From contig NZ_CZPZ01000036.1 of assembly GCF_001458775.1 (NCBI RefSeq), positions 62,001 to 126,000 of the forward strand: a stretch of 64,000 nt of DNA, written 5' to 3'. Positions within the stretch are counted from its first letter, which is position 1. Every line of letters begins with the position of its first letter. The translations under genes were made by a program, and so were the position numbers. This document shows positions 1 through 64,000 of the stretch, one piece after another. The DNA is from Candidatus Nitrospira nitrificans (GTDB taxonomy: Bacteria > Nitrospirota > Nitrospiria > Nitrospirales > Nitrospiraceae). The notes below the pieces were generated by a model. That model worked only from the letters and a program-made list of their open reading frames with translations. It did not search any database and was not told the origin of the DNA.

Positions 1-1077
1 ATTCGTCGCTGCCCGAGCCTCTTCGAATTGGCCGACGATATCGTCGTATTTGAGGGCGAAACGGCCTTGTTGGAATTGGTCAATCAGCTGGCGGGCAAGA
101 AGGACTACAGCAAGGTTCCCAACCTGATTTATCGGCAGAATGGGAAGATTACGGTCAACCAACCGTTCTATTCGGAAAATGTCAATCAACTCCCGGCGCC
201 GAACTATGACGGGTTCCCCCTGGATCGCTATTTATCGCCGGAGCCGGTCTTGCCGGTCCAGTTTTCGCGGGGCTGTTACTACAAAGATTGTGCGTTCTGC
301 GCCCTGACCCTCGACCACCAGAATTTCAGGCAGAAGGATCCCGGGCGGACGGTCGAGGAGCTGCAATGGCTGACGCAACGCTATGGCGCCCGCCATTTCT
401 TTTTTACCGACGAATGTTTTGCGCTGTCACCGACAAAACGGTTGTGCCAACAGCTGATTGAGAAACAGCTTGATATCAAATGGACCTGCGAGATGCGGTT
501 CGAGAAAAACCTCTCACGCGAACTGTTGGCGTCCATGCGGGATGCCGGGTGTTTGAAGATCGTTTTCGGGTTGGAATCCTTCAATCAACGCATCATGGAT
601 TTCATGAAGAAGGGGATCAAGCAGGAATGGGTTCGGCGCATCGCGGACGACTGTGTCGATCTCGGCATTGCGGTGCATTGTTACATTATCGTGGGGTTCC
701 CCACGGAAAAAGAAGAAGAAGCGCTTGAAACGATGAACTTTGTCGTTGAAAACAAGAGACTTCACCAGTCTTATGGATTTTCTTGCCAGCCCTGCCTGTT
801 CGACTTGGAAAAGGAAGCTCCCATCATGAGCGATCCCGGCGGGTATGGGATTCGACGAATTATGCGGCCGTCGGCGGAGGACCTGAGTCTCGGATTTTTT
901 TATGAAGTGCAAGAGGGCATGACTCCCGACGAAGCGGAGCGCCTGTATCAGTATGTCTATGAGCGGATCAGTGAAGTCGTGTGCGAGCTTCCCTTCAATT
1001 ACGCGATGGCCGATGGATTGCTGTATATCTCGCGGGCGAAGGAAGGAGCCGGACAGGCGCCGCTGGCGGCACATTGA
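1..1077 (+). CDS. B12-binding/radical SAM family protein, 3' part (5' end outside window)
   Basis: The frame is open to the left edge, so the gene is cut; the TTG at 28 is only an internal codon. Three cysteines encoded at about 274, 289 and 298 form a CX4CX2C iron-sulfur cluster site in the context RGCYYKDCAFC, the variant seen in many cobalamin-associated radical SAM enzymes. Upstream of it lies the end of a domain with the motif VFEGE, which resembles the C-terminal edge of B12-binding domains. The motif FGLESF and a later IIVGFPTE segment fit the radical SAM TIM barrel. The substrate cannot be told. It is followed 24 bp later by a membrane protein gene in the same direction. The family call is firm and the reaction is unknown. 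Confidence 0.85.
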   Translation: MRRCPSLFELADDIVVFEGETALLELVNQLAGKKDYSKVPNLIYRQNGKITVNQPFYSENVNQLPAPNYDGFPLDRYLSPEPVLPVQFSRGCYYKDCAFCALTLDHQNFRQKDPGRTVEELQWLTQRYGARHFFFTDECFALSPTKRLCQQLIEKQLDIKWTCEMRFEKNLSRELLASMRDAGCLKIVFGLESFNQRIMDFMKKGIKQEWVRRIADDCVDLGIAVHCYIIVGFPTEKEEEALETMNFVVENKRLHQSYGFSCQPCLFDLEKEAPIMSDPGGYGIRRIMRPSAEDLSLGFFYEVQEGMTPDEAERLYQYVYERISEVVCELPFNYAMADGLLYISRAKEGAGQAPLAAH

Positions 1078-1101
1078 CCGCATTTTTTTGCGACAGCTAT
1101 A

Positions 1102-2250
1102 ATGTCAGCCCTTATGGGTGTGGTGATGAAGGCAGCAACGCTCAGCGAGCGGGTGACGGGGAGAGTGTCGGACTTCGGTCCGCTGTTTGAATATACCGTC
1201 AAACTCGTTCTCCTGACGTCCTTTCTCGAGCTGGTTCTCTATCGTTTAGTCTCCCGTCTTGGGATGCATCTCAGCAAGCTGGCGGCAGACCACCCGTGGA
1301 TCACACCCACCTTTACCGCCCTGACCGAGGTGGGGACGTGGCTGCTTAATATCGTCGCCGTGTTGTTGTTCCTGGCGCTTACTTTGGCCCTGCTCAATCG
1401 CTGGAGAGGGCCTGAAATAAGTCGGCTCAGCAAGCTCGGCAGTGTAGGGGCGGCGCTCTTGGTGCTCTTGACCGTCGCGTTTCTCGTGGTGCAGCCAGGC
1501 ATGCTGGGGGCGGTCGTTTACAATGGGTTGACGCTTCTGGTGCTGACGGTGTTTGCGTCGGAATATGTGATGACCCATCGTGAGCCGGCGCAACGTGTGC
1601 TTGCCGTCACGTATTACTTGGGCGTTTCCGGGTGGCTCTACTATCAGATCGTGTCGACGATTTACAGCTTGGCAGGAACAATAGCGGCGCCGCCCCTGGT
1701 CTACGAGTCGCATCGGGTGGGTGAGGCATTGATGATTCTGGCCAGCTTCTTCGTGTTTGTGGCCTACGGCAAGAGCAAGAGTCTCTCCCTGCGGACGAGG
1801 AACCGACGGCAGCGGAACCGGGCCATGTGGTTTTGGTCGACGACGGGTGTCGTTTTTGCCGCGCTCATCGTGGCCGACTATCTTCTCGAATTCTTTAGTC
1901 CGGCCTTCGCCTCGGCCTTTCGGCAGGCCTCGCAAGGCATCGGCTGGATCTTTCAATTCGGGATGGGGTACACCTTCTATCTCCCGTTTGCGCTGTATGT
2001 CGGGGGATTGCTCTGCTGGTCCTACACCGTGATGAAGTTGCTGATGATCGGGCGACTGGCCGGCTACGGAATCGGCCTGATGTTTATCGCCGGCTATGCC
2101 TTACTGTTCTCCAACTTGACGTTGATGGTTGTTCTCGGAGTCATGTTACTTACCCTTGATCGAGTGAAGCCAACCGTTGCTGAATCGCTGCCGGCCGCCG
2201 GCGGCCCTGTGGTGCCGGCGACGGACGGTCTCGCCCACGGTCAGGCCTAG
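1102..2250 (+). CDS. polytopic membrane protein of unknown function
   Basis: A 382-residue protein with about eight to ten hydrophobic stretches separated by short basic loops, for example a RTRNRRQRNR loop near residue 235. No catalytic or transport motif was recognised. The ATG at 1102 is used here, but in-frame ATGs at 1114 and 1126 are also possible and none has a strong ribosome binding site. The C-terminal 20 residues are Ala/Pro/Gly-rich and probably cytoplasmic or disordered. The gene lies 12 bp before a TPR protein gene, so the two are probably co-transcribed. Function unknown; an integral inner-membrane location is a safe inference. Confidence 0.75.
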   Translation: MSALMGVVMKAATLSERVTGRVSDFGPLFEYTVKLVLLTSFLELVLYRLVSRLGMHLSKLAADHPWITPTFTALTEVGTWLLNIVAVLLFLALTLALLNRWRGPEISRLSKLGSVGAALLVLLTVAFLVVQPGMLGAVVYNGLTLLVLTVFASEYVMTHREPAQRVLAVTYYLGVSGWLYYQIVSTIYSLAGTIAAPPLVYESHRVGEALMILASFFVFVAYGKSKSLSLRTRNRRQRNRAMWFWSTTGVVFAALIVADYLLEFFSPAFASAFRQASQGIGWIFQFGMGYTFYLPFALYVGGLLCWSYTVMKLLMIGRLAGYGIGLMFIAGYALLFSNLTLMVVLGVMLLTLDRVKPTVAESLPAAGGPVVPATDGLAHGQA

Positions 2251-2262
2251 CCTGAGAGCGAG

Positions 2263-3075
2263 ATGAGCATGGAAAATGTAGGACCGACGCCAGTGCAGTC
2301 AGAAACCGTTCTTGATCCCGGCGATCAGCCGCTCACATCGGATGAAGAGATCGCCGGGATCGAAAAATTGTTGGTCGACGAACCTGATGACTTTCAGGCT
2401 CGTTGTCGACTCGGTGAATTGTACTTCAGCAAGGGGCGGCTCGACGACGCGTTGGCGGAGGTCAAGAAAGCCATTGAGATGGCGGAATCTCTTCGCACGG
2501 AAATGAATCGCTCACTGGCCATGTATTACGCGAATCTGGGAACGATCTATGCGACGAAGAACATGGCCGATGAAGCCGAGGCGGAATTCCGGCATGCGTT
2601 GGACATCTTCCCGCACGATGTGTTGGCGTTATTCAACCTTGGCAGACTCTACGCAGACAAGAAGAAGTACATGGAGGCCAAAGGGTACTATGAACGCCTC
2701 GTCGAGATCACGCCGGATGACCCGATCGCTTGGTATAATCTTGCAGGCGTCTATATCGAGCTGGATAATCCCCAAGTATCCGATTACAACACGATCGACA
2801 TGGGAATTCAGTGCTATCTTCGTACCTTGGAACTGGATCCGAAGCATTTGGAGTCGAGCTTCAAGCTGATGGAAATCGCGCTCAGTCATAAGAAGACCGA
2901 TTTGGCGGTCAGAGTTATGGAAAGTGCGGTGGAGCACAATCCGGATGAGCCGCTCGCCTATTACAACCTCATCAGCGTGTATGACAAGTGCAAGATGTTT
3001 GATCAGGCGGAAGAGGCCCGTAAACGGTTGAAAGAGCGATTTTCCAAGAAACCGAAGGATGGTCCGAAGTCCTAA
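2263..3075 (+). CDS. tetratricopeptide repeat protein
   Basis: A 270-residue protein built mainly of TPR units. Clear TPR signatures occur near residues 42-75 (CRLGELYFSKGRLDDA), 85-120 (YYANLGTIYATKNMADEA), 120-150 (LFNLGRLYADKKKYMEA) and 150-185, with a weaker unit near 230. There is no signal peptide or membrane segment, so it is probably a cytoplasmic scaffold; the partner is unknown. ATG codons at 2263 and 2269 are both usable. The gene sits between a membrane protein gene and tatA, 24 bp upstream of tatA, which suggests a shared transcript but does not give a role. Confidence 0.85.
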   Translation: MSMENVGPTPVQSETVLDPGDQPLTSDEEIAGIEKLLVDEPDDFQARCRLGELYFSKGRLDDALAEVKKAIEMAESLRTEMNRSLAMYYANLGTIYATKNMADEAEAEFRHALDIFPHDVLALFNLGRLYADKKKYMEAKGYYERLVEITPDDPIAWYNLAGVYIELDNPQVSDYNTIDMGIQCYLRTLELDPKHLESSFKLMEIALSHKKTDLAVRVMESAVEHNPDEPLAYYNLISVYDKCKMFDQAEEARKRLKERFSKKPKDGPKS

Positions 3076-3099
3076 CTTACTTGTAGGAAGAGGTGCACT

Positions 3100-3375
3100 A
3101 TGTTTGGCAGTCTAGGGTTCACCGAGCTGATTCTTATCCTCATGATCGTGCTGATCATCTTCGGCGCGGGGAAATTACCGCAGTTGGGCGAGGGACTCGG
3201 CAAGGCGATCAAGGGGTTCAAGAAGTCCGTTCATGAGGCGGACGCAATCGAGGCCGAAGCGCAAGCCGCGGCGCAACAGGCGACCGCGCCCCAAGCCGTG
3301 ACGGCGGCGTCCACCCAGAATGCCACATTGACTCAGCCTGCTGGGGCCACTGTGCAGCCCGCTCCACGCTCTTAG
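3100..3375 (+). CDS. tatA: Sec-independent protein translocase subunit TatA/TatE
   Basis: A 91-residue protein with the TatA plan: one N-terminal membrane helix (residues 6-21), the hinge [10 protein letters not shown], then an amphipathic helix with [13 protein letters not shown] low-complexity Ala/Gln tail follows from about residue 50. TatA oligomers form the pore of the twin-arginine translocase, which exports folded cofactor proteins; TatC is not in the window. The ATG at 3100 follows GAAGAGGTG. The tail is alanine- and glutamine-rich, as in many short TatA proteins. The TatA/TatE family is certain, but separating it from TatB rests on the short length and the FGxGKLP motif. Confidence 0.93.
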
Positions 3376-3378
3376 CAG

Positions 3379-3480
3379 GAGTTGAACAAGTCCTCCAGCG
3401 GCGTTCTCGCCCCGCTCGGAGGCTCGATATACCGAAGCTACGTTCACCTCTTCGCTCGCAGCGGCCTTGGGCGGTGAAAT
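3379..3480. repeat. degenerate intergenic inverted-repeat element (copy 1)
   Basis: The stretch after tatA begins GAGTTGAACAAGTCCTCC and runs to CTCGCAGCGGCCTTGG. Its left end resembles the reverse complement of the right end of the element at 63732-63968, which contains GCTGAAAAAGTCCGCC. The 240-bp gap to the next gene otherwise holds no convincing ORF. It looks like a decayed copy of a short non-coding repeat family. Membership is judged by eye. Confidence 0.45.
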
Positions 3481-3616
3481 CGATATCGGCTCGCCGCGAA
3501 GCGGGCGCGTAGGGGTGGGGGTGAGAGCGACGGTCTTGTGAACATCCCGCGCCGGAAGTCGAAAGTGCGCGAGCCGCAACATAATCCTTTAACAGCCCCT
3601 AGCGAGCGTCATACTT

Positions 3617-4870
3617 ATGGATACCGAACTCAGCTTAGTCTCAGGCTACATTGAAACGTTTGCCGGGAACGGCAAGGCCCGAAGCACGGGTGACGGCAAG
3701 CGCGCGGTGAAAGCAGGAATTCCGCTCCCCCATCACGTTGCACTGGATCGGGACGAGAAGTGGCTGTATTTTGCCGAGTCAGGGTCTGATCGCATCCGCC
3801 GCATTGACCTGCAGCAGGGTACGCTCCACAATTTCGCCGGCATCGGAGAGACCTGCTACAGCGGAGACGAAGGTCTCTGTGGCGAAGCAGGACTCTATCT
3901 GCCTTTGGGCGTCGCATTTGATTCCCACAATAATTTGTATATCTGTGATTCGGGGAGCAACCGGATTCGAAAGGTCGATCATGAGACCGGCATCATTACG
4001 ACGGTGGTCGGTACTGGCCAGCATGGGTTCAATGGGGACGGTCCCGCGCTGGATGTCAATCTGACCTGGCCCGCGGCGATCGCCTTTGATCGCGAGGATG
4101 TCCTCTTTATCGCTGATACCCAAGCCCATAAGATCAGGCGGTATGATCCAAAGACAGGATCGGTCACGACCATAGCAGGGGCGTGGACGGCCGAAGATGA
4201 AGCGCGAGAGCAGCCCTTGGTGGCGAGGAATTTGGTCGTTCTGTCAGGAGACGCGATCGGAATCGATTTCAGCGATGATCAGGGATGGCTCATGCCGGTG
4301 TGTTCCGATGGGCTGGATATGTCGATGTATCTGGACGATGGGAGGCCCGCGATGGAGGCGCGTCTCTACGACATCGTCGGCCTGGCGGTCGGCGCCCTGG
4401 GCGACTTGTATGTGGTCGACAAAGGCAGCAATCGCGTCCGAAAGATCGATTCCCGGACGGGAATTATTTCGACGGTCGCCGGTGTCTGCCGCTATGGGTA
4501 CGACGGCGACGATAAGCCGGCCGTCAGAGCCATGCTGCACGCCCCGGAGGCCGTGGTCTTTGATCACGAGGGCAATCTGTACATTTCCGACACCATGAAT
4601 CATCGGGTTCGCAAGGTGGATGGTGCGACCGGCGTCATCACCACGGTGGCGGGGAACGGCGACAGTGGGTATGAGGATAAGAATATCGGCGGCTGCGGCG
4701 CCGCTCGATTTGTCGCCAAGGAATCGGCAGGGATGTTGAAACATGGTGACGGCTTGCTGGCGATCGAGGCGGTGGTGAATTCTCCTGTTGGTTTGGCCGT
4801 GGATTCCCAAGGCCACCTTTATATCTGCGAACGCGGAGAAAACAAGATCCGCCGCCTGAAGCTTGTCTAA
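3617..4870 (+). CDS. NHL-repeat six-bladed beta-propeller protein
   Basis: A 417-residue protein with about six NHL repeats, recognisable by the recurring pattern LYICDSGSNRIRKVD followed by TGIITTVAG. Repeats lie near residues 30-70, 90-130, 145-185, 250-290, 305-345 and 390-417. No signal peptide is visible, so it is either cytoplasmic or uses an atypical export route. NHL propellers bind proteins, ligands or RNA; nothing here singles out an enzymatic role. The sequence between repeats three and four (about residues 190-245) is an insertion with no repeat pattern. It precedes the haem-protein and cytochrome cluster in the same direction. Confidence 0.82.
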   Translation: MDTELSLVSGYIETFAGNGKARSTGDGKRAVKAGIPLPHHVALDRDEKWLYFAESGSDRIRRIDLQQGTLHNFAGIGETCYSGDEGLCGEAGLYLPLGVAFDSHNNLYICDSGSNRIRKVDHETGIITTVVGTGQHGFNGDGPALDVNLTWPAAIAFDREDVLFIADTQAHKIRRYDPKTGSVTTIAGAWTAEDEAREQPLVARNLVVLSGDAIGIDFSDDQGWLMPVCSDGLDMSMYLDDGRPAMEARLYDIVGLAVGALGDLYVVDKGSNRVRKIDSRTGIISTVAGVCRYGYDGDDKPAVRAMLHAPEAVVFDHEGNLYISDTMNHRVRKVDGATGVITTVAGNGDSGYEDKNIGGCGAARFVAKESAGMLKHGDGLLAIEAVVNSPVGLAVDSQGHLYICERGENKIRRLKLV

Positions 4871-4957
4871 CCCCTGACCTCGATCCTTCACGTTTGTCCC
4901 GCACGGGTTTTGTGGTATTCTGAGTTTGGTTTTTTCTCGGAGTCCTGTGCGGTGCGA

Positions 4958-5782
4958 ATGACGTACATCGACAGTTCCCGCTCTCACCTCCTTGTGTTTT
5001 TTTCAGGCCTTATTGTCGTCGCCGGTGTGCTCGGGGCCTTTGGGATTCCGCTGGTCAGTTCCGAGGGGATGACCATCAGATCGTATTTGGTCCGAGGTGA
5101 TGTGCCGACTGCCGCAGACGATGTGGCGTGGCAGCAGGTCTCGCCGATCACGATTCCCTTGAGCGGGCAGGTGATCACCAGGCCGGTGTGGCCGGAACCC
5201 ACTGTGCGCGCCTTGACGGTGCGCTCGATTCACAATGGGACCGAGATCGCCTTTCTGCTGGAATGGCAGGACAACACGAAGAATGATCGGCTCACTCCAG
5301 GGACCTTCCGGGACGGCGTCGCGATCGGTCTTCCGCTCGGCGATGCGCCGGCATTTTTCTGCATGGGGCAGCTGGACCATTACATCAACATCTGGCATTG
5401 GAAGGCGGACTGGCAAAGCGATATCGATCGACGGGCGGCTCGGACCTCGGAAAAAAAAGAGGGCGGCGTTCGGACATTCGAAGTCATCCCGAGGCGGGTG
5501 TCGTCGGTCGAGGATTTGATCGGTGGGGGATTCAGCACGTTGACCACAAAAGATAAGCAAGGGCGGGTGCAGGGACAGGCGTTCTGGAAGGACGGGGTGT
5601 GGCATGTCGTGATGCGCCGTCCGCTGGTAAGCGAGGAACAAGAGAATGAAGCCACGCTCATTCCTGGTCGTATTCAGACCGTGTCATTCGCCGTGTGGAA
5701 CGGAGAAAACAAAGAGCGCAACGGCCAGAAGGCCGTGGCGCCATGGTTTCAACTCGCGATCGATCCTGTCGCCAAGCTCTAA
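4958..5782 (+). CDS. ethylbenzene-dehydrogenase-type haem b domain protein (molybdoenzyme gamma-subunit-like)
   Basis: A 274-residue exported protein. An N-terminal hydrophobic segment (about residues 8-28) ends near GIPLVSSEG and acts as a signal or anchor. The core matches the gamma-subunit family of periplasmic DMSO-reductase-type enzymes (ethylbenzene dehydrogenase, chlorate and selenate reductases, candidate nitrite oxidoreductase NxrC). Typical features are VRSIHNGTEIAFLLEWQD and CMGQLDHYINIWHWKADW; in the family a Met and a Lys bind haem b. No CXXCH motif is present. The ATG at 4958 is preferred over the upstream TTG at 4910 because it directly precedes the signal segment. No catalytic molybdenum subunit lies nearby. 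Pairing with the downstream cytochromes is inference. Confidence 0.72.
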   Translation: MTYIDSSRSHLLVFFSGLIVVAGVLGAFGIPLVSSEGMTIRSYLVRGDVPTAADDVAWQQVSPITIPLSGQVITRPVWPEPTVRALTVRSIHNGTEIAFLLEWQDNTKNDRLTPGTFRDGVAIGLPLGDAPAFFCMGQLDHYINIWHWKADWQSDIDRRAARTSEKKEGGVRTFEVIPRRVSSVEDLIGGGFSTLTTKDKQGRVQGQAFWKDGVWHVVMRRPLVSEEQENEATLIPGRIQTVSFAVWNGENKERNGQKAVAPWFQLAIDPVAKL

Positions 5783-5789
5783 TGCGGCG

Positions 5790-5812
5790 CGTGAAACGTG
5801 AAGTGTGAAGCG
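5790..5812. repeat. GTGAA-type short repeat overlapping a start region
   Basis: CGTGAAACGTGAAGTGTGAAGCG consists of near-tandem GTGAA units. The proposed GTG start of the PDZ protein at 5798 lies inside it. Similar strings occur at 6297-6337 and 8960-9003. Confidence 0.55.
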
Positions 5813-6292
5813 CATCTCGGTGGAGGAAGGAGAGGATCGATTCCGTTGTTCGCATGCAGAACCCTTGTTTACGGGTGGCTGGTGGTTCTGCTGGGAGACC
5901 CTATCTTCGTCGATGTAGCCGTGTCGCAGGCTGCGGCGCAATCCGATGCCATGACCGAGGATGAAGCGTCAAAACTCGGTGAAGAGTTTGGGATCGTGGT
6001 CGGCGCTGTCGATGAGGACATTCAGAAAGAACTGAAGTTGCAACAGCCGCAAGGAGTTGCCGTGTTCGAGGTGATCGGGAATTCACGAGCGGACTACGCA
6101 GGGATCAAGGTTCGTTCCGTCATCAAGGAAGTCGATAAGCAAGAGATCCGAAACATGGCCGATTTCGGACGAGCCATCAGGAAAGCCATGAAGGAATGTA
6201 ATTTCACCGTCGGCACCTATGAGCCGGCAGATCCAGGTGATCCGGTCGGCTGGGGGGTCAATTTTCACTTTGTCGGCTGTAAGCGGGATTAA
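5798..6292 (+). CDS. exported PDZ-domain protein
   Basis: A 164-residue protein. Residues 20-47 contain a hydrophobic segment ending in SQAAAQ, consistent with a cleaved signal peptide. A single PDZ domain covers about residues 70-140: GVAVFEVIGNSRADYAGIKV followed by IKEVDKQEI. No protease domain accompanies it, so it probably acts as a peptide-binding or adaptor protein in the periplasm. The only available start upstream of the signal peptide is a GTG inside a GTGAA repeat; the N terminus (KCEAH) resembles that of the next gene (RSEAH), whose start also lies in a repeat. It belongs to the run of exported genes around the cytochromes. Role unknown. Confidence 0.7.
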   Translation: MKCEAHLGGGRRGSIPLFACRTLVYGWLVVLLGDPIFVDVAVSQAAAQSDAMTEDEASKLGEEFGIVVGAVDEDIQKELKLQQPQGVAVFEVIGNSRADYAGIKVRSVIKEVDKQEIRNMADFGRAIRKAMKECNFTVGTYEPADPGDPVGWGVNFHFVGCKRD

Positions 6293-6296
6293 TGTG

Positions 6297-6337
6297 CGCG
6301 GTGAAGCGTGAGGGGTGAGGCGTGAGAAGTGAAGCGC
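6297..6337. repeat. GTGAA/GTGAG-type short repeat overlapping a start codon
   Basis: GCGGTGAAGCGTGAGGGGTG followed by AGGCGTGAGAAGTGAAGCGC: imperfect tandem copies of GCGTGAG or GTGAAGC. The GTG start of the first cytochrome (6322) lies in it, and the AGGGGTGAGG segment also acts as its only ribosome binding site candidate. Confidence 0.55.
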
Positions 6338-7650
6338 ACGGACAAGGTGGTAGATGGGGGGCAAGTTGGCGGAGAGCCTCGATTTACCTCGTGGCTCTCG
6401 CCGTTTTGAGTGGGCTCTGTCAAAGCTGGGCGATCGCTCAAGAATCGACTGGTCAGTCTACGCCTGATTGGGTGGCGGAAATCGAGAAAGTGTTCATCCG
6501 TTCGGAAGACTGCAAACAGTGCCATGAGCGTCATTATGAAGAGTGGAAGGGCGCCAGAGAGCAGACGCCGGACTTGAAAACCTTCGGCCGAGTGGATGCG
6601 GCCCTTTTGCATGGCACGGCGTTGGAGTCACTTGTCTTTCGAACCGTGTTGGGTCTTTGGAAACAGACGAATCCGACCGCGGAGGAACAAGGACGATGTC
6701 TCTCCTGTCATGCGCCTGCCGTCACCCTGTTTCCCCAGCATGCCGAAACGATGGTGGAGCACGTGCTTGCCCGCAAACCAAGCATTGAAGGGATCGGCTG
6801 TGCCGCTTGCCATTTGATGAATGGAATGGAAAAGAACCCGCATGTACCACCGACCTTCAAATTGCAGCCAGGCAACACGCTCTATGGGCCCTATTCCAAT
6901 CCCGAGGAAAATCTTGTCCATCCTGCCGCGCAGTCCGAGCACTTTCGAGGAGCCAATTATTGTGCCGCGTGCCATTTCGACAAAGTAAAGGACGTTGCCC
7001 AGAAGAATCTGCCCGGCGAAATTCTTGAGGGAACGATCTGTCAGGATTGCCACATGGAGCCATCGACCGGTAGTTCCACATCCAGACGCGGGGCCATGAC
7101 GAGGGCCATCGGGCGTCACTGGTTTCGAGGTGTCGTGGTCGCCGGCACGATGCTCAAGAATCGGAATCTGCAGGCGGAATGGATGCCTCGTATCGATGTG
7201 GATGTGACGAAGACCGGCATGGTGGTGGAGGGAACCGGGATCGTGAAGGTCGGCAGTCTCCCGCACAGTTTCCCCGACGGCGATCCGGTGCTGAAACAGT
7301 TCTTTTTGACCGTCACGGCGAAGGACGCGGCAGGCAAAACCTTGGCGGAAGAGACCAAACAATTTGGGTTGCCGTACGACAAAATTCTTCGCGGTCCGAT
7401 TCCCGATCCCTTCATCAAGGGCGGCAACACGAGGAAGGTTCCATTTACGCTGACGCTTCCGGCCGGCACGGCCGCTTCGTCGATCGAAGCGGTGTTGACC
7501 TATGCGCTCATTCCGACGCCCCAGCCTATGCTGACGGACAAGTATCTTGCTTCCTTGCAGACCGAGAAAGAACGCGAAGAGGCGAAGCAAATCATCCAAG
7601 AATATACCCAGCGGCACTTTCTAACCTATCGTGTCAAATCACTCTCCTAA
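6322..7650 (+). CDS. exported pentahaem cytochrome c (cytochrome c554/c-prime family)
   Basis: A 442-residue protein with a signal peptide (hydrophobic stretch about residues 20-40, ending WAIAQ) and five CXXCH haem-binding motifs: CKQCH (64-68), CLSCH, CAACH, CAACH and CQDCH, all in the first 250 residues. A further beta-rich C-terminal part has no haem motif. The arrangement fits the cytochrome c554 family used for periplasmic electron transfer. GTG 6322 is the only in-frame start ahead of the signal peptide and lies in a repeat. The next gene is a clear paralogue with the same five motifs. The redox partner is unknown; the haem protein at 4958 is a candidate. Confidence 0.85.
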   Translation: MRSEAHGQGGRWGASWRRASIYLVALAVLSGLCQSWAIAQESTGQSTPDWVAEIEKVFIRSEDCKQCHERHYEEWKGAREQTPDLKTFGRVDAALLHGTALESLVFRTVLGLWKQTNPTAEEQGRCLSCHAPAVTLFPQHAETMVEHVLARKPSIEGIGCAACHLMNGMEKNPHVPPTFKLQPGNTLYGPYSNPEENLVHPAAQSEHFRGANYCAACHFDKVKDVAQKNLPGEILEGTICQDCHMEPSTGSSTSRRGAMTRAIGRHWFRGVVVAGTMLKNRNLQAEWMPRIDVDVTKTGMVVEGTGIVKVGSLPHSFPDGDPVLKQFFLTVTAKDAAGKTLAEETKQFGLPYDKILRGPIPDPFIKGGNTRKVPFTLTLPAGTAASSIEAVLTYALIPTPQPMLTDKYLASLQTEKEREEAKQIIQEYTQRHFLTYRVKSLS

Positions 7651-7710
7651 CACGATGTTGGTGAGAATGAAGGCCTTTGCGAACATCTTGCGGGACTACC
7701 GGGAATCGTG

Positions 7711-8952
7711 ATGCCGCTGCCTGCCATGATGACGGTCGGGTTCAGTTGTTTTGTAATGGTTTGTGTCGCTGCGTTGTCTGATGGCGCGTGCACATCCGCT
7801 TTTGCTCAGAACGTACCCAGTCAGTCGTTGATCGAGAAAACTTTCCCCCATTCCACCAAATGCAAACGGTGTCATGAACGGGTGTATGAAGAGTGGGAAA
7901 CCTCGCCCCTGGCGAAGTCCATCCATTCTCCCGCGTTTCGTGCCTCGCTCGATGCGTATCTCAAATCATCACTGGGTGGGAAAGATAAGACTCTGTGTTT
8001 CCGCTGCCATGCCCCGCATGTGCGGGAGTTCCAGGATCATGCGCAGCTTTTTGTGGATCAAGCGAAAGCGGGCGACCCCTCCTTGGATGGTGTCGCCTGT
8101 AGCCAGTGCCATTTGATCAAGCAGGTCGATCGAGCCAAGCATCCTCCGGAGCCCAAGTATGAGATCGGTGGGAAGACGCTGTATGGGCCATACAAGGACT
8201 TTGTCCAGAACCTCGCGCACCAGTCGATGGAACTGAGCCTGTTTCAGAAGTCTGATCTCTGCCTGAATTGTCATCAGTCGGTGCCCTCAGCGACGAACCT
8301 GGGCAAGGCCAACGACTTGCTTGGAAATTGGGACCAAAGCCGCGCGGTGAAATCCGGCAAAGAATGCCAGACCTGCCACATGCCGCAGCAAGTAGGGGAA
8401 TCAGCCAACGGGGAAAAGAAGCGCACGATCGCCAACCATAGTTTCCCAGGGCGCATTGGGAAGTTGCGCCAGGAAGCGGCGAAGTTGGACGTGCAGACCA
8501 GGATCGACGGAGACAAAACGACTGTGGAGGTCAAGGTTCAAAGTCTCGTGCCGCATAATCTGCCTGCTACCCATCCAGCCTGGGCAACCGTGGTCCTCAA
8601 TCTGGAAGTCAAAGGGAAAAACCTGAAAACCGTGTTCGCTGACAAGCGGGTCTATGGTCGGACGTATCTTGATGCCCAGGGACAACCCACCATCTTTGAC
8701 TTCGAAGCGGCGAAAGTGGCTGAAGACACGGTCTTGAAACCGGAAGAGACGAGAGAGGAAACCTTTGCCTTCCCGACCCCGAAAGATACCAAGACATTCG
8801 ACATCGAAGTCGGGCTCAATTACGCTCCCTTGAGTGGTCCCACCTTGTTCATCCAGCTGGTCGAAGCTGAATCATCGCAAGGCTCACAAGATCCGGTCTT
8901 CCAGCCGATCGAGATCGTGAAACGCACGGAGAACGTGCCGGTCAGCAAGTAG
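7711..8952 (+). CDS. exported pentahaem cytochrome c, tandem paralogue
   Basis: A 413-residue protein. The signal peptide occupies about residues 1-30 and ends near SAFAQN. Five haem motifs are visible: CKRCH, CFRCH, CSQCH, CLNCH and CQTCH. It shares with the preceding gene the context KCKRCHERVYEEW, the segment HAPHV after haem two, the string LYGPYKD and a similar C-terminal beta-rich part, so the pair arose by duplication. The GTG at 7708 lies directly upstream of the chosen ATG and could also be used. By family it should shuttle electrons in the periplasm. The specific donor and acceptor cannot be read from sequence. Confidence 0.85.
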   Translation: MPLPAMMTVGFSCFVMVCVAALSDGACTSAFAQNVPSQSLIEKTFPHSTKCKRCHERVYEEWETSPLAKSIHSPAFRASLDAYLKSSLGGKDKTLCFRCHAPHVREFQDHAQLFVDQAKAGDPSLDGVACSQCHLIKQVDRAKHPPEPKYEIGGKTLYGPYKDFVQNLAHQSMELSLFQKSDLCLNCHQSVPSATNLGKANDLLGNWDQSRAVKSGKECQTCHMPQQVGESANGEKKRTIANHSFPGRIGKLRQEAAKLDVQTRIDGDKTTVEVKVQSLVPHNLPATHPAWATVVLNLEVKGKNLKTVFADKRVYGRTYLDAQGQPTIFDFEAAKVAEDTVLKPEETREETFAFPTPKDTKTFDIEVGLNYAPLSGPTLFIQLVEAESSQGSQDPVFQPIEIVKRTENVPVSK

Positions 8953-8959
8953 CTGAGCG

Positions 8960-9003
8960 GGCGCGAAGGTAAAAGGTGAAACGTAAATGGTAAGAGGTGA
9001 ATC
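8960..9003. repeat. GTGAA-type short repeat
   Basis: GGTAAAAGGTGAAACGTAAA then TGGTAAGAGGTGAATC: two diverged copies of a GGTAAxAGGTGAA unit in the gap between the second cytochrome and the antitoxin gene. Confidence 0.5.
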
Positions 9004-9012
9004 TTGCTAGAT

Positions 9013-9040
9013 TTGAATCTGTTCGGCGCTGAGGTATACT
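9013..9040 (+). promoter_or_regulatory. sigma70-like promoter of the antitoxin gene
   Basis: TTGAAT (9013-9018), a 16-bp spacer, then TATACT (9035-9040). Transcription would begin about seven bases downstream, at or next to the ATG at 9047, so the message may be leaderless or nearly so. Confidence 0.45.
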
Positions 9041-9046
9041 GAGCCC

Positions 9047-9265
9047 ATGTCCTTCAACCTTCCTCTCAAAGATATGAGCCTCCATGAGAAGCTTGCTGCG
9101 ATGGAATCTCTGTGGGAAGACATTGCCCGTACTCCGGAAGCCATCGAGTCCCCCGCCTGGCACAAAGACATCCTTGATGAGCGCCGCCAACGACTTGCCG
9201 ATGGTCAATCTCAATTCGTCGATTGGGAGACCGCCAAAGCGGATATCCGAAACAAGGTCTTGTGA
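9047..9265 (+). CDS. addiction-module antitoxin (Unstab_antitox family)
   Basis: A 72-residue acidic protein with the family pattern: MSLHEKLAAMESLWEDI near the start, then SPAWHKDILDERR and a C-terminal WETAKADI. This family is normally paired with a RelE/ParE-type toxin encoded just downstream, which is what follows here: the toxin GTG at 9262 overlaps the stop codon of this gene. The antitoxin reading frame is intact even though the toxin is frameshifted. No conventional ribosome binding site is visible. Confidence 0.85.
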   Translation: MSFNLPLKDMSLHEKLAAMESLWEDIARTPEAIESPAWHKDILDERRQRLADGQSQFVDWETAKADIRNKVL

Positions 9266-9562
9266 AAATCAAGATCCTGGACCAAACCCCAGGATGATTT
9301 AATCCAGGGCTTCCGCTTCTATGAAGGTCGGGAAGCCGGTCTTGGGGCGTACTTCCTCGACTGCTTGTTCTCAGATATTGATTCACTTCTTCTGTACGGC
9401 GGGATCCATCAAGCCGTATATGGCCATCACCGGTGCCTCTCCAAGCGCTTCCCGTTCGCCATTTACTACAGCGTGGCGGAAAACATCGTTCATGTGCATG
9501 CCGTATTAGATTGTCGAAGAAATCCATTGTGGATCAGAAAACGATTAAAGGGAGAGGGCTGA
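9262..9562 (+). pseudogene. frameshifted RelE/ParE-family toxin
   Basis: From GTG 9262 the reading starts KIKILDQT and then stops at TGA 9295. In the next frame a continuous toxin body follows from about 9293: DDLIQGFRFYEGREAG, later YGHHRCLSKRFPFAIYYSV and AVLDCRRNPLWIRKRL, ending at TGA 9560. This matches the RelE/ParE plasmid-stabilisation toxin family over its full length of about 98 residues. Removing one C from the CCCC run at 9287-9290 restores one frame. The gene is therefore broken by a single inserted base, or the sequence has a homopolymer error. It overlaps the antitoxin stop by four bases, the usual operon arrangement. Confidence 0.8.
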
Positions 9563-9828
9563 TCAGGTGCTCCAACCCGGAACAGAAACGTGCCGAGACT
9601 GAAGAAAAAACTGTGACTGAAAAAAAGTTCTAGGAACCATTGATTGCTCTTCGGACGGGCTGGCATCACTATTTGCGATGCTTTGCAGTCTTGTGTGTTG
9701 AGGAGTTATCCCACTAACAAGGCTGCCTATTGACTGGCCCTATCGCGGTTGTGAATGTATGACTGTTAATGTGCAGTCACAACATGGCATTCAAGAAATG
9801 GAAATTGCCGCACTTCCTGAAGGAACTA

Positions 9829-10997
9829 GTGTAGTGATTCATGCTGTTCTTGTCTTATCCAGGGCGATCCTGGCCCGGTTCACTTTTGCCAGGATCTCCT
9901 GTGCCGTCTTGGTCCACACAAACGGTTGAGGCGTGGCATTGCGCTGGGTCATGTACGCGTCAATGGCCGCAATTAGCTCCGGAACGCTCCGGAACACGCC
10001 GCGACGAATCTGTTTGGCCGTCAGATCGCCAAAGACGCGTTCCACCAGATTGAGCCACGAACTACTCGTCGGGGTGAAGGGCATGTGGATGCGCGGGTGG
10101 CGCGTGAGCCACCGCTGAACCGTGGGGTGTTTGTGTGTCGCGTAGTTGTCGGCGATCAGATGCAGGGTCTTGCCCTGGGGGATCTGGCGATCAAGCAGAC
10201 GCAGGAACGTCAGCCATTCCTGGTGCCGATGCCGCGGCAAGCAGGTGGAGAGGATGGAGCCCTCCGCGACATTGAGGGCGGCGAAGAGCGTGGTGGTCCC
10301 ATGGCGCTTGTAGTCGTGTGTCATCGTGCCACACCGGCCCTTCTTCATGGGTAAGCCGGGCTGGGTGCGATCCAGCGCTTGGATCTGGCTTTTCTCATCC
10401 ACGCTGAGGACCACGGCATGCTCGGGCGGGTGCAGATACAGGCCCACCACATCCTCCAGCTTGTCCTGGAAGTGCGGATCCTGGCTGAGCTTGAAGGCCC
10501 GGACTCGGTGGGGTTGCAAACCATGGGCAGTCCAGACCCGCTGCACGAACGTCGAATTCGTCCGCAGGTGCCGCGCCAAGGTGCGGGTCGACCAGTGGGT
10601 GGCACCGGGCGGTGTCGTCTGGGTCGTCGTCTTCAGAATGCGCGCGATGAGCGCCTGGCGCGCCTTGGGGGGACGCCCGCCGCGGGGCGCATCCTGGACG
10701 AGCCCAGGCAGGCGCTGAGTGACGACGCGGTGCCGCCAAAGGCCCACCGTTTGCCGACTTGTGTCCAGGGCGGCAGCAATGTGCTGATTGTCGTGGCCCT
10801 CGGCCGCCAACAAGGCAATCTTGGCGCGGAGCACGAGCCGTGCGGGAGTCCGCCGGCCCCGCGCCCACTGCGTCAGTTGCTGGCGTTCGGGCGCTGTCAG
10901 CTGAAGGGAAGGGGCGATGCGCATGGTCAGATCCTCCGCTGAAGGAGGAGTATACCCGTACGGCATAATAAGTACAGCTATTTATGCATCACTACAC
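9829..10997 (-). mobile_element. complete IS630-family insertion sequence (about 1169 bp)
   Basis: Terminal inverted repeats start GTGTAGTGAT at both ends: 9829 reads GTGTAGTGATTCAT and the reverse complement of 10984-10997 reads GTGTAGTGATGCAT. Both ends are flanked by TA (9827-9828 and 10998-10999), the target duplication expected for this family. One transposase gene fills the element on the minus strand. The ends are intact, so the copy looks potentially active. Confidence 0.88.
9839..10924 (-). CDS. IS630 family transposase
   Basis: A 361-residue transposase. The N-terminal half carries a helix-turn-helix of the Tc1/mariner-IS630 type (about residues 15-60: RLVLRAKIALLAAEGHDNQ, then IAAALDTSRQTVGLWR). 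The DDE catalytic triad is visible as SVDEKSQ, ADNYATHKH and LNLVERVF. The start at 10924 is chosen because a GGAGGA ribosome binding site lies seven bases upstream; an extended frame reaches 10966 without such a site. The stop codon lies eleven bases from the left end of the element. GC content is higher than in the flanking small ORF, as expected for a recent arrival. It cuts and pastes at TA dinucleotides. Confidence 0.92.
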   Translation of the reverse strand: MRIAPSLQLTAPERQQLTQWARGRRTPARLVLRAKIALLAAEGHDNQHIAAALDTSRQTVGLWRHRVVTQRLPGLVQDAPRGGRPPKARQALIARILKTTTQTTPPGATHWSTRTLARHLRTNSTFVQRVWTAHGLQPHRVRAFKLSQDPHFQDKLEDVVGLYLHPPEHAVVLSVDEKSQIQALDRTQPGLPMKKGRCGTMTHDYKRHGTTTLFAALNVAEGSILSTCLPRHRHQEWLTFLRLLDRQIPQGKTLHLIADNYATHKHPTVQRWLTRHPRIHMPFTPTSSSWLNLVERVFGDLTAKQIRRGVFRSVPELIAAIDAYMTQRNATPQPFVWTKTAQEILAKVNRARIALDKTRTA

Positions 10998-11127
10998 TAG
11001 GCTGGAGTATTATGCGGCAAAGCAGTTCTTCGAAATCTATAATAATGACCGAGAGATATCCTATGAGATCGCTCTCATGCAAGACTCGCCGGACGTTGCT
11101 TGTAAACCAAAACCTTGATTTCATCTG

Positions 11128-11366
11128 CACTTTACCCTGACGAGTGCCTCGTGGCTGAACCTCATTGAGCGGTGGTTCGGGGAGATCACGCGCAAGCACC
11201 TTCGGCGAGGCATCTTCACAAGCGTGCCGGAGTTGGTGGCGCGATCGACGAGTTCATTCGGCTCAATAACCAGAATCCGAAGCCGTTCATATGGAGCAAA
11301 ACCGTCGACGACATTCTGAAGAAGGTCACGCATTGTAAAGCCGTGATTGAGACACCACACTAGCAA
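11128..11366 (+). pseudogene. 3' fragment of a second IS630-family transposase, frameshifted
   Basis: The plus strand reads HFTLTSASWLNLIERWFGEI and then TRKHLRRGIFTSVPELVA in frame 1, and after a missing base near 11240 continues AIDEFIRLNNQNPKPFIW, then SKTVDDILKKV in another frame, stopping at TAG 11364. This is the C-terminal region of an IS630 transposase, including the catalytic Glu context NLIERWF. The N-terminal two thirds are absent. The end CACACTAG resembles the tip of an IS630 inverted repeat. It is distinct from the intact copy on the other strand and clearly dead. Confidence 0.8.
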
Positions 11367-11527
11367 GACACAGCGCCACGGCAATAAATCCGCGACTCAA
11401 GCCTGATAGGCCGTCTAGCCAGCGTCTGGTCTTTCAATCTCGCCTAGGGAACCCAACTGTGGAATCCCTCTACATACCGGCGCTAGACTGGGACTGAAGC
11501 CTTCAAGCAAACATTCCAACGAAATTT

Positions 11528-12874
11528 ATGACGCAACGGCTACTCCGAGGCACGAACGTCATCGTCGCCGGCGCAGGTCTGGCAGGTCTGACCGCCGCAA
11601 TGACGCTCAAGCGGATGGGCGCGAAGGTCTCGGTGATCGAAGCGCGCGATCGTGTCGGAGGGCGTGTGCTTACAATCCGAGGTGCGTTCACTCAGGAGCA
11701 ACATGCCGAAGCCGGAGGCGACTTTATCGACGAAGGCCAACATGAAATTAAACGATTAGCGGAAGAACAAGGACTGACTTTACGCCCCATCCTGCAACAA
11801 GGCTTCGCTTTCGTTCGACATCCAGGTCCCAACCGGCGTCGGCGACGCATTCTCTCGGGTGAAGAGGCGTGGGATACGTTGGCTGATATGCTCTGTCCGC
11901 TTGTGACCGCCTATCGAACGGCCGACAAACGATGGGACAGTCCGATCGCCGGACAACTGGCTCGACAATCAGTGGCCCACTGGTTGGACGAAATAAAGGC
12001 AGACAGCAACATGAGAGCCGTTGCGCGGAGCTTGCGCGGATTTTTCTTGGCTGATCCGGAAGAACTGTCGTTGCTGGCCCTCGTGGATCAGCTCGCCGGC
12101 GTTGCGCCGGGACAAGCAGCCATGTATCGAATTGAAGGGGGGAACGATCGACTCCCACTCGCTCTGTCTGAGCATGTAAGGCAGGACTTGTTGCTCAATA
12201 GTGCCGTGCGGGCCGTTTACCAAGACCGTGATTCGGTCCGGGTGAGCATTGACACACCGAACGGACAAGAAGCCTCGTTACAAGGAACGTATGTCATTCT
12301 TGCCGCGCCGGCCGCCACGTTGCGCTCCATTCACATGCTGCCCCCGTTGCCGTCCATGCAAGCGCGCGCCATCGACTGCTTGAGGTACGGGAGGACGACG
12401 AAAGCGCTCTTGCAATTCGACAAGTCATTCTGGAGACGGAAAGGAAGGCCGCGGGCATGTGGGACGGATGCGCCGACGGGCGCCTTTTGGGATGCCAACG
12501 AAGAACAAGCAGGCAAGGCCGGAATTTTGACCCTGATGGCCGGCGGACAAGCCAGCGAGGATACTCAAAAAATCATGGCGCAGCGCGGGGTGGAAGGATT
12601 GGTGGACGCATTGGACTGGATGGGCAGCCGATCGGCCACTCTGCTCCATAGTCGAGTCGTGACCTGGGAAGATGATCCATGGGCACAGGGCGGCTATGCC
12701 TATTTCGATCCAAGCTTCGATCCCCGCCTGCGCAGCTGGCTTGCCCGGCCACATGGACGAATCATCTTTGCGGGAGAACATACAAGCATGAACTGGCAGG
12801 GCTACATGAACGGAGCCGTGGAAAGCGGCTTTCGAGCGGCGGAAGAAGTTTGCGCGATGGTTCTTAAGAAGTGA
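11528..12874 (+). CDS. FAD-dependent amine oxidase family protein
   Basis: A 448-residue flavoprotein. The N-terminal dinucleotide-binding motif VIVAGAGLAGLTAAM (about residues 11-25) is followed by VIEARDRVGGRV, the signature of the monoamine oxidase/phytoene desaturase superfamily. The C terminus has the matching FAD-binding segment FAGEHTSMNWQGYMNGAVES, typical of flavin amine oxidases. No signal peptide or Tat motif is seen, so it is probably cytoplasmic. The substrate is unknown; a polyamine, an amino acid or a carotenoid-like compound are all possible. It stands alone after the IS region, with a methyltransferase gene convergent to it. Confidence 0.85.
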   Translation: MTQRLLRGTNVIVAGAGLAGLTAAMTLKRMGAKVSVIEARDRVGGRVLTIRGAFTQEQHAEAGGDFIDEGQHEIKRLAEEQGLTLRPILQQGFAFVRHPGPNRRRRRILSGEEAWDTLADMLCPLVTAYRTADKRWDSPIAGQLARQSVAHWLDEIKADSNMRAVARSLRGFFLADPEELSLLALVDQLAGVAPGQAAMYRIEGGNDRLPLALSEHVRQDLLLNSAVRAVYQDRDSVRVSIDTPNGQEASLQGTYVILAAPAATLRSIHMLPPLPSMQARAIDCLRYGRTTKALLQFDKSFWRRKGRPRACGTDAPTGAFWDANEEQAGKAGILTLMAGGQASEDTQKIMAQRGVEGLVDALDWMGSRSATLLHSRVVTWEDDPWAQGGYAYFDPSFDPRLRSWLARPHGRIIFAGEHTSMNWQGYMNGAVESGFRAAEEVCAMVLKK

Positions 12875-13004
12875 CGAGCATGCAGCTGGGCGTCAGTCAA
12901 ACGGCCTTCGCACGGTTTCTATTTATCAAACCGATTCCTCCCGAATGAAGGCTGAGACAGCGAACAGATGCTTATGGTCGGCCGACTCCCGCCTGTTGGA
13001 AGGG

Positions 13005-13691
13005 TCATCCCTGGATGCTCCCGATCACGATGGCATGGGCCACAAACCGTCCGTACGGCACATCGCGACATTGCTCCCAATTTGACTCGACCCAATAATT
13101 CCGCTTTGAAATCCGCTTGAGAAAATGCTGGACCGTGAACGGACTCTTGCCGTTGTTCAGCAAATAATCGAAGTAGCGATTATAACCGATCGGGAGGCTC
13201 GCCACGAGCCGGCCGGATGGGGCCAGACATGCGGATCGCAGGTGGTCGATCGCCTGCAGCAGTTTGCCTGGTTTCTGCGGCTGTTCGTCCCAGCCGACAT
13301 GCTCCAAGGTCGAGATGCTGATAATCAGATCATATTTGTCCTGCGGGACAAACTCGACGATATCCTGATTGATGACGCCTGAGCCGACCTCATATTTGTC
13401 GACGACCTCATGATGAATGGGAAAATAGTGAGAGAGGACGTTGCCCACTTCGAGCACCCGTTTGCCTTCATGGTTGAGGAGGAGCTCACGGAAGATGGGA
13501 ATCTCGACGCCACGCTCGTTTTTCCAGGTCTTGTTATACGGATGGTACAGGTACTCGTGCTCCCGACCGTCGAATCGGAACGTCTTCGCCCTCACGCTGC
13601 GGGTCAGTGTCATCTTGGCCAAACGCCAATAGCGCCTAAATGCGCTTTCGTCGCCGGCGGCAGCGCTGGTGTAATCGTAGGTGTAGGGCAT
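13005..13691 (-). CDS. class I SAM-dependent methyltransferase
   Basis: A 228-residue protein. Motif I is KRVLEVGNVLSHY (about residues 77-89), followed by an acidic motif near YEVGSGVINQDI and the post-motif DKYDLIISISTLEHVGWDE, the standard order of a class I methyltransferase. The C terminus has aromatic and basic residues but no membrane segment. It is followed by nothing on the same strand and is preceded, only nine bases upstream, by the small gene at 13701-13955, so the two form an operon. Such enzymes often sit in cell-surface glycan loci, but no other such gene is present here. Substrate unknown. Confidence 0.82.
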   Translation of the reverse strand: MPYTYDYTSAAAGDESAFRRYWRLAKMTLTRSVRAKTFRFDGREHEYLYHPYNKTWKNERGVEIPIFRELLLNHEGKRVLEVGNVLSHYFPIHHEVVDKYEVGSGVINQDIVEFVPQDKYDLIISISTLEHVGWDEQPQKPGKLLQAIDHLRSACLAPSGRLVASLPIGYNRYFDYLLNNGKSPFTVQHFLKRISKRNYWVESNWEQCRDVPYGRFVAHAIVIGSIQG

Positions 13692-13700
13692 GAGAACTGA

Positions 13701-13955
13701 TTACTCGAAGACGATGTGGGAACCAGGGGATTTCATTTTGAAAATCTGCAGGGCGTTATAGATGCCTTTGGCGGGATGGTTGAGGATCAGGCGAGAGTTG
13801 GTGATGTGGGTGTCGAGCAGCTCATATTGCCCGCCGCTGTAGTAGAGATCACAGTCGTCGATTTGACAGTTCTTGTAGACGTGATTGTCCAGCGAAAGCT
13901 TTGCCTTGGAGAAAGTTTGTCCATCAATAATGATGTAGTTCGGTTCGAATGCCAT
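13701..13955 (-). CDS. small protein with beta-solenoid-like pattern
   Basis: An 84-residue protein with alternating short strands (YIIIDGQTFSKAKLSLDN, VYKNCQIDDCDLYYSG, THITNSRLILNHPAKG). The pattern of regularly spaced N/D and hydrophobic residues resembles a right-handed beta-helix fragment, but no named family is certain. The ATG at 13955 has AAAGGA upstream on the minus strand. It is the first gene of a two-gene operon with the methyltransferase. No signal peptide. Function unknown. Confidence 0.7.
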   Translation of the reverse strand: MAFEPNYIIIDGQTFSKAKLSLDNHVYKNCQIDDCDLYYSGGQYELLDTHITNSRLILNHPAKGIYNALQIFKMKSPGSHIVFE

Positions 13956-14230
13956 AGGTCCTTTGTGTAGCGCACTATAGCAAAGTCAGCAACAGTCGTA
14001 AACCGGCTGTGGAGCGGTGATCACTCAGCGTTGGCTTTGCCATGCGTCGCCCCCTGCCGCTCCATTGAATCTCTGACTGATGATGTAATCCAATTCTGAC
14101 GCGCTTGGACCAGCAGCCAGTTTATGCCTGTTTTATTGCCTTACGCGCATGATGCCATACAATCGAGTCTGCAACAGCGGCGGAACTGATCCAAATAGAC
14201 TGGTCTCTTTTAGAGGCCCGGAGGTTTGCC

Positions 14231-14863
14231 GTGGAACAGAAGAGTAAGATTCTCGTACTTCTTGCTACCGCGATGCTCTTGTTCGCCACCACGTCTTGTA
14301 CGATTGCTCGCTATTCATTTACCCCTGCTGACCAGATCCAGTTCGATCGTCCGCTTACAGCAAATGCTGCTCTGTCGGTTTATCTCCCACAAGCACACTC
14401 AGACCCATCGCTTGAGCGCAGACTTGGAGAGCCAATTCAGCAGGGACTTGTTGGTGTCTGGTTATTCAATGAAGCAATTGTGGTTTTGAAGAGGCCGGAC
14501 ACTGGCACCTATGTATCCGTCACTATCGATTATGTTCCCACGCATATTGGTCCATCGCTGAAGGCAATTCCCATATTCATCGGAATGTTAACGTCTTATG
14601 CAATTCCATACTATGGTGTTCGGCCAGGCGGTGGGCAGCCTCCTTGGCATTGGACATCTCAGCCAGTCGCGACGTACACGTTGAATGTGGATCAGGTGGA
14701 GAAAGGGGTCTATCGCTATCCGATCGACGAGAAGATATTTCGTTGGATATTAGCGCCATCCCTGGTCTATTGGCTTCTATCAACCTTTCCGGATCAAGCT
14801 GAGGTCCTCACGAGCACGGCCCGGCAGTTTGTTCGCGATGCCCAGCGAGACGGACATTGGTAA
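14231..14863 (+). CDS. predicted lipoprotein of unknown function
   Basis: A 210-residue protein starting at GTG 14231, with a GGAGGT ribosome binding site just upstream. Residues 6-24 form a lipoprotein signal peptide with lipobox-like LFATTSC, so Cys23 is the probable lipidated residue. The mature part has no recognised domain; it includes a hydrophobic stretch SLKAIPIFIGMLTSYAIPYY near residues 106-125 and a hydrophobic patch near residue 180 that may associate with the membrane. The local AT content is somewhat higher than in neighbouring core genes, a weak sign of separate origin. Isolated gene. Confidence 0.7.
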   Translation: MEQKSKILVLLATAMLLFATTSCTIARYSFTPADQIQFDRPLTANAALSVYLPQAHSDPSLERRLGEPIQQGLVGVWLFNEAIVVLKRPDTGTYVSVTIDYVPTHIGPSLKAIPIFIGMLTSYAIPYYGVRPGGGQPPWHWTSQPVATYTLNVDQVEKGVYRYPIDEKIFRWILAPSLVYWLLSTFPDQAEVLTSTARQFVRDAQRDGHW

Positions 14864-14968
14864 CTTGATCTTTCGTGCAACACAAATTAAGTCTGGTATG
14901 GGTGGCTCAGTGAACCTTGCACACTATTTCTCCAGAGAAAGGACTTGAGAAATACGTCAAAACTGGGC

Positions 14969-16138
14969 TCAGTTCGGAACGATCCGAGACACGGTGCCGT
15001 TCCGAGTCAGGATATAGAGCTCTCCCAAGCCGTCCTGGCCGAAGCTGGTGATTGAAGAGACAGTCAGCAGCGGCCACTCCGTTTGGTCGAGAGCCGAGCC
15101 GTTATTGAAGCGGAAACTACGGACAAAGCCGGCGCAGAAATCTGCATAGAAATAGGCGCCCTGAATGACCGGTATTGCGGTTCCTCGATAGACGTAGCCT
15201 CCTGTGACCGAGCAAGCGCCGTTCTCATGCGGATACTCAAAAACCGGCAACGTGAGCCCACCGTTATTACAATCGGTGGATGGGTTAAAACAGGCCGACC
15301 CTTCCATGAGTCGCCAGCCGTAATTGAGTCCGCGTCCGGCATGGGGGCCTTGTGACACAGTGATCTCCTCTCGGGCCTCTTGGCCGACATCTCCGATATA
15401 CAGATCGGCTCCATCAAACGAAAAGCGCCAGGGATTCCGCAGTCCATAGCTCCACACCAGCTGGTCGCCTCCGCTGAGGACAAATGGATTGAGGGTTCCA
15501 CTCGTGCAGGCTGTTCCTGGGGTCGTCGGATCGATCCGGAGAAGTTTCCCCAGCCGGCTTGCGAGATTCTGGGCGTTATTGTTCGGATCCCCTGCACTTC
15601 CCCCATCTCCAACGGCCGCATAGAGACAACCATCCGGTCCGAACGCCAACATCCCTCCGTTATGGTTCGCGAAGGTTGGATGGGGAATGGAGACTAAGAT
15701 GACCTGTGAAGCTGGGTCGGCGACATTGGGGTTCGTCGACGACCGCAGAAATCGAGCGATGGTGATCGCGCCGTTGGCGTCAGTATAGTGGACGTAGAAT
15801 CGACCATTGGCGGTGTAGTTTGGGTCAAAGGCCAGCCCCAACAATCCTTGCTCACCTCCGCTGGAGATGCCGGATAAGGAAAGAAAGGTGGCGAGAACAG
15901 TTCCGGCCGCTCTATCCACTACCTTAATGGTGCCACCCTGTTCGACGACGAACAAGCGGGTCTGGTCTCCAGGGGAAGTGGCAAGGAACACCGGCGAGCT
16001 CAGATTACTTGCGACAGTTTGGAGCTTGAGGCTGGTGGAAGTCGGGGCAACGTTCCCTGTGGTATTGTCGTTCCCGCATGCAGCCAGGAGGCCTGCGAAA
16101 CACAGGCACAGAGTCATGCATATGATCGCCTGTCTCAT
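14969..16138 (-). CDS. PQQ-dependent sugar dehydrogenase family lipoprotein
   Basis: A 389-residue protein. The signal peptide ends in a lipobox, GLLAAC (Cys21), so it should be anchored in the outer or inner membrane facing the periplasm. The mature part is a six-bladed propeller of the soluble glucose/aldose dehydrogenase family: LATSPGDQTRLFVVEQGGTI, GEQGLLGLAFDP, HPTFANHNGGMLAFGPDG, LRNPWRFSFDG and GDVGQEAREE are characteristic, and the His in NHNGG matches the catalytic base of the family. PQQ would be the cofactor; no pqq genes are in the window. The ATG at 16138 has a GAAGG site upstream. Substrate unknown. Confidence 0.88.
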   Translation of the reverse strand: MRQAIICMTLCLCFAGLLAACGNDNTTGNVAPTSTSLKLQTVASNLSSPVFLATSPGDQTRLFVVEQGGTIKVVDRAAGTVLATFLSLSGISSGGEQGLLGLAFDPNYTANGRFYVHYTDANGAITIARFLRSSTNPNVADPASQVILVSIPHPTFANHNGGMLAFGPDGCLYAAVGDGGSAGDPNNNAQNLASRLGKLLRIDPTTPGTACTSGTLNPFVLSGGDQLVWSYGLRNPWRFSFDGADLYIGDVGQEAREEITVSQGPHAGRGLNYGWRLMEGSACFNPSTDCNNGGLTLPVFEYPHENGACSVTGGYVYRGTAIPVIQGAYFYADFCAGFVRSFRFNNGSALDQTEWPLLTVSSITSFGQDGLGELYILTRNGTVSRIVPN

Positions 16139-16462
16139 GGTGGCACCTTCGCCTGCTTGAAAGAGAATCTGTATCCTATCATTTCTAGCGGCGCCTTAGG
16201 ATCCCATGGACAGAGGATTGTAGAGCCCCGCCGCCCTTTCCATTCTCTAGACGGCGCCGCGGCTGTTTCTGAGCGCCGCGTATTTGGTCTTGATCCCGCC
16301 AGTCCAACTCTACTAGAATGGGCACGTTTTTCAGGTAGTTAGCTTCGAGTTCGACTCCGCACCGTCTTAGGTTTCCCCACTCATGCATGTACGTTGGATG
16401 GGTTGAAGCCACGGAGAGCCGTGTGAGACAAGGAGTGCGTTTAACCAGCAGGAGGATTTCCA
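16139..16462. other. gene-free interval upstream of hppA
   Basis: This divergent intergenic stretch of about 324 bases contains no convincing ORF. A spaced inverted pair GCGGCGCC / GGCGCCGC lies near 16188-16262. Promoters for the two divergent genes must be here, but no clear -35/-10 pair was found. An AGGAGGA site for hppA lies at 16450-16456. Confidence 0.5.
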
Positions 16463-18517
16463 GTGAGTGATTCAGCGATTATCACGTTTGCCCTCATTGC
16501 GGCCGCGGCTGGTATCGCCTATGGGCTGTACCTGGCGATGTGGGTGTTCAAGCTCGACGCCGGCAATGCGAAGATGCAGGAAATTGCGAAGGCAATCCAA
16601 GAAGGCGCCAGTGCCTACATGAATCGACAGTACAAAACCGTCGGCTATGTGGCCGCGGTGCTCTTCGTCATGCTCTGGGCCGCTGGGGCCGTTTCCGACA
16701 AGTTTGGTTTGCTGACGGCGGTCGGGTTCTTGGTCGGCGCGGGAGCTTCGTCGATTGCCGGCTATGTGGGGATGATCATTGCCGTGCGCGCCAACGTGCG
16801 GACAGCGCAAGCCGCGCACAATGGCATGAATGCCGCCTTGACCGTCGCGTTTCGAGGGGGGGCGGTGACCGGTCTGCTGCTGATCGGTCTGGGACTTTTG
16901 GCGATTACGACCTTCTATATGACCGCGCAATCGATAGCCGGCCAAGAGAAGGCGATCCACGCGCTTTTGAGTCTTGGGTTCGGAGGGAGCTTGATCTCGG
17001 TCTTCGCTCGTGTCGGCGGCGGCATCTACACCAAGGCTGCGGATGTGGGCGCAGATCTTGTCGGTAAAGTCGAAGCGGGCATTCCGGAAGACGACCCTCG
17101 CAACCCGGCGGTCATCGCCGATAACGTGGGCGACAACGTCGGTGACTGCGCCGGCATGGCGGCGGACCTGTTCGAGACCTACGCCGTGACGACGGTGGCG
17201 GCGATGGTGTTGGCGTTTACGATGTTTAAAGGAGCGACTGCTCCGATCCTGTATCCGTTGGTTTTAGGAGGCGTGACGATTTTCGCGACGATCATCGGGG
17301 TTCTCTTCGTGAAGGTGAGCCCGGGCGGGGAAGTCATGACGGCGCTCTACAAGGGGCTGTTCGTGGCCGGCGGGATCGCTGCCGTGGCATTTCTTCCGAT
17401 CACCCTCATGATCATGGGGGGGGTAGGGGGCGTCAGCGGTTTCAGTTACTACATCGCAGCATTGATGGGATTGGCGGTGACGCTGGCGCTTGTATTCATT
17501 ACCGATTATTACACGTCGAAGAACTATGAACCGGTGCAATATATCGCCAAAGCCAGTGAAACCGGCCATGCGACGAACATCATCGCGGGACTGGCGGTCG
17601 GCATGCAGGCGACGGCGGCGCCGGTGGTGGTGATCGCGGCGGCGATCCTGGCCAGCTTCTGGGTCTGCGGCGGCGCGGAGTCCGGCGGGTTATACGGCGT
17701 GGCGGTGGCGGCGGTCTCGATGCTGTCGATGGCGGGGATTGTCGTGGCGATCGATGCGTTCGGCCCAATCACGGACAATGCAGGCGGCATTGCCGAAATG
17801 TCGCATCTGGGCAAGGAAGTTCGGGACATCACCGATCCATTGGATGCGGTCGGCAATACGACCAAGGCGGTGACGAAAGGCTATGCGATTGGGTCAGCCG
17901 CCTTGGCGGCGGTGGTGTTGTTCGCGGAATATTCTCGTGAGGTCGCGGCGCACAATCCCGCGCTGGCGGCGTTCGACCTGTCCAACCCGAAAGTGTTGGT
18001 CGGCCTGTTTCTCGGCGGCATGTTGCCCTTCATCTTCGGCGCGCTTTGTATGAGGGCCGTGGGCGAAGCCGGCGGTTTGATCGTGGAAGAAGTGCGGCGG
18101 CAGTTCCGGACGATCAAGGGCATTATGGAAGGCACGGGGAAGCCGGAGTACGGCACCTGCGTTGACATCGTGACCCAGGCCGCGATTCAAAAGATGATGA
18201 TCCCGGGCTTGATCCCGGTGGCATCGCCGATCATTGTCGGCTTGGTGCTGGGCCCGCAAGCTCTCGGCGGCGTGTTGGTCGGCAGCATTGTGACCGGCCT
18301 GTTCGTCGCGATTTCAATGACGAGCGGCGGCGGGGCCTGGGACAATGCGAAGAAGTTTATCGAAGAGCAGGGATTGAAGGGCACCGACACGCATAAGGCG
18401 GCGGTGACCGGCGATACGGTCGGGGACCCGTACAAGGATACAGCGGGACCGGCGGTGAACCCGATGATCAAGGTCATCAATATCGTCGCATTGCTCATCG
18501 TGTCGTTGATCGTCTGA
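16463..18517 (+). CDS. hppA: membrane-bound proton-pumping pyrophosphatase, K+-independent type
   Basis: A 684-residue protein with about 16 membrane helices, the usual size for the family. It hydrolyses pyrophosphate and pumps protons across the inner membrane. The substrate-binding signature [20 protein letters not shown] and [19 protein letters not shown] is complete (about residues 190-235), and the C-terminal [18 protein letters not shown] repeats the metal-binding theme. The segment [10 protein letters not shown] has Lys where potassium-dependent enzymes have Ala, which places it in the K+-independent class. The GTG start at 16463 follows a strong AGGAGGA. A strong hairpin terminator follows at 18565. 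It recovers energy from PPi made in biosynthesis. Confidence 0.97.
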
Positions 18518-18564
18518 ACGAGTGCGGATGAGTGTCCGGTAACACAGGATCGAGTTGTATGATG

Positions 18565-18598
18565 AAGCGCCGTGTCCCGGCCGGGGCACGGCGCTTTT
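18565..18598 (+). terminator. rho-independent terminator after hppA
   Basis: A 16-bp stem (AAGCGCCGTGTCCCGG paired with CCGGGGCACGGCGCTT, one G-T wobble) ends in a short T run. It separates hppA from pup. Confidence 0.85.
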
Positions 18599-18614
18599 CG
18601 TTTCGCCTCGTGCC

Positions 18615-18644
18615 TTGACGGGTTTCGGTACCCTAGAGTATGGT
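18615..18644 (+). promoter_or_regulatory. candidate promoter of pup
   Basis: TTGACG (18615-18620), an 18-bp spacer, then TATGGT (18639-18644), lying between the hppA terminator and the pup start. It implies that pup has its own transcript with a leader of about 58 bases and a GGGAGGTG ribosome binding site. Confidence 0.4.
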
Positions 18645-18708
18645 GAGTTCATCAATGAGAGTTGCCGGCTGATCGCGAGAGTTTCCCTGGTCCACGGGAG
18701 GTGCTCGA

Positions 18709-18906
18709 ATGGAAAAGCAGGAACGGAAGCAAGAGCCGCGACGAGAACCGCAGGGCAAAGATGAAGTCAAAGCCAACCCGAAGGTGGTCGAGACCGGCAA
18801 AAAGCTGAAAGAGGATATCGACAAACTGGTCGATGAGATCGATGATGTGCTTGAAAAGAACGCTGAAGAATTCGTGAAGAATTATGTTCAAAAAGGAGGG
18901 CAATAG
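18709..18906 (+). CDS. pup: prokaryotic ubiquitin-like protein Pup
   Basis: A 65-residue, highly charged protein with a disordered Glu/Lys/Arg-rich N terminus and the conserved C-terminal helix and tail: LVDEIDDVLEKNAEEFVKNY followed by VQKGGQ. The core and the Gly-Gly-Gln end are diagnostic of Pup. The terminal Gln must be deamidated to Glu by Dop before PafA can link Pup to substrate lysines; the tagged proteins go to the 20S proteasome through the ARC/Mpa ATPase. The ATG at 18709 follows GGGAGGTG. It stands alone between hppA and recJ, about 41 kb from the ARC-dop pair, instead of next to dop as is usual in pup operons. Confidence 0.94.
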   Translation: MEKQERKQEPRREPQGKDEVKANPKVVETGKKLKEDIDKLVDEIDDVLEKNAEEFVKNYVQKGGQ

Positions 18907-19049
18907 CGCTCCCTCCAACTCTCCGTCGAGTCACCCTCCCATTTCCTTCACGTCCTTCGGTTTGACAAAGAAGAAGCTGCTTATTACAGTCTTCCTCGTT
19001 CTCCTGTAATCGAGAACATGCGTGGACCTAGACCATTAAGGAGATGGGG

Positions 19050-20747
19050 ATGAAGTCCAAGCTCTGGGTTTTCTCTCAAGTTGATCCCATCCAACGCGGC
19101 CTCTTATCAAAGGCCTTGTCAATTTCCTCGGCGACCGCCTCGTTGTTGCTCAATCGGGGCGTGATGAGCGTGGACCAGGCGACAGCCTGGATGTCTCCTC
19201 TCCAAACTCATGATCCGTTCTTGATTCCCGACATGGAACGGGCGGTCGACCGTCTGCATCAGGCCAGGCAACGTCGCGAAGTCGTCTGTTTTTACGGCGA
19301 TTACGATGTGGATGGCATGTCCGCCACAAGCATTTATCTGTCATTCTTTCGCGGGCTCGGCGCCGAAGTCCGTGCCTATGTTCCTCATCGTCTGCGTGAG
19401 GGATATGGACTGAACGAGAGTGCTGTTCGGACCTTGGCGAAGGAGGGCGTCTCTCTCTTAGTGACTTCCGATTGCGGGACCACGTCGCACCATGAAATCA
19501 GCCTCGCCAATCGACTGGGGATCGACGTGATCGTGACCGATCACCATCAAAGCGATATGGAGATGCCGGCTGCGTTGGCGGTGATGAATCCCCATCGGCC
19601 TGACGCTCGGTATCCGTTTCGCGGGCTCTGCTCCGGCGGCCTGGCGTACAAGGTGGCGCAGGCGTATGAGATGAAATACGGCTCCGGCTCGGTGCCGTTG
19701 GAGTCGCTCTTGGATTTGGTCGCGCTTGCCACGATCGCGGACGTGGTTCCGCTGCAAGACGAAAATCGACTCTTCGTTCGAGAAGGACTGGCCCATCTTT
19801 CGCGCGGCGCCCGCTGCGGCCTACGGGCTTTGAAGCAGGTTGCGGGCATTAGCCGTGAATGCACGGCGGAGACCATCGCGTTCAAACTCGGGCCTCGACT
19901 CAATGCCGCAGGGCGCTTGGATGAAGCGATCAAAGGGGTCAGACTTCTGACGACGGAGTCTGAAGGGGAAGCCCAAGAGTTGGCTGAAGAGCTTGAGCAG
20001 TTGAACCGAGCCCGCCGTGAGCTTGAGGCTGATATTTTGGAGCAAGCGGTAGCTCAGGCGGAGTCACGGGAGCTGCAGGGAGGGATCGTGTTGTACGCCC
20101 GAGGATGGCATCTCGGGGTCGTCGGTATCGTCGCGGCCCGCATCATGGAACGCTTTCATCGTCCGGCGGTCGTGATCGCCGTGAATGAAGACGGCATCGG
20201 GAAGGGATCGGCTCGGACTGTGCCGGGGTTCGACCTCTATCAAGCGTTGGCCGGTTGCCGAGATCTCCTCATGGCGTTCGGGGGCCATCCCAGCGCGGCG
20301 GGGGTCACGATCCAGGAGGGCCGGTTGCCGGAATTTGCCGAGCGCTTTTCCGCAACTGCGGAGGCGTGGATTCGGAATACCCACAGCGTTCCCATGCTGC
20401 ATCTGGATTCTGAACTGCGCTTGGCCGAGGTCACGCTCCAGCTGATTCGTGAAATCGGGACGCTCCATCCGTTCGGCGCGGGGAATCCCGAGCCGACGTT
20501 CGCCGTCCGAGGGCTGAACGTTCTCAATGCGCGCGTGGTCGGAGAGAAACATTTGAAGATGACCGTCCGGCAGGGTGGATCTCTGCCGTTTGATAGTATT
20601 GGATTTGGGATGAAATCTTTGGAAGATCATGGCTTGTCTCTGAAGACGCCCATTGACGTCGCCTTCACGCCGGAACTGAATCATTGGAACGGCCAGGATC
20701 GGATTCAGTTGCGTATCCGAGACATACGAGCGGCAGGGTGCGAATAG
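19050..20747 (+). CDS. recJ: single-stranded-DNA-specific exonuclease RecJ
   Basis: A 565-residue DHH-superfamily nuclease that degrades single-stranded DNA 5' to 3' in recombination and mismatch repair. The DHH phosphoesterase motifs are visible: FYGDYDVDGMSA (about residue 85), SDCGTTSHHE and VTDHHQ (about 166), and later the DHHA1 motif GGHPSAAGVTI. The OB-fold region follows to the C terminus. The ATG at 19050 is preferred over 19044 because AAGGAG lies seven bases upstream of it. It is followed three bases later by the relA/spoT gene, so the two are co-transcribed. Confidence 0.95.
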   Translation: MKSKLWVFSQVDPIQRGLLSKALSISSATASLLLNRGVMSVDQATAWMSPLQTHDPFLIPDMERAVDRLHQARQRREVVCFYGDYDVDGMSATSIYLSFFRGLGAEVRAYVPHRLREGYGLNESAVRTLAKEGVSLLVTSDCGTTSHHEISLANRLGIDVIVTDHHQSDMEMPAALAVMNPHRPDARYPFRGLCSGGLAYKVAQAYEMKYGSGSVPLESLLDLVALATIADVVPLQDENRLFVREGLAHLSRGARCGLRALKQVAGISRECTAETIAFKLGPRLNAAGRLDEAIKGVRLLTTESEGEAQELAEELEQLNRARRELEADILEQAVAQAESRELQGGIVLYARGWHLGVVGIVAARIMERFHRPAVVIAVNEDGIGKGSARTVPGFDLYQALAGCRDLLMAFGGHPSAAGVTIQEGRLPEFAERFSATAEAWIRNTHSVPMLHLDSELRLAEVTLQLIREIGTLHPFGAGNPEPTFAVRGLNVLNARVVGEKHLKMTVRQGGSLPFDSIGFGMKSLEDHGLSLKTPIDVAFTPELNHWNGQDRIQLRIRDIRAAGCE

Positions 20748-20750
20748 CCG

Positions 20751-22931
20751 ATGATGTATGAAACGGTGACGGATATCGATCAGTTGCTGGAGCGCCTGCA
20801 AGCCTATCAGCCCGACGCCGATCTCGGCATGGTGCGAAAGGCGTATGCGTTTTCAGCGAAGGCGCATGAAGGACAGACGCGTCGCTCCGGAGAACCCTAT
20901 GTGAAGCATCCCGTCGCCGTGGCCGGCGTCTTGACCTCGCTGAAAACCGACGTGACGGCGATCGTGGCGGGGCTTCTGCACGATACGCTGGAAGATACGG
21001 TGGCCACGGCGGATGAGCTTCAGCGGGAATTCGGCAAAGAAGTCGTCCATCTCGTCGACGGCGTGACGAAGATCGGGAAAATCACGTTTCGCAGTTCTGA
21101 GGAAAAACAGGCGGAGAACTTCCGCAAAATGGTGCTCTCGATGGCGGATGATATTCGCGTCGTGATCATCAAACTGGCGGATCGGCTCCATAATATGCGA
21201 ACGCTTGAGCACCTCAAGGAAAGCAAGCGGCTGGAAATCGCGCAAGAGACGTTGGAGATCTATGCGCCTTTGGCCAACCGTATCGGAATCGGATGGGTGA
21301 AGAACGAGCTTGAAGATTTGTGCCTGAAGCACCTCAAGCCGGATGCCTACGAAACCCTGCGCGTGTCCGTGGCGAAACGCGACGAAGATCGGCAACAGTA
21401 CATCCAGGAGGTGCAAGCTCTCGTTGAGAAGGCGCTCGCGGAGAACGGGTTGGCCGGAGCCGTGTACGGCAGGCCGAAACACCTGTACGGCATCTATCAA
21501 AAGATAAAGAAGCAGTCGATCTCGTTCGGGGAGGTCTACGATCTCACCGCCTTGCGGATCATTACCGATACGAAGATGAACTGTTACGCGCTGCTGGGGG
21601 TCATCCATTCGTTGTGGCGACCGCTGCCGGGCCGTTTCAAGGATTACATCGCGATCCCGAAATCGAACCTCTATCAATCCCTCCATACGACCGTGGTCGG
21701 GCCGAAGGGCGAGCACGTCGAATTCCAGATCCGCACGGAAGAAATGCACCGCGTGGCCGAGTACGGAATCGCGGCGCATTGGAAGTATAAAGAACAAGGG
21801 AAGGTGGACGATAAAGACAGCAAGGCCTTCGGATGGCTGAGACAGTTCATCGAATGGCAGAAGGATCTGCCGGATAATCGTCAATTCATGGATTCCGTGA
21901 AACTCGAGTTGTTTCACGACGTGGTCTATGTCTTTACCCCGAAGGGAATCGTCAAAGAGCTGCCGAAAGGCGCCACGCCGGTAGATTTTGCGTATGCCAT
22001 TCACACGGAAGTCGGTGATCATTGCGTCGGCGCAAAGGTCAATGGGAAGATCGTTCCGCTGAGGCATGAGGTGACGAGCGGGGACACCATCGAAATTCTG
22101 ACGTCCTCCAACCAGACTCCGCACCGGGATTGGCTCAAGTTCGTGCGGACCTCACGGGCCAAAACCAAGATTAAGCATTGGATCAAGATAGAGGAACAGA
22201 AGCGGAGCCTGGAAATCGGTTGGCGCTTGCTCGAAGCCGAGATTCGTCGGCATGGGTTGCCCCCCTCGCAGGTCTTCAAGTCGGATGCGCTGCTCGATAT
22301 CGCCAAACAGGAGGGCTACGCCACGGTTGACGAGTTGGCCGCGGCGGTGGGATTCGGCCACGTCGCGACAGCTCAAGTCGTCGGACGATTGGTGGCTCCG
22401 ACATCGGCGGGAACTTCCGTTCAACCCGACCCGGTCAGCGTTCCCAAAGTCGTCGGTGCGAGAGGGGCGGAGCCGGGCGTTCAAGTCAAGGGTGGTCGCG
22501 ATCTATTGATGCAACTGTCGCGATGCTGCAACCCCGTTCCCGGCGACAAGATCTTGGGGTACATCACGCGCGGAAGAGGCCTCACGATCCATTCAGTCGA
22601 TTGTCCGAATCTCGAAGCCTTGGACTACGATCGAGAACGTCTGGTGGACGTGGAGTGGGATACCGCAACGTCCAGTCAACACGCGGTCAAAATCGCGGTC
22701 ATCGCGGAGGATAAGACGGGAGTGCTGGCGAATGTGTCATCGGCTATCGCTGAATGTGAGGCGAATATCAGTCGCGCCGAGATTATCACCAGAGAAGATC
22801 GGAAGGCCGAGTTGGATTTCGTGGTCGAGATTGCCGACACGAGTCATCTCAACCGAGTGCTGAAAGCCGTTGAACGGGTGAAGGGTGTCATTACGGCCAG
22901 GCGACTGAGGTCTTGGCGCGAAAAATCATGA
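20751..22931 (+). CDS. relA: bifunctional (p)ppGpp synthetase/hydrolase (RelA/SpoT homologue)
   Basis: A 726-residue protein with the full long-RSH order: HD hydrolase domain (about 30-170, with HP and HDTLEDT at 77-83), synthetase domain (about 220-340, with GRPKHLYGIYQKI, RFKDYIAIPKSNLYQSLHT and the EFQIRTEEMH segment), TGS domain (about 390-450, FTPKGIVKELPKGATPVDFA), a helical region with the CCNPVPGD zinc-finger-like motif, and a C-terminal ACT domain. Intact HD and RFKD motifs indicate both hydrolysis and synthesis, with the stringent response in one enzyme. It starts three bases after the recJ stop codon. Confidence 0.96.
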   Translation: MMYETVTDIDQLLERLQAYQPDADLGMVRKAYAFSAKAHEGQTRRSGEPYVKHPVAVAGVLTSLKTDVTAIVAGLLHDTLEDTVATADELQREFGKEVVHLVDGVTKIGKITFRSSEEKQAENFRKMVLSMADDIRVVIIKLADRLHNMRTLEHLKESKRLEIAQETLEIYAPLANRIGIGWVKNELEDLCLKHLKPDAYETLRVSVAKRDEDRQQYIQEVQALVEKALAENGLAGAVYGRPKHLYGIYQKIKKQSISFGEVYDLTALRIITDTKMNCYALLGVIHSLWRPLPGRFKDYIAIPKSNLYQSLHTTVVGPKGEHVEFQIRTEEMHRVAEYGIAAHWKYKEQGKVDDKDSKAFGWLRQFIEWQKDLPDNRQFMDSVKLELFHDVVYVFTPKGIVKELPKGATPVDFAYAIHTEVGDHCVGAKVNGKIVPLRHEVTSGDTIEILTSSNQTPHRDWLKFVRTSRAKTKIKHWIKIEEQKRSLEIGWRLLEAEIRRHGLPPSQVFKSDALLDIAKQEGYATVDELAAAVGFGHVATAQVVGRLVAPTSAGTSVQPDPVSVPKVVGARGAEPGVQVKGGRDLLMQLSRCCNPVPGDKILGYITRGRGLTIHSVDCPNLEALDYDRERLVDVEWDTATSSQHAVKIAVIAEDKTGVLANVSSAIAECEANISRAEIITREDRKAELDFVVEIADTSHLNRVLKAVERVKGVITARRLRSWREKS

Positions 22932-22955
22932 TCGATGGTGTTGCCGAGGCAGACG

Positions 22956-23432
22956 TCAAGGCTGGCCGAACTGCAGTTTCGATCCTTTTTCGATCTTGTA
23001 CCCATCGACCGTCCCGCCCGCAATTTCGAGGACGTACATCGCATCGTCACTGTGCGGGCGATACTGAGGACAAGAATCATCGCTCTTCGTGCAAATCGGG
23101 ACATTCCGTTCGATATGCGTCACCCGTTGTTTGCCGTCGATCCAAATGAGATCGAGCGCGATCTTGGTATTCTTCATCCAAAATGACCAGGCCTGCGGTT
23201 GGCTGAAGAAAAAGAGCATTCCGTGGTCCTTCTTGAGGTGGTCCCGGTACATGAGTCCGACGGAACGTTTGAGGGGTGTGTCGGCGATTTCGGCCTTGAT
23301 GGTGGCACCGGAAGGAGTTTGAATCGACGCAAATTCAGCTCCGGCGGCTCTGGCCACCCGTATATCATCGGCTAGTAATCCCCCTGTGATCACGGCGGAG
23401 AGAGCAAGCCAGGTAGAGAATCGCCGGCGCAT
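22956..23432 (-). CDS. exported DUF192 family protein
   Basis: A 158-residue protein, with the ATG at 23432 chosen since it directly precedes a signal peptide (RRRFSTWLALSAVITGG, ending near ARAAG). A longer frame to 23576 adds a non-conserved tail and overlaps the divergent gene at 23575. The DUF192 core is clear: TPLKRSVGLMYRDHLKKDHG, MLFFFSQPQAWSFWMKNT, LDLIWIDGKQRVTHIERNV and YVLEIAGGTVDGYKI. The family is widespread and periplasmic in Gram-negatives, with no defined biochemical role. It converges on relA, 25 bases apart. Confidence 0.85.
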   Translation of the reverse strand: MRRRFSTWLALSAVITGGLLADDIRVARAAGAEFASIQTPSGATIKAEIADTPLKRSVGLMYRDHLKKDHGMLFFFSQPQAWSFWMKNTKIALDLIWIDGKQRVTHIERNVPICTKSDDSCPQYRPHSDDAMYVLEIAGGTVDGYKIEKGSKLQFGQP

Positions 23433-23574
23433 CGGCGTATCGTAATGATCGGTTCCCTCGCAGTCAAGAAGGCTATGTGCTTGAACTGTCGGCGAAAGGG
23501 TATTTGGTTTCCGTAATCTTGCAATCTTCTCATCGCTTGTGCCATCCTCGCCTGGGGCTGACTGAGAGGAACCC

Positions 23575-23760
23575 ATGCAAGAAAAGCGTCGAGTGCTTTA
23601 TAAAAAAGGCGTGTTCGTCTGTCCTACCTGCCGGCAGTCTTACGTGCAGGAAAAGTGGATTGAGGAGTGGCGAATCCGGTGCCACCGCTGTACCTACCGT
23701 GGAACGTTGACGGAAGTGTCGGTTGAAGAGCATATGGAAGAAGAGACGTTTCGGCATTAA
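23575..23760 (+). CDS. small zinc-ribbon protein
   Basis: A 61-residue protein with two CXXC pairs, CPTC near residue 16 and CHRC near residue 36, spaced as in a rubredoxin-like zinc ribbon. The ATG at 23575 follows GAGAGGAACCC. Rich in charged and aromatic residues, no signal peptide. It may bind nucleic acid or protein; no specific family is recognised. It lies 59 bases upstream of the flavodoxin-like gene in the same direction. Confidence 0.75.
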   Translation: MQEKRRVLYKKGVFVCPTCRQSYVQEKWIEEWRIRCHRCTYRGTLTEVSVEEHMEEETFRH

Positions 23761-23787
23761 AGCCGCTCGCTTCTCTTCCATCCACCT

Positions 23788-23822
23788 CGTAACCTCGTAA
23801 CATCGTGTCATCGCGCCTCATG
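23788..23822. repeat. short CCTCGTAA-type tandem repeat
   Basis: CCTCGTAACCTCGTAACATC then GTGTCATCGCGCCTCATG: a two-copy CCTCGTAA repeat that runs into the start region of the next gene. It is of the same general kind as the other short intergenic repeats in this window. Confidence 0.4.
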
Positions 23823-24446
23823 CAGATCTCGCTCCTTGGTGAATCACGGCATTTCCTGGCCGTCGCTTTCATATTGGTCGCTCTTTGCACTGGCTGCGTG
23901 TCGCGGTCTTGGGCCGACGAAGCCTCGCTCTCGATCAAGGTTCTCGTCACCTACCACTCACTTTCGGGAAACACCGAGCGCATGGCGGAAGCCGTGGTGG
24001 CCGGAGCCAAATCCGCTCTAGGCACGCAGGTCGTCCTGAAGCGCGTCGCGCAGGTAACCGCAGAGGATCTGTTGTCCGCCGACGCAGTCGTCGTCGGGTC
24101 ACCTGTCTATTGGTCGAACATGTCAGGAGAGGTAAAGACCTTCTTCGATAACTGGCAGTTCAAGTTCGGCGTCTTTCCCGAATTCAAGATGAAAAACAAG
24201 GTTGGGGCGGCCTTCGCCACGGGCGGGCAAATTTCGAGCGGGAAAGAGGTCACGATGTTGACCATCCTCGCCGCGATGCTGGGCAATCAGATGATTGTGG
24301 TGAGCGGCGGTGGAGCTTTTGGAGCGTCGGCCACAACCGAGGGTGAAAGTCCGGGAATCGATGATCAAGAGCTCGTTGATGCCAGAGCGTTAGGCCGGCG
24401 GGTAGCTGAAGTAACGAAGCTGATCAGGGTCGGGTCTTCGCGTTGA
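23820..24446 (+). CDS. flavodoxin-like protein with lipoprotein signal
   Basis: A 208-residue protein. The N terminus carries a hydrophobic segment ending LVALCTGC, a lipobox, so it is predicted to be exported and lipidated. The mature part is a flavodoxin fold of the WrbA/NADPH-quinone oxidoreductase group: VTYHSLSGNTERMAEAV for the FMN phosphate loop, VVGSPVYWSNMSGEVKTFFD and ATGGQISSGKEVT. Flavodoxins of this type are normally cytoplasmic, so an exported, lipid-anchored one is unusual. The ATG at 23820 is chosen; a GTG at 23805 is also in frame. A periplasmic quinone or metal reductase role is only a guess. Confidence 0.78.
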   Translation: MQISLLGESRHFLAVAFILVALCTGCVSRSWADEASLSIKVLVTYHSLSGNTERMAEAVVAGAKSALGTQVVLKRVAQVTAEDLLSADAVVVGSPVYWSNMSGEVKTFFDNWQFKFGVFPEFKMKNKVGAAFATGGQISSGKEVTMLTILAAMLGNQMIVVSGGGAFGASATTEGESPGIDDQELVDARALGRRVAEVTKLIRVGSSR

Positions 24447-24495
24447 ATTATTTGAGGAGCTCTTTCTGCCGCCACGGTGCGGCGGAGCGCGTCTC

Positions 24496-24693
24496 TTACC
24501 GGTCCACGGTGTTGGTCGATGCCCCCTGGATTGCGATCTCGACAAGTTCATGGATATTCTTCGCGCAGCGGCCGCAGCAACCGCTCTGCTTGAGGCCGAA
24601 CTTCGACTTGAGCTGACAGGGCATCACACAGCCCGATCGTCCAGCCTCCCGGACATCTGACTCAGTAAGGCCTCTGCATAAGCAAACGTACAT
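24496..24693 (-). CDS. bfd: bacterioferritin-associated ferredoxin-like [2Fe-2S] protein
   Basis: A 65-residue protein with the BFD-domain cysteine pattern: CLC at the N terminus (about residues 4-6) and CCGRC near residue 42, which together hold one [2Fe-2S] cluster. The order and the spacing NIHELVEIA after the second pair match Bfd, which reduces ferric iron in bacterioferritin to release it. The ATG at 24693 is chosen over an upstream TTG at 24708. Its promoter region contains a palindrome expected for iron-dependent repression. No bacterioferritin gene lies in the window. Confidence 0.85.
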   Translation of the reverse strand: MYVCLCRGLTESDVREAGRSGCVMPCQLKSKFGLKQSGCCGRCAKNIHELVEIAIQGASTNTVDR

Positions 24694-24713
24694 GCTATCC
24701 TCAATCAACGATT

Positions 24714-24757
24714 ATGAGAAGCATTCTCATTGTGCCACAGGATAGGCATGCTGTCAA
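24714..24757 (-). promoter_or_regulatory. bfd promoter with overlapping Fur-box-like palindrome
   Basis: On the minus strand TTGACA (24757-24752), a 17-bp spacer, then CACAAT (24734-24729) form a promoter. The perfect palindrome ATGAGAA-GCA-TTCTCAT (24714-24730, 7-bp arms) overlaps the last bases of the -10 element and covers the likely transcription start, the usual site for repression. GAGAAxxxTTCTC resembles half-sites of Fur-type operators. Confidence 0.65.
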
Positions 24758-24778
24758 CCTAGGATTGATACTATAAAG

Positions 24779-25378
24779 ATGGGGTTTGAAACGGCTATGT
24801 CCACACGTGCCATCGCATTTTATAAACCCTACGGGGTGCTTCCATGCTTTACCGATTCGGAAGGGAGGCCGACGCTGGCGGACTACATCGCTATCCCTCG
24901 TGTCTATGCGGCGGGGCGTCTCGATCAGGACAGCGAAGGACTGATGATTTTGACTTCGCATGGCGCGTTGGCGCACCGGATTACCGATCCGCAACGGAAA
25001 TTGCCGAAAGTCTATCTGGTGCAGGTCGAACGGATTCCAGATGAACCAGCGCTCGAACGGCTACGCGCAGGCGTGCTGCTTGGTGGAAAGCGGACAAGAC
25101 CGGCCCAGGTGAGAGGGTTGGATACGGAGCCACCGCTGCCTGAACGGCCCGTGCCCGTTAGGTTTCGCAAGAACGTGCCGACGGCTTGGCTGGAGATCAT
25201 CATCCAGGAAGGAATGAATCGTCAGGTTCGTCGCATGACGGCTGCGGTAGGCCATCCTACATTGCGGCTGATGCGTATCGCCATCGGCCCGGTTCGCCTG
25301 GGCGACCTCAACCCGGGGGAATGGCGAGCCTTGGAGGAGAATGAAATCAAAGCCATCAACCAACTGAGCGATCGGTGA
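24779..25378 (+). CDS. rluE: pseudouridine synthase, RluE/RluB/RsuA group
   Basis: A 199-residue protein with the pseudouridine synthase motif GRLDQDSEGLMILT, in which the Asp of GRLD is catalytic, followed by RKLPKVYLVQV and IIQEGMNRQVRRMTAAVGHP. There is no N-terminal S4 domain, and the length matches RluE, which modifies 23S rRNA; the exact target is uncertain. ATGs at 24779 and 24797 are both possible. The intergenic region is shared with divergent bfd, so its promoter is next to the Fur-like operator. Confidence 0.88.
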   Translation: MGFETAMSTRAIAFYKPYGVLPCFTDSEGRPTLADYIAIPRVYAAGRLDQDSEGLMILTSHGALAHRITDPQRKLPKVYLVQVERIPDEPALERLRAGVLLGGKRTRPAQVRGLDTEPPLPERPVPVRFRKNVPTAWLEIIIQEGMNRQVRRMTAAVGHPTLRLMRIAIGPVRLGDLNPGEWRALEENEIKAINQLSDR

Positions 25379-25598
25379 AAGATGACCTGACGTGCTCGCA
25401 ATGATACGGCTAAGGCGAGACTCCACCGCGCACGCTTTTCTGCAGCCACGCCACGCCGTATTCTGCAACGCGAATGTGAAAATGTAAGTAGTAAATGACC
25501 AACCTATTGGAGCGGTTTTCACCAGGGTGACCTCTTGGCCGCTCTGTCGTCGGTCTGCCCAGGCTTTGTGAGTCTGAGCGCCCCTCAATCCACTAGGA

Positions 25599-27395
25599 TT
25601 ACATCGTCCCTTCCAGTTGCTGTACCATGTCCTGAATGGTATCGAATCCGGATTGCCAGAATGCTGCGGATGTCATATCCACATCCAATTTACTGAGAAT
25701 GTCTTGGGGCGATTGGGATCCACCAGTTGCAAGCAAGTCCAGATACTTTGGGACAAATGATGACCCTTGCTCCTTGTACATTCGGTATAAGGCCAGTACG
25801 AGCAGATTGCCGAAGCTGTAGGCGTAGCAATAGAACGGACTGGCGAAGAGATGGGGAATCATGAGCCATTCCCATTGAAACTCATCCGGCACTGTCACCG
25901 CCTTGCCGAATTGCTGCCGAAGCTCGACCAAATAAGCTTCGGCCAGATGGTCTCCCGTCGCCCCTTCCGCGACCATGCGATGAGCCGTTTGTTCGAAGTG
26001 AATGAAATAGGCCTGCCGTAGCACGGTTGCATAGATGTCATCCAGTTGACTCACGAGCAAGCCCTGTCGAACGGATTTGTTGCGCTCGTTCGACAGGAGG
26101 GTGTCGGAGAGAATGCGTTCACCGAAAACAGACGCCGTCTCCGCCAAGGGGAGGGTTGAATGGAAGGTAAAGATCGAATGGTCTTCGGCCATCATGCCAT
26201 GGGCCGCATGGCCGAGCTCATGGGCCATGGTCGCGATATCTCGGGCTTCGCCGGTGAAATTCAGCATCACGTACGGTGTCAGGCCGGGCGCCACGCTGTA
26301 GCAATAGGCGCCACCGAGTTTGCCCGGACGGGTCGGCCCGTCGACGTGCCGTTCTCTCAAGACCTGTTCAGCCAGATCTGCCAGCTGGGGAGAAAAGCCG
26401 CGATAGGCGTCCAGCACCATGCGGACGGCATCGGCGTACTTGTATTTCTTAGTCTCCGCCCGATGGGGGGCATAAATATGGTACCGATTCATCGGGGAGA
26501 TCTTGCAGATCTTTGCCTTCAGTTTGAAGTAGGTCTGGAAGATCTCAACATTCTTGGCGCAGGTCGCCAACAGCACATCGACCGCTCGATCCGGCACATC
26601 ATTGCCGAGGTTGCGGGTGGCGATGGGAGAAGCAAATCGGCGAAGTTCCACATTCTCGGCTTTCCAGTCGTTCACGAGCGTCCGATACATCTCTCCGAGC
26701 AGGTCCCGTTGGCCTAAGAATACCCGATAAAGTTCTCTGTAGGCGGCCTGGCGGATTGAAGCTTTCGGGCTCCGCACGTGGCTCATGAGTTCTTCGCGGT
26801 TCATGGTGCGGGTTTTCCCACCGACTTTCATCGTGAAGGTCAGTCCGTTGGTCACCACGTCATAGAGCGTATTGACGGCGCTCCGGCCGGTCACGTTCTT
26901 GACATTGATGATTTTTTCTTCTGGTTCCGAGAGTGTATGCGGTGTGTAGCGCCTGATGGTTTCCAGGTAATACCGAAGGTCGCCGGCGTCTGCCATCATC
27001 CGTGCCGCATTCTTCTGATCGACTCCCTGCCACCAAAGATCGAGAAAAAGCAGGCGATTGGTGATGCCGGCGAGCCGCTCCTCCACCTGCGACTTAAATG
27101 ATCGCGCGTGGGTGTTTGTGGTGTTTTCAGAAAACCAGAGGTAGGCGAACGCGCCAAGCCGGGCAGAACCTTCTGCGATCGATTCGGTGAGCTTCAGGAT
27201 CGAATGGAAATCAGCGCTCGCCATTGTTGCCTGAAGTCGAGGACGAGCCGACTCAATCCGCATAACCTGCGCGTCCAGGGCCGCCAGATGCCGTTTCAAA
27301 TTCTTCAGGGGGTCTTTCACGAGGTGAGTGAGGTCCCACCGGTCGGATAAAAGTGATGTGGAAGTCTTACGTGGAACCGGATGTCTGACGGCCAT
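25599..27395 (-). CDS. pepF: M3 family oligoendopeptidase F
   Basis: A 598-residue zinc metallopeptidase. The active-site motif HELGHAAHG lies near residues 392-400 and is followed, about 25 residues later, by the third-ligand context ETASVFGER. The long helical N-terminal half is typical of M3 oligopeptidases (PepF), which cleave peptides of roughly 7-17 residues in the cytoplasm. The ATG at 27395 is supported by GAGGAG upstream on the minus strand; the frame runs further to 27452 without such a site. It is transcribed away from the unknown gene at 27549. Confidence 0.92.
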   Translation of the reverse strand: MAVRHPVPRKTSTSLLSDRWDLTHLVKDPLKNLKRHLAALDAQVMRIESARPRLQATMASADFHSILKLTESIAEGSARLGAFAYLWFSENTTNTHARSFKSQVEERLAGITNRLLFLDLWWQGVDQKNAARMMADAGDLRYYLETIRRYTPHTLSEPEEKIINVKNVTGRSAVNTLYDVVTNGLTFTMKVGGKTRTMNREELMSHVRSPKASIRQAAYRELYRVFLGQRDLLGEMYRTLVNDWKAENVELRRFASPIATRNLGNDVPDRAVDVLLATCAKNVEIFQTYFKLKAKICKISPMNRYHIYAPHRAETKKYKYADAVRMVLDAYRGFSPQLADLAEQVLRERHVDGPTRPGKLGGAYCYSVAPGLTPYVMLNFTGEARDIATMAHELGHAAHGMMAEDHSIFTFHSTLPLAETASVFGERILSDTLLSNERNKSVRQGLLVSQLDDIYATVLRQAYFIHFEQTAHRMVAEGATGDHLAEAYLVELRQQFGKAVTVPDEFQWEWLMIPHLFASPFYCYAYSFGNLLVLALYRMYKEQGSSFVPKYLDLLATGGSQSPQDILSKLDVDMTSAAFWQSGFDTIQDMVQQLEGTM

Positions 27396-27548
27396 GCCGA
27401 GTCTCCTCTCAGGTAAGTTTTGCGCCGGGAACAGGCGGTAGTGTATCACCACGCCACGGTAAGATTGGAGAAAATTGCCGGACTAAACAGGGAAGCCGCG
27501 TTGACAGGTCGCTGCCATGGTGCAAGAATTCCTCGAGCGGGGAGAGGG

Positions 27549-27878
27549 ATGAACGATCAGGAGCTTCATCGCGTAGTCCAGTATGTGACGGCGAGCACGT
27601 CCTATGGACGGGACACGGTGGCAGATATTCTTCGCACCGGTCTCGGTGAGTTATCGGCGCTGGCCACGCATTCAACGACAATCTTCGAACGGGACGCGTT
27701 GCTTGAATATGTGTCCCAGTGGACGATGAAACGGACCGGGCAGCCGGAGCCGTTGGTGCGTGAAGTGCTGGGCTGCGCCGGGCGATGGCTGGATGAAGTC
27801 TACGATGCATTGGCCAAACGCCAGCCGGAGGCTTTGAAGCTGAAAGCGAACGATGAGGACGATTCGGAGGTTCAGTAA
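27549..27878 (+). CDS. hypothetical protein
   Basis: A 109-residue mainly helical protein with no recognised family: MNDQELHRVVQYVTASTSYG at the start and an acidic end (NDEDDSEVQ). The ATG at 27549 follows GGGGAGAGGG, a good ribosome binding site; the open frame runs further upstream to 27420 but that part overlaps the region upstream of pepF and has no start signal. It precedes the next gene by three bases, so the two are co-transcribed and probably act together. Confidence 0.65.
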   Translation: MNDQELHRVVQYVTASTSYGRDTVADILRTGLGELSALATHSTTIFERDALLEYVSQWTMKRTGQPEPLVREVLGCAGRWLDEVYDALAKRQPEALKLKANDEDDSEVQ

Positions 27879-27881
27879 ACG

Positions 27882-28727
27882 ATGGGCCGGTTTCGCCCAC
27901 GAACCTCGTTCAGGTTGGCTGCGTCTCTACAACGCGGGCACCCGGGGCCGATACCCGCTTGGAAGCGGGAAGAAGAAGGGCTTTCTCAAGAACTGCACGA
28001 TCGCTGGAGTACGCTTCACCGTCACTGCGCCGATCAATCGAGCCACCTGCGCCTAGGCCGTCTTGTCCGGCGGCTCACCCACCACGATTATGGGGTGAGG
28101 GAATCCGCACTCGCTGAGTTGGAGTTGGCCATCCAATTGCTTCGCGTCGGAGTCCGCGTCACGTTTTTGCCGGAGTCGAAGGCGCGAACAGCTGATTTTG
28201 AATGTGGTCTCGGTCGCGAACGCTTTTTCGTGGAAGTCACCGCGATGGTGGGGTCGGCGGCGCGTCAGCGATTGCCTTTGCGCGGTCTTGACCTTGATGA
28301 GGTGGTTGGAGAGGAGGAGGATCGGGGTGTCATCCTGATCCACAGGATTCTCGCGCGTATCCGACAAAAGGCCAAGCAATTGGCCGACTATTGTGACCCC
28401 GTCATGCTCAGTATCTCGATTCCACGAGCCGATCTTCAGGGTGAAAAGAACGCTCGTTCGGAAGCGATCTGGGTGGATCTGAAGGCGCTCGCCGGGGTGG
28501 TGACGGTCTTGCTCACCAGGGTGCCGACCCTCAGCGCCGTGTTGATTTCACTCTGGGATGTCGAGCCGCTTCTCTCACGAGGGGCGTTGAGACTTGCCAA
28601 TGTCGAGATAATCGAACGGCCCAAACAGCAGCGTGCTCAACCGCGTGTGCAGATGCTGATCCGGAATCCTAGCGCTTCAGCTCCACTTTCCGAATATCAT
28701 GACGCGTCGATCAGACAGATTCTTTAG
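27882..28727 (+). CDS. hypothetical protein with a possible nuclease-like core
   Basis: A 281-residue protein with a basic N terminus and a central alpha/beta region. The segment ADFECGLGRERFFVEVTAM (about residues 109-127) has the spacing of the PD-(D/E)XK nuclease core, with Thr in place of the usual Lys, so the similarity is weak. A following helical stretch contains RILARIRQKAKQLADYC, then VMLSISIPRADLQ. The ATG at 27882 lies three bases after the stop of the previous gene. No family was identified with certainty; restriction-like or DNA-damage functions are only suggestions. Confidence 0.6.
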   Translation: MGRFRPRTSFRLAASLQRGHPGPIPAWKREEEGLSQELHDRWSTLHRHCADQSSHLRLGRLVRRLTHHDYGVRESALAELELAIQLLRVGVRVTFLPESKARTADFECGLGRERFFVEVTAMVGSAARQRLPLRGLDLDEVVGEEEDRGVILIHRILARIRQKAKQLADYCDPVMLSISIPRADLQGEKNARSEAIWVDLKALAGVVTVLLTRVPTLSAVLISLWDVEPLLSRGALRLANVEIIERPKQQRAQPRVQMLIRNPSASAPLSEYHDASIRQIL

Positions 28728-29048
28728 GATATTTATAAAATGATTGTGCTTTGCCCTTTTCGAGGATTGTACATACCGCCTTTCATTGATTGAGAGCCCA
28801 ATGGACAGTCTAAGATCCGACATTGATCCAACTCAATACTTCGGCAAGGACCACGGTGGGTGTGACACAAGGTCGTTTATCATGAGAGCGTCGCTGCCGC
28901 TCTCCTTCAGGTGGAGGGTTAAGCGGCATGCTATATTGGCTTCCATATGGATGATCGTATAAAGCCATGAAGACCAACGGCACTCTGGCTAGACGGTTTC
29001 CTTCTCACTTGCTTGCGCAGCTCCCCTAGAGGTCTACGCCGTGTCTCT
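28728..29048. other. gene-poor interval upstream of the hicA pseudogene
   Basis: About 320 bases without a convincing gene. An open frame from 28744 has no protein-like pattern. AT-rich strings such as TATAAAATGATTGT near 28734 and GCTATATTGGCTTCCATATG near 28930 could be promoter or remnant sequence. No partner hicB was recognised. Confidence 0.4.
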
Positions 29049-29258
29049 ATGGCGAAGCTGAAGGATGTGTTTGTGTTTCTTCGGAGACGTGGATGGTCAG
29101 AGTATCGCCATGAGGGAGGTAGCCATCGGGTGTGAGGACATCCCGACGGGCGGCAGATCACCATTGCGGTTCATCTCGGCAGGGAGATCAACCGGCCGAC
29201 TCTTGCGAAGATCCTCGAACAAGCCGGGTACTTGCTACAAGATTTCTGGAATCATTGA
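29049..29258 (+). pseudogene. hicA: HicA-type toxin with an in-frame TGA
   Basis: ATG 29049 opens MAKLKDVFVFLRRRGW, then SEYRHEGGSHRV, and meets TGA at 29133. The same frame continues GHPDGRQITIAVHLGREINR and PTLAKILEQAGYLLQDF to TGA 29256. Together this is a full-length HicA (double-stranded-RNA-binding-like mRNA interferase), including the catalytic GSH motif just before the stop. One base change, TGG to TGA at the position where HicA proteins often have a bulky residue, explains the interruption. No hicB antitoxin gene is recognisable within 300 bases on either side. Confidence 0.75.
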
Positions 29259-29321
29259 TGTGAGGTCTTCTTGTTAGAGGCCCGCTATCTGCGCATTCGC
29301 TACCAGTTTAGTTGAATATCG

Positions 29322-29915
29322 CTACGATCCCTTCCGGGCATTGTAAATTCGACCGCCGATTCGCTGATAACGTTGGAAGACCGCGATCGCCTCATCTCGG
29401 CAACGATCGCGGGTCACGGAAATTCCTCGGTCTTCCAGCGTCGCCACCCAGTTTTTTGGTTTCGGAGCTTCGTCAAACCCGATCGCCGTTGCATCGGACG
29501 CTCGCGCCGCGCAGACGACTTTGCGAACTCCGGACCAAAGGATTGCGCCATAACACATGGCACAGGGCTCGCAGCTTGTGATCAGTTCAAGCTTCGGCAG
29601 ACCGGGTGCGCCAAGATCGAACTGCTTCAGAGTCCGGTGTGCATTGGCGAGGGCGACGACTTCAGCGTGAGCAAGAGAACAGTTGGTGGGTTCGACGATG
29701 TTGACCCCGACGGCGATGAGCCGCCCTGTTTGCGATTCAAACACGGCAGCGCCGAAAGGACCACCGGTTTTAGCGGTGACATTGGTCAGGGTCAGTTGGA
29801 TGACGAATTGCATGCGATCGGTAGCCGCTACGAGAGGTTTGTGCTGGAGACGCACAAGACGGATGGCCCAAGGTGGCAGACGAAAGGGAGATGCGGATGA
29901 GAAGCGGCTCTTCAC
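29322..29915 (-). CDS. nucleoside deaminase (CDA family, guanine/tRNA-adenosine deaminase-like)
   Basis: A 197-residue protein with the zinc-binding deaminase motifs: HAEVVAL (His ligand and proton-shuttling Glu) and CEPCAMC (two Cys ligands), and the substrate-loop segment TGGPFGAAVF. The fold matches cytidine/deoxycytidylate deaminases and is closest in motif layout to guanine deaminase and TadA-like enzymes. The GTG start at 29915 overlaps the stop of the TPR gene by four bases (GTGA). A start at the Met near 29813 would give a shorter core-only version. The exact substrate cannot be decided. Confidence 0.85.
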   Translation of the reverse strand: MKSRFSSASPFRLPPWAIRLVRLQHKPLVAATDRMQFVIQLTLTNVTAKTGGPFGAAVFESQTGRLIAVGVNIVEPTNCSLAHAEVVALANAHRTLKQFDLGAPGLPKLELITSCEPCAMCYGAILWSGVRKVVCAARASDATAIGFDEAPKPKNWVATLEDRGISVTRDRCRDEAIAVFQRYQRIGGRIYNARKGS

Positions 29916-30229
29916 GACGGCAACGAAAGCTTCAACGCCTCAAGATTCTTCGTCACCATGGCGTCGCCGTTCTTCGTTGAGACGTCAATGCCCGTCGCGC
30001 AGACGGTTCGGCATTCGTCGAGGCGCTCCAGCTTCTGGAGGGATTGCGCGAGCCCATAATAGGCAGCCGAGTAGGTGGGCTTGACGATGACACATTGCTG
30101 CAACGCCTTCGCGGCTTCTTCAAAGTTCCCGTCGTCCATATAGGCTTTCCCCAAGCCGAACCAGGCCACGTCATCGTTCGGGTCTATGGCAAGAACTTTC
30201 TTCAGCGGCTCGATTCGTGGATTCGGCAT
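29912..30229 (-). CDS. small TPR protein
   Basis: A 105-residue protein with two tetratricopeptide units: AWFGLGKAYMDDGNFEEAAK (about residues 22-41) and AYYGLAQSLQKLERLDECRT (about 56-75). Soluble, no signal peptide. The ATG at 30229 has AAGAGGAGCC upstream on the minus strand; the longer frame to 30274 does not. It overlaps the deaminase gene by four bases, so the two are translationally coupled and the TPR protein may bind it or share a pathway. Confidence 0.8.
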   Translation of the reverse strand: MPNPRIEPLKKVLAIDPNDDVAWFGLGKAYMDDGNFEEAAKALQQCVIVKPTYSAAYYGLAQSLQKLERLDECRTVCATGIDVSTKNGDAMVTKNLEALKLSLPS

Positions 30230-30333
30230 AATGGCTCCTCTTGTTAATGGGAAACGATAACAGTGCCGGCGCACATTGTCTATGGCGTTTTCTGCATGAT
30301 AATCTCACGACGGATATCGTATCTCGTTCAAGC

Positions 30334-30404
30334 GTTTCAAGTTGCTGGTTTCAAGTTATGAGTTCGGATTGATGAATTCCGAGGTGGAACTTGAAACCTG
30401 AAAC
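30334..30404. repeat. intergenic inverted and direct repeat with TTTCAAGTT units
   Basis: GTTTCAAGTT (30334-30343) recurs as GGTTTCAAGTT (30347-30357), and its exact reverse complement AACTTGAAACC lies at 30388-30398, followed by TGAAAC. The 11-bp arms could form a hairpin with a loop of 30 bases. It lies in the divergent gap between the small TPR gene and the deacetylase gene. Confidence 0.6.
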
Positions 30405-30457
30405 TAGGAACGAGGAACCAGTTCTCCAGAACGAACAACGTTTCACTGGTTTTAGTT

Positions 30458-31402
30458 ATGGGAAACACCGGTCTCGTTTATCATCCGACGTATCTTGAGC
30501 ATGACATGGGAGTCGGGCATCCGGAATCTCCCGATCGGCTGCGCGCCATCATGCAGCAATTGGCGACGAGTGGAACCGCTGCTCGACTGGTCAGCATCGA
30601 ACCGCGAAAGGCCGAGGATGAGTGGATCACGCAGGTCCACAATCCCAATTATCTGGCGTCGCTCAACCGACAAGCGCCTACGAGTGGCCGAGTTTCGCTC
30701 GATCCTGATACGTCCATGTCTCCAGGCACACTGCATGCCGCGTATTTCGCGGCAGGAGGGGCATTGGCGGCGGTCGATGCCATCATGGCACAGGAGGTCG
30801 ATCACGTGTTCTGCGCTGTTCGGCCTCCCGGTCACCATGCCGAAGCCGGGCGGGCGATGGGGTTCTGTTTCTTCAATAATGTGGCGATTGCCGCGCGGTA
30901 TATCCAGAAAAAACATGGGCTCACCAGAGTGCTGATCGTCGATTGGGACGTCCATCACGGGAATGGGACGCAGCATAGTTTCGAGGACGATCCTTCTGTC
31001 TTGTTTTTCAGCACACATCAATATCCCCATTATCCCGGCACGGGTCGAGGAACCGAGCGAGGCAAAGAGACGGGAGAGGGGTTCACGATCAATGTGCCGA
31101 TGGAGGCCGGTGAGGGGGACGACGAGTATCGGGCCGTATTTCAGAAAGTGCTCGTGGCGGCAGCCGATGATTTCAAGCCGGAGTTTGTCATCATCTCAGC
31201 CGGCTTCGATGCGCATAAAGATGATCCGTTGGCCGGTATGGGATTGACGGAATCCGGCTATGCGGAGTTGACCGAGATCGTGGCGGGTATCGCGAAACGC
31301 CACGCGAACGGTCGCATTCTATCTGCGCTCGAAGGCGGCTACAATCTGAGGGCGCTCGCCGCCTCTGTTGATGTCCACATCAAGGCGCTGTTGAACGCGT
31401 GA
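30458..31402 (+). CDS. histone deacetylase family (acetoin utilisation/acetylpolyamine amidohydrolase-like) protein
   Basis: A 314-residue class II-type deacetylase fold. The zinc site and charge relay are intact: PPGHHAEA (tandem His about 126-127), DWDVHHGNGTQ (Asp and His ligands about 164-166), SAGFDAHKDDPL and the late catalytic-loop Tyr in EGGYNL. Bacterial members remove acetyl groups from polyamines, acetoin-related compounds or protein lysines; the target here is unknown. No ribosome binding site of note precedes the ATG. It is followed 94 bases later by a sulfurtransferase gene in the same direction. Confidence 0.9.
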   Translation: MGNTGLVYHPTYLEHDMGVGHPESPDRLRAIMQQLATSGTAARLVSIEPRKAEDEWITQVHNPNYLASLNRQAPTSGRVSLDPDTSMSPGTLHAAYFAAGGALAAVDAIMAQEVDHVFCAVRPPGHHAEAGRAMGFCFFNNVAIAARYIQKKHGLTRVLIVDWDVHHGNGTQHSFEDDPSVLFFSTHQYPHYPGTGRGTERGKETGEGFTINVPMEAGEGDDEYRAVFQKVLVAAADDFKPEFVIISAGFDAHKDDPLAGMGLTESGYAELTEIVAGIAKRHANGRILSALEGGYNLRALAASVDVHIKALLNA

Positions 31403-31496
31403 CACATGGAATGAAGATCGGCCTGGGTGTGCTGGGTATGGTTGTGAGGCCACGTCCGACAGCCGAATCACTGCGTCAGGCAGTAAGGAAGATATC

Positions 31497-32375
31497 ATGA
31501 AGCATCCGTTATTGATCGACACCGAAACACTCCAGCAGCAATTAGGCCGTCCTGATCTTGTCGTCATCGACGTCCGAGGCAAGGCTACGTATGAGTTCGG
31601 CGGGCATATTCCCGGGGCCGTGCATTCCACATGGCATGAGTACAGCGATCCCAATGCCGTTGCGAAAGGATTACTGAATCCGGCTCTCGGTGAGATCGAG
31701 CGTATTCTCCAGCGGCTTGGGGTCAATCAGGACAGCGACGTCGTGATCTATTCCAATCCCTTCGACAATTGGGGCGATGAAGGGCGGATGTTTTGGATGT
31801 TGGAATATCTGGGACACACCCGGTTGCGTATTTTGAATGGTGGGTGGGTGAAGTGGACCGCCGAGAAGCGGCCGTTTGAGCATGGACCGGTCTCCCCGGC
31901 GAAGGGAAATTTCAAAGCTCAACCACGGCCGGATGTGATCGCGTGGAAGAACGACGTGAAAGGCCTCGTCGGTGGGCCGCATCCGCAGACGGCGATTCTC
32001 GATGCGCGGAGCGTTGAAGAGTATCTCGGCAAGGAGGTATCGGGTCTTCCCCGGCCCGGGCACATCCCTTCAGCCATACACGTGGCGTGGAATGGGTTCT
32101 TGAATAAGGATGCGACGGTTAAAGAGCTGTCCGTGATCAGGGAGATGTTGGCCGCGAAGGGGATAGACAACGGGCAGGACGTCATTTGCTATTGCACAGG
32201 CGGAGTGCGATCAGCCTGGCTCTATTTCATTCTCAAGCTGGTCGGATATTCGAAGCTCAGAAACTACCCCGGCTCGTGGTGGGAGTGGAGTCGTGACTTT
32301 GCCTGTCCGGCCGAAAAAGACCTCCATGCGCTTCAGAAAATGCTTGGATTTGATCCGGCCTCCAAGCCTTCTTGA
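31497..32375 (+). CDS. thiosulfate/mercaptopyruvate sulfurtransferase (two rhodanese domains)
   Basis: A 292-residue protein made of two rhodanese domains: an inactive N-terminal one (about 1-130, RGKATYEFGGHIPGAVH) and an active C-terminal one (about 155-285) with the loop CTGGVRS, whose Cys at about 233 carries the persulfide. The loop length of six residues suits sulfur substrates. A CTGGVRS loop is typical of thiosulfate sulfurtransferases; 3-mercaptopyruvate enzymes usually have CGSGVTA. No signal peptide, so it is cytoplasmic. It would supply sulfane sulfur for cofactor synthesis or detoxify cyanide. Confidence 0.9.
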   Translation: MKHPLLIDTETLQQQLGRPDLVVIDVRGKATYEFGGHIPGAVHSTWHEYSDPNAVAKGLLNPALGEIERILQRLGVNQDSDVVIYSNPFDNWGDEGRMFWMLEYLGHTRLRILNGGWVKWTAEKRPFEHGPVSPAKGNFKAQPRPDVIAWKNDVKGLVGGPHPQTAILDARSVEEYLGKEVSGLPRPGHIPSAIHVAWNGFLNKDATVKELSVIREMLAAKGIDNGQDVICYCTGGVRSAWLYFILKLVGYSKLRNYPGSWWEWSRDFACPAEKDLHALQKMLGFDPASKPS

Positions 32376-32457
32376 CAGTCTGAAGGAGCGCTGTGTAAGG
32401 TGATTTGAAAATTTTTCAACGTGAAACCGTGCATCTTCCACCATCAAGGAGGCAGCC

Positions 32458-32808
32458 ATGATGAGAAGAATCCGTCGGAGTGCGATGCTCGTATTCGGAC
32501 TCGGCGTGTTGGTCGGCGCGCCGGTGCTGAGTGGCTCAGCGCTGGCCGCCGCCAATCCGCATGTGAGCGAAGCCGTCGAGCATGCGCGAGGCGCCGCATC
32601 ACATGGAAAGGAAGGCCATGCCGATGCCTGTGTGCAGCACGCAGAGGAGGCGCTCAAGCATGCGATGGCCGCAGGCGTGAAAAACCCGCATTTGGATGAA
32701 GGGGTCAAGCATTTGACCGAGGCGGTGAAACACGGGAAGGCCGGCCATGCGGAGGCCTGCACCGAACACGCGAACGGCGGGGCCACGCACCTGGCCGAAG
32801 TCAAGTAG
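32458..32808 (+). CDS. smbP: SmbP-type small periplasmic metal-binding protein
   Basis: A 116-residue protein with a signal peptide (about residues 1-31, ending ALAAANP). The mature part consists of two repeats of about 40 residues: the first NPHVSEAVEHARGAASHGKE, the second NPHLDEGVKHLTEAVKHGKA, each followed by GHAxAC and more His. The spacing of His and Cys residues is that of SmbP from Nitrosomonas, a helical bundle that binds copper and other divalent metals in the periplasm. ATG 32458 or 32461 may start translation; GGAGGCAGCC precedes them. A strong hairpin terminator follows. It may buffer copper in this respiratory-enzyme-rich organism. Confidence 0.85.
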   Translation: MMRRIRRSAMLVFGLGVLVGAPVLSGSALAAANPHVSEAVEHARGAASHGKEGHADACVQHAEEALKHAMAAGVKNPHLDEGVKHLTEAVKHGKAGHAEACTEHANGGATHLAEVK

Positions 32809-32837
32809 CCGGTTGCGCCCCGCGAGGATGTTTTCCG

Positions 32838-32875
32838 GAACGGGCAGGGACCACCGTCCCTGCCCGTTCTTGTAT
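32838..32875 (+). terminator. hairpin terminator after smbP
   Basis: A perfect 14-bp stem, GAACGGGCAGGGAC paired with GTCCCTGCCCGTTC, with the four-base loop CACC. The T run behind it is short (TTGTAT). Confidence 0.75.
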
Positions 32876-32893
32876 GAGTGAAGAGGTGGTGTC

Positions 32894-33685
32894 ATGCGCG
32901 TCGGATTTTACCAATTCGATTCACAGTTCGGTGAGGTGACCAAGAATCTGGAGATGGTCACGGCCAAGCTGGACCAGGCGGATGCGGACCTCATCGTGCT
33001 GCCGGAGTTGTTCGCGTCCGGCTATCAGTTTCTTTCGCAGCAGGAAGCGCATCAGCTCGCCGAACCGGTTCCTGATGGACCCACGGTCTGTTGTCTGGTC
33101 GACATCGCGAAACGCCGCAAGATGCATCTTGTGGCGGGACTTCCTGAGCGATCCGGTTCCCGCTGCTACAACTCCGCCGTAATCGTGGGGCCGTCCGGTT
33201 TTCTGGGATGCTATAGGAAGACGCATCTTTTTTTCGAAGAGACCCAATGCTTCACGCCCGGTGACTCAGGATTTCTTGTGTGGGACATCGGGGCTGCGAA
33301 GATCGGGATCATGATCTGTTTCGATTGGTACTATCCGGAGGCGGCGCGCACGTTGGCGATGCAGGGGGCCGAGATCATTTGTCATCCCTCCAATTTGGTG
33401 TTGCCGAACTGCCCGGATTCCATGCCGGTGCGGTGTCTCGAGAATCGGGTGTTTGCCGTGACGTGCAATCGCATCGGCAGCGAAGCACGGGGCGGAAAAG
33501 AGCGGTTGACCTACATCGGCCAGAGCGAAGTGGTCACGCCGAAGGGGGTCATTCAACATCGGGCGTCTCATGACCAAGCCGAGCTGACGATCGTTGAGAT
33601 CGATCCGGCGCAAGCCCGCAACAAGAGTTTGAATCGCTACAACGATCTGCTTCGTGACCGCCGCACGTCGTTGTATAAGCTGTAA
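32894..33685 (+). CDS. carbon-nitrogen hydrolase (nitrilase superfamily)
   Basis: A 263-residue protein with the Glu-Lys-Cys catalytic triad of the nitrilase superfamily: LPELFASGY (Glu about 38), YRKTHLF (Lys about 109) and MICFDWYYPEA (Cys about 142). The second catalytic Glu is likely in the segment FFEETQCF. Members hydrolyse amides or nitriles, including N-carbamoylputrescine and omega-amides; the substrate is not resolved. No signal peptide. The ATG at 32894 lies next to the smbP terminator and within 20 bases of its end, so it has its own promoter or depends on readthrough. Confidence 0.88.
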   Translation: MRVGFYQFDSQFGEVTKNLEMVTAKLDQADADLIVLPELFASGYQFLSQQEAHQLAEPVPDGPTVCCLVDIAKRRKMHLVAGLPERSGSRCYNSAVIVGPSGFLGCYRKTHLFFEETQCFTPGDSGFLVWDIGAAKIGIMICFDWYYPEAARTLAMQGAEIICHPSNLVLPNCPDSMPVRCLENRVFAVTCNRIGSEARGGKERLTYIGQSEVVTPKGVIQHRASHDQAELTIVEIDPAQARNKSLNRYNDLLRDRRTSLYKL

Positions 33686-33763
33686 TCTCCCCCTCGCCGT
33701 CATCGCCTGCCGAGAGAAGCCCGGCGCTTGCGCAAGTCGCGTGAGCAGAGTAGGATTTCGTTC

Positions 33764-34324
33764 ATGGACACCGAACTTCGCAAAGGCATCTTTCTGATCG
33801 CGGCGCCGGGCCTGCGCGACCCGAACTTCCGCCAGACTGTCGTCTTGCTGTGCGAACACGGGCCGGAAGGAGCGCTCGGCGTCATCGTAAATCGTCCGAC
33901 GGCCATGTCCATTTCTGAAGCCTTGCCTCAGGTTCCGGTGATCGAGGGATCAGGTCATGTGCTCTATGCCGGGGGCCCTGTGCAGACGAATCAAGTGATG
34001 CTGCTCTACCGAGGCGATCAGTTTCCGGACAATGCGCATCACGTGTTCGACGGGGTCTGTCTCGGCGGCGATGTCGGCATGGTCGAACGCATCCTCACCG
34101 GTGTCGGGACGAAGGAATCCTTCCGCGCCTATCTTGGATATTCCGGATGGGCGCCGGGCCAGCTGGAGAGTGAAATGAAAACCGGCTCATGGATTACGTT
34201 GCCCGCGGACCCGCAAGCCGTGTTTGAAAAAGAACCGACGCGTGTCTGGGGGGATATCCTCCTTACGCTGGGCGAGGCCTATCAGCCATACGTGGAAATG
34301 CCCTTCGATCCATCCTATAACTGA
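33764..34324 (+). CDS. YqgE/AlgH family protein
   Basis: A 186-residue protein that matches the YqgE/AlgH family along its length: LRKGIFLIAAPGLRDPNF at the start, CEHGPEGALGVIVNRPT near residue 38, GGPVQTNQVMLLYR, and YLGYSGWAPGQLESEM near residue 125. The family is conserved and cytoplasmic, often next to ruvX, with no proven activity. The ATG at 33764 is chosen; an in-frame extension to 33728 adds a non-conserved tail. It stands as a single gene with no obvious partner here. Confidence 0.88.
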   Translation: MDTELRKGIFLIAAPGLRDPNFRQTVVLLCEHGPEGALGVIVNRPTAMSISEALPQVPVIEGSGHVLYAGGPVQTNQVMLLYRGDQFPDNAHHVFDGVCLGGDVGMVERILTGVGTKESFRAYLGYSGWAPGQLESEMKTGSWITLPADPQAVFEKEPTRVWGDILLTLGEAYQPYVEMPFDPSYN

Positions 34325-34532
34325 GTCCTTCGCGCGTCCCTACCGACCGCGACTCCATCATCATTGAAGCTTGCCACGCTGGATGCTAGGCTCGTTTCCG
34401 CAGTGAGGGAGAGTGGCTTGTCGCGGCGGTCGTCTTGTCCGCATGATGGCTCGGATGCAAGAGTCCTGACGCGATTGTCACGTCGACCGTGGAGTCGGAT
34501 GAGCGAGCTATGCCAAGAGGGGGAACACATAC

Positions 34533-35912
34533 GTGAATCAGTCAGATACGTCTCGGCCGGGAGCCGACGCCTTGTTGAGGAAGTTGCATGAACGTCCGCA
34601 CCAGCCGATTGGGCGATGGCTGCGCGCCCCGGCCCATGTGCAGTACAAAGCCTTTCGCATGTCCGACCCGCCGACGCAGCGTCCGGCCAGTCGGTTGGAA
34701 TTCGAATCGCTGTTGGGACATCTGAAGATTTCCGCCGAGACGACCTCCGTGAGGGAGAATTTCGGCTACGGCGTGAAGGAAGCGGAAAACGGCGAGCGGC
34801 TCATCCTCATCTGGCAGGCCCATACGGAATACTATAATTACCAGCTCTGGCATGTGCCGTCGCAGGTGAACGGCGCGGTGACGTTCGGGCCGTTGATGTT
34901 TCCGGAGTACACGTTTCCGGTTGAGCCGATTGGGTCGGTGGTCTGCCGATTGGATATTCTGCTGACGACGGGCATGCTCCCGCCGCGTCATGAACTGCGT
35001 GGGCTGATGCCGGGCCCGGTTCTGTACGGCAGCCGAATCTTCAATGAGCAGACCTGCGTCGCGACAAGTTTTACGCCGGACGACCACGGACGAGAACGGT
35101 ACTGGATCAGTGTGGGACCGTCGCAAGGCGATCCTTCCCGCCTCAAAGACATTGTCGATGCCATCGTGCGGATCGAGACCTACTATCATTTACTGCTCAT
35201 GCAGAAGCCGATGTTTTCCGCGGCCATCGATCAGGTCTATAAATTCGAACAGGTCCACCTGAGACAGCGCGAGATCATCACGAGCCACATCGGACACGCC
35301 GATTCACAGACATTGCAGCGCTGGTTGAATACCCTCACTCAGGATCTGCTGAAGACGAACCGCATGGCCGGCACACTCCACTTCGAGTTGTCCGCCTCGC
35401 TCCCCTACGACAGGATCGTGCATTCCACCCTGGCGTCGTTGGCCGAGAAACCCCTGGAGTCGTATCGTCCGACCTCGGACTATGTGCTCAGCGGCATTAC
35501 GGGCGTGGCGGAAGGCTATCAGCAGCTCTTGAAGCGGATCGACACGCTGCGAAGCGGCTTCGAAGGCATTATCACCATCATTCGCACCCGCATCGACTTG
35601 ATCTTGGAGGCGCAGAATCTCGCGCTGCTTCAGAGCGTCGATAAAACGACTAAGAGTCAAGTGTTGCTACAGCACACTGTCGAGGGATTGTCGGTCATCG
35701 TCATCGCCTATTATGTGGCCGGGCTTGGAGGGTATATCTTTAAGGGGCTGCAGGAAATGGGCTGGCTGAAGAGCGCCAATCTTGCCTCGGCGATTTTTGT
35801 TCCCATCGCGATCGGGCTTGCCTTCGCCGTCACGACGTTCAGCAAAAAATATCTGCATAAGAAGTTGGAAGGTGAGCAGCGCGTGACCAAAACGGACAAA
35901 CCGGAACCGTAA
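34533..35912 (+). CDS. DUF3422 family membrane-anchored protein
   Basis: A 459-residue protein of the DUF3422 family: HERPHQPIGRWLRAPAHVQ near the N terminus, HTEYYNYQLWHV, then a long soluble helical region and two membrane helices close to the C terminus (about residues 385-405 and 415-438). The active part is therefore cytoplasmic or coiled and anchored from the C-terminal side. GTG 34533 follows AGAGGGGGAAC. No enzymatic function is known for the family. It converges on uvrA, with a gap of only 29 bases and no clear terminator between them. Confidence 0.85.
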   Translation: MNQSDTSRPGADALLRKLHERPHQPIGRWLRAPAHVQYKAFRMSDPPTQRPASRLEFESLLGHLKISAETTSVRENFGYGVKEAENGERLILIWQAHTEYYNYQLWHVPSQVNGAVTFGPLMFPEYTFPVEPIGSVVCRLDILLTTGMLPPRHELRGLMPGPVLYGSRIFNEQTCVATSFTPDDHGRERYWISVGPSQGDPSRLKDIVDAIVRIETYYHLLLMQKPMFSAAIDQVYKFEQVHLRQREIITSHIGHADSQTLQRWLNTLTQDLLKTNRMAGTLHFELSASLPYDRIVHSTLASLAEKPLESYRPTSDYVLSGITGVAEGYQQLLKRIDTLRSGFEGIITIIRTRIDLILEAQNLALLQSVDKTTKSQVLLQHTVEGLSVIVIAYYVAGLGGYIFKGLQEMGWLKSANLASAIFVPIAIGLAFAVTTFSKKYLHKKLEGEQRVTKTDKPEP

Positions 35913-35941
35913 TCAGCAGGCGGGTTGTTAGTGGATCGTCT

Positions 35942-38761
35942 CTAGCTTGTGAGTGCCTGTGCCAGGAACCGCCCGGTATGCGACGCCGGCACGTTCGCGA
36001 CCTGTTCCGGCCGTCCTTCCGCCACGATCTGTCCCCCGGCTGCGCCGCCTTCGGGGCCGAGGTCGATGATCCAGTCCGCTGATTTGATGACATCCAGATT
36101 GTGCTCGACGACGACCAGGGTGTTGCCCGCGTTCACGAGTTTGTGGAGGACGGCGAGGAGCTTCTTGATGTCTTCAAAGTGCAGGCCCGTCGTCGGCTCA
36201 TCCATGACGTAGAGGACGTCCTTGGCGGAGGAGTCCTTCAGCTCGGCGGCGATCTTCAACCGCTGGGCTTCGCCGCCGGAAAGTGTGGTGGCCGATTGGC
36301 CCAGGCGTAAATATCCCAGGCCGATGGAGGTGAGAAGATGCAACCGCTCCTGTAATTTCGGCGTTCCCGTGAAGAAGGAGAGCGCCTCCTCCACGGTCAT
36401 GTTGAGCACGTCGGAGATGTTCTTGCCTCGGTAACGAATCTTCAAGATCTCCGGTTTAAAGCGCTTCCCTTCGCAGATCTCACAGGGGGCGTAGATATCC
36501 TCGAAGAAATACATCTCTAACTTTTCCACACCGCTGCCCTCGCAGCGTTCGCAGCGACCGCCGAGTGCATTGAACGAAAAGTGGCCCGGCGCGAATCCCC
36601 GCTGCAGCGCTTCCCGTTCAGACGCAAACAGCCGGCGGATCTCATCGAAGGCTTTGAGGTACGTCACGGGATTGGAGCGAGGAGTGCGCCCGATCGGTTG
36701 TTGGTCGATCAACTTGATGCCTTTGAGGTGCTCGATGCCTTTGATGGCCTTGAAGCGCCCCATGGGAAGGGAGTCCACGCGAAAGGCGCGGGCCACGGCG
36801 CGGTAGAGAGTGTCTTCGACCAATGTACTTTTGCCAGAGCCGGAGACGCCGGTGACACAGACCAACATGCCGAGCGGAATGCGCACGAACAGGTCTTTGA
36901 GATTGTGCTCATCCGCTCCGGCGATGACGAGCATTGTGCCGTTGCCGGTTCGCCGCTTCGTGGGCGGGGGAATATGGTCTTCGCCGCGTAAATACCTGGC
37001 GGTGATGGCGCGCCGATCTTGTTTGAATTCAGCAGTTGATGCCGCGCAGACAATCTCGCCGCCCTTCTCGCCGGAATGAGGCCCGAGTTCAACGATGTAG
37101 TCGGCTGATTCGATCATGCGGCGATCATGTTCGACCACCACGACGGTGTTTCCGGCATCGGCAAGATCGTGGAGAATGCCGGCTAGGAGGTCGGTATCCC
37201 TCGCATGAAGTCCGATCGTGGGTTCGTCGAGGACGTAGAGTGTGCCGACGAGCCGAGATCCCAGCTGATTTGCCAGCGCGACCCGCTGTGCCTCACCACC
37301 GGACAGCGTCTTGGTCTGACGGTTGAGCGTCAGATACCCGAGGCCGACTCGCCGCAGGAAGGTCAGTTTGGCGGTGAGCTGTCGGAGAATATCGGCAGCG
37401 ATCTCCCGCTCGGGTTGACGTAGGGGCAGGGAGCCGACCCAACCGGCAAGACTCTCGACCGTTCGTTCCGTCGCCTGATGGATATCGTGTCCGGCGATTT
37501 TGACGAACAGCGCATCGGGCTTCAGGCGGCTGCCATGGCAACCAGGACAATCGAAGGGGGTGCGGTAACGACTGAGAAAGACACGGACATGGAGTTTGTA
37601 GCGTTTGCCTTCCAGATATTCGAAAAAATCGTTGATCCCGTCGAAGGACTTGTCGCCCTCCCAGAGCAAGCGTTGCGTGTCCGTGGGGAGCGTTGTGAAC
37701 GGAGCGGAGACGTCGACTCCATGACGTTTCATCGCGGACAACATCTGTTTCTGCCACCAGGCGGAGCTGGGTTTGCTCCAAGGTTCCACGACTCCCTCGG
37801 CAAGCGACTTGGTGGAGTCGGGCATGACCAGGTCAGGATCGTACCGCAACACATTCCCGAACCCTTTGCATTCGGGACAGGCCCCAAGGGGGTGGTTGAA
37901 CGAAAACAGAATCGGCCGCAAGGGCTCGAAGGCGCGTCCGCATTGCTGGCAGAGAAATCTGGTGCTGTAGGACTGCCGGCCATGGCCGATGATGTCGATC
38001 GAGCAACGTCCGTCCCCTTCACGGAACGCGGTTTCGATCGCTTCGACGAGACGAGAACGATGGTCGTCTCTGATCACCAAGCGATCGAGGACGATGAAGA
38101 GGGTCGGGCACGTGTGGAGCGAGGGCGCTTCGACATCGTGCAGATCGATGATGTCATCGCCTGCTTTCATTCTGGTGAATCCACGGGTCAGCAGCGATGA
38201 CACGAGGGCCGCTTCTTCCTTGCGTGAAGGAGTGGGGATGGGAAACAGTACCATGGCTCTGGCATCGGGCCATCGTGTGAGCAGATCGTTCGCCACCGTC
38301 TCTGGTTGAAACGAGCGGGCTTCCTGACGACAATCCGGGCAGGTCGGCTTGCCGATTTTGGCAAAGAGCAGGCGTAGGAGGTCGGCAATTTCCGTCGTCG
38401 TCCCCACCGTCGAGCGGGACGTGCGCACTTGATTCTTCTGCTCGATGGCGATGGCCGGCCGCACATTGATGAGGCGATCCACGTCCGGGCGGGCCACCTT
38501 GTCGAGAAACATGCGGGCGTAGGTCGAGAGCGACTCGACATAGCGCCATTGTCCTTCCGCAAAGATCGTGTCGAAGGCGAGCGAGGACTTACCGGACCCC
38601 GACACGCCGGTAATGGCGGTCACCTGGTCGTGGGGGATCCGCAGCGAGACGTTTTTGAGAATATTCTGCCGCGCACCTTCAATGATGAGGTGATGGGGCG
38701 ACGGAGTGGGCGGTACAGGGTTCGGCACGGCGATGGATCCCACGGGTGAGTGACCGACCAT
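35942..38761 (-). CDS. uvrA: excinuclease ABC subunit UvrA
   Basis: A 939-residue damage-sensing ATPase of nucleotide excision repair. Two ABC modules are complete: Walker A GVSGSGKSSLAF (about 52-63) with signature LSGGEAQRVALAN, and the second Walker A GVSGSGKSTLVE with signature LSGGEAQRLKIAAEL. Zinc modules are present: CQQCGRAF with CPECKGFG, and CERCEGSG with CEICEGKRF. The Met at 38761 is chosen since a longer frame to 38944 overlaps the divergent ybjQ-like gene. UvrB is encoded about 8 kb away on the other strand. It acts on DNA in the cytoplasm together with UvrB and UvrC. Confidence 0.96.
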   Translation of the reverse strand: MVGHSPVGSIAVPNPVPPTPSPHHLIIEGARQNILKNVSLRIPHDQVTAITGVSGSGKSSLAFDTIFAEGQWRYVESLSTYARMFLDKVARPDVDRLINVRPAIAIEQKNQVRTSRSTVGTTTEIADLLRLLFAKIGKPTCPDCRQEARSFQPETVANDLLTRWPDARAMVLFPIPTPSRKEEAALVSSLLTRGFTRMKAGDDIIDLHDVEAPSLHTCPTLFIVLDRLVIRDDHRSRLVEAIETAFREGDGRCSIDIIGHGRQSYSTRFLCQQCGRAFEPLRPILFSFNHPLGACPECKGFGNVLRYDPDLVMPDSTKSLAEGVVEPWSKPSSAWWQKQMLSAMKRHGVDVSAPFTTLPTDTQRLLWEGDKSFDGINDFFEYLEGKRYKLHVRVFLSRYRTPFDCPGCHGSRLKPDALFVKIAGHDIHQATERTVESLAGWVGSLPLRQPEREIAADILRQLTAKLTFLRRVGLGYLTLNRQTKTLSGGEAQRVALANQLGSRLVGTLYVLDEPTIGLHARDTDLLAGILHDLADAGNTVVVVEHDRRMIESADYIVELGPHSGEKGGEIVCAASTAEFKQDRRAITARYLRGEDHIPPPTKRRTGNGTMLVIAGADEHNLKDLFVRIPLGMLVCVTGVSGSGKSTLVEDTLYRAVARAFRVDSLPMGRFKAIKGIEHLKGIKLIDQQPIGRTPRSNPVTYLKAFDEIRRLFASEREALQRGFAPGHFSFNALGGRCERCEGSGVEKLEMYFFEDIYAPCEICEGKRFKPEILKIRYRGKNISDVLNMTVEEALSFFTGTPKLQERLHLLTSIGLGYLRLGQSATTLSGGEAQRLKIAAELKDSSAKDVLYVMDEPTTGLHFEDIKKLLAVLHKLVNAGNTLVVVEHNLDVIKSADWIIDLGPEGGAAGGQIVAEGRPEQVANVPASHTGRFLAQALTS

Positions 38762-38856
38762 CGTAACAACAGTCGAAGTGTGGTTCAATGACGCAGGAAA
38801 GGCTTGTTGATTGGTTCGCCGAATGAGAGGATGAAGACACTCAACGAGGAGGACAC

Positions 38857-39177
38857 ATGATTCTGTCGACGACCAACCATATCGAAGGCAAAAAAGCAGT
38901 GAAGTATTTGGGCTTGGTGTCCGGGGACGCGATCCTCGGCGCAAATATCTTTCGGGATTTTTTCGCGTCGATCCGCGATATCGTCGGCGGGCGTTCGGCG
39001 GGCTATGAAAAGGAGCTCCGGAAGGCCAAGGATATCGCCCTTGGAGAAATGCGTGAGCAGGCCAAGACCTTGGGCGCCAATGCGATTGTCGGCATCGATA
39101 TCGACTATGAAACGATCGGCGCCAACAGCAGCATGCTGATGGTCAGCGCGAGCGGCACGGCCGTCGTGTTGGAATAA
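38857..39177 (+). CDS. YbjQ/UPF0145 family protein
   Basis: A 106-residue protein of the YbjQ family: [18 protein letters not shown] at the start, then a helix-rich segment ([17 protein letters not shown]) and [17 protein letters not shown], ending in strands. These proteins form pentamers with a heavy-metal-binding-like fold and have no settled role. The ATG at 38857 has a strong GAGGAGGA site. Transcribed divergently from uvrA, whose start must be short of this gene. The next gene follows nine bases later. Confidence 0.88.
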
Positions 39178-39186
39178 CCGACTTGC

Positions 39187-39762
39187 ATGACACTGCTCAC
39201 GAATGTTGAGTACCTCGATCTAGGCCGTCGCATCGTGCCGCTGCTTGGGTCGGTCTTGGCCGGGTCCTCGGCGGAGGCGCTGCGTGAGCTCGCCCGCGCG
39301 TATGATCCTTCGGCGGATGAATCGCTCATCAGCGCCGAGGTGTTTCTCTTTCATAAGTATCTCCTGATGCAGGCCTGTGTGGGTGTCTTTCCGGACGCGC
39401 ACGTGGATCATGTCGTGGGGGGCCTGTTCGCGGCGCTCAATGAACGCGCCGGTGGGCTGGAGCTCGGTCCGGAGCGGCAGCAGGCGATGGAAGCGGTGTG
39501 GCAGCGGCGGGCGAGACAATTCGACCGGCCCTTTTCTCAAGATCGTCGTCGGTTTCTTGATGAAGGGTCTGGGTCGGCTCACTGGCAGCAGACGATCGGC
39601 CGATTCTGTCTCAACGTGCGAGCCATGGAGAGTCCACCGGATCTCTGGGCCGGGAGCGATGGCCCGTCTTACTTAGCCAGCCATTCCGTCACGGCAGCGC
39701 TTGACCGGATGGTGTCAGCCTTAGAAGAGATGAATCGACTGCGGTTCGGCGAGGCCGTATAG
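39187..39762 (+). CDS. hypothetical protein
   Basis: A 191-residue, mainly helical, soluble protein with no recognised domain. It begins LLTNVEYLDLGRRIVPLLGS and has a conserved-looking region around RPFSQDRRRFLDEG. It directly follows the YbjQ-like gene (nine-base gap) and is probably translated from the same message. No cysteines in motif spacing and no signal peptide. Function unknown. Confidence 0.6.
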   Translation: MTLLTNVEYLDLGRRIVPLLGSVLAGSSAEALRELARAYDPSADESLISAEVFLFHKYLLMQACVGVFPDAHVDHVVGGLFAALNERAGGLELGPERQQAMEAVWQRRARQFDRPFSQDRRRFLDEGSGSAHWQQTIGRFCLNVRAMESPPDLWAGSDGPSYLASHSVTAALDRMVSALEEMNRLRFGEAV

Positions 39763-39768
39763 GCGGGA

Positions 39769-40107
39769 TCATCGCAACATCATCTTCAGCAATCCTATGC
39801 ATCCCATATACAGGATGAGTGATCCAGCCATCGCCGTCCAGAAGCCAAGGCGCGGAATGCCCAGGATCATCGCGACGACGTAGACGGTCCAGGGCGGGAC
39901 AAACCACAGCAAGTTCTTGGCGTAGTCGACCGTCGTGGTGCCGCCGCCGTTCGCATAGAGCAGGATGAAGGTGAGGCCGGTGATGGCGGGAAAGGTGCTG
40001 GCCATGGCGGCGAGAAACGACTTGCCTTGCGAGCCAAGATACGTGGACACGCTCACGATCGAGCCGCCTAACAGGAAATAGAGCATATATTTGCCGAGAT
40101 CGGTCAC
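39769..40107 (-). CDS. DUF3147-like small membrane protein
   Basis: A 112-residue protein with four membrane helices (about residues 7-23, 34-54, 64-84 and 90-108) and few polar loops. The pattern fits the DUF3147 family. GTG 40107 is chosen since CAGGAAG lies six bases upstream on the minus strand; an extended frame to 40143 begins at TTG. It converges with the preceding gene with a gap of six bases. Function unknown. Confidence 0.7.
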   Translation of the reverse strand: MTDLGKYMLYFLLGGSIVSVSTYLGSQGKSFLAAMASTFPAITGLTFILLYANGGGTTTVDYAKNLLWFVPPWTVYVVAMILGIPRLGFWTAMAGSLILYMGCIGLLKMMLR

Positions 40108-40344
40108 GGGGTGCTTCCTGCTGACTGTCCAATGTCGTCTCAACCCTCAATATCCGTGACGGCGACAGATGTCAACATGAGTTTTTCCACAGCCTGCTCG
40201 TTCTGTGGAACGTCTCAATGGTTTTCCTCTCCGGCTCCTTCCCCGGTCCGTATCGGAGGGTAATGAGTCGACTCGGATCATTGTGGTGTAGATTGGTCGG
40301 CCATGACTTGAGGGCAAACCGGTGAGACGGCAGTCAGTCGCGTC

Positions 40345-41052
40345 TTACCCGATCGCCGCTCGTACCATGCTGTACATCACCATCACCTCGACGGCGTGCG
40401 CGACGATGGTAATCCAAAGGTTGCGCGTCCGCATCCAAAGCATCCCCCAGATCAATCCATCCCAGAGTGCGATCCAATGGAGGTGTTGGAAGGTATTCAC
40501 CAGGAACGGGTCGAAGGCAAAGGTGAATGAGCTGATTGCGAGGGCGAGGAGCGCCGGCCGCTCGCGTGAGTCGGTCCCCCGCCACTGCGATTCGAGATCG
40601 GCCAGCCGTCCCAAGAGGAACCCGCGAAAGTTCACCTCCACGAACAGCGCGATGCAGCAGATGAGCCACGGCACCATGACGAGGACCGGAAGGCGGCCAT
40701 GCGGTGTCTGCTTCAAAAAGGTGATGTCGAAACCCAACGACGGATAGACCGCCAGAATCACGAAGGTATTCAGACCGCCTAATAACAATCCCGTCGGAAT
40801 TCCCCACTGCAGGCCGGTCAGTATCTTTTCTTTTTCTAACCCGAGTTGAATGGGGACCTGCGAGGCGCGGGCGGCCCAGAGGCTCAGCCCTATATAGGAG
40901 AGAAACTGCGGCGCGAATTGAACGAGGAGCTGCGCTTTGAGGGAAGTCGGCAGACCATAGTAGCCGGCGGTTCCCGCGATGGGAAGCAGCGGCAGTGCCG
41001 CTCCCACGGTAACGATGTGAGCTGAAGCCGGCCGATCCGGCCCGGAGGCCAT
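40345..41052 (-). CDS. CPBP-family intramembrane protein with degenerate active site
   Basis: A 235-residue protein with about seven membrane helices. It resembles CPBP (CAAX protease/bacteriocin-processing) membrane proteins, but the motifs are altered: motif 1 reads VEVNFRG where EExxxR is expected, motif 2 has SSFTFAFDP with Asp in the place of His, and only motif 3 (IVAHAVEV) keeps its His. It may therefore be catalytically inactive or a divergent relative. The ATG at 41052 lies seven bases beyond the tolC stop, so it is the second gene of an operon with tolC. Confidence 0.6.
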   Translation of the reverse strand: MASGPDRPASAHIVTVGAALPLLPIAGTAGYYGLPTSLKAQLLVQFAPQFLSYIGLSLWAARASQVPIQLGLEKEKILTGLQWGIPTGLLLGGLNTFVILAVYPSLGFDITFLKQTPHGRLPVLVMVPWLICCIALFVEVNFRGFLLGRLADLESQWRGTDSRERPALLALAISSFTFAFDPFLVNTFQHLHWIALWDGLIWGMLWMRTRNLWITIVAHAVEVMVMYSMVRAAIG

Positions 41053-41059
41053 GGGCGAG

Positions 41060-42625
41060 CTACGAGAGCTCAAGGTGATAGCGGTCCAACGTAGTTGCTT
41101 TATGCCGCGCGAGATTGGACAGCGACTTGTTGTAATCGACGACGGCCCGTAGTTCGTTACCCTGAGCCGTGGCCAGATCGCGTTGGAAATCGAGCACGAA
41201 ACGAGTCGTGCTGAGGCCGACCTTCAGCCGTTCCTGTTCGGCTTGCAGCTGTTTTTCGGCCATGATTCGCGCCGAGCGGGTGGTCTCGATACGCTTGAAG
41301 TCGGTTTGGACTCGACGCACCGCCTCACGAATGCCGACGATGATTTGTTGACGCACGTTCGCGAGCGCGACTTCCGCATTCTTGGCCTCCAGCTGGCGCT
41401 TGCTATAGGTGCTGACAGCCGCGCGGTTGCCGAGCGGATAACTGAGCACCAGTCCCGCTCCATAGTTGTAGAAGTCGCCGCTGAAGTTTCTGGTAAAGGT
41501 TTCGCCGTAGTCGCCTCCGAGGCCGGCGAGTCCGACGGTGCCTTGAAACGACAGTGTCGGCAGCAATTGGTTGCGGGCGAATTGCTTGTTGAGTTCACCG
41601 GACTCGATCTGTTTTTTTGCCTGGGTGATTTCCGGACGTTGTTCGATCGCGATGTCGATGGCTTCCTGGAGGCTGAGGGGCTCCAGGACCGTGACGGGGG
41701 CATCGGCGGGAGTCAGGCGTACGTCTTGACGCAAGTCCTCTTCGCCCGGATTCAACAGACGCCGTAATTGATCTTCCTGGTCCTGAATGGCTTTCTCCGC
41801 CACCAATACCTGCTCTACTCGCGATGCCATCGCGGCTTCGGCTTGAAGCACATCGACGATCGACATGACGCCTGCTTTCGCCTTGGCGCGGTTCGTGGCC
41901 AAGAGTTCTTCCGCGGCCTTCAACGCCGCCTGCGCAACTTTCAAGTGTTCATTCGCAAACACCAACTCCCAGTAGGTTTGTTCCACCGTGGAGACGACGG
42001 TCATCACGCGATCTCGAAACACATGTTGCTCGACCTCGGCATTGTTCTGAGCGATCTTGATGAAGGTCTTGTTGATCGCGACTCCGGCGTTTCTGAGCAA
42101 CGGCTGGGTGAAGGTGAAGGCCAGGCCGCCCGTCCAGGAAGGGTTGAACAAGAACCCCGTGGCGACATCTTGATTCACGCTGTTCCGAGCCGGGCTATAG
42201 TTGACGTCGAAATTACCGCCGGTGATGAGGTTGGTCGAAGCATCGACGGTCACGGAATGATTACGCTGGTCGAAAATTCTAATCTGGTTCAGGTTGACGC
42301 CGGTTCCTCCGAACACGGGTCGATTGAGAGGGTTCACCGTCCGGTTATATTGACCGTTGATGCTTAAGTTGGGGTCGAACTTTGATTGTTCGACGATAAT
42401 GTCAGCCAACCGGCTTTCTTTGTTGTGGCGGCTGATACTGATATCGAGATTGTGCTGGAGCGCGCGGACCGCGGCATCCGCCAATGAGATGGTTTCACGC
42501 CGTTCCGCCGGAATCGGTTGCGTGGCATCCAGACCCCAGCCTTCAGACTGGGATGAGAGCCATCCCAAGCAGGCGAACAACAGGACTACCAGCGGGTGGG
42601 GGCGAGTTGAGGAGTTGCCAATCAT
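41060..42625 (-). CDS. TolC family outer-membrane efflux protein
   Basis: A 521-residue protein with a signal peptide (about residues 10-35) and two TolC/OEP repeats of long coiled helices. Signatures are ISLADAAVRALQHNLDISIS, QTYWELVFANEHLKVAQAA, LSLQEAIDIAIEQRPEITQA and TSRFVLDFQRDLATAQ-like helix ends (TTRFVLDFQRDLATA here). It should form a trimeric duct for export through the outer membrane. The ATG at 42625 follows AAGGAGGG on the minus strand. No inner-membrane pump or adaptor is encoded next to it; only the CPBP-like gene follows. Cargo unknown. Confidence 0.9.
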   Translation of the reverse strand: MIGNSSTRPHPLVVLLFACLGWLSSQSEGWGLDATQPIPAERRETISLADAAVRALQHNLDISISRHNKESRLADIIVEQSKFDPNLSINGQYNRTVNPLNRPVFGGTGVNLNQIRIFDQRNHSVTVDASTNLITGGNFDVNYSPARNSVNQDVATGFLFNPSWTGGLAFTFTQPLLRNAGVAINKTFIKIAQNNAEVEQHVFRDRVMTVVSTVEQTYWELVFANEHLKVAQAALKAAEELLATNRAKAKAGVMSIVDVLQAEAAMASRVEQVLVAEKAIQDQEDQLRRLLNPGEEDLRQDVRLTPADAPVTVLEPLSLQEAIDIAIEQRPEITQAKKQIESGELNKQFARNQLLPTLSFQGTVGLAGLGGDYGETFTRNFSGDFYNYGAGLVLSYPLGNRAAVSTYSKRQLEAKNAEVALANVRQQIIVGIREAVRRVQTDFKRIETTRSARIMAEKQLQAEQERLKVGLSTTRFVLDFQRDLATAQGNELRAVVDYNKSLSNLARHKATTLDRYHLELS

Positions 42626-42688
42626 ACATCCCTCCTTGATCGACGATCTGAACCAGCGCATACTGTAATGTGTTTCATGGAGCCTGTC

Positions 42689-43114
42689 ATGAATATTAAT
42701 CTCTCTCGGCGCCTGAAGGAAGCGGGCGGTTTGCTGTGTGTGCTGGCGGTCGCGGCGCTCCATGCCGACGAATCCGTGCTGGCGCAGAGCACCTCGGGCG
42801 CATCGAGTGTCCGGTCATTTAGTGGAGGAGTCTCTCCGCTGATTAGGTTCGGCGGCGGCAGTCTGTACATCGATAACCAGGGAACGCAAGGGTTCCTCTA
42901 TGCACCGGCCCCCAACTTCCAGTCCTTTAACTTTCGCAATCCGACGACTGGACAGGCATGGAGTGGCGCGGTGATGACCTTCGGACCGCAACTATCTATC
43001 GGGCTTATCCAAGGCGCGAATCAGATAGGAAGCCCCACCGTGCTTCCGGGGCCGCCACGCGATACCGCTCCATTGCCTCCGATTGAGTCCGGGTTACTCG
43101 ACGAGATGCCGTAG
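42689..43114 (+). CDS. small secreted protein of unknown function
   Basis: A 141-residue protein with a signal peptide: a basic start (MNINLSRRLK), a hydrophobic core and a likely cleavage near VLAQ. The mature part is rich in Gly, Ser, Pro and Asn, with little helix: FSGGVSPLIRFGGGSLYID and a Pro-rich C terminus. It may be a small outer-surface or periplasmic protein. In-frame ATGs at 42668 and 42680 also precede the chosen start. Divergent from tolC and followed by a convergent peptidase gene with a hairpin between them. Confidence 0.6.
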   Translation: MNINLSRRLKEAGGLLCVLAVAALHADESVLAQSTSGASSVRSFSGGVSPLIRFGGGSLYIDNQGTQGFLYAPAPNFQSFNFRNPTTGQAWSGAVMTFGPQLSIGLIQGANQIGSPTVLPGPPRDTAPLPPIESGLLDEMP

Positions 43115-43150
43115 GCGGCGGTTTGACGAATGACGATCGCCGCCGGTCTT
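43114..43150. terminator. possible terminator between convergent genes
   Basis: GGCGGCG (43114-43120) pairs with CGCCGCC (43138-43144) around a 17-base loop, followed by GGTCTTTT. The stem is short and the loop is large, so this is tentative. Confidence 0.4.
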
Positions 43151-43172
43151 TTGTGAAGCGATGTGCGGTCGC

Positions 43173-44732
43173 TCATGGCCCATAGGCCAGCTGCCAAGTC
43201 ATGGCCAGCACATACCGAGCAGTGGCTGTGACGAGTCCTGGCTCGATGGTATCGGCGGTATCCGTCGGTTGGTGAAAGTGAGGATGCACCCCACCGCTCA
43301 CCACGGTGACGGTCGGCACGGCTGCTTCTTTGAACGGCACATGGTCACCGCCGGGGAAGAATCCGTAGAGATCCAGTTTGTCGTGAATGCCTGCGGCTTT
43401 TCCTGCCGCGAGAGCGACTTCCTTCTCTAACCCTGTCACGCCGACGGTGAGTCGTCCGTTACCGACGCCCGCATGGTCGATGTTGATCATGGCTCTTGTG
43501 GTATCGAGGGGAATGATCGGCCGGGAGGTATAGAGACGGGAGCCGAGCAGGTCACGCTCCTCGCCGCTAAATGAGATGAACAGGATCGTTCGGGAAGGAC
43601 GTGACTCAAGCTTGGCGAGGGCCCGGGCCACCTCCACGATGACTGCCGTTCCGGAAGCATTGTCATCCGCGCCGGGGAACAGTAGCCCTCCTGGACGACC
43701 GAAGTGATCACGATGGGCTCCGATAATGACGGCCTCGGTTCCGGTTCCAGGAATCATTCCCAATACATTGACGAGGAGGCCTTCTTTTGTTGCGGTCTCC
43801 CAATGGAGCGAGGCATATCGGTCCGTGCGTGTGGCCTGTGATGAGGCTGCCTGGTTCAAATGTTCCTGAAGCGTGCGAAGGCGATCGGGAGCGGTTCCAT
43901 TCGACTCGGTAAGTAGTTCTTGGGCGAGCGCGGTGTTGATCCAGGCGCCGGGAATGGCTTGATCGGGCGGCAACTGTCCGTAAAAGGCGCTGGGGCTCCC
44001 GGTCACGCCCCGGCGGATCTCATAGGGGTGGAGGAGAGGGCCGGTGGCCGTCAAATAGCCGAGCGCGCCGCGATTCCGCGCGAACCTCACCTTGTCGGCG
44101 TGGGTGACGGGGCGAGGATAATGCTCCGGCTTGCCCCGCAGGAACAGGACGATGCAATTGCTCACGTCGACGCCGGCATAGTCGTCGATGCCGTGAGTCG
44201 GATCGACAATGCCATATCCCACGAACACAATTTGACCTTGGATATCCGCGGAGGGCGAATCGAAGACGGGGAAGTAATCCGAGCCAAGAGTTTTGACAGT
44301 CAGATGATCTGTCGAGCCGACTCGCAATGTCGGCTCAGGTGCCATCAGGGAAGTGAAAATTGAGGTTGCCATCGCACCAGATGAAGCACCGTTCTTTCCA
44401 GTGAAGAAAGGCACGACCAGTGAGTTATTGCCGACGAGGGGCAGCCGCAACCCGGCCGCGAGAAACTCTTGCGCTACCCACTGTGCCGATCGCAGGTCAT
44501 CAGCCGTGCCGCTTTGCCTTCCATTGAATACTGGTCCGCTGAGGGTTCGGATGTCTGCGAGCATCCGATCAGCCGAGAGCGATTCGATGGCGGCTTCGAG
44601 GCTCGTCTTCGATAACTGAGCCAGACTAGGCGGAGGCTGGAGTGTCAGCGCCAGCGCGGTACAGAACAGGATCCAAGAGCGCCAGATCTGCGTGGAGGGA
44701 CGGACACGTTTCGATGGTGAGCGTTTGGTCAT
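43173..44732 (-). CDS. exported M28 family zinc aminopeptidase with PA domain
   Basis: A 519-residue protein with a signal peptide (about residues 15-40, ending PPSLAQ). The M28 zinc ligands are all present: IGAHRDHFG, GADDNASGT, FSGEERDLLGS, INIDHAG and the late HPHFHQPTDT. A protease-associated domain is inserted in the N-terminal half (about 150-290: VGYGIVDPTHGIDDYAGVDV, KVRFARNRGALGYL). Such enzymes remove N-terminal amino acids from peptides in the periplasm. It converges with the secreted-protein gene and diverges from the gene at 44885. Confidence 0.9.
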   Translation of the reverse strand: MTKRSPSKRVRPSTQIWRSWILFCTALALTLQPPPSLAQLSKTSLEAAIESLSADRMLADIRTLSGPVFNGRQSGTADDLRSAQWVAQEFLAAGLRLPLVGNNSLVVPFFTGKNGASSGAMATSIFTSLMAPEPTLRVGSTDHLTVKTLGSDYFPVFDSPSADIQGQIVFVGYGIVDPTHGIDDYAGVDVSNCIVLFLRGKPEHYPRPVTHADKVRFARNRGALGYLTATGPLLHPYEIRRGVTGSPSAFYGQLPPDQAIPGAWINTALAQELLTESNGTAPDRLRTLQEHLNQAASSQATRTDRYASLHWETATKEGLLVNVLGMIPGTGTEAVIIGAHRDHFGRPGGLLFPGADDNASGTAVIVEVARALAKLESRPSRTILFISFSGEERDLLGSRLYTSRPIIPLDTTRAMINIDHAGVGNGRLTVGVTGLEKEVALAAGKAAGIHDKLDLYGFFPGGDHVPFKEAAVPTVTVVSGGVHPHFHQPTDTADTIEPGLVTATARYVLAMTWQLAYGP

Positions 44733-44884
44733 ATCAAACCATTGCGTTTATGCGGGCGATCATAGCACAGTGGACGAGGCGGCTTGCAGAGCTGCATTGA
44801 GCCCAGGTAGTATTCATGCAGCAGTGAGCGCGATCGGTTCAGCGCCGGAAAGAATGAACACGTCACTCGGTGATGGAGTGAATA

Positions 44885-45139
44885 ATGGCAGGCGGTGAAT
44901 CAGGAAAAGGCTTGTACGATCATTTGTACCGGCGATTTTTCGAGCAACGTGACAGCCATGACGGTTATTCGTTTCAGGAAGCTCCCGGCGGCAGCGCCCC
45001 GACGCCGGCGGTGACATTTGCACAGAAACTGCGGTGGTGGATCTGGAACCGGGGTCAACGGAGAAAGAAGATTTTGGCCGAGCGGGACCGGTTGCAGCGC
45101 GAGATTCTTCAAATTAAGAAGTCAGGAAGCTCACAGTAG
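44885..45139 (+). CDS. small hypothetical protein
   Basis: An 84-residue basic protein: GKGLYDHLYRRFFEQRDSHD near the start, a tryptophan-rich KLRWWIWNRGQRRKK segment (about residues 48-62), then a coiled-coil-like RDRLQREILQIKK. The Trp/Arg-rich part may sit at a membrane surface. The next gene starts on the last base of its stop codon, so the two are coupled. No family known. Confidence 0.55.
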   Translation: MAGGESGKGLYDHLYRRFFEQRDSHDGYSFQEAPGGSAPTPAVTFAQKLRWWIWNRGQRRKKILAERDRLQREILQIKKSGSSQ

Positions 45140-45948
45140 TGCGGGTACTACGGGTACTATCGGTGTCGAAGAAATCTCGCATATATTCTGTCATCAGGCG
45201 TGCTCGGGCCGGGCTCTTCGCTTTCTTGGCGGCCGGCCTTGTCATGGGGGGCCTCCCTAGTTACGGAGTTCAGAATGAAACGCAGGAAGAAAAGGCCGTC
45301 AATCTAAAGAATCAAGCGACGGGCGGACTTTTCAAGAAGTGGACATTCGATCAGGAGCCACTCAATACGTTGCCTCGCGGGTTCGTGAAAGAAGTGACGA
45401 CCGATGAGCCGCTTGGGGAATGGATCGTCCAAGGGCATGCGGCGGCGCCTTCTCCTCCGCAAGCCCTTACAGGCTCCTCGACCTGTGCTCAGAGTTGTTA
45501 CCAGCTTCTATTGGTCGAGGGAATGCAGTATGAATATCCTGACTTGAGTGTTCGATTTCATACGCCGGAAAGGGGCGTTGGATCAGGCGGGGTTGTCTTG
45601 GGGGTGCGTGACGCAAGGAATTTTTATACTGCGCTCGTCGACCCCCTCTCGAGACAAGTTCGATTTGTCCGGTTCTCTGACGGACTTGCAACGGTTCTCG
45701 GTCAAGCGCCGGTCAATCTGAAACCGGTTGAGTGGCATTCTCTCAGGGTGCAGCGGAATACCATCATCAGCAAGGATTTTATCGAGGTGTTTGTGGATGG
45801 AACGCTCATCCTGTCTATTGAAGACCAGGCGTTTGGGTTGGGGCAGGTGGGGTTAGTCATTGCTGGGACATCGACGATGTGGTTCGATAGCTTTCATGCT
45901 GTTCCTCTCTTCTCTCACCGGCCACTTTCCGCCCCACCGGCCTATTAA
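45139..45948 (+). CDS. exported protein with concanavalin-like fold (DUF1080-like)
   Basis: A 269-residue protein with a basic N terminus and a hydrophobic segment (about residues 24-42, LFAFLAAGLVMGGLPSYG) serving as signal peptide. The mature part reads as a beta-sandwich: WTFDQEPLNTLPRGFVKEV, LSVRFHTPERGVGSGGVVLG, WHSLRVQRNTI and VFVDGTLILSIEDQAFGLGQ. This order is that of laminin-G/concanavalin-like domains that bind sugars or other surface ligands. The GTG at 45139 overlaps the preceding stop by one base. Function unknown. Confidence 0.7.
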   Translation: MRVLRVLSVSKKSRIYSVIRRARAGLFAFLAAGLVMGGLPSYGVQNETQEEKAVNLKNQATGGLFKKWTFDQEPLNTLPRGFVKEVTTDEPLGEWIVQGHAAAPSPPQALTGSSTCAQSCYQLLLVEGMQYEYPDLSVRFHTPERGVGSGGVVLGVRDARNFYTALVDPLSRQVRFVRFSDGLATVLGQAPVNLKPVEWHSLRVQRNTIISKDFIEVFVDGTLILSIEDQAFGLGQVGLVIAGTSTMWFDSFHAVPLFSHRPLSAPPAY

Positions 45949-46212
45949 CCGTGGTTCACCGTCGTGCTGGTTTGGCCTCAAACTTGCTTTTTCTCGTCTG
46001 TCTGGAGTAACCTAGGCCCACCGGTGCGCTAAAGGCCTGGCAAGACCGGTGTTGAAAGTGACAAGGCCTGAATAGATGTTGTTATTGGGCCAGCCCGGGA
46101 ATCTGATCGGAAGCCAGAGCTAAGCCGCCGCTGTGTTGACGTCTTCGGCCCATTCCTTCCTCGTTGCTTTCTCGAGTCCAAGACAACATCATTGTGTCAA
46201 AGGAGGAGTCCG

Positions 46213-46512
46213 ATGGGTGCGAAGATTTATGTCGGTGGGTTACCGTATTCAACAACCGAGCAACAGCTGAGCGATCTGTTTGCGGCGCATGGGGCCGTTG
46301 CCTCGGCGCGGATTATTACGGATAAGTTCACCGGGCAGTCTCGAGGATTTGGGTTTGTCGAAATGTCGTCTGATGCTGAAGCGCAAGCGGCGATTACCGC
46401 TTTGAACGGCACGCCACTCGGTGGCCGTACGTTAACGGTGAACGAAGCGCGTCCTCAGGAACCCCGTTCAGGTGGAGGGGGGCGCGGTGGATTCGGAGGC
46501 GGTCGCGGGTAA
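46213..46512 (+). CDS. RRM-type RNA-binding protein with glycine-rich tail
   Basis: A 99-residue protein that is one RNA recognition motif plus a short Gly/Arg tail (GGGGRGGFGGGRG). RNP2 reads IYVGGLPY (residues 4-11) and RNP1 reads RGFGFVEM (about 44-51), both with the aromatic residues that stack on RNA. Bacterial proteins of this type are cold- or stress-inducible RNA chaperones. The ATG at 46213 has an ideal AAAGGAGGA upstream; an earlier frame to 46192 is not needed. The leader back to the previous gene is 264 bases and may carry regulatory structure. A perfect terminator follows. Confidence 0.92.
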   Translation: MGAKIYVGGLPYSTTEQQLSDLFAAHGAVASARIITDKFTGQSRGFGFVEMSSDAEAQAAITALNGTPLGGRTLTVNEARPQEPRSGGGGRGGFGGGRG

Positions 46513-46537
46513 CGTCAAATTTGTTTTCTTGCGATAA

Positions 46538-46568
46538 GGGCTGCCGGGAGTTCCCGGCAGCCCTTTTT
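46538..46568 (+). terminator. rho-independent terminator after the RRM gene
   Basis: A 12-bp perfect stem (GGGCTGCCGGGA paired with TCCCGGCAGCCC), a two-base loop as drawn, followed by five T residues. Confidence 0.92.
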
Positions 46569-46644
46569 GCTTTTGATCGCGCCGACGTCAAGAGATATGC
46601 ATGAGTACGAGGATGCCCGTCCGCAATGATTCAGAGGGGGGACC

Positions 46645-48642
46645 GTGCCGCCCTTTAAGCTAGAGGCTCCCTTTAAAGCCTGTGGGGATCAGCCGGAAGC
46701 CATCGCCAGGCTGACCGCTGGAGTGCTGTCCGGGAAGAGACACCAAGTATTGCTTGGGGTGACGGGGTCCGGCAAGACCTTCACGATGGCAAATCTCATC
46801 GAGCGTGTCCAGAAGCCGACGCTCGTGCTGGTCCACAACAAGACCTTAGCCGGCCAACTCTATCAGGAGTTCAAGCAGTTTTTCCCCCATAATGCGGTCG
46901 AGTACTTCGTGAGTTATTACGATTATTATCAACCGGAAGCCTATATCCCGCAGAGCGACACGTATATCGCGAAGGATGCCTCCATCAATGACGCCATTGA
47001 TCAAATGCGCCACTCCGCCACGACCGAGCTCTTGCAACGAAACGACGTGCTGATCGTGTCCTCCGTGTCTTGTATCTATGGGCTTGGGTCGCCGGAGGTC
47101 TACCATGACATGCTGATTTATTTGGAGGAAGGCGTCGAGACGAAACGAGAAAAGATCTTATCGAAACTGGTGGAGATCCAATACGAGCGCAATGATGTGG
47201 ATTTTCATCGAGGGACGTTTCGGGCGCGGGGAGACGTGATCGAGATTTTCCCTGCCTCATCCGAGGCGAAGTCGGTGCGCATCGAGCTGTTTGGAGACGT
47301 GGTGGATGCGATTCATGAAATCGATCCACTCACCGGGAAATCGCTCGGCAAGCTTCCCAAGATCGCGATCTATCCGAATACCCATTATCTCATTGCTCCG
47401 GATCGGTATGAGCGGGCCATTACCGGCATCGAGGAAGAACTCGACGAACGCGTCGCGTATTTCAGAAAAGCGGGACGTCTGATGGAAGCCCAACGCATTG
47501 AGCAGCGCACCAAGTTCGACCTGGAGATGATCCGAGCCATGGGCTATTGCCATGGAATCGAGAATTATTCACGCCATCTCAGCGGGCGGAAGTCGGGTGA
47601 GTCGCCTCCCACGTTGCTGGATTACTTTCCGAAGGATTTTCTGCTGATCATCGATGAGTCTCACGCGATGGTTCCTCAAGTCGGCGGGATGTATGAGGGA
47701 GATTACTCCAGGAAACGGACGCTGGTAGAGTATGGATTCCGACTGCCGTCGGCGGTCGACAACCGCCCATTGAAATTTTCAGAGTTCGAGCGTTGTCTCG
47801 ATCAGGTGGTGTATGTGTCCGCAACACCGGGTAGCTATGAATTAGAGCATGCGGGCGGTGATGTGGTTGAACAGATCGTTCGCCCGACCGGTTTGATGGA
47901 TCCGCGAATCGAAGTCGTGCCGGCCAAGGGTCAGGTGGACCATCTCCTCGGGCAAGTCCGCGCGGAGGTCGCCAAAGGCGGCAGGGTTCTCGTGACCACC
48001 TTGACGAAGCGGATGGCGGAAGATTTGACCGAGTATTACCACGACTTGAAAGTCCATGTTCGCTATTTGCACTCCGATATTAAGACACTCGAACGAACTG
48101 AGATCATCCGCGATCTCCGACGCGGAGTGTTTGACGTGCTGGTGGGGATCAATTTACTTCGCGAAGGGCTTGATCTTCCCGAAGTGAGCCTGGTCGCCAT
48201 TCTTGATGCCGATAAGGAGGGGTACCTACGCTCGTATCGCGCGCTGATTCAAACAGCCGGGCGAGCCGCACGCCATCTCGAAGGACGGGTGATTTTTTAC
48301 GGAGATATGGTGACGGATTCGATGAAGCAGGCGATCGAGGAAACGAACCGACGTCGCGAGATTCAAGCCGAGTATAACCGAGTGCATGGCATCACCCCGG
48401 TCGGAATTACGAAAGGTATTCCTTCTCTTGAGTATGCGGTGGCCGACATGGATTATGCCCGGTTGGACCTTGCAGCGGAGTCGATCGAACAGTACGGCAG
48501 TTCGGAATCAACGGATCAGCTCATCGAACGCCTCGAGTCAGACATGAAAGCCGCCGCCAAAGAATTGGCCTTTGAGCAGGCTGCGGAGCTACGCAACCGC
48601 ATTCGATCGCTTCGGCTTCAAGCGTTGAACGCAAAATCCTAA
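46645..48642 (+). CDS. uvrB: excinuclease ABC subunit UvrB
   Basis: A 665-residue helicase-like subunit of nucleotide excision repair. Walker A is [10 protein letters not shown] (about 38-47); the beta-hairpin region [17 protein letters not shown] that clamps DNA is intact; motif VI contains QTAGRAARH; and a C-terminal UVR domain ([20 protein letters not shown]) contacts UvrC. The GTG at 46645 follows GAGGGGGG. The DUF4321 gene on the other strand overlaps the last four bases. UvrA is encoded separately. Confidence 0.97.
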
Positions 48643-48899
48643 ACGTGTTTGTAGAGGTAGATGCCGATGAACATCCCAAGGATGCTCAGAATATTGACTT
48701 TAATATTGAATCCTAAGACCAGCTTGATGAGGACAAGGTCGATGGTGAGCGGGGGACTGATGCCGGGATTGAAGTTCGTTGCGAAAATGCTTTGGATGGT
48801 GCCTTGAGGTGCCATGACGTGGAGAATCTCCCCGAGTATGCCGCCAAGGAGCCCTCCGATTAACACGAAGATGATCAAAACCCAGGGTGATTTTCTCAC
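48639..48899 (-). CDS. DUF4321 family small membrane protein
   Basis: An 86-residue protein with two or three membrane helices: [19 protein letters not shown] at the N terminus and [14 protein letters not shown] at the C terminus, joined by a short loop with a Pro-rich turn. The pattern fits DUF4321. The GTG start at 48899 has AGAAGAG upstream on the minus strand. It overlaps the uvrB stop by four bases in the opposite orientation. No function is known for the family. Confidence 0.75.
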
Positions 48900-49010
48900 G
48901 CGGCCACTCTTCTTTCCTTATGAGTTTCCGTACGTGGGTATTCGGTGGCTGAAGGGCACCATATCCGAAGGTTTTCGGCATGTCAATAAAACTACTGACT
49001 TGGGATCATC

Positions 49011-49039
49011 TTGACTTGCCTTGCTTGGTCCGATACACT
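49011..49039 (+). promoter_or_regulatory. sigma70-like promoter of the ffh operon
   Basis: TTGACT (49011-49016), a 17-bp spacer, then TACACT (49034-49039), about 90 bases upstream of the ffh start. It is the best promoter match in the window and heads a run of eleven co-directed genes. Confidence 0.65.
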
Positions 49040-49128
49040 CCCCGATGCTCTTTTCCAAGGATTTTCGAGGCGATCGGAGGTCTCGTGCAAGGCTTCGATG
49101 GCCTCTTTCTTTGTGGTGATACGGCGTC

Positions 49129-50475
49129 ATGCTTGATGGGTTGAGCGATAAGTTTGAGAAAATTCTGAAGAAACTCCGAGGGCAGGGTGTGCTCACGGAG
49201 CAGAACATCACGGAAGCGTTGAAAGACGTGCGGTTTGCGCTTCTTGAAGCAGACGTCAACTTCAAGATCGTCAAAGAATTCATCGATCGCGTCCGTCAAA
49301 AGGCGGTCGGCCAGGAAGTCTTGCAGAGTCTGACTCCCGGGCATCAGGTCGTCAAAGTCGTGTGGGATGAACTCAGGGCGATGATGGGGCATGAGCGGGC
49401 GGGACTTGCCCTGAGCTCAATGCCCCCAACCATCCTGATGATGGTTGGGTTGCAAGGAGCCGGAAAGACGACGGCCAGCGGCAAGCTGGCGCGTCTGTTC
49501 AAGAATCAAGGCAAGCGAGTGCTTTTGGTTGCCGCCGACCCGCGTCGCCCTGCGGCCGGTGAACAACTGAGTGCTCTCGGTCGGGATCTTGGAGTGGAGG
49601 TTCATCGCGCGGATCACGGTCAGGCTTCTCAAGCGGATGTGGTGCGAATCTGCCGTGCGGGGGTCGAGCGGGGGCGCGATCAGGGTTTTGACCTCATTAT
49701 CCTGGATACCGGAGGTCGACTGCATATCGACGACGAACTCATGGACGAGCTTGTCGCCGTGAAAACAGCGGTGTCCCCTCATGAGGTGTTGTTGGTTGCC
49801 GACGCGATGACGGGGCAAGATGCGGTGACCATGGCCGGCCAGTTTGATCAGAAGGTCGGGCTGACCGGCGTTATTCTGACCAAGGTTGAAGGGGATGCGC
49901 GCGGAGGGGCGGTCTTGTCGATTCGGGCCGCAACCGGCAAGCCCATCAAGTTTCTCGGTGTCGGGGAAAAGCTGGATGCGCTGGAGCCGTTTCATCCGGA
50001 CCGGATGGCTTCCCGCATTCTTGGGATGGGCGATGTGTTGTCGCTCATTGAGAAAGCTCAGGAAAGCATCACTCGGGAGCAGGCGGAGGAAGCTCAGAAG
50101 CGGCTCACCAGCAATACTTTCACCCTGGAAGATTTTCGAGCTCAGCTCGGCCAGATGAGCCGCATGGGTTCGTTCGAGCAGATTCTTGGCATGCTCCCGG
50201 GTGGGCAAAAACTCAAGCACGCGATCGAAGGCGACAAGCCGGAGCGAGAGATCGGTCGCGTGGTAGCCGTGATCGATTCGATGACCCCGCGAGAACGCCG
50301 CGATCATACGATTATCAACGGGAGTCGGAAGAAGCGGATCGCTCGTGGCAGCGGCACGACGGTGCAGGATGTGAACCGTCTGATCAAGCAGTTTTTGTCC
50401 GCGAAGAAGCTGGCGAAGGCGATGACCGGTGCAGGAGGGCGTCGACAGCTCGCCCAGCTCATGCGCTCGATGTGA
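49129..50475 (+). CDS. ffh: signal recognition particle protein Ffh
   Basis: A 448-residue SRP GTPase that targets inner-membrane proteins co-translationally. The order is N domain (1-90), G domain with G1 GLQGAGKTTASGKLA (about 105-119), G2 region ADPRRPAAGEQL, G3 LDTGGRLH and TKVEGDARGGA, then the M domain with LEDFRAQLGQMSRMG and the RNA-binding MTPRERRDHTIINGSRKKRI. G3 carries DTGGR where DTAGR is almost universal, from one base. The ATG at 49129 starts the long operon. The 4.5S RNA gene was not found in the window. Confidence 0.96.
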   Translation: MLDGLSDKFEKILKKLRGQGVLTEQNITEALKDVRFALLEADVNFKIVKEFIDRVRQKAVGQEVLQSLTPGHQVVKVVWDELRAMMGHERAGLALSSMPPTILMMVGLQGAGKTTASGKLARLFKNQGKRVLLVAADPRRPAAGEQLSALGRDLGVEVHRADHGQASQADVVRICRAGVERGRDQGFDLIILDTGGRLHIDDELMDELVAVKTAVSPHEVLLVADAMTGQDAVTMAGQFDQKVGLTGVILTKVEGDARGGAVLSIRAATGKPIKFLGVGEKLDALEPFHPDRMASRILGMGDVLSLIEKAQESITREQAEEAQKRLTSNTFTLEDFRAQLGQMSRMGSFEQILGMLPGGQKLKHAIEGDKPEREIGRVVAVIDSMTPRERRDHTIINGSRKKRIARGSGTTVQDVNRLIKQFLSAKKLAKAMTGAGGRRQLAQLMRSM

Positions 50476-50583
50476 GGGAACGCCGTCGGCTGTCCGTGAA
50501 TGGCTTTCAGCTACGTGGGCTGCAAGCAAAGTTTGGCATGAAGAAGCTGACAGCTGTCGGCACACTTATTTAAGGAGGACGTT

Positions 50584-50877
50584 GTGGCTGTACATTTGAG
50601 ACTGGCTCGAACAGGACGACATAAACGACCGATGTATCGAGTGGTGGCCGCCGATTCGCGGAAAGCACGTGACGGCCGGTTTTTGGAGATCCTTGGGATT
50701 TTTGACCCGTTGAAAGAAGCCGGCATGCCGGAGTTGAAACAGGAACGTGTCCTGACCTGGCTGAGGCACGGCGCTCAACCCACGGTGACCGTGCGGACGT
50801 TGCTGCGCCGGGCAGGAGTCTGGAAGCAGTTTGAGGCTGAAAAAGCCGCGCAGAAAAAAGCCCCTGCAAAATCCTGA
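50584..50877 (+). CDS. rpsP: 30S ribosomal protein S16
   Basis: A 97-residue protein with the bS16 signature LRLARTGRHKRPMYRVVAAD near the N terminus and DGRFLEILGIFDP. The Lys/Ala-rich C-terminal tail is somewhat longer than the core. GTG 50584 follows a strong AAGGAGG. It is followed eight bases later by rimM; the KH-domain gene that often lies between them in other phyla is absent. Confidence 0.97.
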   Translation: MAVHLRLARTGRHKRPMYRVVAADSRKARDGRFLEILGIFDPLKEAGMPELKQERVLTWLRHGAQPTVTVRTLLRRAGVWKQFEAEKAAQKKAPAKS

Positions 50878-50884
50878 TCTCGTG

Positions 50885-51403
50885 ATGGCGAATCAGTTGG
50901 AAACCGTGACGGTGGGACTGATTGAACGGGCCTTTGGCGTCAGAGGAGAAGTGAAGGTTCGGCCACTGTCCGATGTCCCTGGTCGGTTTGAAGGGCTAAG
51001 AAGTGTGAGCCTCCTCGCAAGGAACGGTCAAACCTTGGAGACCAGCGTCACCCATGTGAGGCGGGTAGCGGCTGGATTCATTCTTGGATTGACTGGTGTG
51101 ACCACGCCGGAGGCAGCGAGTCTCTGGCGGGGCGGATTCATACGGACGGTTCGAGGGGCCGTGCCCGAGCTTCCGGAGGGGCAATACTATGAGTGCGATC
51201 TCATCGGTCTGGCTGTCTCTACCCAGGAGGGTCGGCCGATCGGTGTGCTGGAAGAGATTTTGGATGTGCCGGGAAACCCCGTCTTTGTTGTTCGCCAAGG
51301 AGCCAAGGAAATCTTGATCCCCGCCGCGAAAGAATTGGTGAGCGCCGTCGACATGGCAGCTCGCACGATGACCGTCCGGCTGATCGACGGATTGGGTGAG
51401 TAG
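50885..51403 (+). CDS. rimM: 16S rRNA maturation factor RimM
   Basis: A 172-residue protein with an N-terminal RimM domain (GLIERAFGVRGEVKVRPLSD, about residues 11-30) and a C-terminal PRC-barrel (YYECDLIGLAVSTQEG, later ILIPAAKELVSAVD). It helps assemble the 30S head around S19 after rpsP synthesis. The ATG at 50885 is chosen over an upstream GTG at 50882 and an earlier in-frame extension within rpsP. It is followed one base later by trmD. Confidence 0.94.
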   Translation: MANQLETVTVGLIERAFGVRGEVKVRPLSDVPGRFEGLRSVSLLARNGQTLETSVTHVRRVAAGFILGLTGVTTPEAASLWRGGFIRTVRGAVPELPEGQYYECDLIGLAVSTQEGRPIGVLEEILDVPGNPVFVVRQGAKEILIPAAKELVSAVDMAARTMTVRLIDGLGE

Positions 51404-51404
51404 C

Positions 51405-52190
51405 ATGTTGCGGTTCGATGTGCTGACATTGTTTCCTGACATGTTCGCTCCGGTCCTGTCTCACAGCATGCTCAAACGAGGGCAAGACAAGGGGCTGCTT
51501 ACCGTGAAGGTGCACAATTTGCGAGACTTCACGGTGGATCGTCATAAAGTGGTCGATGATATGCCGTATGGAGGCGGGGCCGGCATGGTCATGAAGGCCC
51601 AGCCGATTCTTCTTGCGGTTGCGGCGATCCGAGAGCAAGCGCAGGCTTGCGGGGAAGACATCCGGATGATATTTCCGACTCCTCATGGGCGGCCTTTCAC
51701 GCAAGACTATGCGCAGCAGTTGGCGGGTGAGCGTCGCCGAATCGTCATTCTGTGCGGGCACTATGAGGGAGTCGATGAGCGTGTCCGCACGGCGCTGGTT
51801 CCGGAGGAAGTCTCACTCGGAGATTATGTGTTGACCGGAGGTGAGTTGCCGGCGCTCGTATTGATCGATGCAGCGGCCAGACTCGTTCCCGGCGTCTTGG
51901 GCGACCCAAGTTCTGTCTTGGAAGAATCGTTTTCAGACTCGTTGCTGGAGTATCCGCAGTACACGAGGCCGGCGGAGATTGGAGGAATCAGCGTGCCCGA
52001 TGTGTTGCTCTCGGGCCATCATGAGGCCATTCGGTTGTGGCGTCGAAAGCAAGCGTTGCGTAGCACATATGTACGACGTCCCGATCTTCTGCAAGGTCGG
52101 ATGTTCACGAGGGAAGATCAACAGTTATTGGATGAATTGATGCGCGAAGGCCTTTTGACGGCCCCGACATCATGCCGGGAGGAGGAGTAA
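51405..52190 (+). CDS. trmD: tRNA (guanine-37-N1)-methyltransferase TrmD
   Basis: A 261-residue SPOUT-class enzyme that makes m1G37 in tRNA and prevents frameshifting. The knotted SAM site is intact: [13 protein letters not shown] (about 115-127) and [17 protein letters not shown]. The start [12 protein letters not shown] and the segment [14 protein letters not shown] (about 46-59) are diagnostic. The C-terminal domain ends [16 protein letters not shown] and further. ATG 51405 starts within the two bases after the rimM stop. Part of the rpsP-rimM-trmD-rplS run. Confidence 0.97.
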
Positions 52191-52194
52191 GTCC

Positions 52195-52602
52195 ATGAAT
52201 CAGTTGGAGCGAATTCAGCGGTCGTTGACGAAGAAATCAGCGCCAAGCTTTGAGATCGGGGATACCGTCAGGGTCCACGTCAAAGTCGTCGAGGGCGAAA
52301 AAGAGCGGATTCAGGTCTATGAAGGAACCGTGATCGCGCGCAAGGGAAGTTTAAATACCGAAATGTTTACGGTCCGCAAACTTTCATACGGCGTCGGCGT
52401 CGAACGGATTTTCCCGGTGCATTCTCCGATCGTCTCTAAGGTGGATGTGGTTCGGCAAGGGCGCGTTCGGCGCGCGAAGCTATACTATTTGCGCGGCAAG
52501 AAGGGTAAATTCGCAAAAGTCGAGGAGCGGGAGTTTGTCGGAGAGAGCAAATCTTCGGCACAACCTCCGGCGGCGGGAGGGGAGACGGTGACGGCTTCCT
52601 AG
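52195..52602 (+). CDS. rplS: 50S ribosomal protein L19
   Basis: A 135-residue protein. The core of about 115 residues is canonical bL19: [41 protein letters not shown] and [14 protein letters not shown]. The last 20 residues ([18 protein letters not shown]) are an unusual low-complexity tail. GGAGGAGGAG precedes the start and overlaps the trmD end. Confidence 0.97.
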
Positions 52603-52672
52603 CCTTCTTCGGAGCACATGTTCCCTCACGGCAAAGGCGATCGCGTGAATCGGTGAAGGGACGTCTGATCTG

Positions 52673-53332
52673 ATGGGACCCACCGAAGAGTTCGAGCGGG
52701 CGGCCCGGCTGTGTGGGTATCGTCGTATCGCCGGCATCGATGAAGCGGGTCGGGGTCCGCTAGCCGGTCCGGTCGTTGCCGCTGCGGTAGTCTTGCCGGC
52801 CCGTTGTCGAATTTTAGGGATCGATGATTCCAAGCAGCTGACCGAAGGGGAACGAGACCGATTGTATGCCGAGATTCTTGCGCATGCCGTGGGGATGGGA
52901 ATCGGATCGGCGGATGTCGGGGAGATCGATCGGTTCAATATTCTCGAAGCGACCCGGCTAGCGATGCGGCGAGCCATCGATCAACTGGTTCCTTCCCCTG
53001 ATTATCTACTCATTGATGCCGTTCCTCTTCCCGGAATGAGAATCCCTGAACGGCCCATCATCAAGGGAGACGCCCTCTCCCTCTCGATCGCAGCTGCCTC
53101 CATCATCGCCAAGGTTACGAGGGATCGTCTCATGGCAGAGTACCATGACATGTTTCCCGAATATGATTTTCTCTCGCATAAGGGGTATGGTACGAGAGGA
53201 CATCTGCAACGATTGGCGCGCCATGGCCCCTGCTCCATCCATCGCCGAACATTCATGCCGGTGCACGAGGCGATCCTCGCGGCGACGCGTGAGTCTTCCG
53301 GACGGGCGAGCTCCACATTGCTCGAACAGTAA
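52673..53332 (+). CDS. rnhB: ribonuclease HII
   Basis: A 219-residue endonuclease that removes RNA from RNA-DNA hybrids and single misincorporated ribonucleotides. The metal-binding acidic residues are visible: GIDEAGRGPLAGPVVAA (Asp and Glu near residues 22-23), DDSKQL and the later LLIDAVPLP, with SIIAKVTRDRLM after. Usual length for the family. It follows rplS after 70 bases and precedes yraN. Confidence 0.95.
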   Translation: MGPTEEFERAARLCGYRRIAGIDEAGRGPLAGPVVAAAVVLPARCRILGIDDSKQLTEGERDRLYAEILAHAVGMGIGSADVGEIDRFNILEATRLAMRRAIDQLVPSPDYLLIDAVPLPGMRIPERPIIKGDALSLSIAAASIIAKVTRDRLMAEYHDMFPEYDFLSHKGYGTRGHLQRLARHGPCSIHRRTFMPVHEAILAATRESSGRASSTLLEQ

Positions 53333-53336
53333 CGGC

Positions 53337-53717
53337 ATGGTCACGTCAGACCCGCGCCATCAGTTTGGCCAAGCCAGCGAAATGCAGGCCGAACAATTCT
53401 TGGTGGCCAAGGGCTATCGCATCCTCGATCGTAACGTCCGGACCACCCTTGGTGAATTGGACCTCGTCGCGGAAGATCATGGCGTCGTGGTCTTCGTCGA
53501 AGTGAAGGGCAGGGCCACAGACGCCTTCGGCGGGGCTCTGCTGGCGGTGGATCACCGCAAGCGGGTGAAGCTGACGAAACTGGCCGCGCAGTATTTAGCC
53601 CAACGGCATTGGTCCGATAAGGTTTGCCGATTCGATGTGGTGTTGGTCCAGGGGGAATCTTCCGGCCGGAAGCGGATCGAACATCTCCAGAACGCATTTG
53701 ACGTGGCCGAACACTGA
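53337..53717 (+). CDS. YraN/UPF0102 family endonuclease-like protein
   Basis: A 126-residue protein of the YraN family. The PD-(D/E)XK-type core is visible: GELDLVAEDHGVVVFVEVKG (about residues 39-58), preceded by AEQFLVAKGYRILDRN. Such proteins resemble Holliday-junction resolvase-like nucleases and are often next to rnhB, as here. The ATG at 53337 lies four bases after the rnhB stop. Longer upstream frames lie within rnhB and are ignored. Confidence 0.9.
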   Translation: MVTSDPRHQFGQASEMQAEQFLVAKGYRILDRNVRTTLGELDLVAEDHGVVVFVEVKGRATDAFGGALLAVDHRKRVKLTKLAAQYLAQRHWSDKVCRFDVVLVQGESSGRKRIEHLQNAFDVAEH

Positions 53718-53748
53718 GCGGTGTTCGCTTTTACTCGAAGGGGTTTCC

Positions 53749-54438
53749 ATGGATGCCATCATTCAACTCATCCATGTGTCAAAATGGCATGATCGAAGAG
53801 CCGCGTTGTCCGATGTCACCTTTGAGATCGAGAAGGGGGAGTTTGTCCTGCTCATGGGAGCGAGCGGGGCCGGGAAGTCGACCCTGCTGCGCATGTTGAT
53901 CGCGGAGGAGCAGCCGGACGAGGGCCAGATTTTCGTTCACGGTAAAAATGTGACCAAGCTTCGATCGTCCGAGATCCCCTATCTTCGGCGGAAAGTCGGC
54001 GCGGTGTTTCAAGACTTTCGTCTGTTGCCGAAGAAATCCGTCTTCGACAATGTCGCGCTCCCCTTGATCGTGCAAGGGGCACCCGAGAAAGATATCCGTC
54101 GTAAAGTCACGGAGGCATTGCGCGCGGTCGGTGTCGATCACAAGAACGATCAGTTGCCGAACAGCCTGTCAACGGGGGAGCAGCAGCGTGTGTGTATCGC
54201 CCGGTCGATCGTCAATGGGCCGGTGGTGCTGTTGGCCGACGAACCAACGGGCAATCTTGATCCAGAACGTACCCGGGAAATCATTGAATTGTTCAAGTTG
54301 ATCAATGCCCGAGGGACGACCGTGGTCGTCGCGACGCACGATCCTCATGTCCTGAATTATGTGAATCGGCGGGTGATTACGTTGGTGCGAGGGATGTTGC
54401 TGTCGGAGCGAAGGGTCGGGGAAGGGGTTGGAGTGTGA
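53749..54438 (+). CDS. ftsE: cell-division ATP-binding protein FtsE
   Basis: A 229-residue ABC ATPase. Walker A GASGAGKSTLL (about residues 37-47), Q-loop VFQDFRLLP, signature LSTGEQQRVCIARS (Thr in the place of the usual second Gly) and Walker B VLLADEPTGNLD are clear. With FtsX it forms the complex that triggers septal peptidoglycan hydrolysis through EnvC. The ATG at 53749 is chosen over upstream frames in yraN. It overlaps ftsX by four bases. Confidence 0.95.
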   Translation: MDAIIQLIHVSKWHDRRAALSDVTFEIEKGEFVLLMGASGAGKSTLLRMLIAEEQPDEGQIFVHGKNVTKLRSSEIPYLRRKVGAVFQDFRLLPKKSVFDNVALPLIVQGAPEKDIRRKVTEALRAVGVDHKNDQLPNSLSTGEQQRVCIARSIVNGPVVLLADEPTGNLDPERTREIIELFKLINARGTTVVVATHDPHVLNYVNRRVITLVRGMLLSERRVGEGVGV

Positions 54439-55334
54439 GACGCCTGTTTTATCTCGTGCGCGAAGCGTGGACGAACATGCGGACCAATCGGACGGCGACG
54501 ATCGTCGCCGTTCTGACCACGGCATTTGCCTTGGCCTGCGTCGGCATCTTTCTGTTGCTCTATGTGAATCTCCGGAACGCGGCGGGGTCGCTCCAGGAAG
54601 ATGTCAAGGTCATGGTCTATTTGGAGGATCAACTACCGACTGAACGAATGCAAGAACTCGAACGAACGCTGACGGCCGATCGTATGGTCGACGGGGTGCT
54701 CTTTATTTCAAAAGAACAGGCGCTGGGAGAATTTCGTGTTCAGTTCCCCGGTGAATCGCACTTACTCGAAGGGCTTGGGGAGAACCCGCTTCCGGCCTCG
54801 TTCGTCGTGACGCTTGCGCCGAGCTTTCGGTCTCCGGACGCGATAAAAGGTTGGGTGGAACGTGTCCAAACAATGGAAGGCGTCGCCAAGGTCGACTATA
54901 ATCAGGAATGGATCAGTTTATTGGCCAGACTGATCGGATACATCGAACTGGCGGCGATCGGAGTGGGGTTCCTCCTCTCCGCGGCGGCGGTGACCATCAT
55001 CGGAAATACGACCAGACTCGCACTCCTGGCCAGACGGGAAGAAATCGAAATTCTTCGCTCGATCGGAGCCACGAGCACCTTTATCCGTATCCCTTATTTC
55101 CTCGAAGGAGCCGTACTCGGAGTCTGTGGCAGCGCGCTGTCGTTGGGGATTCTCAAGTTTGCGTTCGAGCTGTTCCGGCAGCAGATTCAATTGACGGGCC
55201 GTTTCAGCGGAATCGAAGGCATGATCTCTTTCTTCCCCCTCTCGGTGTGCCTGGCTCTCGTCATGGCGGGAATGGGACTTGGCTTCGCCGGGAGCGTGGT
55301 GTCGCTTCTACGTATCGGAGAAGGGCGGGCATGA
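54435..55334 (+). CDS. ftsX: cell-division membrane protein FtsX
   Basis: A 299-residue protein with the FtsX topology: one helix at about residues 21-42, a periplasmic domain of about 110 residues (SLQEDVKVMVYLEDQLPTER, later DYNQEWISLL), and three further helices (about 170-195, 220-245, 265-290). The periplasmic part contacts EnvC. GTG 54435 overlaps the ftsE stop (GTGA), and its own stop overlaps the envC ATG, so the three are translationally coupled. Confidence 0.93.
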   Translation: MRRLFYLVREAWTNMRTNRTATIVAVLTTAFALACVGIFLLLYVNLRNAAGSLQEDVKVMVYLEDQLPTERMQELERTLTADRMVDGVLFISKEQALGEFRVQFPGESHLLEGLGENPLPASFVVTLAPSFRSPDAIKGWVERVQTMEGVAKVDYNQEWISLLARLIGYIELAAIGVGFLLSAAAVTIIGNTTRLALLARREEIEILRSIGATSTFIRIPYFLEGAVLGVCGSALSLGILKFAFELFRQQIQLTGRFSGIEGMISFFPLSVCLALVMAGMGLGFAGSVVSLLRIGEGRA

Positions 55335-56515
55335 GATCCTCCTTCGCCATCCTGCTGTGGTGCCTTGCGGTGGGGGGAGGGTGGGCATCTGTGGCGGGCG
55401 CGGCGAGTGATCCGATCTCTGAAAAAATCGAGCGGGAGAGGAAAACGCTTGAGAAGCTCAAGGACAAGATCGAGGAGAAACGGAAGCGGGCTGAGGCAGC
55501 GGAGAAGAAACGAGAATCGGTACTGCAAGGGCTCCAATCCCTGGATGAACGACTGGTGCATCATCGGCAAGACCATCGCGAGATCAGCAAGAAACTGCGG
55601 CAGAAGGATCGGGAGATTGAAGAGATCACGAACCGGCTGGGAGTGATGCGAACCAATATTGATGCCCGACGTGAGGCCATTCTTGCCCGACTTCGCGTGC
55701 AGTATATGGAAGGACGGTTTGGTCGCGTGAAGACTCTCTTGACGGCGGACTCCTACAGTGATTTCCAGCGTCGTGGGCAATACCTCTCCGTCGTGTCACA
55801 CAAGGACTACGAGTTGCTGGAGACGTTCCGTGCCGGCATGGAGCGGATGGAGCAGGCTGAGCGTCAGCGCGCCGAGGCCAGAGCCGGACTCGTCGCCTTC
55901 AAGCGCAACATTGAGAAAAATCTGGCCGATATCCGAGTGCTTCAGAGAGAGAAAAAAGTCTATTTGGCGAAGATCACGCACGAAAAGGATTCCTATAATC
56001 GCACCGTCGAGGAACTGGAACGTTCCGCCTCACGGGTGGATGGCTTGTTGCATGATTTGGAAACACGCCGACGCGCCACGGCCATGCCTCCTCTCTTGTC
56101 TTCACCCTCGGCGTATGGAGTCCGAGGCACACTCCCTTGGCCGGCCGATGGAAAGGTCGTGTCATTCTTCGGACGCCAGAAGCATCCGACGTTCAATACC
56201 TATGTTCAGCGCAAAGGCATTGAAATTCGAGCCGCGGAGGGAAGCTTAATTCATGCCGTCATGGCCGGGAGTGTGGTCTACGCGGACTGGTTGAAAGGAT
56301 ACGGACTCGTTATAATCTTAGATCACGCCAACGGGTTCTTTTCTTTATATGCGCATGCCTCCAAGATTCTGGCCAAATCGGGCGAGCAGGTTGCCGAAGG
56401 TCAACCGATCGGGGAGACCGGGGATACGGGCATGATTGGAGAAAATACTTTATACTTCGAGTTGCGGGAAGGGGCTGAGCCGGTGGATCCGCTCCATTGG
56501 TTGGCCAAACGATGA
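55331..56515 (+). CDS. envC: EnvC-type murein hydrolase activator
   Basis: A 394-residue exported protein: signal peptide (about 1-23, ending VAGAAS), long coiled coil (about 30-260, rich in Glu/Lys/Arg), and a C-terminal LytM/M23 domain (about 275-390). The catalytic residues are replaced: HxxxD is read as RKGIEI, and the last HxH as LYFEL. This matches EnvC of enteric bacteria, which does not cut peptidoglycan itself but activates amidases when bound to FtsEX. The ATG at 55331 overlaps the ftsX stop. Confidence 0.92.
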   Translation: MRSSFAILLWCLAVGGGWASVAGAASDPISEKIERERKTLEKLKDKIEEKRKRAEAAEKKRESVLQGLQSLDERLVHHRQDHREISKKLRQKDREIEEITNRLGVMRTNIDARREAILARLRVQYMEGRFGRVKTLLTADSYSDFQRRGQYLSVVSHKDYELLETFRAGMERMEQAERQRAEARAGLVAFKRNIEKNLADIRVLQREKKVYLAKITHEKDSYNRTVEELERSASRVDGLLHDLETRRRATAMPPLLSSPSAYGVRGTLPWPADGKVVSFFGRQKHPTFNTYVQRKGIEIRAAEGSLIHAVMAGSVVYADWLKGYGLVIILDHANGFFSLYAHASKILAKSGEQVAEGQPIGETGDTGMIGENTLYFELREGAEPVDPLHWLAKR

Positions 56516-56573
56516 GCACGGCCTTCTTGGTGTATGCTGATCGGAGGGTCCGACAACTCAGGGCAGAAGGGAT

Positions 56574-57938
56574 GTGAAGATTATGGAACAGCAGCCTCGG
56601 AAGAAGTCTTGGGTGGTCGTGCCGATGATTGCTCTTGCGCTGCTCGGTGCAGTCGTCATCGGAAAAGGTTGGGAGCCGACCGGTTATGCGGGCGAAACCT
56701 ATGAGGAGCTCAAAACCTTCTCCGAAGTCCTGAATCAGGTTCAGAAACATTATGTCGATGAGACGAAACCGAAGGATCTCATTCAAGGGGCCATCCGCGG
56801 CATGCTGTCGACGCTCGATCCACACTCAGCCTATATGACTCCGGAGATGTACAAGGAGATGCAGGTTGAAACCAGGGGAGAATTCGGCGGAGTCGGCATT
56901 CAAATCGGTGTGAAGGATAACCGTCTGGCCGTCATTGCGCCGATCGAAGGCACGCCGGCACATCGAGCCGGGATCAAAGCCGGCGATTTTATCACCAAGG
57001 TCAATGACGACACGACAAAGGACCTGACCTTGATGGATGCGGTCCAGAAGATGCGAGGGCCGAAAGGCAGCAAGGTCAATCTCACCATTCAACGAGATGG
57101 CACGCCGGACCCCTTGGTATTCACCCTCGTCCGGGACACTATCAAAATTGAAAGCGTGAAGTCGAAGGTGATCGACAACCTCGGCTATGTCCGTCTCACG
57201 CAGTTTCAGGAGGCGACCGGACGAGACCTTTCCAAAGCGATCAAACAGTTTAAGGAACAGAAGGTCCAAGGAACGATTCTCGACTTGCGAAACAATCCCG
57301 GCGGTTTACTGACTGCGGCGGTTGATGTCTCCGAGCAATTTCTTCCCAGCGGGAAACTGGTCGTCTATACGAAGAGCCGAGAAGGGAAAAAAGACGAATG
57401 GTTCGCCAAAGCCAAGGATCAGCTGGAGGATCTACCCGTCATAGTTTTGGTCAATGAAGGATCCGCGAGCGCGTCGGAAATTGTCGCCGGAGCGCTGCAG
57501 GACTATGGACGAGGTCTTGTTGTCGGGACAACTTCATTCGGAAAGGGGTCGGTGCAGACGATCCTGGCGTTAGGCGATGGGTCGGGGCTTCGTCTGACGA
57601 CCGCGAAGTACTATACGCCCAAAGGTCGGTCGATCCAGTCGACCGGGATTACTCCCGACATCGTGGTGAAACTGCCGGCACCGGCGACGGTGAAAGCGCC
57701 CGATGCCAAATCGATTGAAAAAGAGGCGGAGGGCAAGGCCGGTAAACCTCCCGTGGGAAAAGATGCTCCACCACAGAATGGGAAGTCTCCGGACGAGACG
57801 GGTTCGAAAAACGGAATGCCTCCCTCGGCCTCGCCTGAAGTGAGCGGGGAGCTCTCACTTGAGCAAGATGTTCAACTGCAGAAGGCGGTGGAGTTGTTGA
57901 AGAGCTGGAAGATATTCAAGGAGCTGAAGGTGTCTTAA
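56574..57938 (+). CDS. ctpA: S41 carboxyl-terminal processing protease
   Basis: A 454-residue exported or membrane-anchored serine protease. An N-terminal helix (about 14-30) is followed by the PDZ domain (about 95-180: FGGVGIQIGVKDNRLAVIAP) and the S41 core, whose Ser is in EGSASASEIVAGAL and Lys in TTSFGKGSVQT. The C-terminal tail (about 380-430) is Pro/Lys/Gly-rich. It probably cleaves cell-envelope proteins. GTG 56574 or ATG 56583 may be used. The HHH-protein gene overlaps its last four bases in the opposite direction. Confidence 0.95.
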   Translation: MKIMEQQPRKKSWVVVPMIALALLGAVVIGKGWEPTGYAGETYEELKTFSEVLNQVQKHYVDETKPKDLIQGAIRGMLSTLDPHSAYMTPEMYKEMQVETRGEFGGVGIQIGVKDNRLAVIAPIEGTPAHRAGIKAGDFITKVNDDTTKDLTLMDAVQKMRGPKGSKVNLTIQRDGTPDPLVFTLVRDTIKIESVKSKVIDNLGYVRLTQFQEATGRDLSKAIKQFKEQKVQGTILDLRNNPGGLLTAAVDVSEQFLPSGKLVVYTKSREGKKDEWFAKAKDQLEDLPVIVLVNEGSASASEIVAGALQDYGRGLVVGTTSFGKGSVQTILALGDGSGLRLTTAKYYTPKGRSIQSTGITPDIVVKLPAPATVKAPDAKSIEKEAEGKAGKPPVGKDAPPQNGKSPDETGSKNGMPPSASPEVSGELSLEQDVQLQKAVELLKSWKIFKELKVS

Positions 57939-58405
57939 GAACCGGGATTCTGCATTCGACGCTGAACGGCCTGCAGCAGCTGCTCTTCCGATCCTGAGAA
58001 GTTCGGCAACGTGCGAATCAGGTGCGATCGGACGAGCTGGTCGAGATCGGGAAGCGTCCGTATCCCGAGTCGGAAGTAGAGATAGGTCACGAGTGAATCA
58101 GAGAGCCCGGGAAGCGTCACCCAGTTCTGTACTTCCGGCGGGAGCGGGGTTTTAAGCTCTTCATAGGCACGGATGGTCCCCGTCGCAAGAAACTCTTCGA
58201 TCTTTTTTGCTAGATCGGTCCCAATCCCGTCAATTTCCTCGAGCCCTTGGCGGTCAGCCACGGTCGACACATCTTCCTCGATTGCAAGCAGAGCATCCGC
58301 AGCCCGTCGATAGGCCCGCACTCGATAGGGGTTGGCCCGTTGGGAGGACAAGAGGTCGGCCATTGATCGGAAGATCGCGGCCAGTCGATGATTCTTCTCT
58401 TTCAT
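57935..58405 (-). CDS. helix-hairpin-helix protein (PolX N-terminal-like)
   Basis: A 156-residue protein. The first 70 residues resemble the 8-kDa domain of X-family DNA polymerases: FRSMADLLSSQRANPYRVRA, YRRAADALLAIEEDV and LEEIDGIGTDLAKKIEEFL, the last a helix-hairpin-helix. A second HhH lies at VTLPGLSDSLVTYLYFRLGI. No polymerase or PHP domain follows, so it is a stand-alone DNA-binding module. It converges with ctpA, overlapping four bases. Confidence 0.82.
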   Translation of the reverse strand: MKEKNHRLAAIFRSMADLLSSQRANPYRVRAYRRAADALLAIEEDVSTVADRQGLEEIDGIGTDLAKKIEEFLATGTIRAYEELKTPLPPEVQNWVTLPGLSDSLVTYLYFRLGIRTLPDLDQLVRSHLIRTLPNFSGSEEQLLQAVQRRMQNPGS

Positions 58406-58494
58406 GTGTGGGACCGTGGAGTTCTATTGTGCGGTTTCTTCAGCCCTCCAGGCAAGGGGCACTTTGTTGACAAGGTGAATTCTACTCTCATAGG

Positions 58495-58722
58495 ATGACA
58501 GGTGTGCAGGATGCAATCCACATCCATGTCAATGGAGAGGCGCGGACTTGGCGCAACGGCGCAACGGTTGCCGATCTGTTGCAAGACCTGGGTCTGCAAA
58601 CGGAGCGGGTGGCGGTCGAGCTGAACCTTGAAATCATCGACCGGGCGGCCTTTGGCCGACGGTTGCTCAAAAATGGGGATCGGGTCGAGATTCTCGGGTT
58701 TATCGGCGGCGGGTCATTTTGA
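58495..58722 (+). CDS. thiS: sulfur carrier protein ThiS
   Basis: A 75-residue ubiquitin-like protein of the ThiS family: IHVNGEARTWRNGATVADLL, ERVAVELNLEII and RLLKNGDRVEILGFIGGG. The functional ThiS end is Gly-Gly, which is adenylated and thiocarboxylated. Here two residues, Ser-Phe, follow GGG, so the protein may need trimming. thiG begins nine bases later, so the two are one operon. No TPP riboswitch was seen in the leader of about 90 bases. Confidence 0.93.
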   Translation: MTGVQDAIHIHVNGEARTWRNGATVADLLQDLGLQTERVAVELNLEIIDRAAFGRRLLKNGDRVEILGFIGGGSF

Positions 58723-58731
58723 GAGGGCATT

Positions 58732-59505
58732 ATGGCGGACGATCGGCTGATCATCGCGGGGCGTGAGTTCACATCCCGTTTATGGGTCGGGACGGGGAAA
58801 TATAAGGACTTTGTCGAGACAAAAAAGGCGATCGAGGTCTCCGGCGCCGATGTCGTAACGGTTGCGGTGCGGCGAGTGAATATCACCGATCGATCGAAAG
58901 ACAATCTGCTCGATTACATCGATCCGAAGAAATATACGATCTTGCCGAACACGGCCGGATGCTACACGGTGGAAGATGCGGTTCGGTATTCTCGTTTGGC
59001 GCGTGCGGCCGGGGTCTCCGATTTGGTGAAGCTGGAAGTGCTCGGCGACGAGAGGACCTTGTTCCCCGATACGGCCGGATTGATCGAAGCGGCAAAGATT
59101 CTCGTCAAAGAAGGTTTTATCGTGTTGCCCTATACGAATGACGATCCCATCGTCGCTCAAAAGCTTGTCGACGTTGGCTGTCCAGCGGTCATGCCGTTGG
59201 CGGCACCGATCGGATCAGGACTCGGGATCCGCAATCCCTATAATCTCAAAATCATTATGGAGATGATCAAGGTGCCGATCATCGTGGATGCCGGTGTCGG
59301 GACTGCTTCCGATGCTGCATTTGCGATGGAATTGGGCGCAGATGCGGTGCTCATGAATACAGCCATCGCGGGCGCGCAGGATCCGATCGCCATGGCGGAA
59401 GCGATGAAGTACGCCGTGCATGCCGGTCGCCTGGCCTATAAGGCCGGTCGCATTCCCAGGAAACTCTATGCAACGGCGAGCAGTCCGATCGAGGGAATGT
59501 TGTAA
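58732..59505 (+). CDS. thiG: thiazole synthase ThiG
   Basis: A 257-residue TIM-barrel enzyme that forms the thiazole phosphate ring from ThiS thiocarboxylate, DXP and dehydroglycine. Diagnostic parts: [15 protein letters not shown] at the start, [14 protein letters not shown], the Schiff-base Lys in [26 protein letters not shown] and [19 protein letters not shown]. Length normal. It follows thiS by nine bases. Confidence 0.97.
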
Positions 59506-59510
59506 AAGCA

Positions 59511-59590
59511 GGTAAGGGGGAAAGGCGTGAGTAGTGAAGGGTAAAGCATCGGAGCAAGAAATTCTCGTCACTCCCCTGACGCCTTACCCG
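59511..59590. repeat. short inverted repeat between thiG and thiE
   Basis: AAGGCGTGAG (59522-59531) pairs with CTGACGCCTT (59576-59585) with one mismatch, and the left part contains GTGAG/GTGAAGGGTAA units similar to the repeats at 5790-6337 and 8960-9003. It could form a hairpin between the two thi genes. Confidence 0.5.
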
Positions 59591-59605
59591 TAACTGTCTT
59601 CGAGC

Positions 59606-60232
59606 ATGCCGCCGGTACACTTTCGTCTGCTTCTTGTTACTGATCGCCACCTGGTCCGAGGACGTTCCCTCTCAACGGTACTCAGTCAAGCGATCATGGC
59701 TGGCGTGCCGTCTATTCAACTTCGAGAGCGGGATTTGCCTACGGGCGAATTGCTTCAGCTGGCACAGGAGATCCGGTCGATCACGACCTCGTACGCCGTT
59801 CCCTTGATCCTCAACGATCGTGTCGATCTCGTGCTGGCGCTGAACTTGGTGGGCGTGCACCTTCGTGCCAACAGTCTTCCGGTCTCCGTGGTCCGGCGGC
59901 TCATTGGGCCCGATCGATTGATCGGAATTTCCACGCATTCTGTTGAAGATGTTCGACGAGCGAATCATGACGGAGCCGACTACGTCATCTTCGGGCCTAT
60001 TTTCGATACTCCGTCAAAGCGTTCATTCGGCGCTCCGCTCGGGCTCGATCTGCTGACCGATGCCTGCCGTCGATCCTCCATCCCCGTGTTTGCCATTGGC
60101 GGGATCACACGCGAACGAGTGCGTGACGTTCGTCATGCCGGCGCTCATGGAGTTGCCGTGAGCGGAGCGTTGCTGACTCGCGATGACATCGGCGAAGCGG
60201 TTCGAGAGCTCGCACATGCTCTGGAGACGTGA
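59606..60232 (+). CDS. thiE: thiamine phosphate synthase / TenI family protein
   Basis: A 208-residue TIM-barrel protein of the ThiE/TenI family: LLLVTDRHLVRG, QLRERDLPTGELLQLA, LILNDRVDLVLALNLVGVHL, IGISTHSVEDVRRA and DYVIFGPIFDTPSKR. ThiE couples the thiazole and pyrimidine phosphates; TenI aromatises the thiazole. The position after GVHL reads RANSLP where classical ThiE has GQED, so the assignment is not settled. The ATG at 59606 is used. It follows thiG after 100 bases that contain a hairpin-forming repeat. Confidence 0.82.
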   Translation: MPPVHFRLLLVTDRHLVRGRSLSTVLSQAIMAGVPSIQLRERDLPTGELLQLAQEIRSITTSYAVPLILNDRVDLVLALNLVGVHLRANSLPVSVVRRLIGPDRLIGISTHSVEDVRRANHDGADYVIFGPIFDTPSKRSFGAPLGLDLLTDACRRSSIPVFAIGGITRERVRDVRHAGAHGVAVSGALLTRDDIGEAVRELAHALET

Positions 60233-60370
60233 GATGCCATGGCACGGCGAGGACGAGTCTCGCGCGAGATCGTCCGTTGCTGTTGACCACCCCTAGGTCG
60301 GGTGTTAGAATCCGACCACAAGCTCATTCACGCACTCAGTGGCGTTGTGCGCGATGCCTGTTGTGGTGAA

Positions 60371-62140
60371 ATGACGTCTAGCAAAGGTCAGCCCGGTCGA
60401 CTCCGGTCCCTCCGAGATTCCGTTAAGAAGATGACGAAGCGGTTGTCCGAGGGGAATGAGGAGATGATTCACAAGAACGACGAACATGCGCGCGAGCTCG
60501 ACAAGCTTCGCGTTCAGATTCAGTCGATGGAAGAAGAAATCCGTCGGCTCTATCAGTCCCGCCATCAACTCGATCAGGCGACCAAACACAACGAAAAACT
60601 TGTGGCGACGCTGCAGGATGCGAAAGCTCAGATCGAGGCGCTGCGGGCCGAGGTCGAGAAGCTGACAGCGCCTCCGTCGGCCTACGCGATCTTCTCAAGC
60701 CTGAACGAGGATGGAACGGGCAACGTGTATGTGTCGGGACGAAAAATGAAGGTCAGTCTTCATCCCTCGATTAAGCGCGACGAGTTAGGGAAGGGGCGGG
60801 AAGTTGTTCTAAATGAAGCGCTCAACGTGATCGAGGTGAAGGGGTTCGACAGCCAAGGAGAGGTCGTTCGGCTCAAAGACGTGTTGGAGGGAGGACGGGC
60901 CTTGGTCACCCTGCATTTTGACGAAGAGAAGGTGGCTGAGCTCGGCGATCCATTGCTCGCTGAACGACTGAGTGTGGGGGACCATCTCCTCTATGATCCC
61001 CGTTCCGGGTATGTCATCGAGAAGTTGCCGAAGTCCGAAGCGGAAGAGCTGGTGCTGGAAGAAGTTCCGGATGTCGACTATGAGCATATCGGTGGTCTTC
61101 AGAAGGAATTGGAACAGGTCCGTGACGCGGTCGAACTTCCGTTCCTGCATCCCCACGTATTCTCCGAATACAAGCTCAGCGCGCCGAAAGGAGTGCTGCT
61201 CTATGGCCCACCCGGTTGCGGGAAGACGCTGATCGCCAAAGCCGTCGCCAATTCAATCGCGAAGAAATTAGGCCATCGGGCAGGAAAGGAAATACGGAGC
61301 TACTTTCTTCATGTGAAGGGTCCTGAATTGCTCAATAAGTATGTCGGGGAGTCGGAGCGTCAGGTGCGTGAAGTCTTTAAGAAGGCGAAGGAACGGGCCG
61401 ATGACGGCCATCCGGTGATCGTCTTTTTTGATGAGATGGATGCGCTCTTCAGGACTCGTGGGACCGGTATATCCTCGGATATCGAATCGACCATTGTCCC
61501 GCAGTTTCTCTCTGAGATCGACGGGGTCGAGCGGTTGCGCAACGTCATCGTCATCGGGGCCAGCAACCGCCAGGATTTGATCGATCCGGCCGTGCTTCGC
61601 GCCGGACGATTGGACGTCAAAGTCAAAGTGGGACGACCGGATGCCACCGCTGCCAAGGACATTTTCTCGAAGTACATCTCAACCGATCTCCCCTTTGCCG
61701 CTGAGGACCTGGAACGACACGGAGGCGATCGACAGGCGCTCGTGGATCGATTGACGGCGTTGACGGTCGAGACGATGTACGCAGCCAGTGAGGAAAACAA
61801 GTTCATCGAAGTCACCTACGCCAACGGCGAAAAGGAAGTCCTGTACTTCAAGGACTTCGCCAGCGGAGCTTTGATCGAAGGCATCGTCTCGCGCGCCAAA
61901 AAGTTTGCCGTGAAGCGCGTGATCGCGCAAGAAGGCACCGGCCTGCGCTCGGACGACTTGATCCGCGCCATCCGTGAGGAGTTCAAGGAACACGAAGATC
62001 TCCCCAATACGACCAATCCGGACGATTGGGCAAAAGTCGCCGGAAAGAAGGGCGAGAAAATCATCCATCTCCGGACCATCAGCGGCGGACCTGCCGAACA
62101 TCGGCAGATTGAAACCGTCAATACCGGTCACTATCTCTAG
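60371..62140 (+). CDS. arc: proteasome-activating ATPase ARC/Mpa
   Basis: A 589-residue AAA ATPase that unfolds pupylated proteins and feeds them to the 20S proteasome. It has an N-terminal coiled coil that captures Pup (about residues 20-90: LDKLRVQIQSMEEEIRRLYQ), an OB-fold interdomain (about 100-230) and one AAA module with Walker A GPPGCGKT, Walker B VIVFFDEMD and arginine finger region RAGRLDVKV. The C-terminal end, TGHYL, has the penultimate Tyr needed to dock on the proteasome ring. An in-frame GTG at 60302 is less likely than the ATG at 60371. It is eight bases upstream of dop. Confidence 0.95.
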   Translation: MTSSKGQPGRLRSLRDSVKKMTKRLSEGNEEMIHKNDEHARELDKLRVQIQSMEEEIRRLYQSRHQLDQATKHNEKLVATLQDAKAQIEALRAEVEKLTAPPSAYAIFSSLNEDGTGNVYVSGRKMKVSLHPSIKRDELGKGREVVLNEALNVIEVKGFDSQGEVVRLKDVLEGGRALVTLHFDEEKVAELGDPLLAERLSVGDHLLYDPRSGYVIEKLPKSEAEELVLEEVPDVDYEHIGGLQKELEQVRDAVELPFLHPHVFSEYKLSAPKGVLLYGPPGCGKTLIAKAVANSIAKKLGHRAGKEIRSYFLHVKGPELLNKYVGESERQVREVFKKAKERADDGHPVIVFFDEMDALFRTRGTGISSDIESTIVPQFLSEIDGVERLRNVIVIGASNRQDLIDPAVLRAGRLDVKVKVGRPDATAAKDIFSKYISTDLPFAAEDLERHGGDRQALVDRLTALTVETMYAASEENKFIEVTYANGEKEVLYFKDFASGALIEGIVSRAKKFAVKRVIAQEGTGLRSDDLIRAIREEFKEHEDLPNTTNPDDWAKVAGKKGEKIIHLRTISGGPAEHRQIETVNTGHYL

Positions 62141-62147
62141 CAATCTT

Positions 62148-63647
62148 ATGCCTGACCATACCTCCACGAATCGCTTGCGTGTGCTTGGCACTGAAACCGA
62201 GTTCGGCATCGCGGCAAAAGATCCGTCCGCGATGGACCCTGTGTCAGGCTCCTTCGCCGTCATCGGACAGTATCCAGGATTGCCGGCTCCGGCGGCGCTG
62301 TGGGATTACGAGCACGAAAATCCACTCGTGGATGCCCGAGGTTTTGAAGTCGAAGGCGAGCGAGAACGCCCCAATCCTGACTACAACCGGCAGTTGAACA
62401 AGGTGCTGGCGAACGGCGGACGGCTCTATGTCGATGGAGCTCATCCGGAATACTCGACGCCGGAGTGTTCAAATGCCCGGGAGGTGGTGGCATTCGAACG
62501 AGTCGGAGAACGTATTCTCGCCCAATGCCTTCAGGAATTGGCTCGGGTGAGAGGAAGCGAACAGTACATCCTCTACAAGAACAATTCCGACGGCAAGGGC
62601 AACAGTTACGGATACCATGAAAATTATTTGGTCTCGAGAGCCGTGCCGTTCGACCGGATCGTTCGGGTGCTGACGCCGTTTTTTGTCACACGACCGATCT
62701 TTGCCGGAGCCGGAAAAGTTGGGGCTGAAAATCAGACCAGCCCGGCGGAATATCAAATCTCGCAGCGCGCCGACTTTTTTGAATGTCTCATGGACCTCAA
62801 TACGATGGTCAAACGGCCGATCGTCAATACGCGGGACGAACCGCATGCCGATGCGGCGAGGTTTCGGAGGCTCCATGTCATCACGGGCGATGCCAATATG
62901 GCGGAACTCTCCACCTATTTGAAGGTGGGAACGTTGGACATTGTCTTGGACTTGCTGGAATCAGGAGCCGATCTGCCACAGCTTGAACTGGACGAGCCGG
63001 TTCGCGTGTTCAAGCAGGTGTCGCGCGACCTGGAGGTGAAGGAAACCCTGAAACTTACCGGTGGAAGGCCCACCACGGCTCTTGCCGTCCAGCGGGCGTA
63101 CCTGAGCGCCGCCAAGACTTTTTATGCCTCGCAGGCTCACAGCCCGACCACTCAGGATGTATTGCGTCGTTGGGAGGATGTCCTAAACCAGCTCGATCGC
63201 GATCCGCGGCTGTTGGTGAACGCATTGGATTGGGTCGCCAAGCGGCATATGATCGAGTCCTACATGGAGCGTAAAGGCGTCGGATGGGATGATCCCCGAA
63301 TGAAGCTGATGGATCTCCAGTACCATGATGTTCGTCCGGACAAGGGATTGTTTTATACCCTGGAACGCAGCCGCCTCATCGAACGGATCGTTGAGGAAGA
63401 AGAGATTCAGCGCGCTGAATTGCACCCTCCGACCGGCACAAGGGCCTACTTCCGTGGGCGCTGTGTCAGTAAGTTTTCAAAGGCGCTGTATGGGGCCAGT
63501 TGGACCTCGGTGCTGTTCGACGTCGGCAATACGACGATCAAAAAAGTGCCGCTGATGGATCCTCATCGAGGGACGCAGGCATTGACGCAGGAGTTGCTGG
63601 ACACAACCGATTCGGTCGATGCCCTGATCGAAAAGCTCAAGGTGTGA
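62148..63647 (+). CDS. dop: Pup deamidase/depupylase Dop
   Basis: A 499-residue enzyme of the Dop/PafA family (carboxylate-amine ligase fold). It converts the C-terminal Gln of Pup to Glu and removes Pup from substrates. Diagnostic parts: RVLGTETEFGIAAKDP with the conserved Glu near residues 16-18, then the Dop-type insertion before WDYEHENPLVDARGF, LYVDGAHPEYSTPECSN and NNSDGKGNSYGYHENY. The insertion after the first motif separates it from PafA. The ATG at 62148 follows the arc stop by seven bases. The adjacent proteasome and pafA genes lie beyond the window, if present. Confidence 0.94.
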   Translation: MPDHTSTNRLRVLGTETEFGIAAKDPSAMDPVSGSFAVIGQYPGLPAPAALWDYEHENPLVDARGFEVEGERERPNPDYNRQLNKVLANGGRLYVDGAHPEYSTPECSNAREVVAFERVGERILAQCLQELARVRGSEQYILYKNNSDGKGNSYGYHENYLVSRAVPFDRIVRVLTPFFVTRPIFAGAGKVGAENQTSPAEYQISQRADFFECLMDLNTMVKRPIVNTRDEPHADAARFRRLHVITGDANMAELSTYLKVGTLDIVLDLLESGADLPQLELDEPVRVFKQVSRDLEVKETLKLTGGRPTTALAVQRAYLSAAKTFYASQAHSPTTQDVLRRWEDVLNQLDRDPRLLVNALDWVAKRHMIESYMERKGVGWDDPRMKLMDLQYHDVRPDKGLFYTLERSRLIERIVEEEEIQRAELHPPTGTRAYFRGRCVSKFSKALYGASWTSVLFDVGNTTIKKVPLMDPHRGTQALTQELLDTTDSVDALIEKLKV

Positions 63648-63731
63648 CGAAATGGTGATTCTAAGAAACTACGGAAAAACCCAGTTCATGCCAAAAATAC
63701 GGCCGGCAGTTTCATTCGAGGCTAATACCAG

Positions 63732-63968
63732 AATAACTTCAGTATGCTCAAAAGGGCTGCTGTTCTCACCCGCCCCGCCCCGGCGCGTCCGCTTCGCCCG
63801 CTCAGCGAGGCGAGCTCGCCTCACGCCTGCGTCGACGCTCGGCGCGGCGAAGCCGAGGGCAAAGACGCACCTCTCCGCAGGCAAGGCCGCTGAGCGACGC
63901 GACTTGCCTCACGAAGCTGCTTCGGCAAGGCGGGGAAGGCTGCAGGCGGACTTTTTCAGCATCCCGCT
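63732..63968. repeat. about 235-bp terminal-inverted-repeat element (copy 2)
   Basis: The left end ATGCTCAAAAGGGCTGCTG and the reverse complement of the right end, ATGCTGAAAAAGTCCGCCTG, form imperfect inverted repeats, with palindromic G+C-rich sequence between (for example GCGAGGCGAGCTCGCCTC near 63804-63822). No plausible protein is encoded; an open frame through it has a low-complexity Arg/Ala translation. Together with 3379-3480 it defines a non-coding repeat family. It sits directly behind dop, at the place where pup is expected. Confidence 0.65.
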
Positions 63969-63977
63969 AAGACCACG

Positions 63978-64000
63978 ATGAAGCTGCCCTATCTCCCCGA
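63978..64000 (+). CDS. start of an unidentified gene, cut by the window edge (context suggests a proteasome subunit)
   Basis: ATG 63978 opens MKLPYLP and continues to the end of the window. Nine bases separate it from the repeat. The position after arc-dop suggests prcB, the proteasome beta subunit, but the seven codons present are not enough to show it. Confidence 0.3.

Follow-up and report, generated by a model that had tools for sequence, protein, structure and literature searches.

Where does the tag of a Pup-proteasome system come from when its gene is not in the proteasome cluster? Published papers describe pup as invariably adjacent to a gene of the PafA family (PMC2588565), and place it upstream of prcB or, where the proteasome is missing, before pafA (PMC3511204). 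In the DNA analysed here, a stretch of 64,000 nucleotides referred to as the window (bases 62001-126000 of contig C36; genome of 4.12 Mb in 36 contigs), a candidate pup stands between hppA and recJ. The genes for its deamidase and ATPase are about 41 kb away, and this order departs from the placement in both papers. The questions are thus whether this is a genuine Pup, when it came to its present site, how it is expressed, and which proteasome it serves. The features discussed below are collected in Table 1.

Table 1. Features of the pup site, the system 1 cluster and the second proteasome cluster; positions are those of the window unless a locus is named.
Feature	Position	Strand	Remarks
hppA (membrane pyrophosphatase)	16463..18517	+	upstream neighbour, kept in relatives
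Terminator-like hairpin 3' of hppA	18564..18601	+	15 pairs, then T-rich tail
Putative pup promoter TTGACG-N18-TATGGT	18615..18644	+	conserved 5' of pup across the genus and in part of the family
Ribosome-binding site GGGAGGTG	18696..18703	+	directly upstream of the pup ATG; alignment of relatives
pup	18709..18906	+	65 aa, C-terminal GGQ; basis PF05639, TIGR03687, single genome match
recJ promoter-like site	18962-18990		upstream of recJ
recJ	19044..20747	+	downstream neighbour, kept in relatives
spoT	20751-22931		next after recJ, kept in relatives
arc1 operon promoter-like site TTGACC-N17-TAGAAT	60283..60311	+	separate from the pup promoter
arc1 (mpa), proteasomal ATPase	60371..62140	+	TIGR03689 735 bits; C-terminal GHYL
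dop1, depupylase/deamidase	62148..63647	+	TIGR03688 557 bits, cut-off 492; start chosen by homology
Dispersed repeat	63648..63977	.	between dop1 and prcB1; 330 bp; 44 family matches in genome
arc2-dop2-ubact-prcB2-prcA2-pafA2	L035:6389-13108 (contig C32, same genome)		complete second proteasome cluster

Identity of the pup gene and its partner cluster

The open reading frame starts with ATG, contains an internal LVDEIDDVLEKNAEEF and ends in KGGQ. Its 65 residues and its terminus agree with those of Pup proteins, which have about 60-70 residues and a Gly-Gly-Gln or Gly-Gly-Glu end. The first-pass annotation had recognised a Pup core and a GGQ end from the letters alone, and the family models bear this out: the Pfam model for Pup (PF05639) matches at 78.1 bits with a cut-off of 27, and the NCBIfam model TIGR03687 at 62.3 bits with a cut-off of 41.45. 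The UBact model PF20513 does not match this open reading frame, which is recognised as Pup alone. A search of the whole genome, 99.77% complete, with PF05639 found no second Pup. The gene is a genuine Pup and is present in a single copy; of the two possibilities raised earlier, a moved gene or an additional one, only the former stands.

The cognate enzymes PafA1, Dop1 and Arc1 each score above their equivalog cut-offs. They are encoded in an arc1-dop1-prcB1-prcA1-pafA1 cluster (system 1) that continues beyond the window edge, with prcB1, prcA1 and pafA1 outside the window. It had been noted that arc and dop are followed by a repeat and not by pup, and a second canonical pup just past the edge had been named as an observation against the relocation; prcB1-prcA1-pafA1 were found there instead, and no pup. 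The interval between dop1 and prcB1 does not hold the gene either, and a 109-aa open reading frame in it has no family match, so no Pup is hidden there. Thus the pup between hppA and recJ touches neither dop, prcB nor a PafA-family gene, the neighbours that mark a standard locus. In its parts the system resembles the actinobacterial one (in Mycobacterium mpa, dop-pup-prcB-prcA and pafA), with Pup, Dop, PafA, Arc/Mpa, PrcA and PrcB all of recognised families and an Arc/Mpa tail of the GHYL/GQYL type; many of the Arc1 homologues examined end in GHYL and most others in GQYL. Unlike the actinobacterial system, it has pup far from dop and apparently under a promoter of its own.

The last codon (18901-18903) is CAA for Gln and differs by one base from the GAA for Glu of the closest relatives. 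Only eight of the 107 distinct pups that lie outside a dop cluster end in GGQ, at points scattered among the relatives, and the other 99 have GGE. Dop is known to deamidate PupQ, a reaction assayed in PMC7947786, and because of this a change from GGE to GGQ should be tolerable wherever Dop1 is retained; a base error could also lie behind the CAA codon. Two other variants with internal duplications were seen: KVVEAGKKL is repeated in the Pup of G005 (L141), and the core of that of G180 (L142) is interrupted by an extra ENA-containing stretch.

Gene order and expression signals at the pup site

The neighbours of pup were read in 108 genomes by tblastn with the proteins of the window. Four families, f1 to f4, belong to one order, presumably the Nitrospirales to judge from the names of relatives (the named Pup matches are Nitrospira sp.), and in all 84 genomes examined from them pup lies at the hppA/recJ/spoT site. 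The visible flanks are hppA and recJ in 66 genomes, hppA and spoT in three, only recJ in nine and only spoT in five; in the remaining one, pup stands with hppA at a contig end. The comparison of gene order across Nitrospirota that the first-pass annotation had proposed shows the standard dop-pup-prcB arrangement in each of the 24 genomes examined from elsewhere in the phylum (10 from other orders of the class and 14 from other classes). The system of the order has its nearest relatives in the dop-prc clusters of these genomes, which consist of orthologous genes and differ in the place of pup.

The Dop tree places the Dop1 proteins of the order in one clade (100/98), which is nested within lineages that have the standard gene order. 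Where recJ was found in sister orders, it is adjacent to spoT and hppA is not upstream, so both hppA and pup came to this site. These gene orders would most simply be read as a single relocation of pup in the stem lineage of the order. Among close Pups of other phyla, nearly all occupy the standard place. On two NC10/Methylomirabilota contigs (L208 and L209) and one Rokubacteria contig (L214), neither dop nor prc genes were seen near pup, and these are possibly independent relocations; on L208 an arc-like gene follows shortly downstream of pup. Three genomes call for comment. G001 has two pups at contig ends with different flanks and a bin contamination of 4%, which we read as mixed strains. 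G009 is without pup, probably because its recJ lies at a contig edge. Neither pup nor recJ was found in G182, where all four PafA/Dop enzymes are present, and the absence of pup is read as an assembly gap.

The candidate promoter and the ribosome-binding site that had been pointed out in the hppA-recJ interval both recur in relatives. In the alignment, TTGACGG and the second hexamer are common while the bases around both vary, and GGAGGTGCTC within the ribosome-binding site is almost unchanged. The promoter motif precedes 57 of the 106 pups that lie outside a dop cluster, and these 57 come almost entirely from the genus and its close family; among shuffled sequences it occurs in 0.09%. It matches at a single place in the window, where 0.01 matches are expected, and at four in the genome. 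It is this conservation in relatives that lifts the promoter-like motif beyond chance. In this form it was not seen in families f2 to f4, which would therefore use other signals or read-through. The fold of positions 18556-18606, around the hairpin behind hppA, has a z-score of -5.4, and this terminator apparently insulates pup from hppA. No Rfam match to a known RNA element was found around pup. These signals suggest that pup is transcribed independently, from a promoter of its own.

The UBact cluster and alternative readings

The genome encodes four PafA/Dop proteins matching PF03136, not two, and the additional pair belongs to the second cluster, which stands directly after a gene for an HtrA-like protease. 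A 64-residue open reading frame that lies there between dop2 and prcB2 scores 75.1 bits with PF20513 and 75.9 bits with NF033388 and is UBact, a tag reported in 2017 according to a citation in PMC12751074. The two co-resident systems are alike in having a small C-terminally conjugated tag, PafA/Dop-type enzymes and a 20S proteasome. The UBact system differs in that its tag is of another family, ends in RTGE and is encoded within its own cluster, with a start codon that overlaps the dop2 stop. The tail of Arc2 (L035:8062-8122) is NQII, and two other complete Arc2 tails are HSII and YPII, as against GHYL or GQYL in Arc1, hence Arc2 may dock on its proteasome differently. Dop1, PafA1, Dop2 and PafA2 form one clade each, although the long PafA2 branch makes the depth of the split between the systems uncertain. 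Among 296 sampled genomes of the phylum, Pup is present in 140 and UBact in 103, and the genomes with UBact also have Pup, except G182, G308 and G057.

The exceptions bear on the partner of the relocated pup. G308 has the UBact-type enzyme pair alone and an intact hppA-recJ site without pup, which is a clean secondary loss of pup together with dop1 and pafA1. It is the one clear case of such co-loss within the order, and G057, from another class, agrees with it in having UBact, only the second enzyme pair and no pup. Conversely, eight checked genomes without UBact have kept pup and the system 1 enzymes. This pattern indicates that the relocated pup pairs with system 1. One could imagine a single tag pool for two proteasomes, with Pup serving the UBact-type enzymes as well, given that both enzyme sets are members of the PafA/Dop family in the same cell. 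We regard this as quite improbable, because every checked locus of the second cluster contains a tag gene of its own, placed between dop2 and prcB2, the four enzyme groups fall into separate clades, and presence and absence couple Pup with the first set and UBact with the second.

Two other readings concern the site itself. The repeat behind dop1 occupies the place of pup in the standard order, and it had been taken to mark the breakpoint of a recent rearrangement in which pup moved in this strain alone. That idea deserves practically no weight and is already refuted by the relatives. An identical location in relatives had been named as the observation that would speak for an ancestral site, and it is largely what was found, the site being common to the whole order. 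Moreover, in the closest relatives (L092, L099) dop1 and prcB1 are separated by about 27 bp that hold neither the repeat nor a pup, and the repeat belongs to a dispersed family, so it was rejected as the breakpoint; it is a later insertion into a gap already without pup. Unusually long dop1-prcB1 gaps also occur in a few relatives (e.g., L095 and L106). The other reading, in which pup belongs to an hppA-pup-recJ-spoT operon and is expressed together with its neighbours and not alone, is the less easily dismissed of the two, but we still consider it unlikely. The genes share a strand and have long been neighbours, and the gap between pup and recJ is only 10-27 bp in family f4. Against this stand the hairpin between hppA and pup, the conserved pup promoter, the promoter-like site upstream of recJ, and several genomes of family f3 in which hppA or recJ later disappeared from the site and pup was kept.

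Proposed pathway and implications

We therefore favour, with a probability of roughly 85%, the reading that the gene is the single functional Pup of a system that is standard in other respects, moved once in an ancestor and maintained as a stand-alone unit at the hppA-recJ-spoT site. Under this reading, a single event in the ancestor of the order would have taken pup out of the dop-prcB interval; the gene would have settled together with hppA upstream of recJ-spoT and been kept since as a separate transcription unit. Following known Pup biochemistry, Pup with the GGQ end would be made from the hppA-recJ locus and deamidated by Dop1 to GGE, after which PafA1 would ligate it to lysines of target proteins. 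Arc1 with its GHYL tail would feed the tagged proteins into the PrcA1/PrcB1 chamber, and Dop1 could take the tag off again.

With expression signals of its own, pup can be transcribed independently of the proteasome operon. An uncoupled Pup dosage had been predicted in case this is the only copy; the single copy and the separate signals hold, and the dosage could be uncoupled. The anatomy of the locus suggests that since the move the supply of the tag could be set apart from that of the enzymes. The relocated promoter adjoins genes of a pyrophosphatase and of (p)ppGpp metabolism. We tentatively hypothesize, and consider it rather less probable than not, that the Pup supply of the order is an independently regulated input to the proteasome, in which the relocated promoter sets the level of tagging and the UBact tag is locked to its operon. 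If so, one cell runs one operon-coupled and one uncoupled tagging system.

The arrangement is stable and the system itself of a known kind. Its relocation is apparently undescribed; no description of a relocated pup was found in the open-access literature, a search outside which most subscription papers lie. Annotation based on gene neighbourhood would miss a pup of 65 codons at this site and could suggest a system without a tag. The published rule of a constant PafA-family neighbour for pup is broken in an ecologically major group, Nitrospira and its relatives. Many of these genomes have two complete tagging-proteasome systems with tag genes arranged in opposite ways, which offers a natural test of whether it matters that a tag and its enzymes share one operon.
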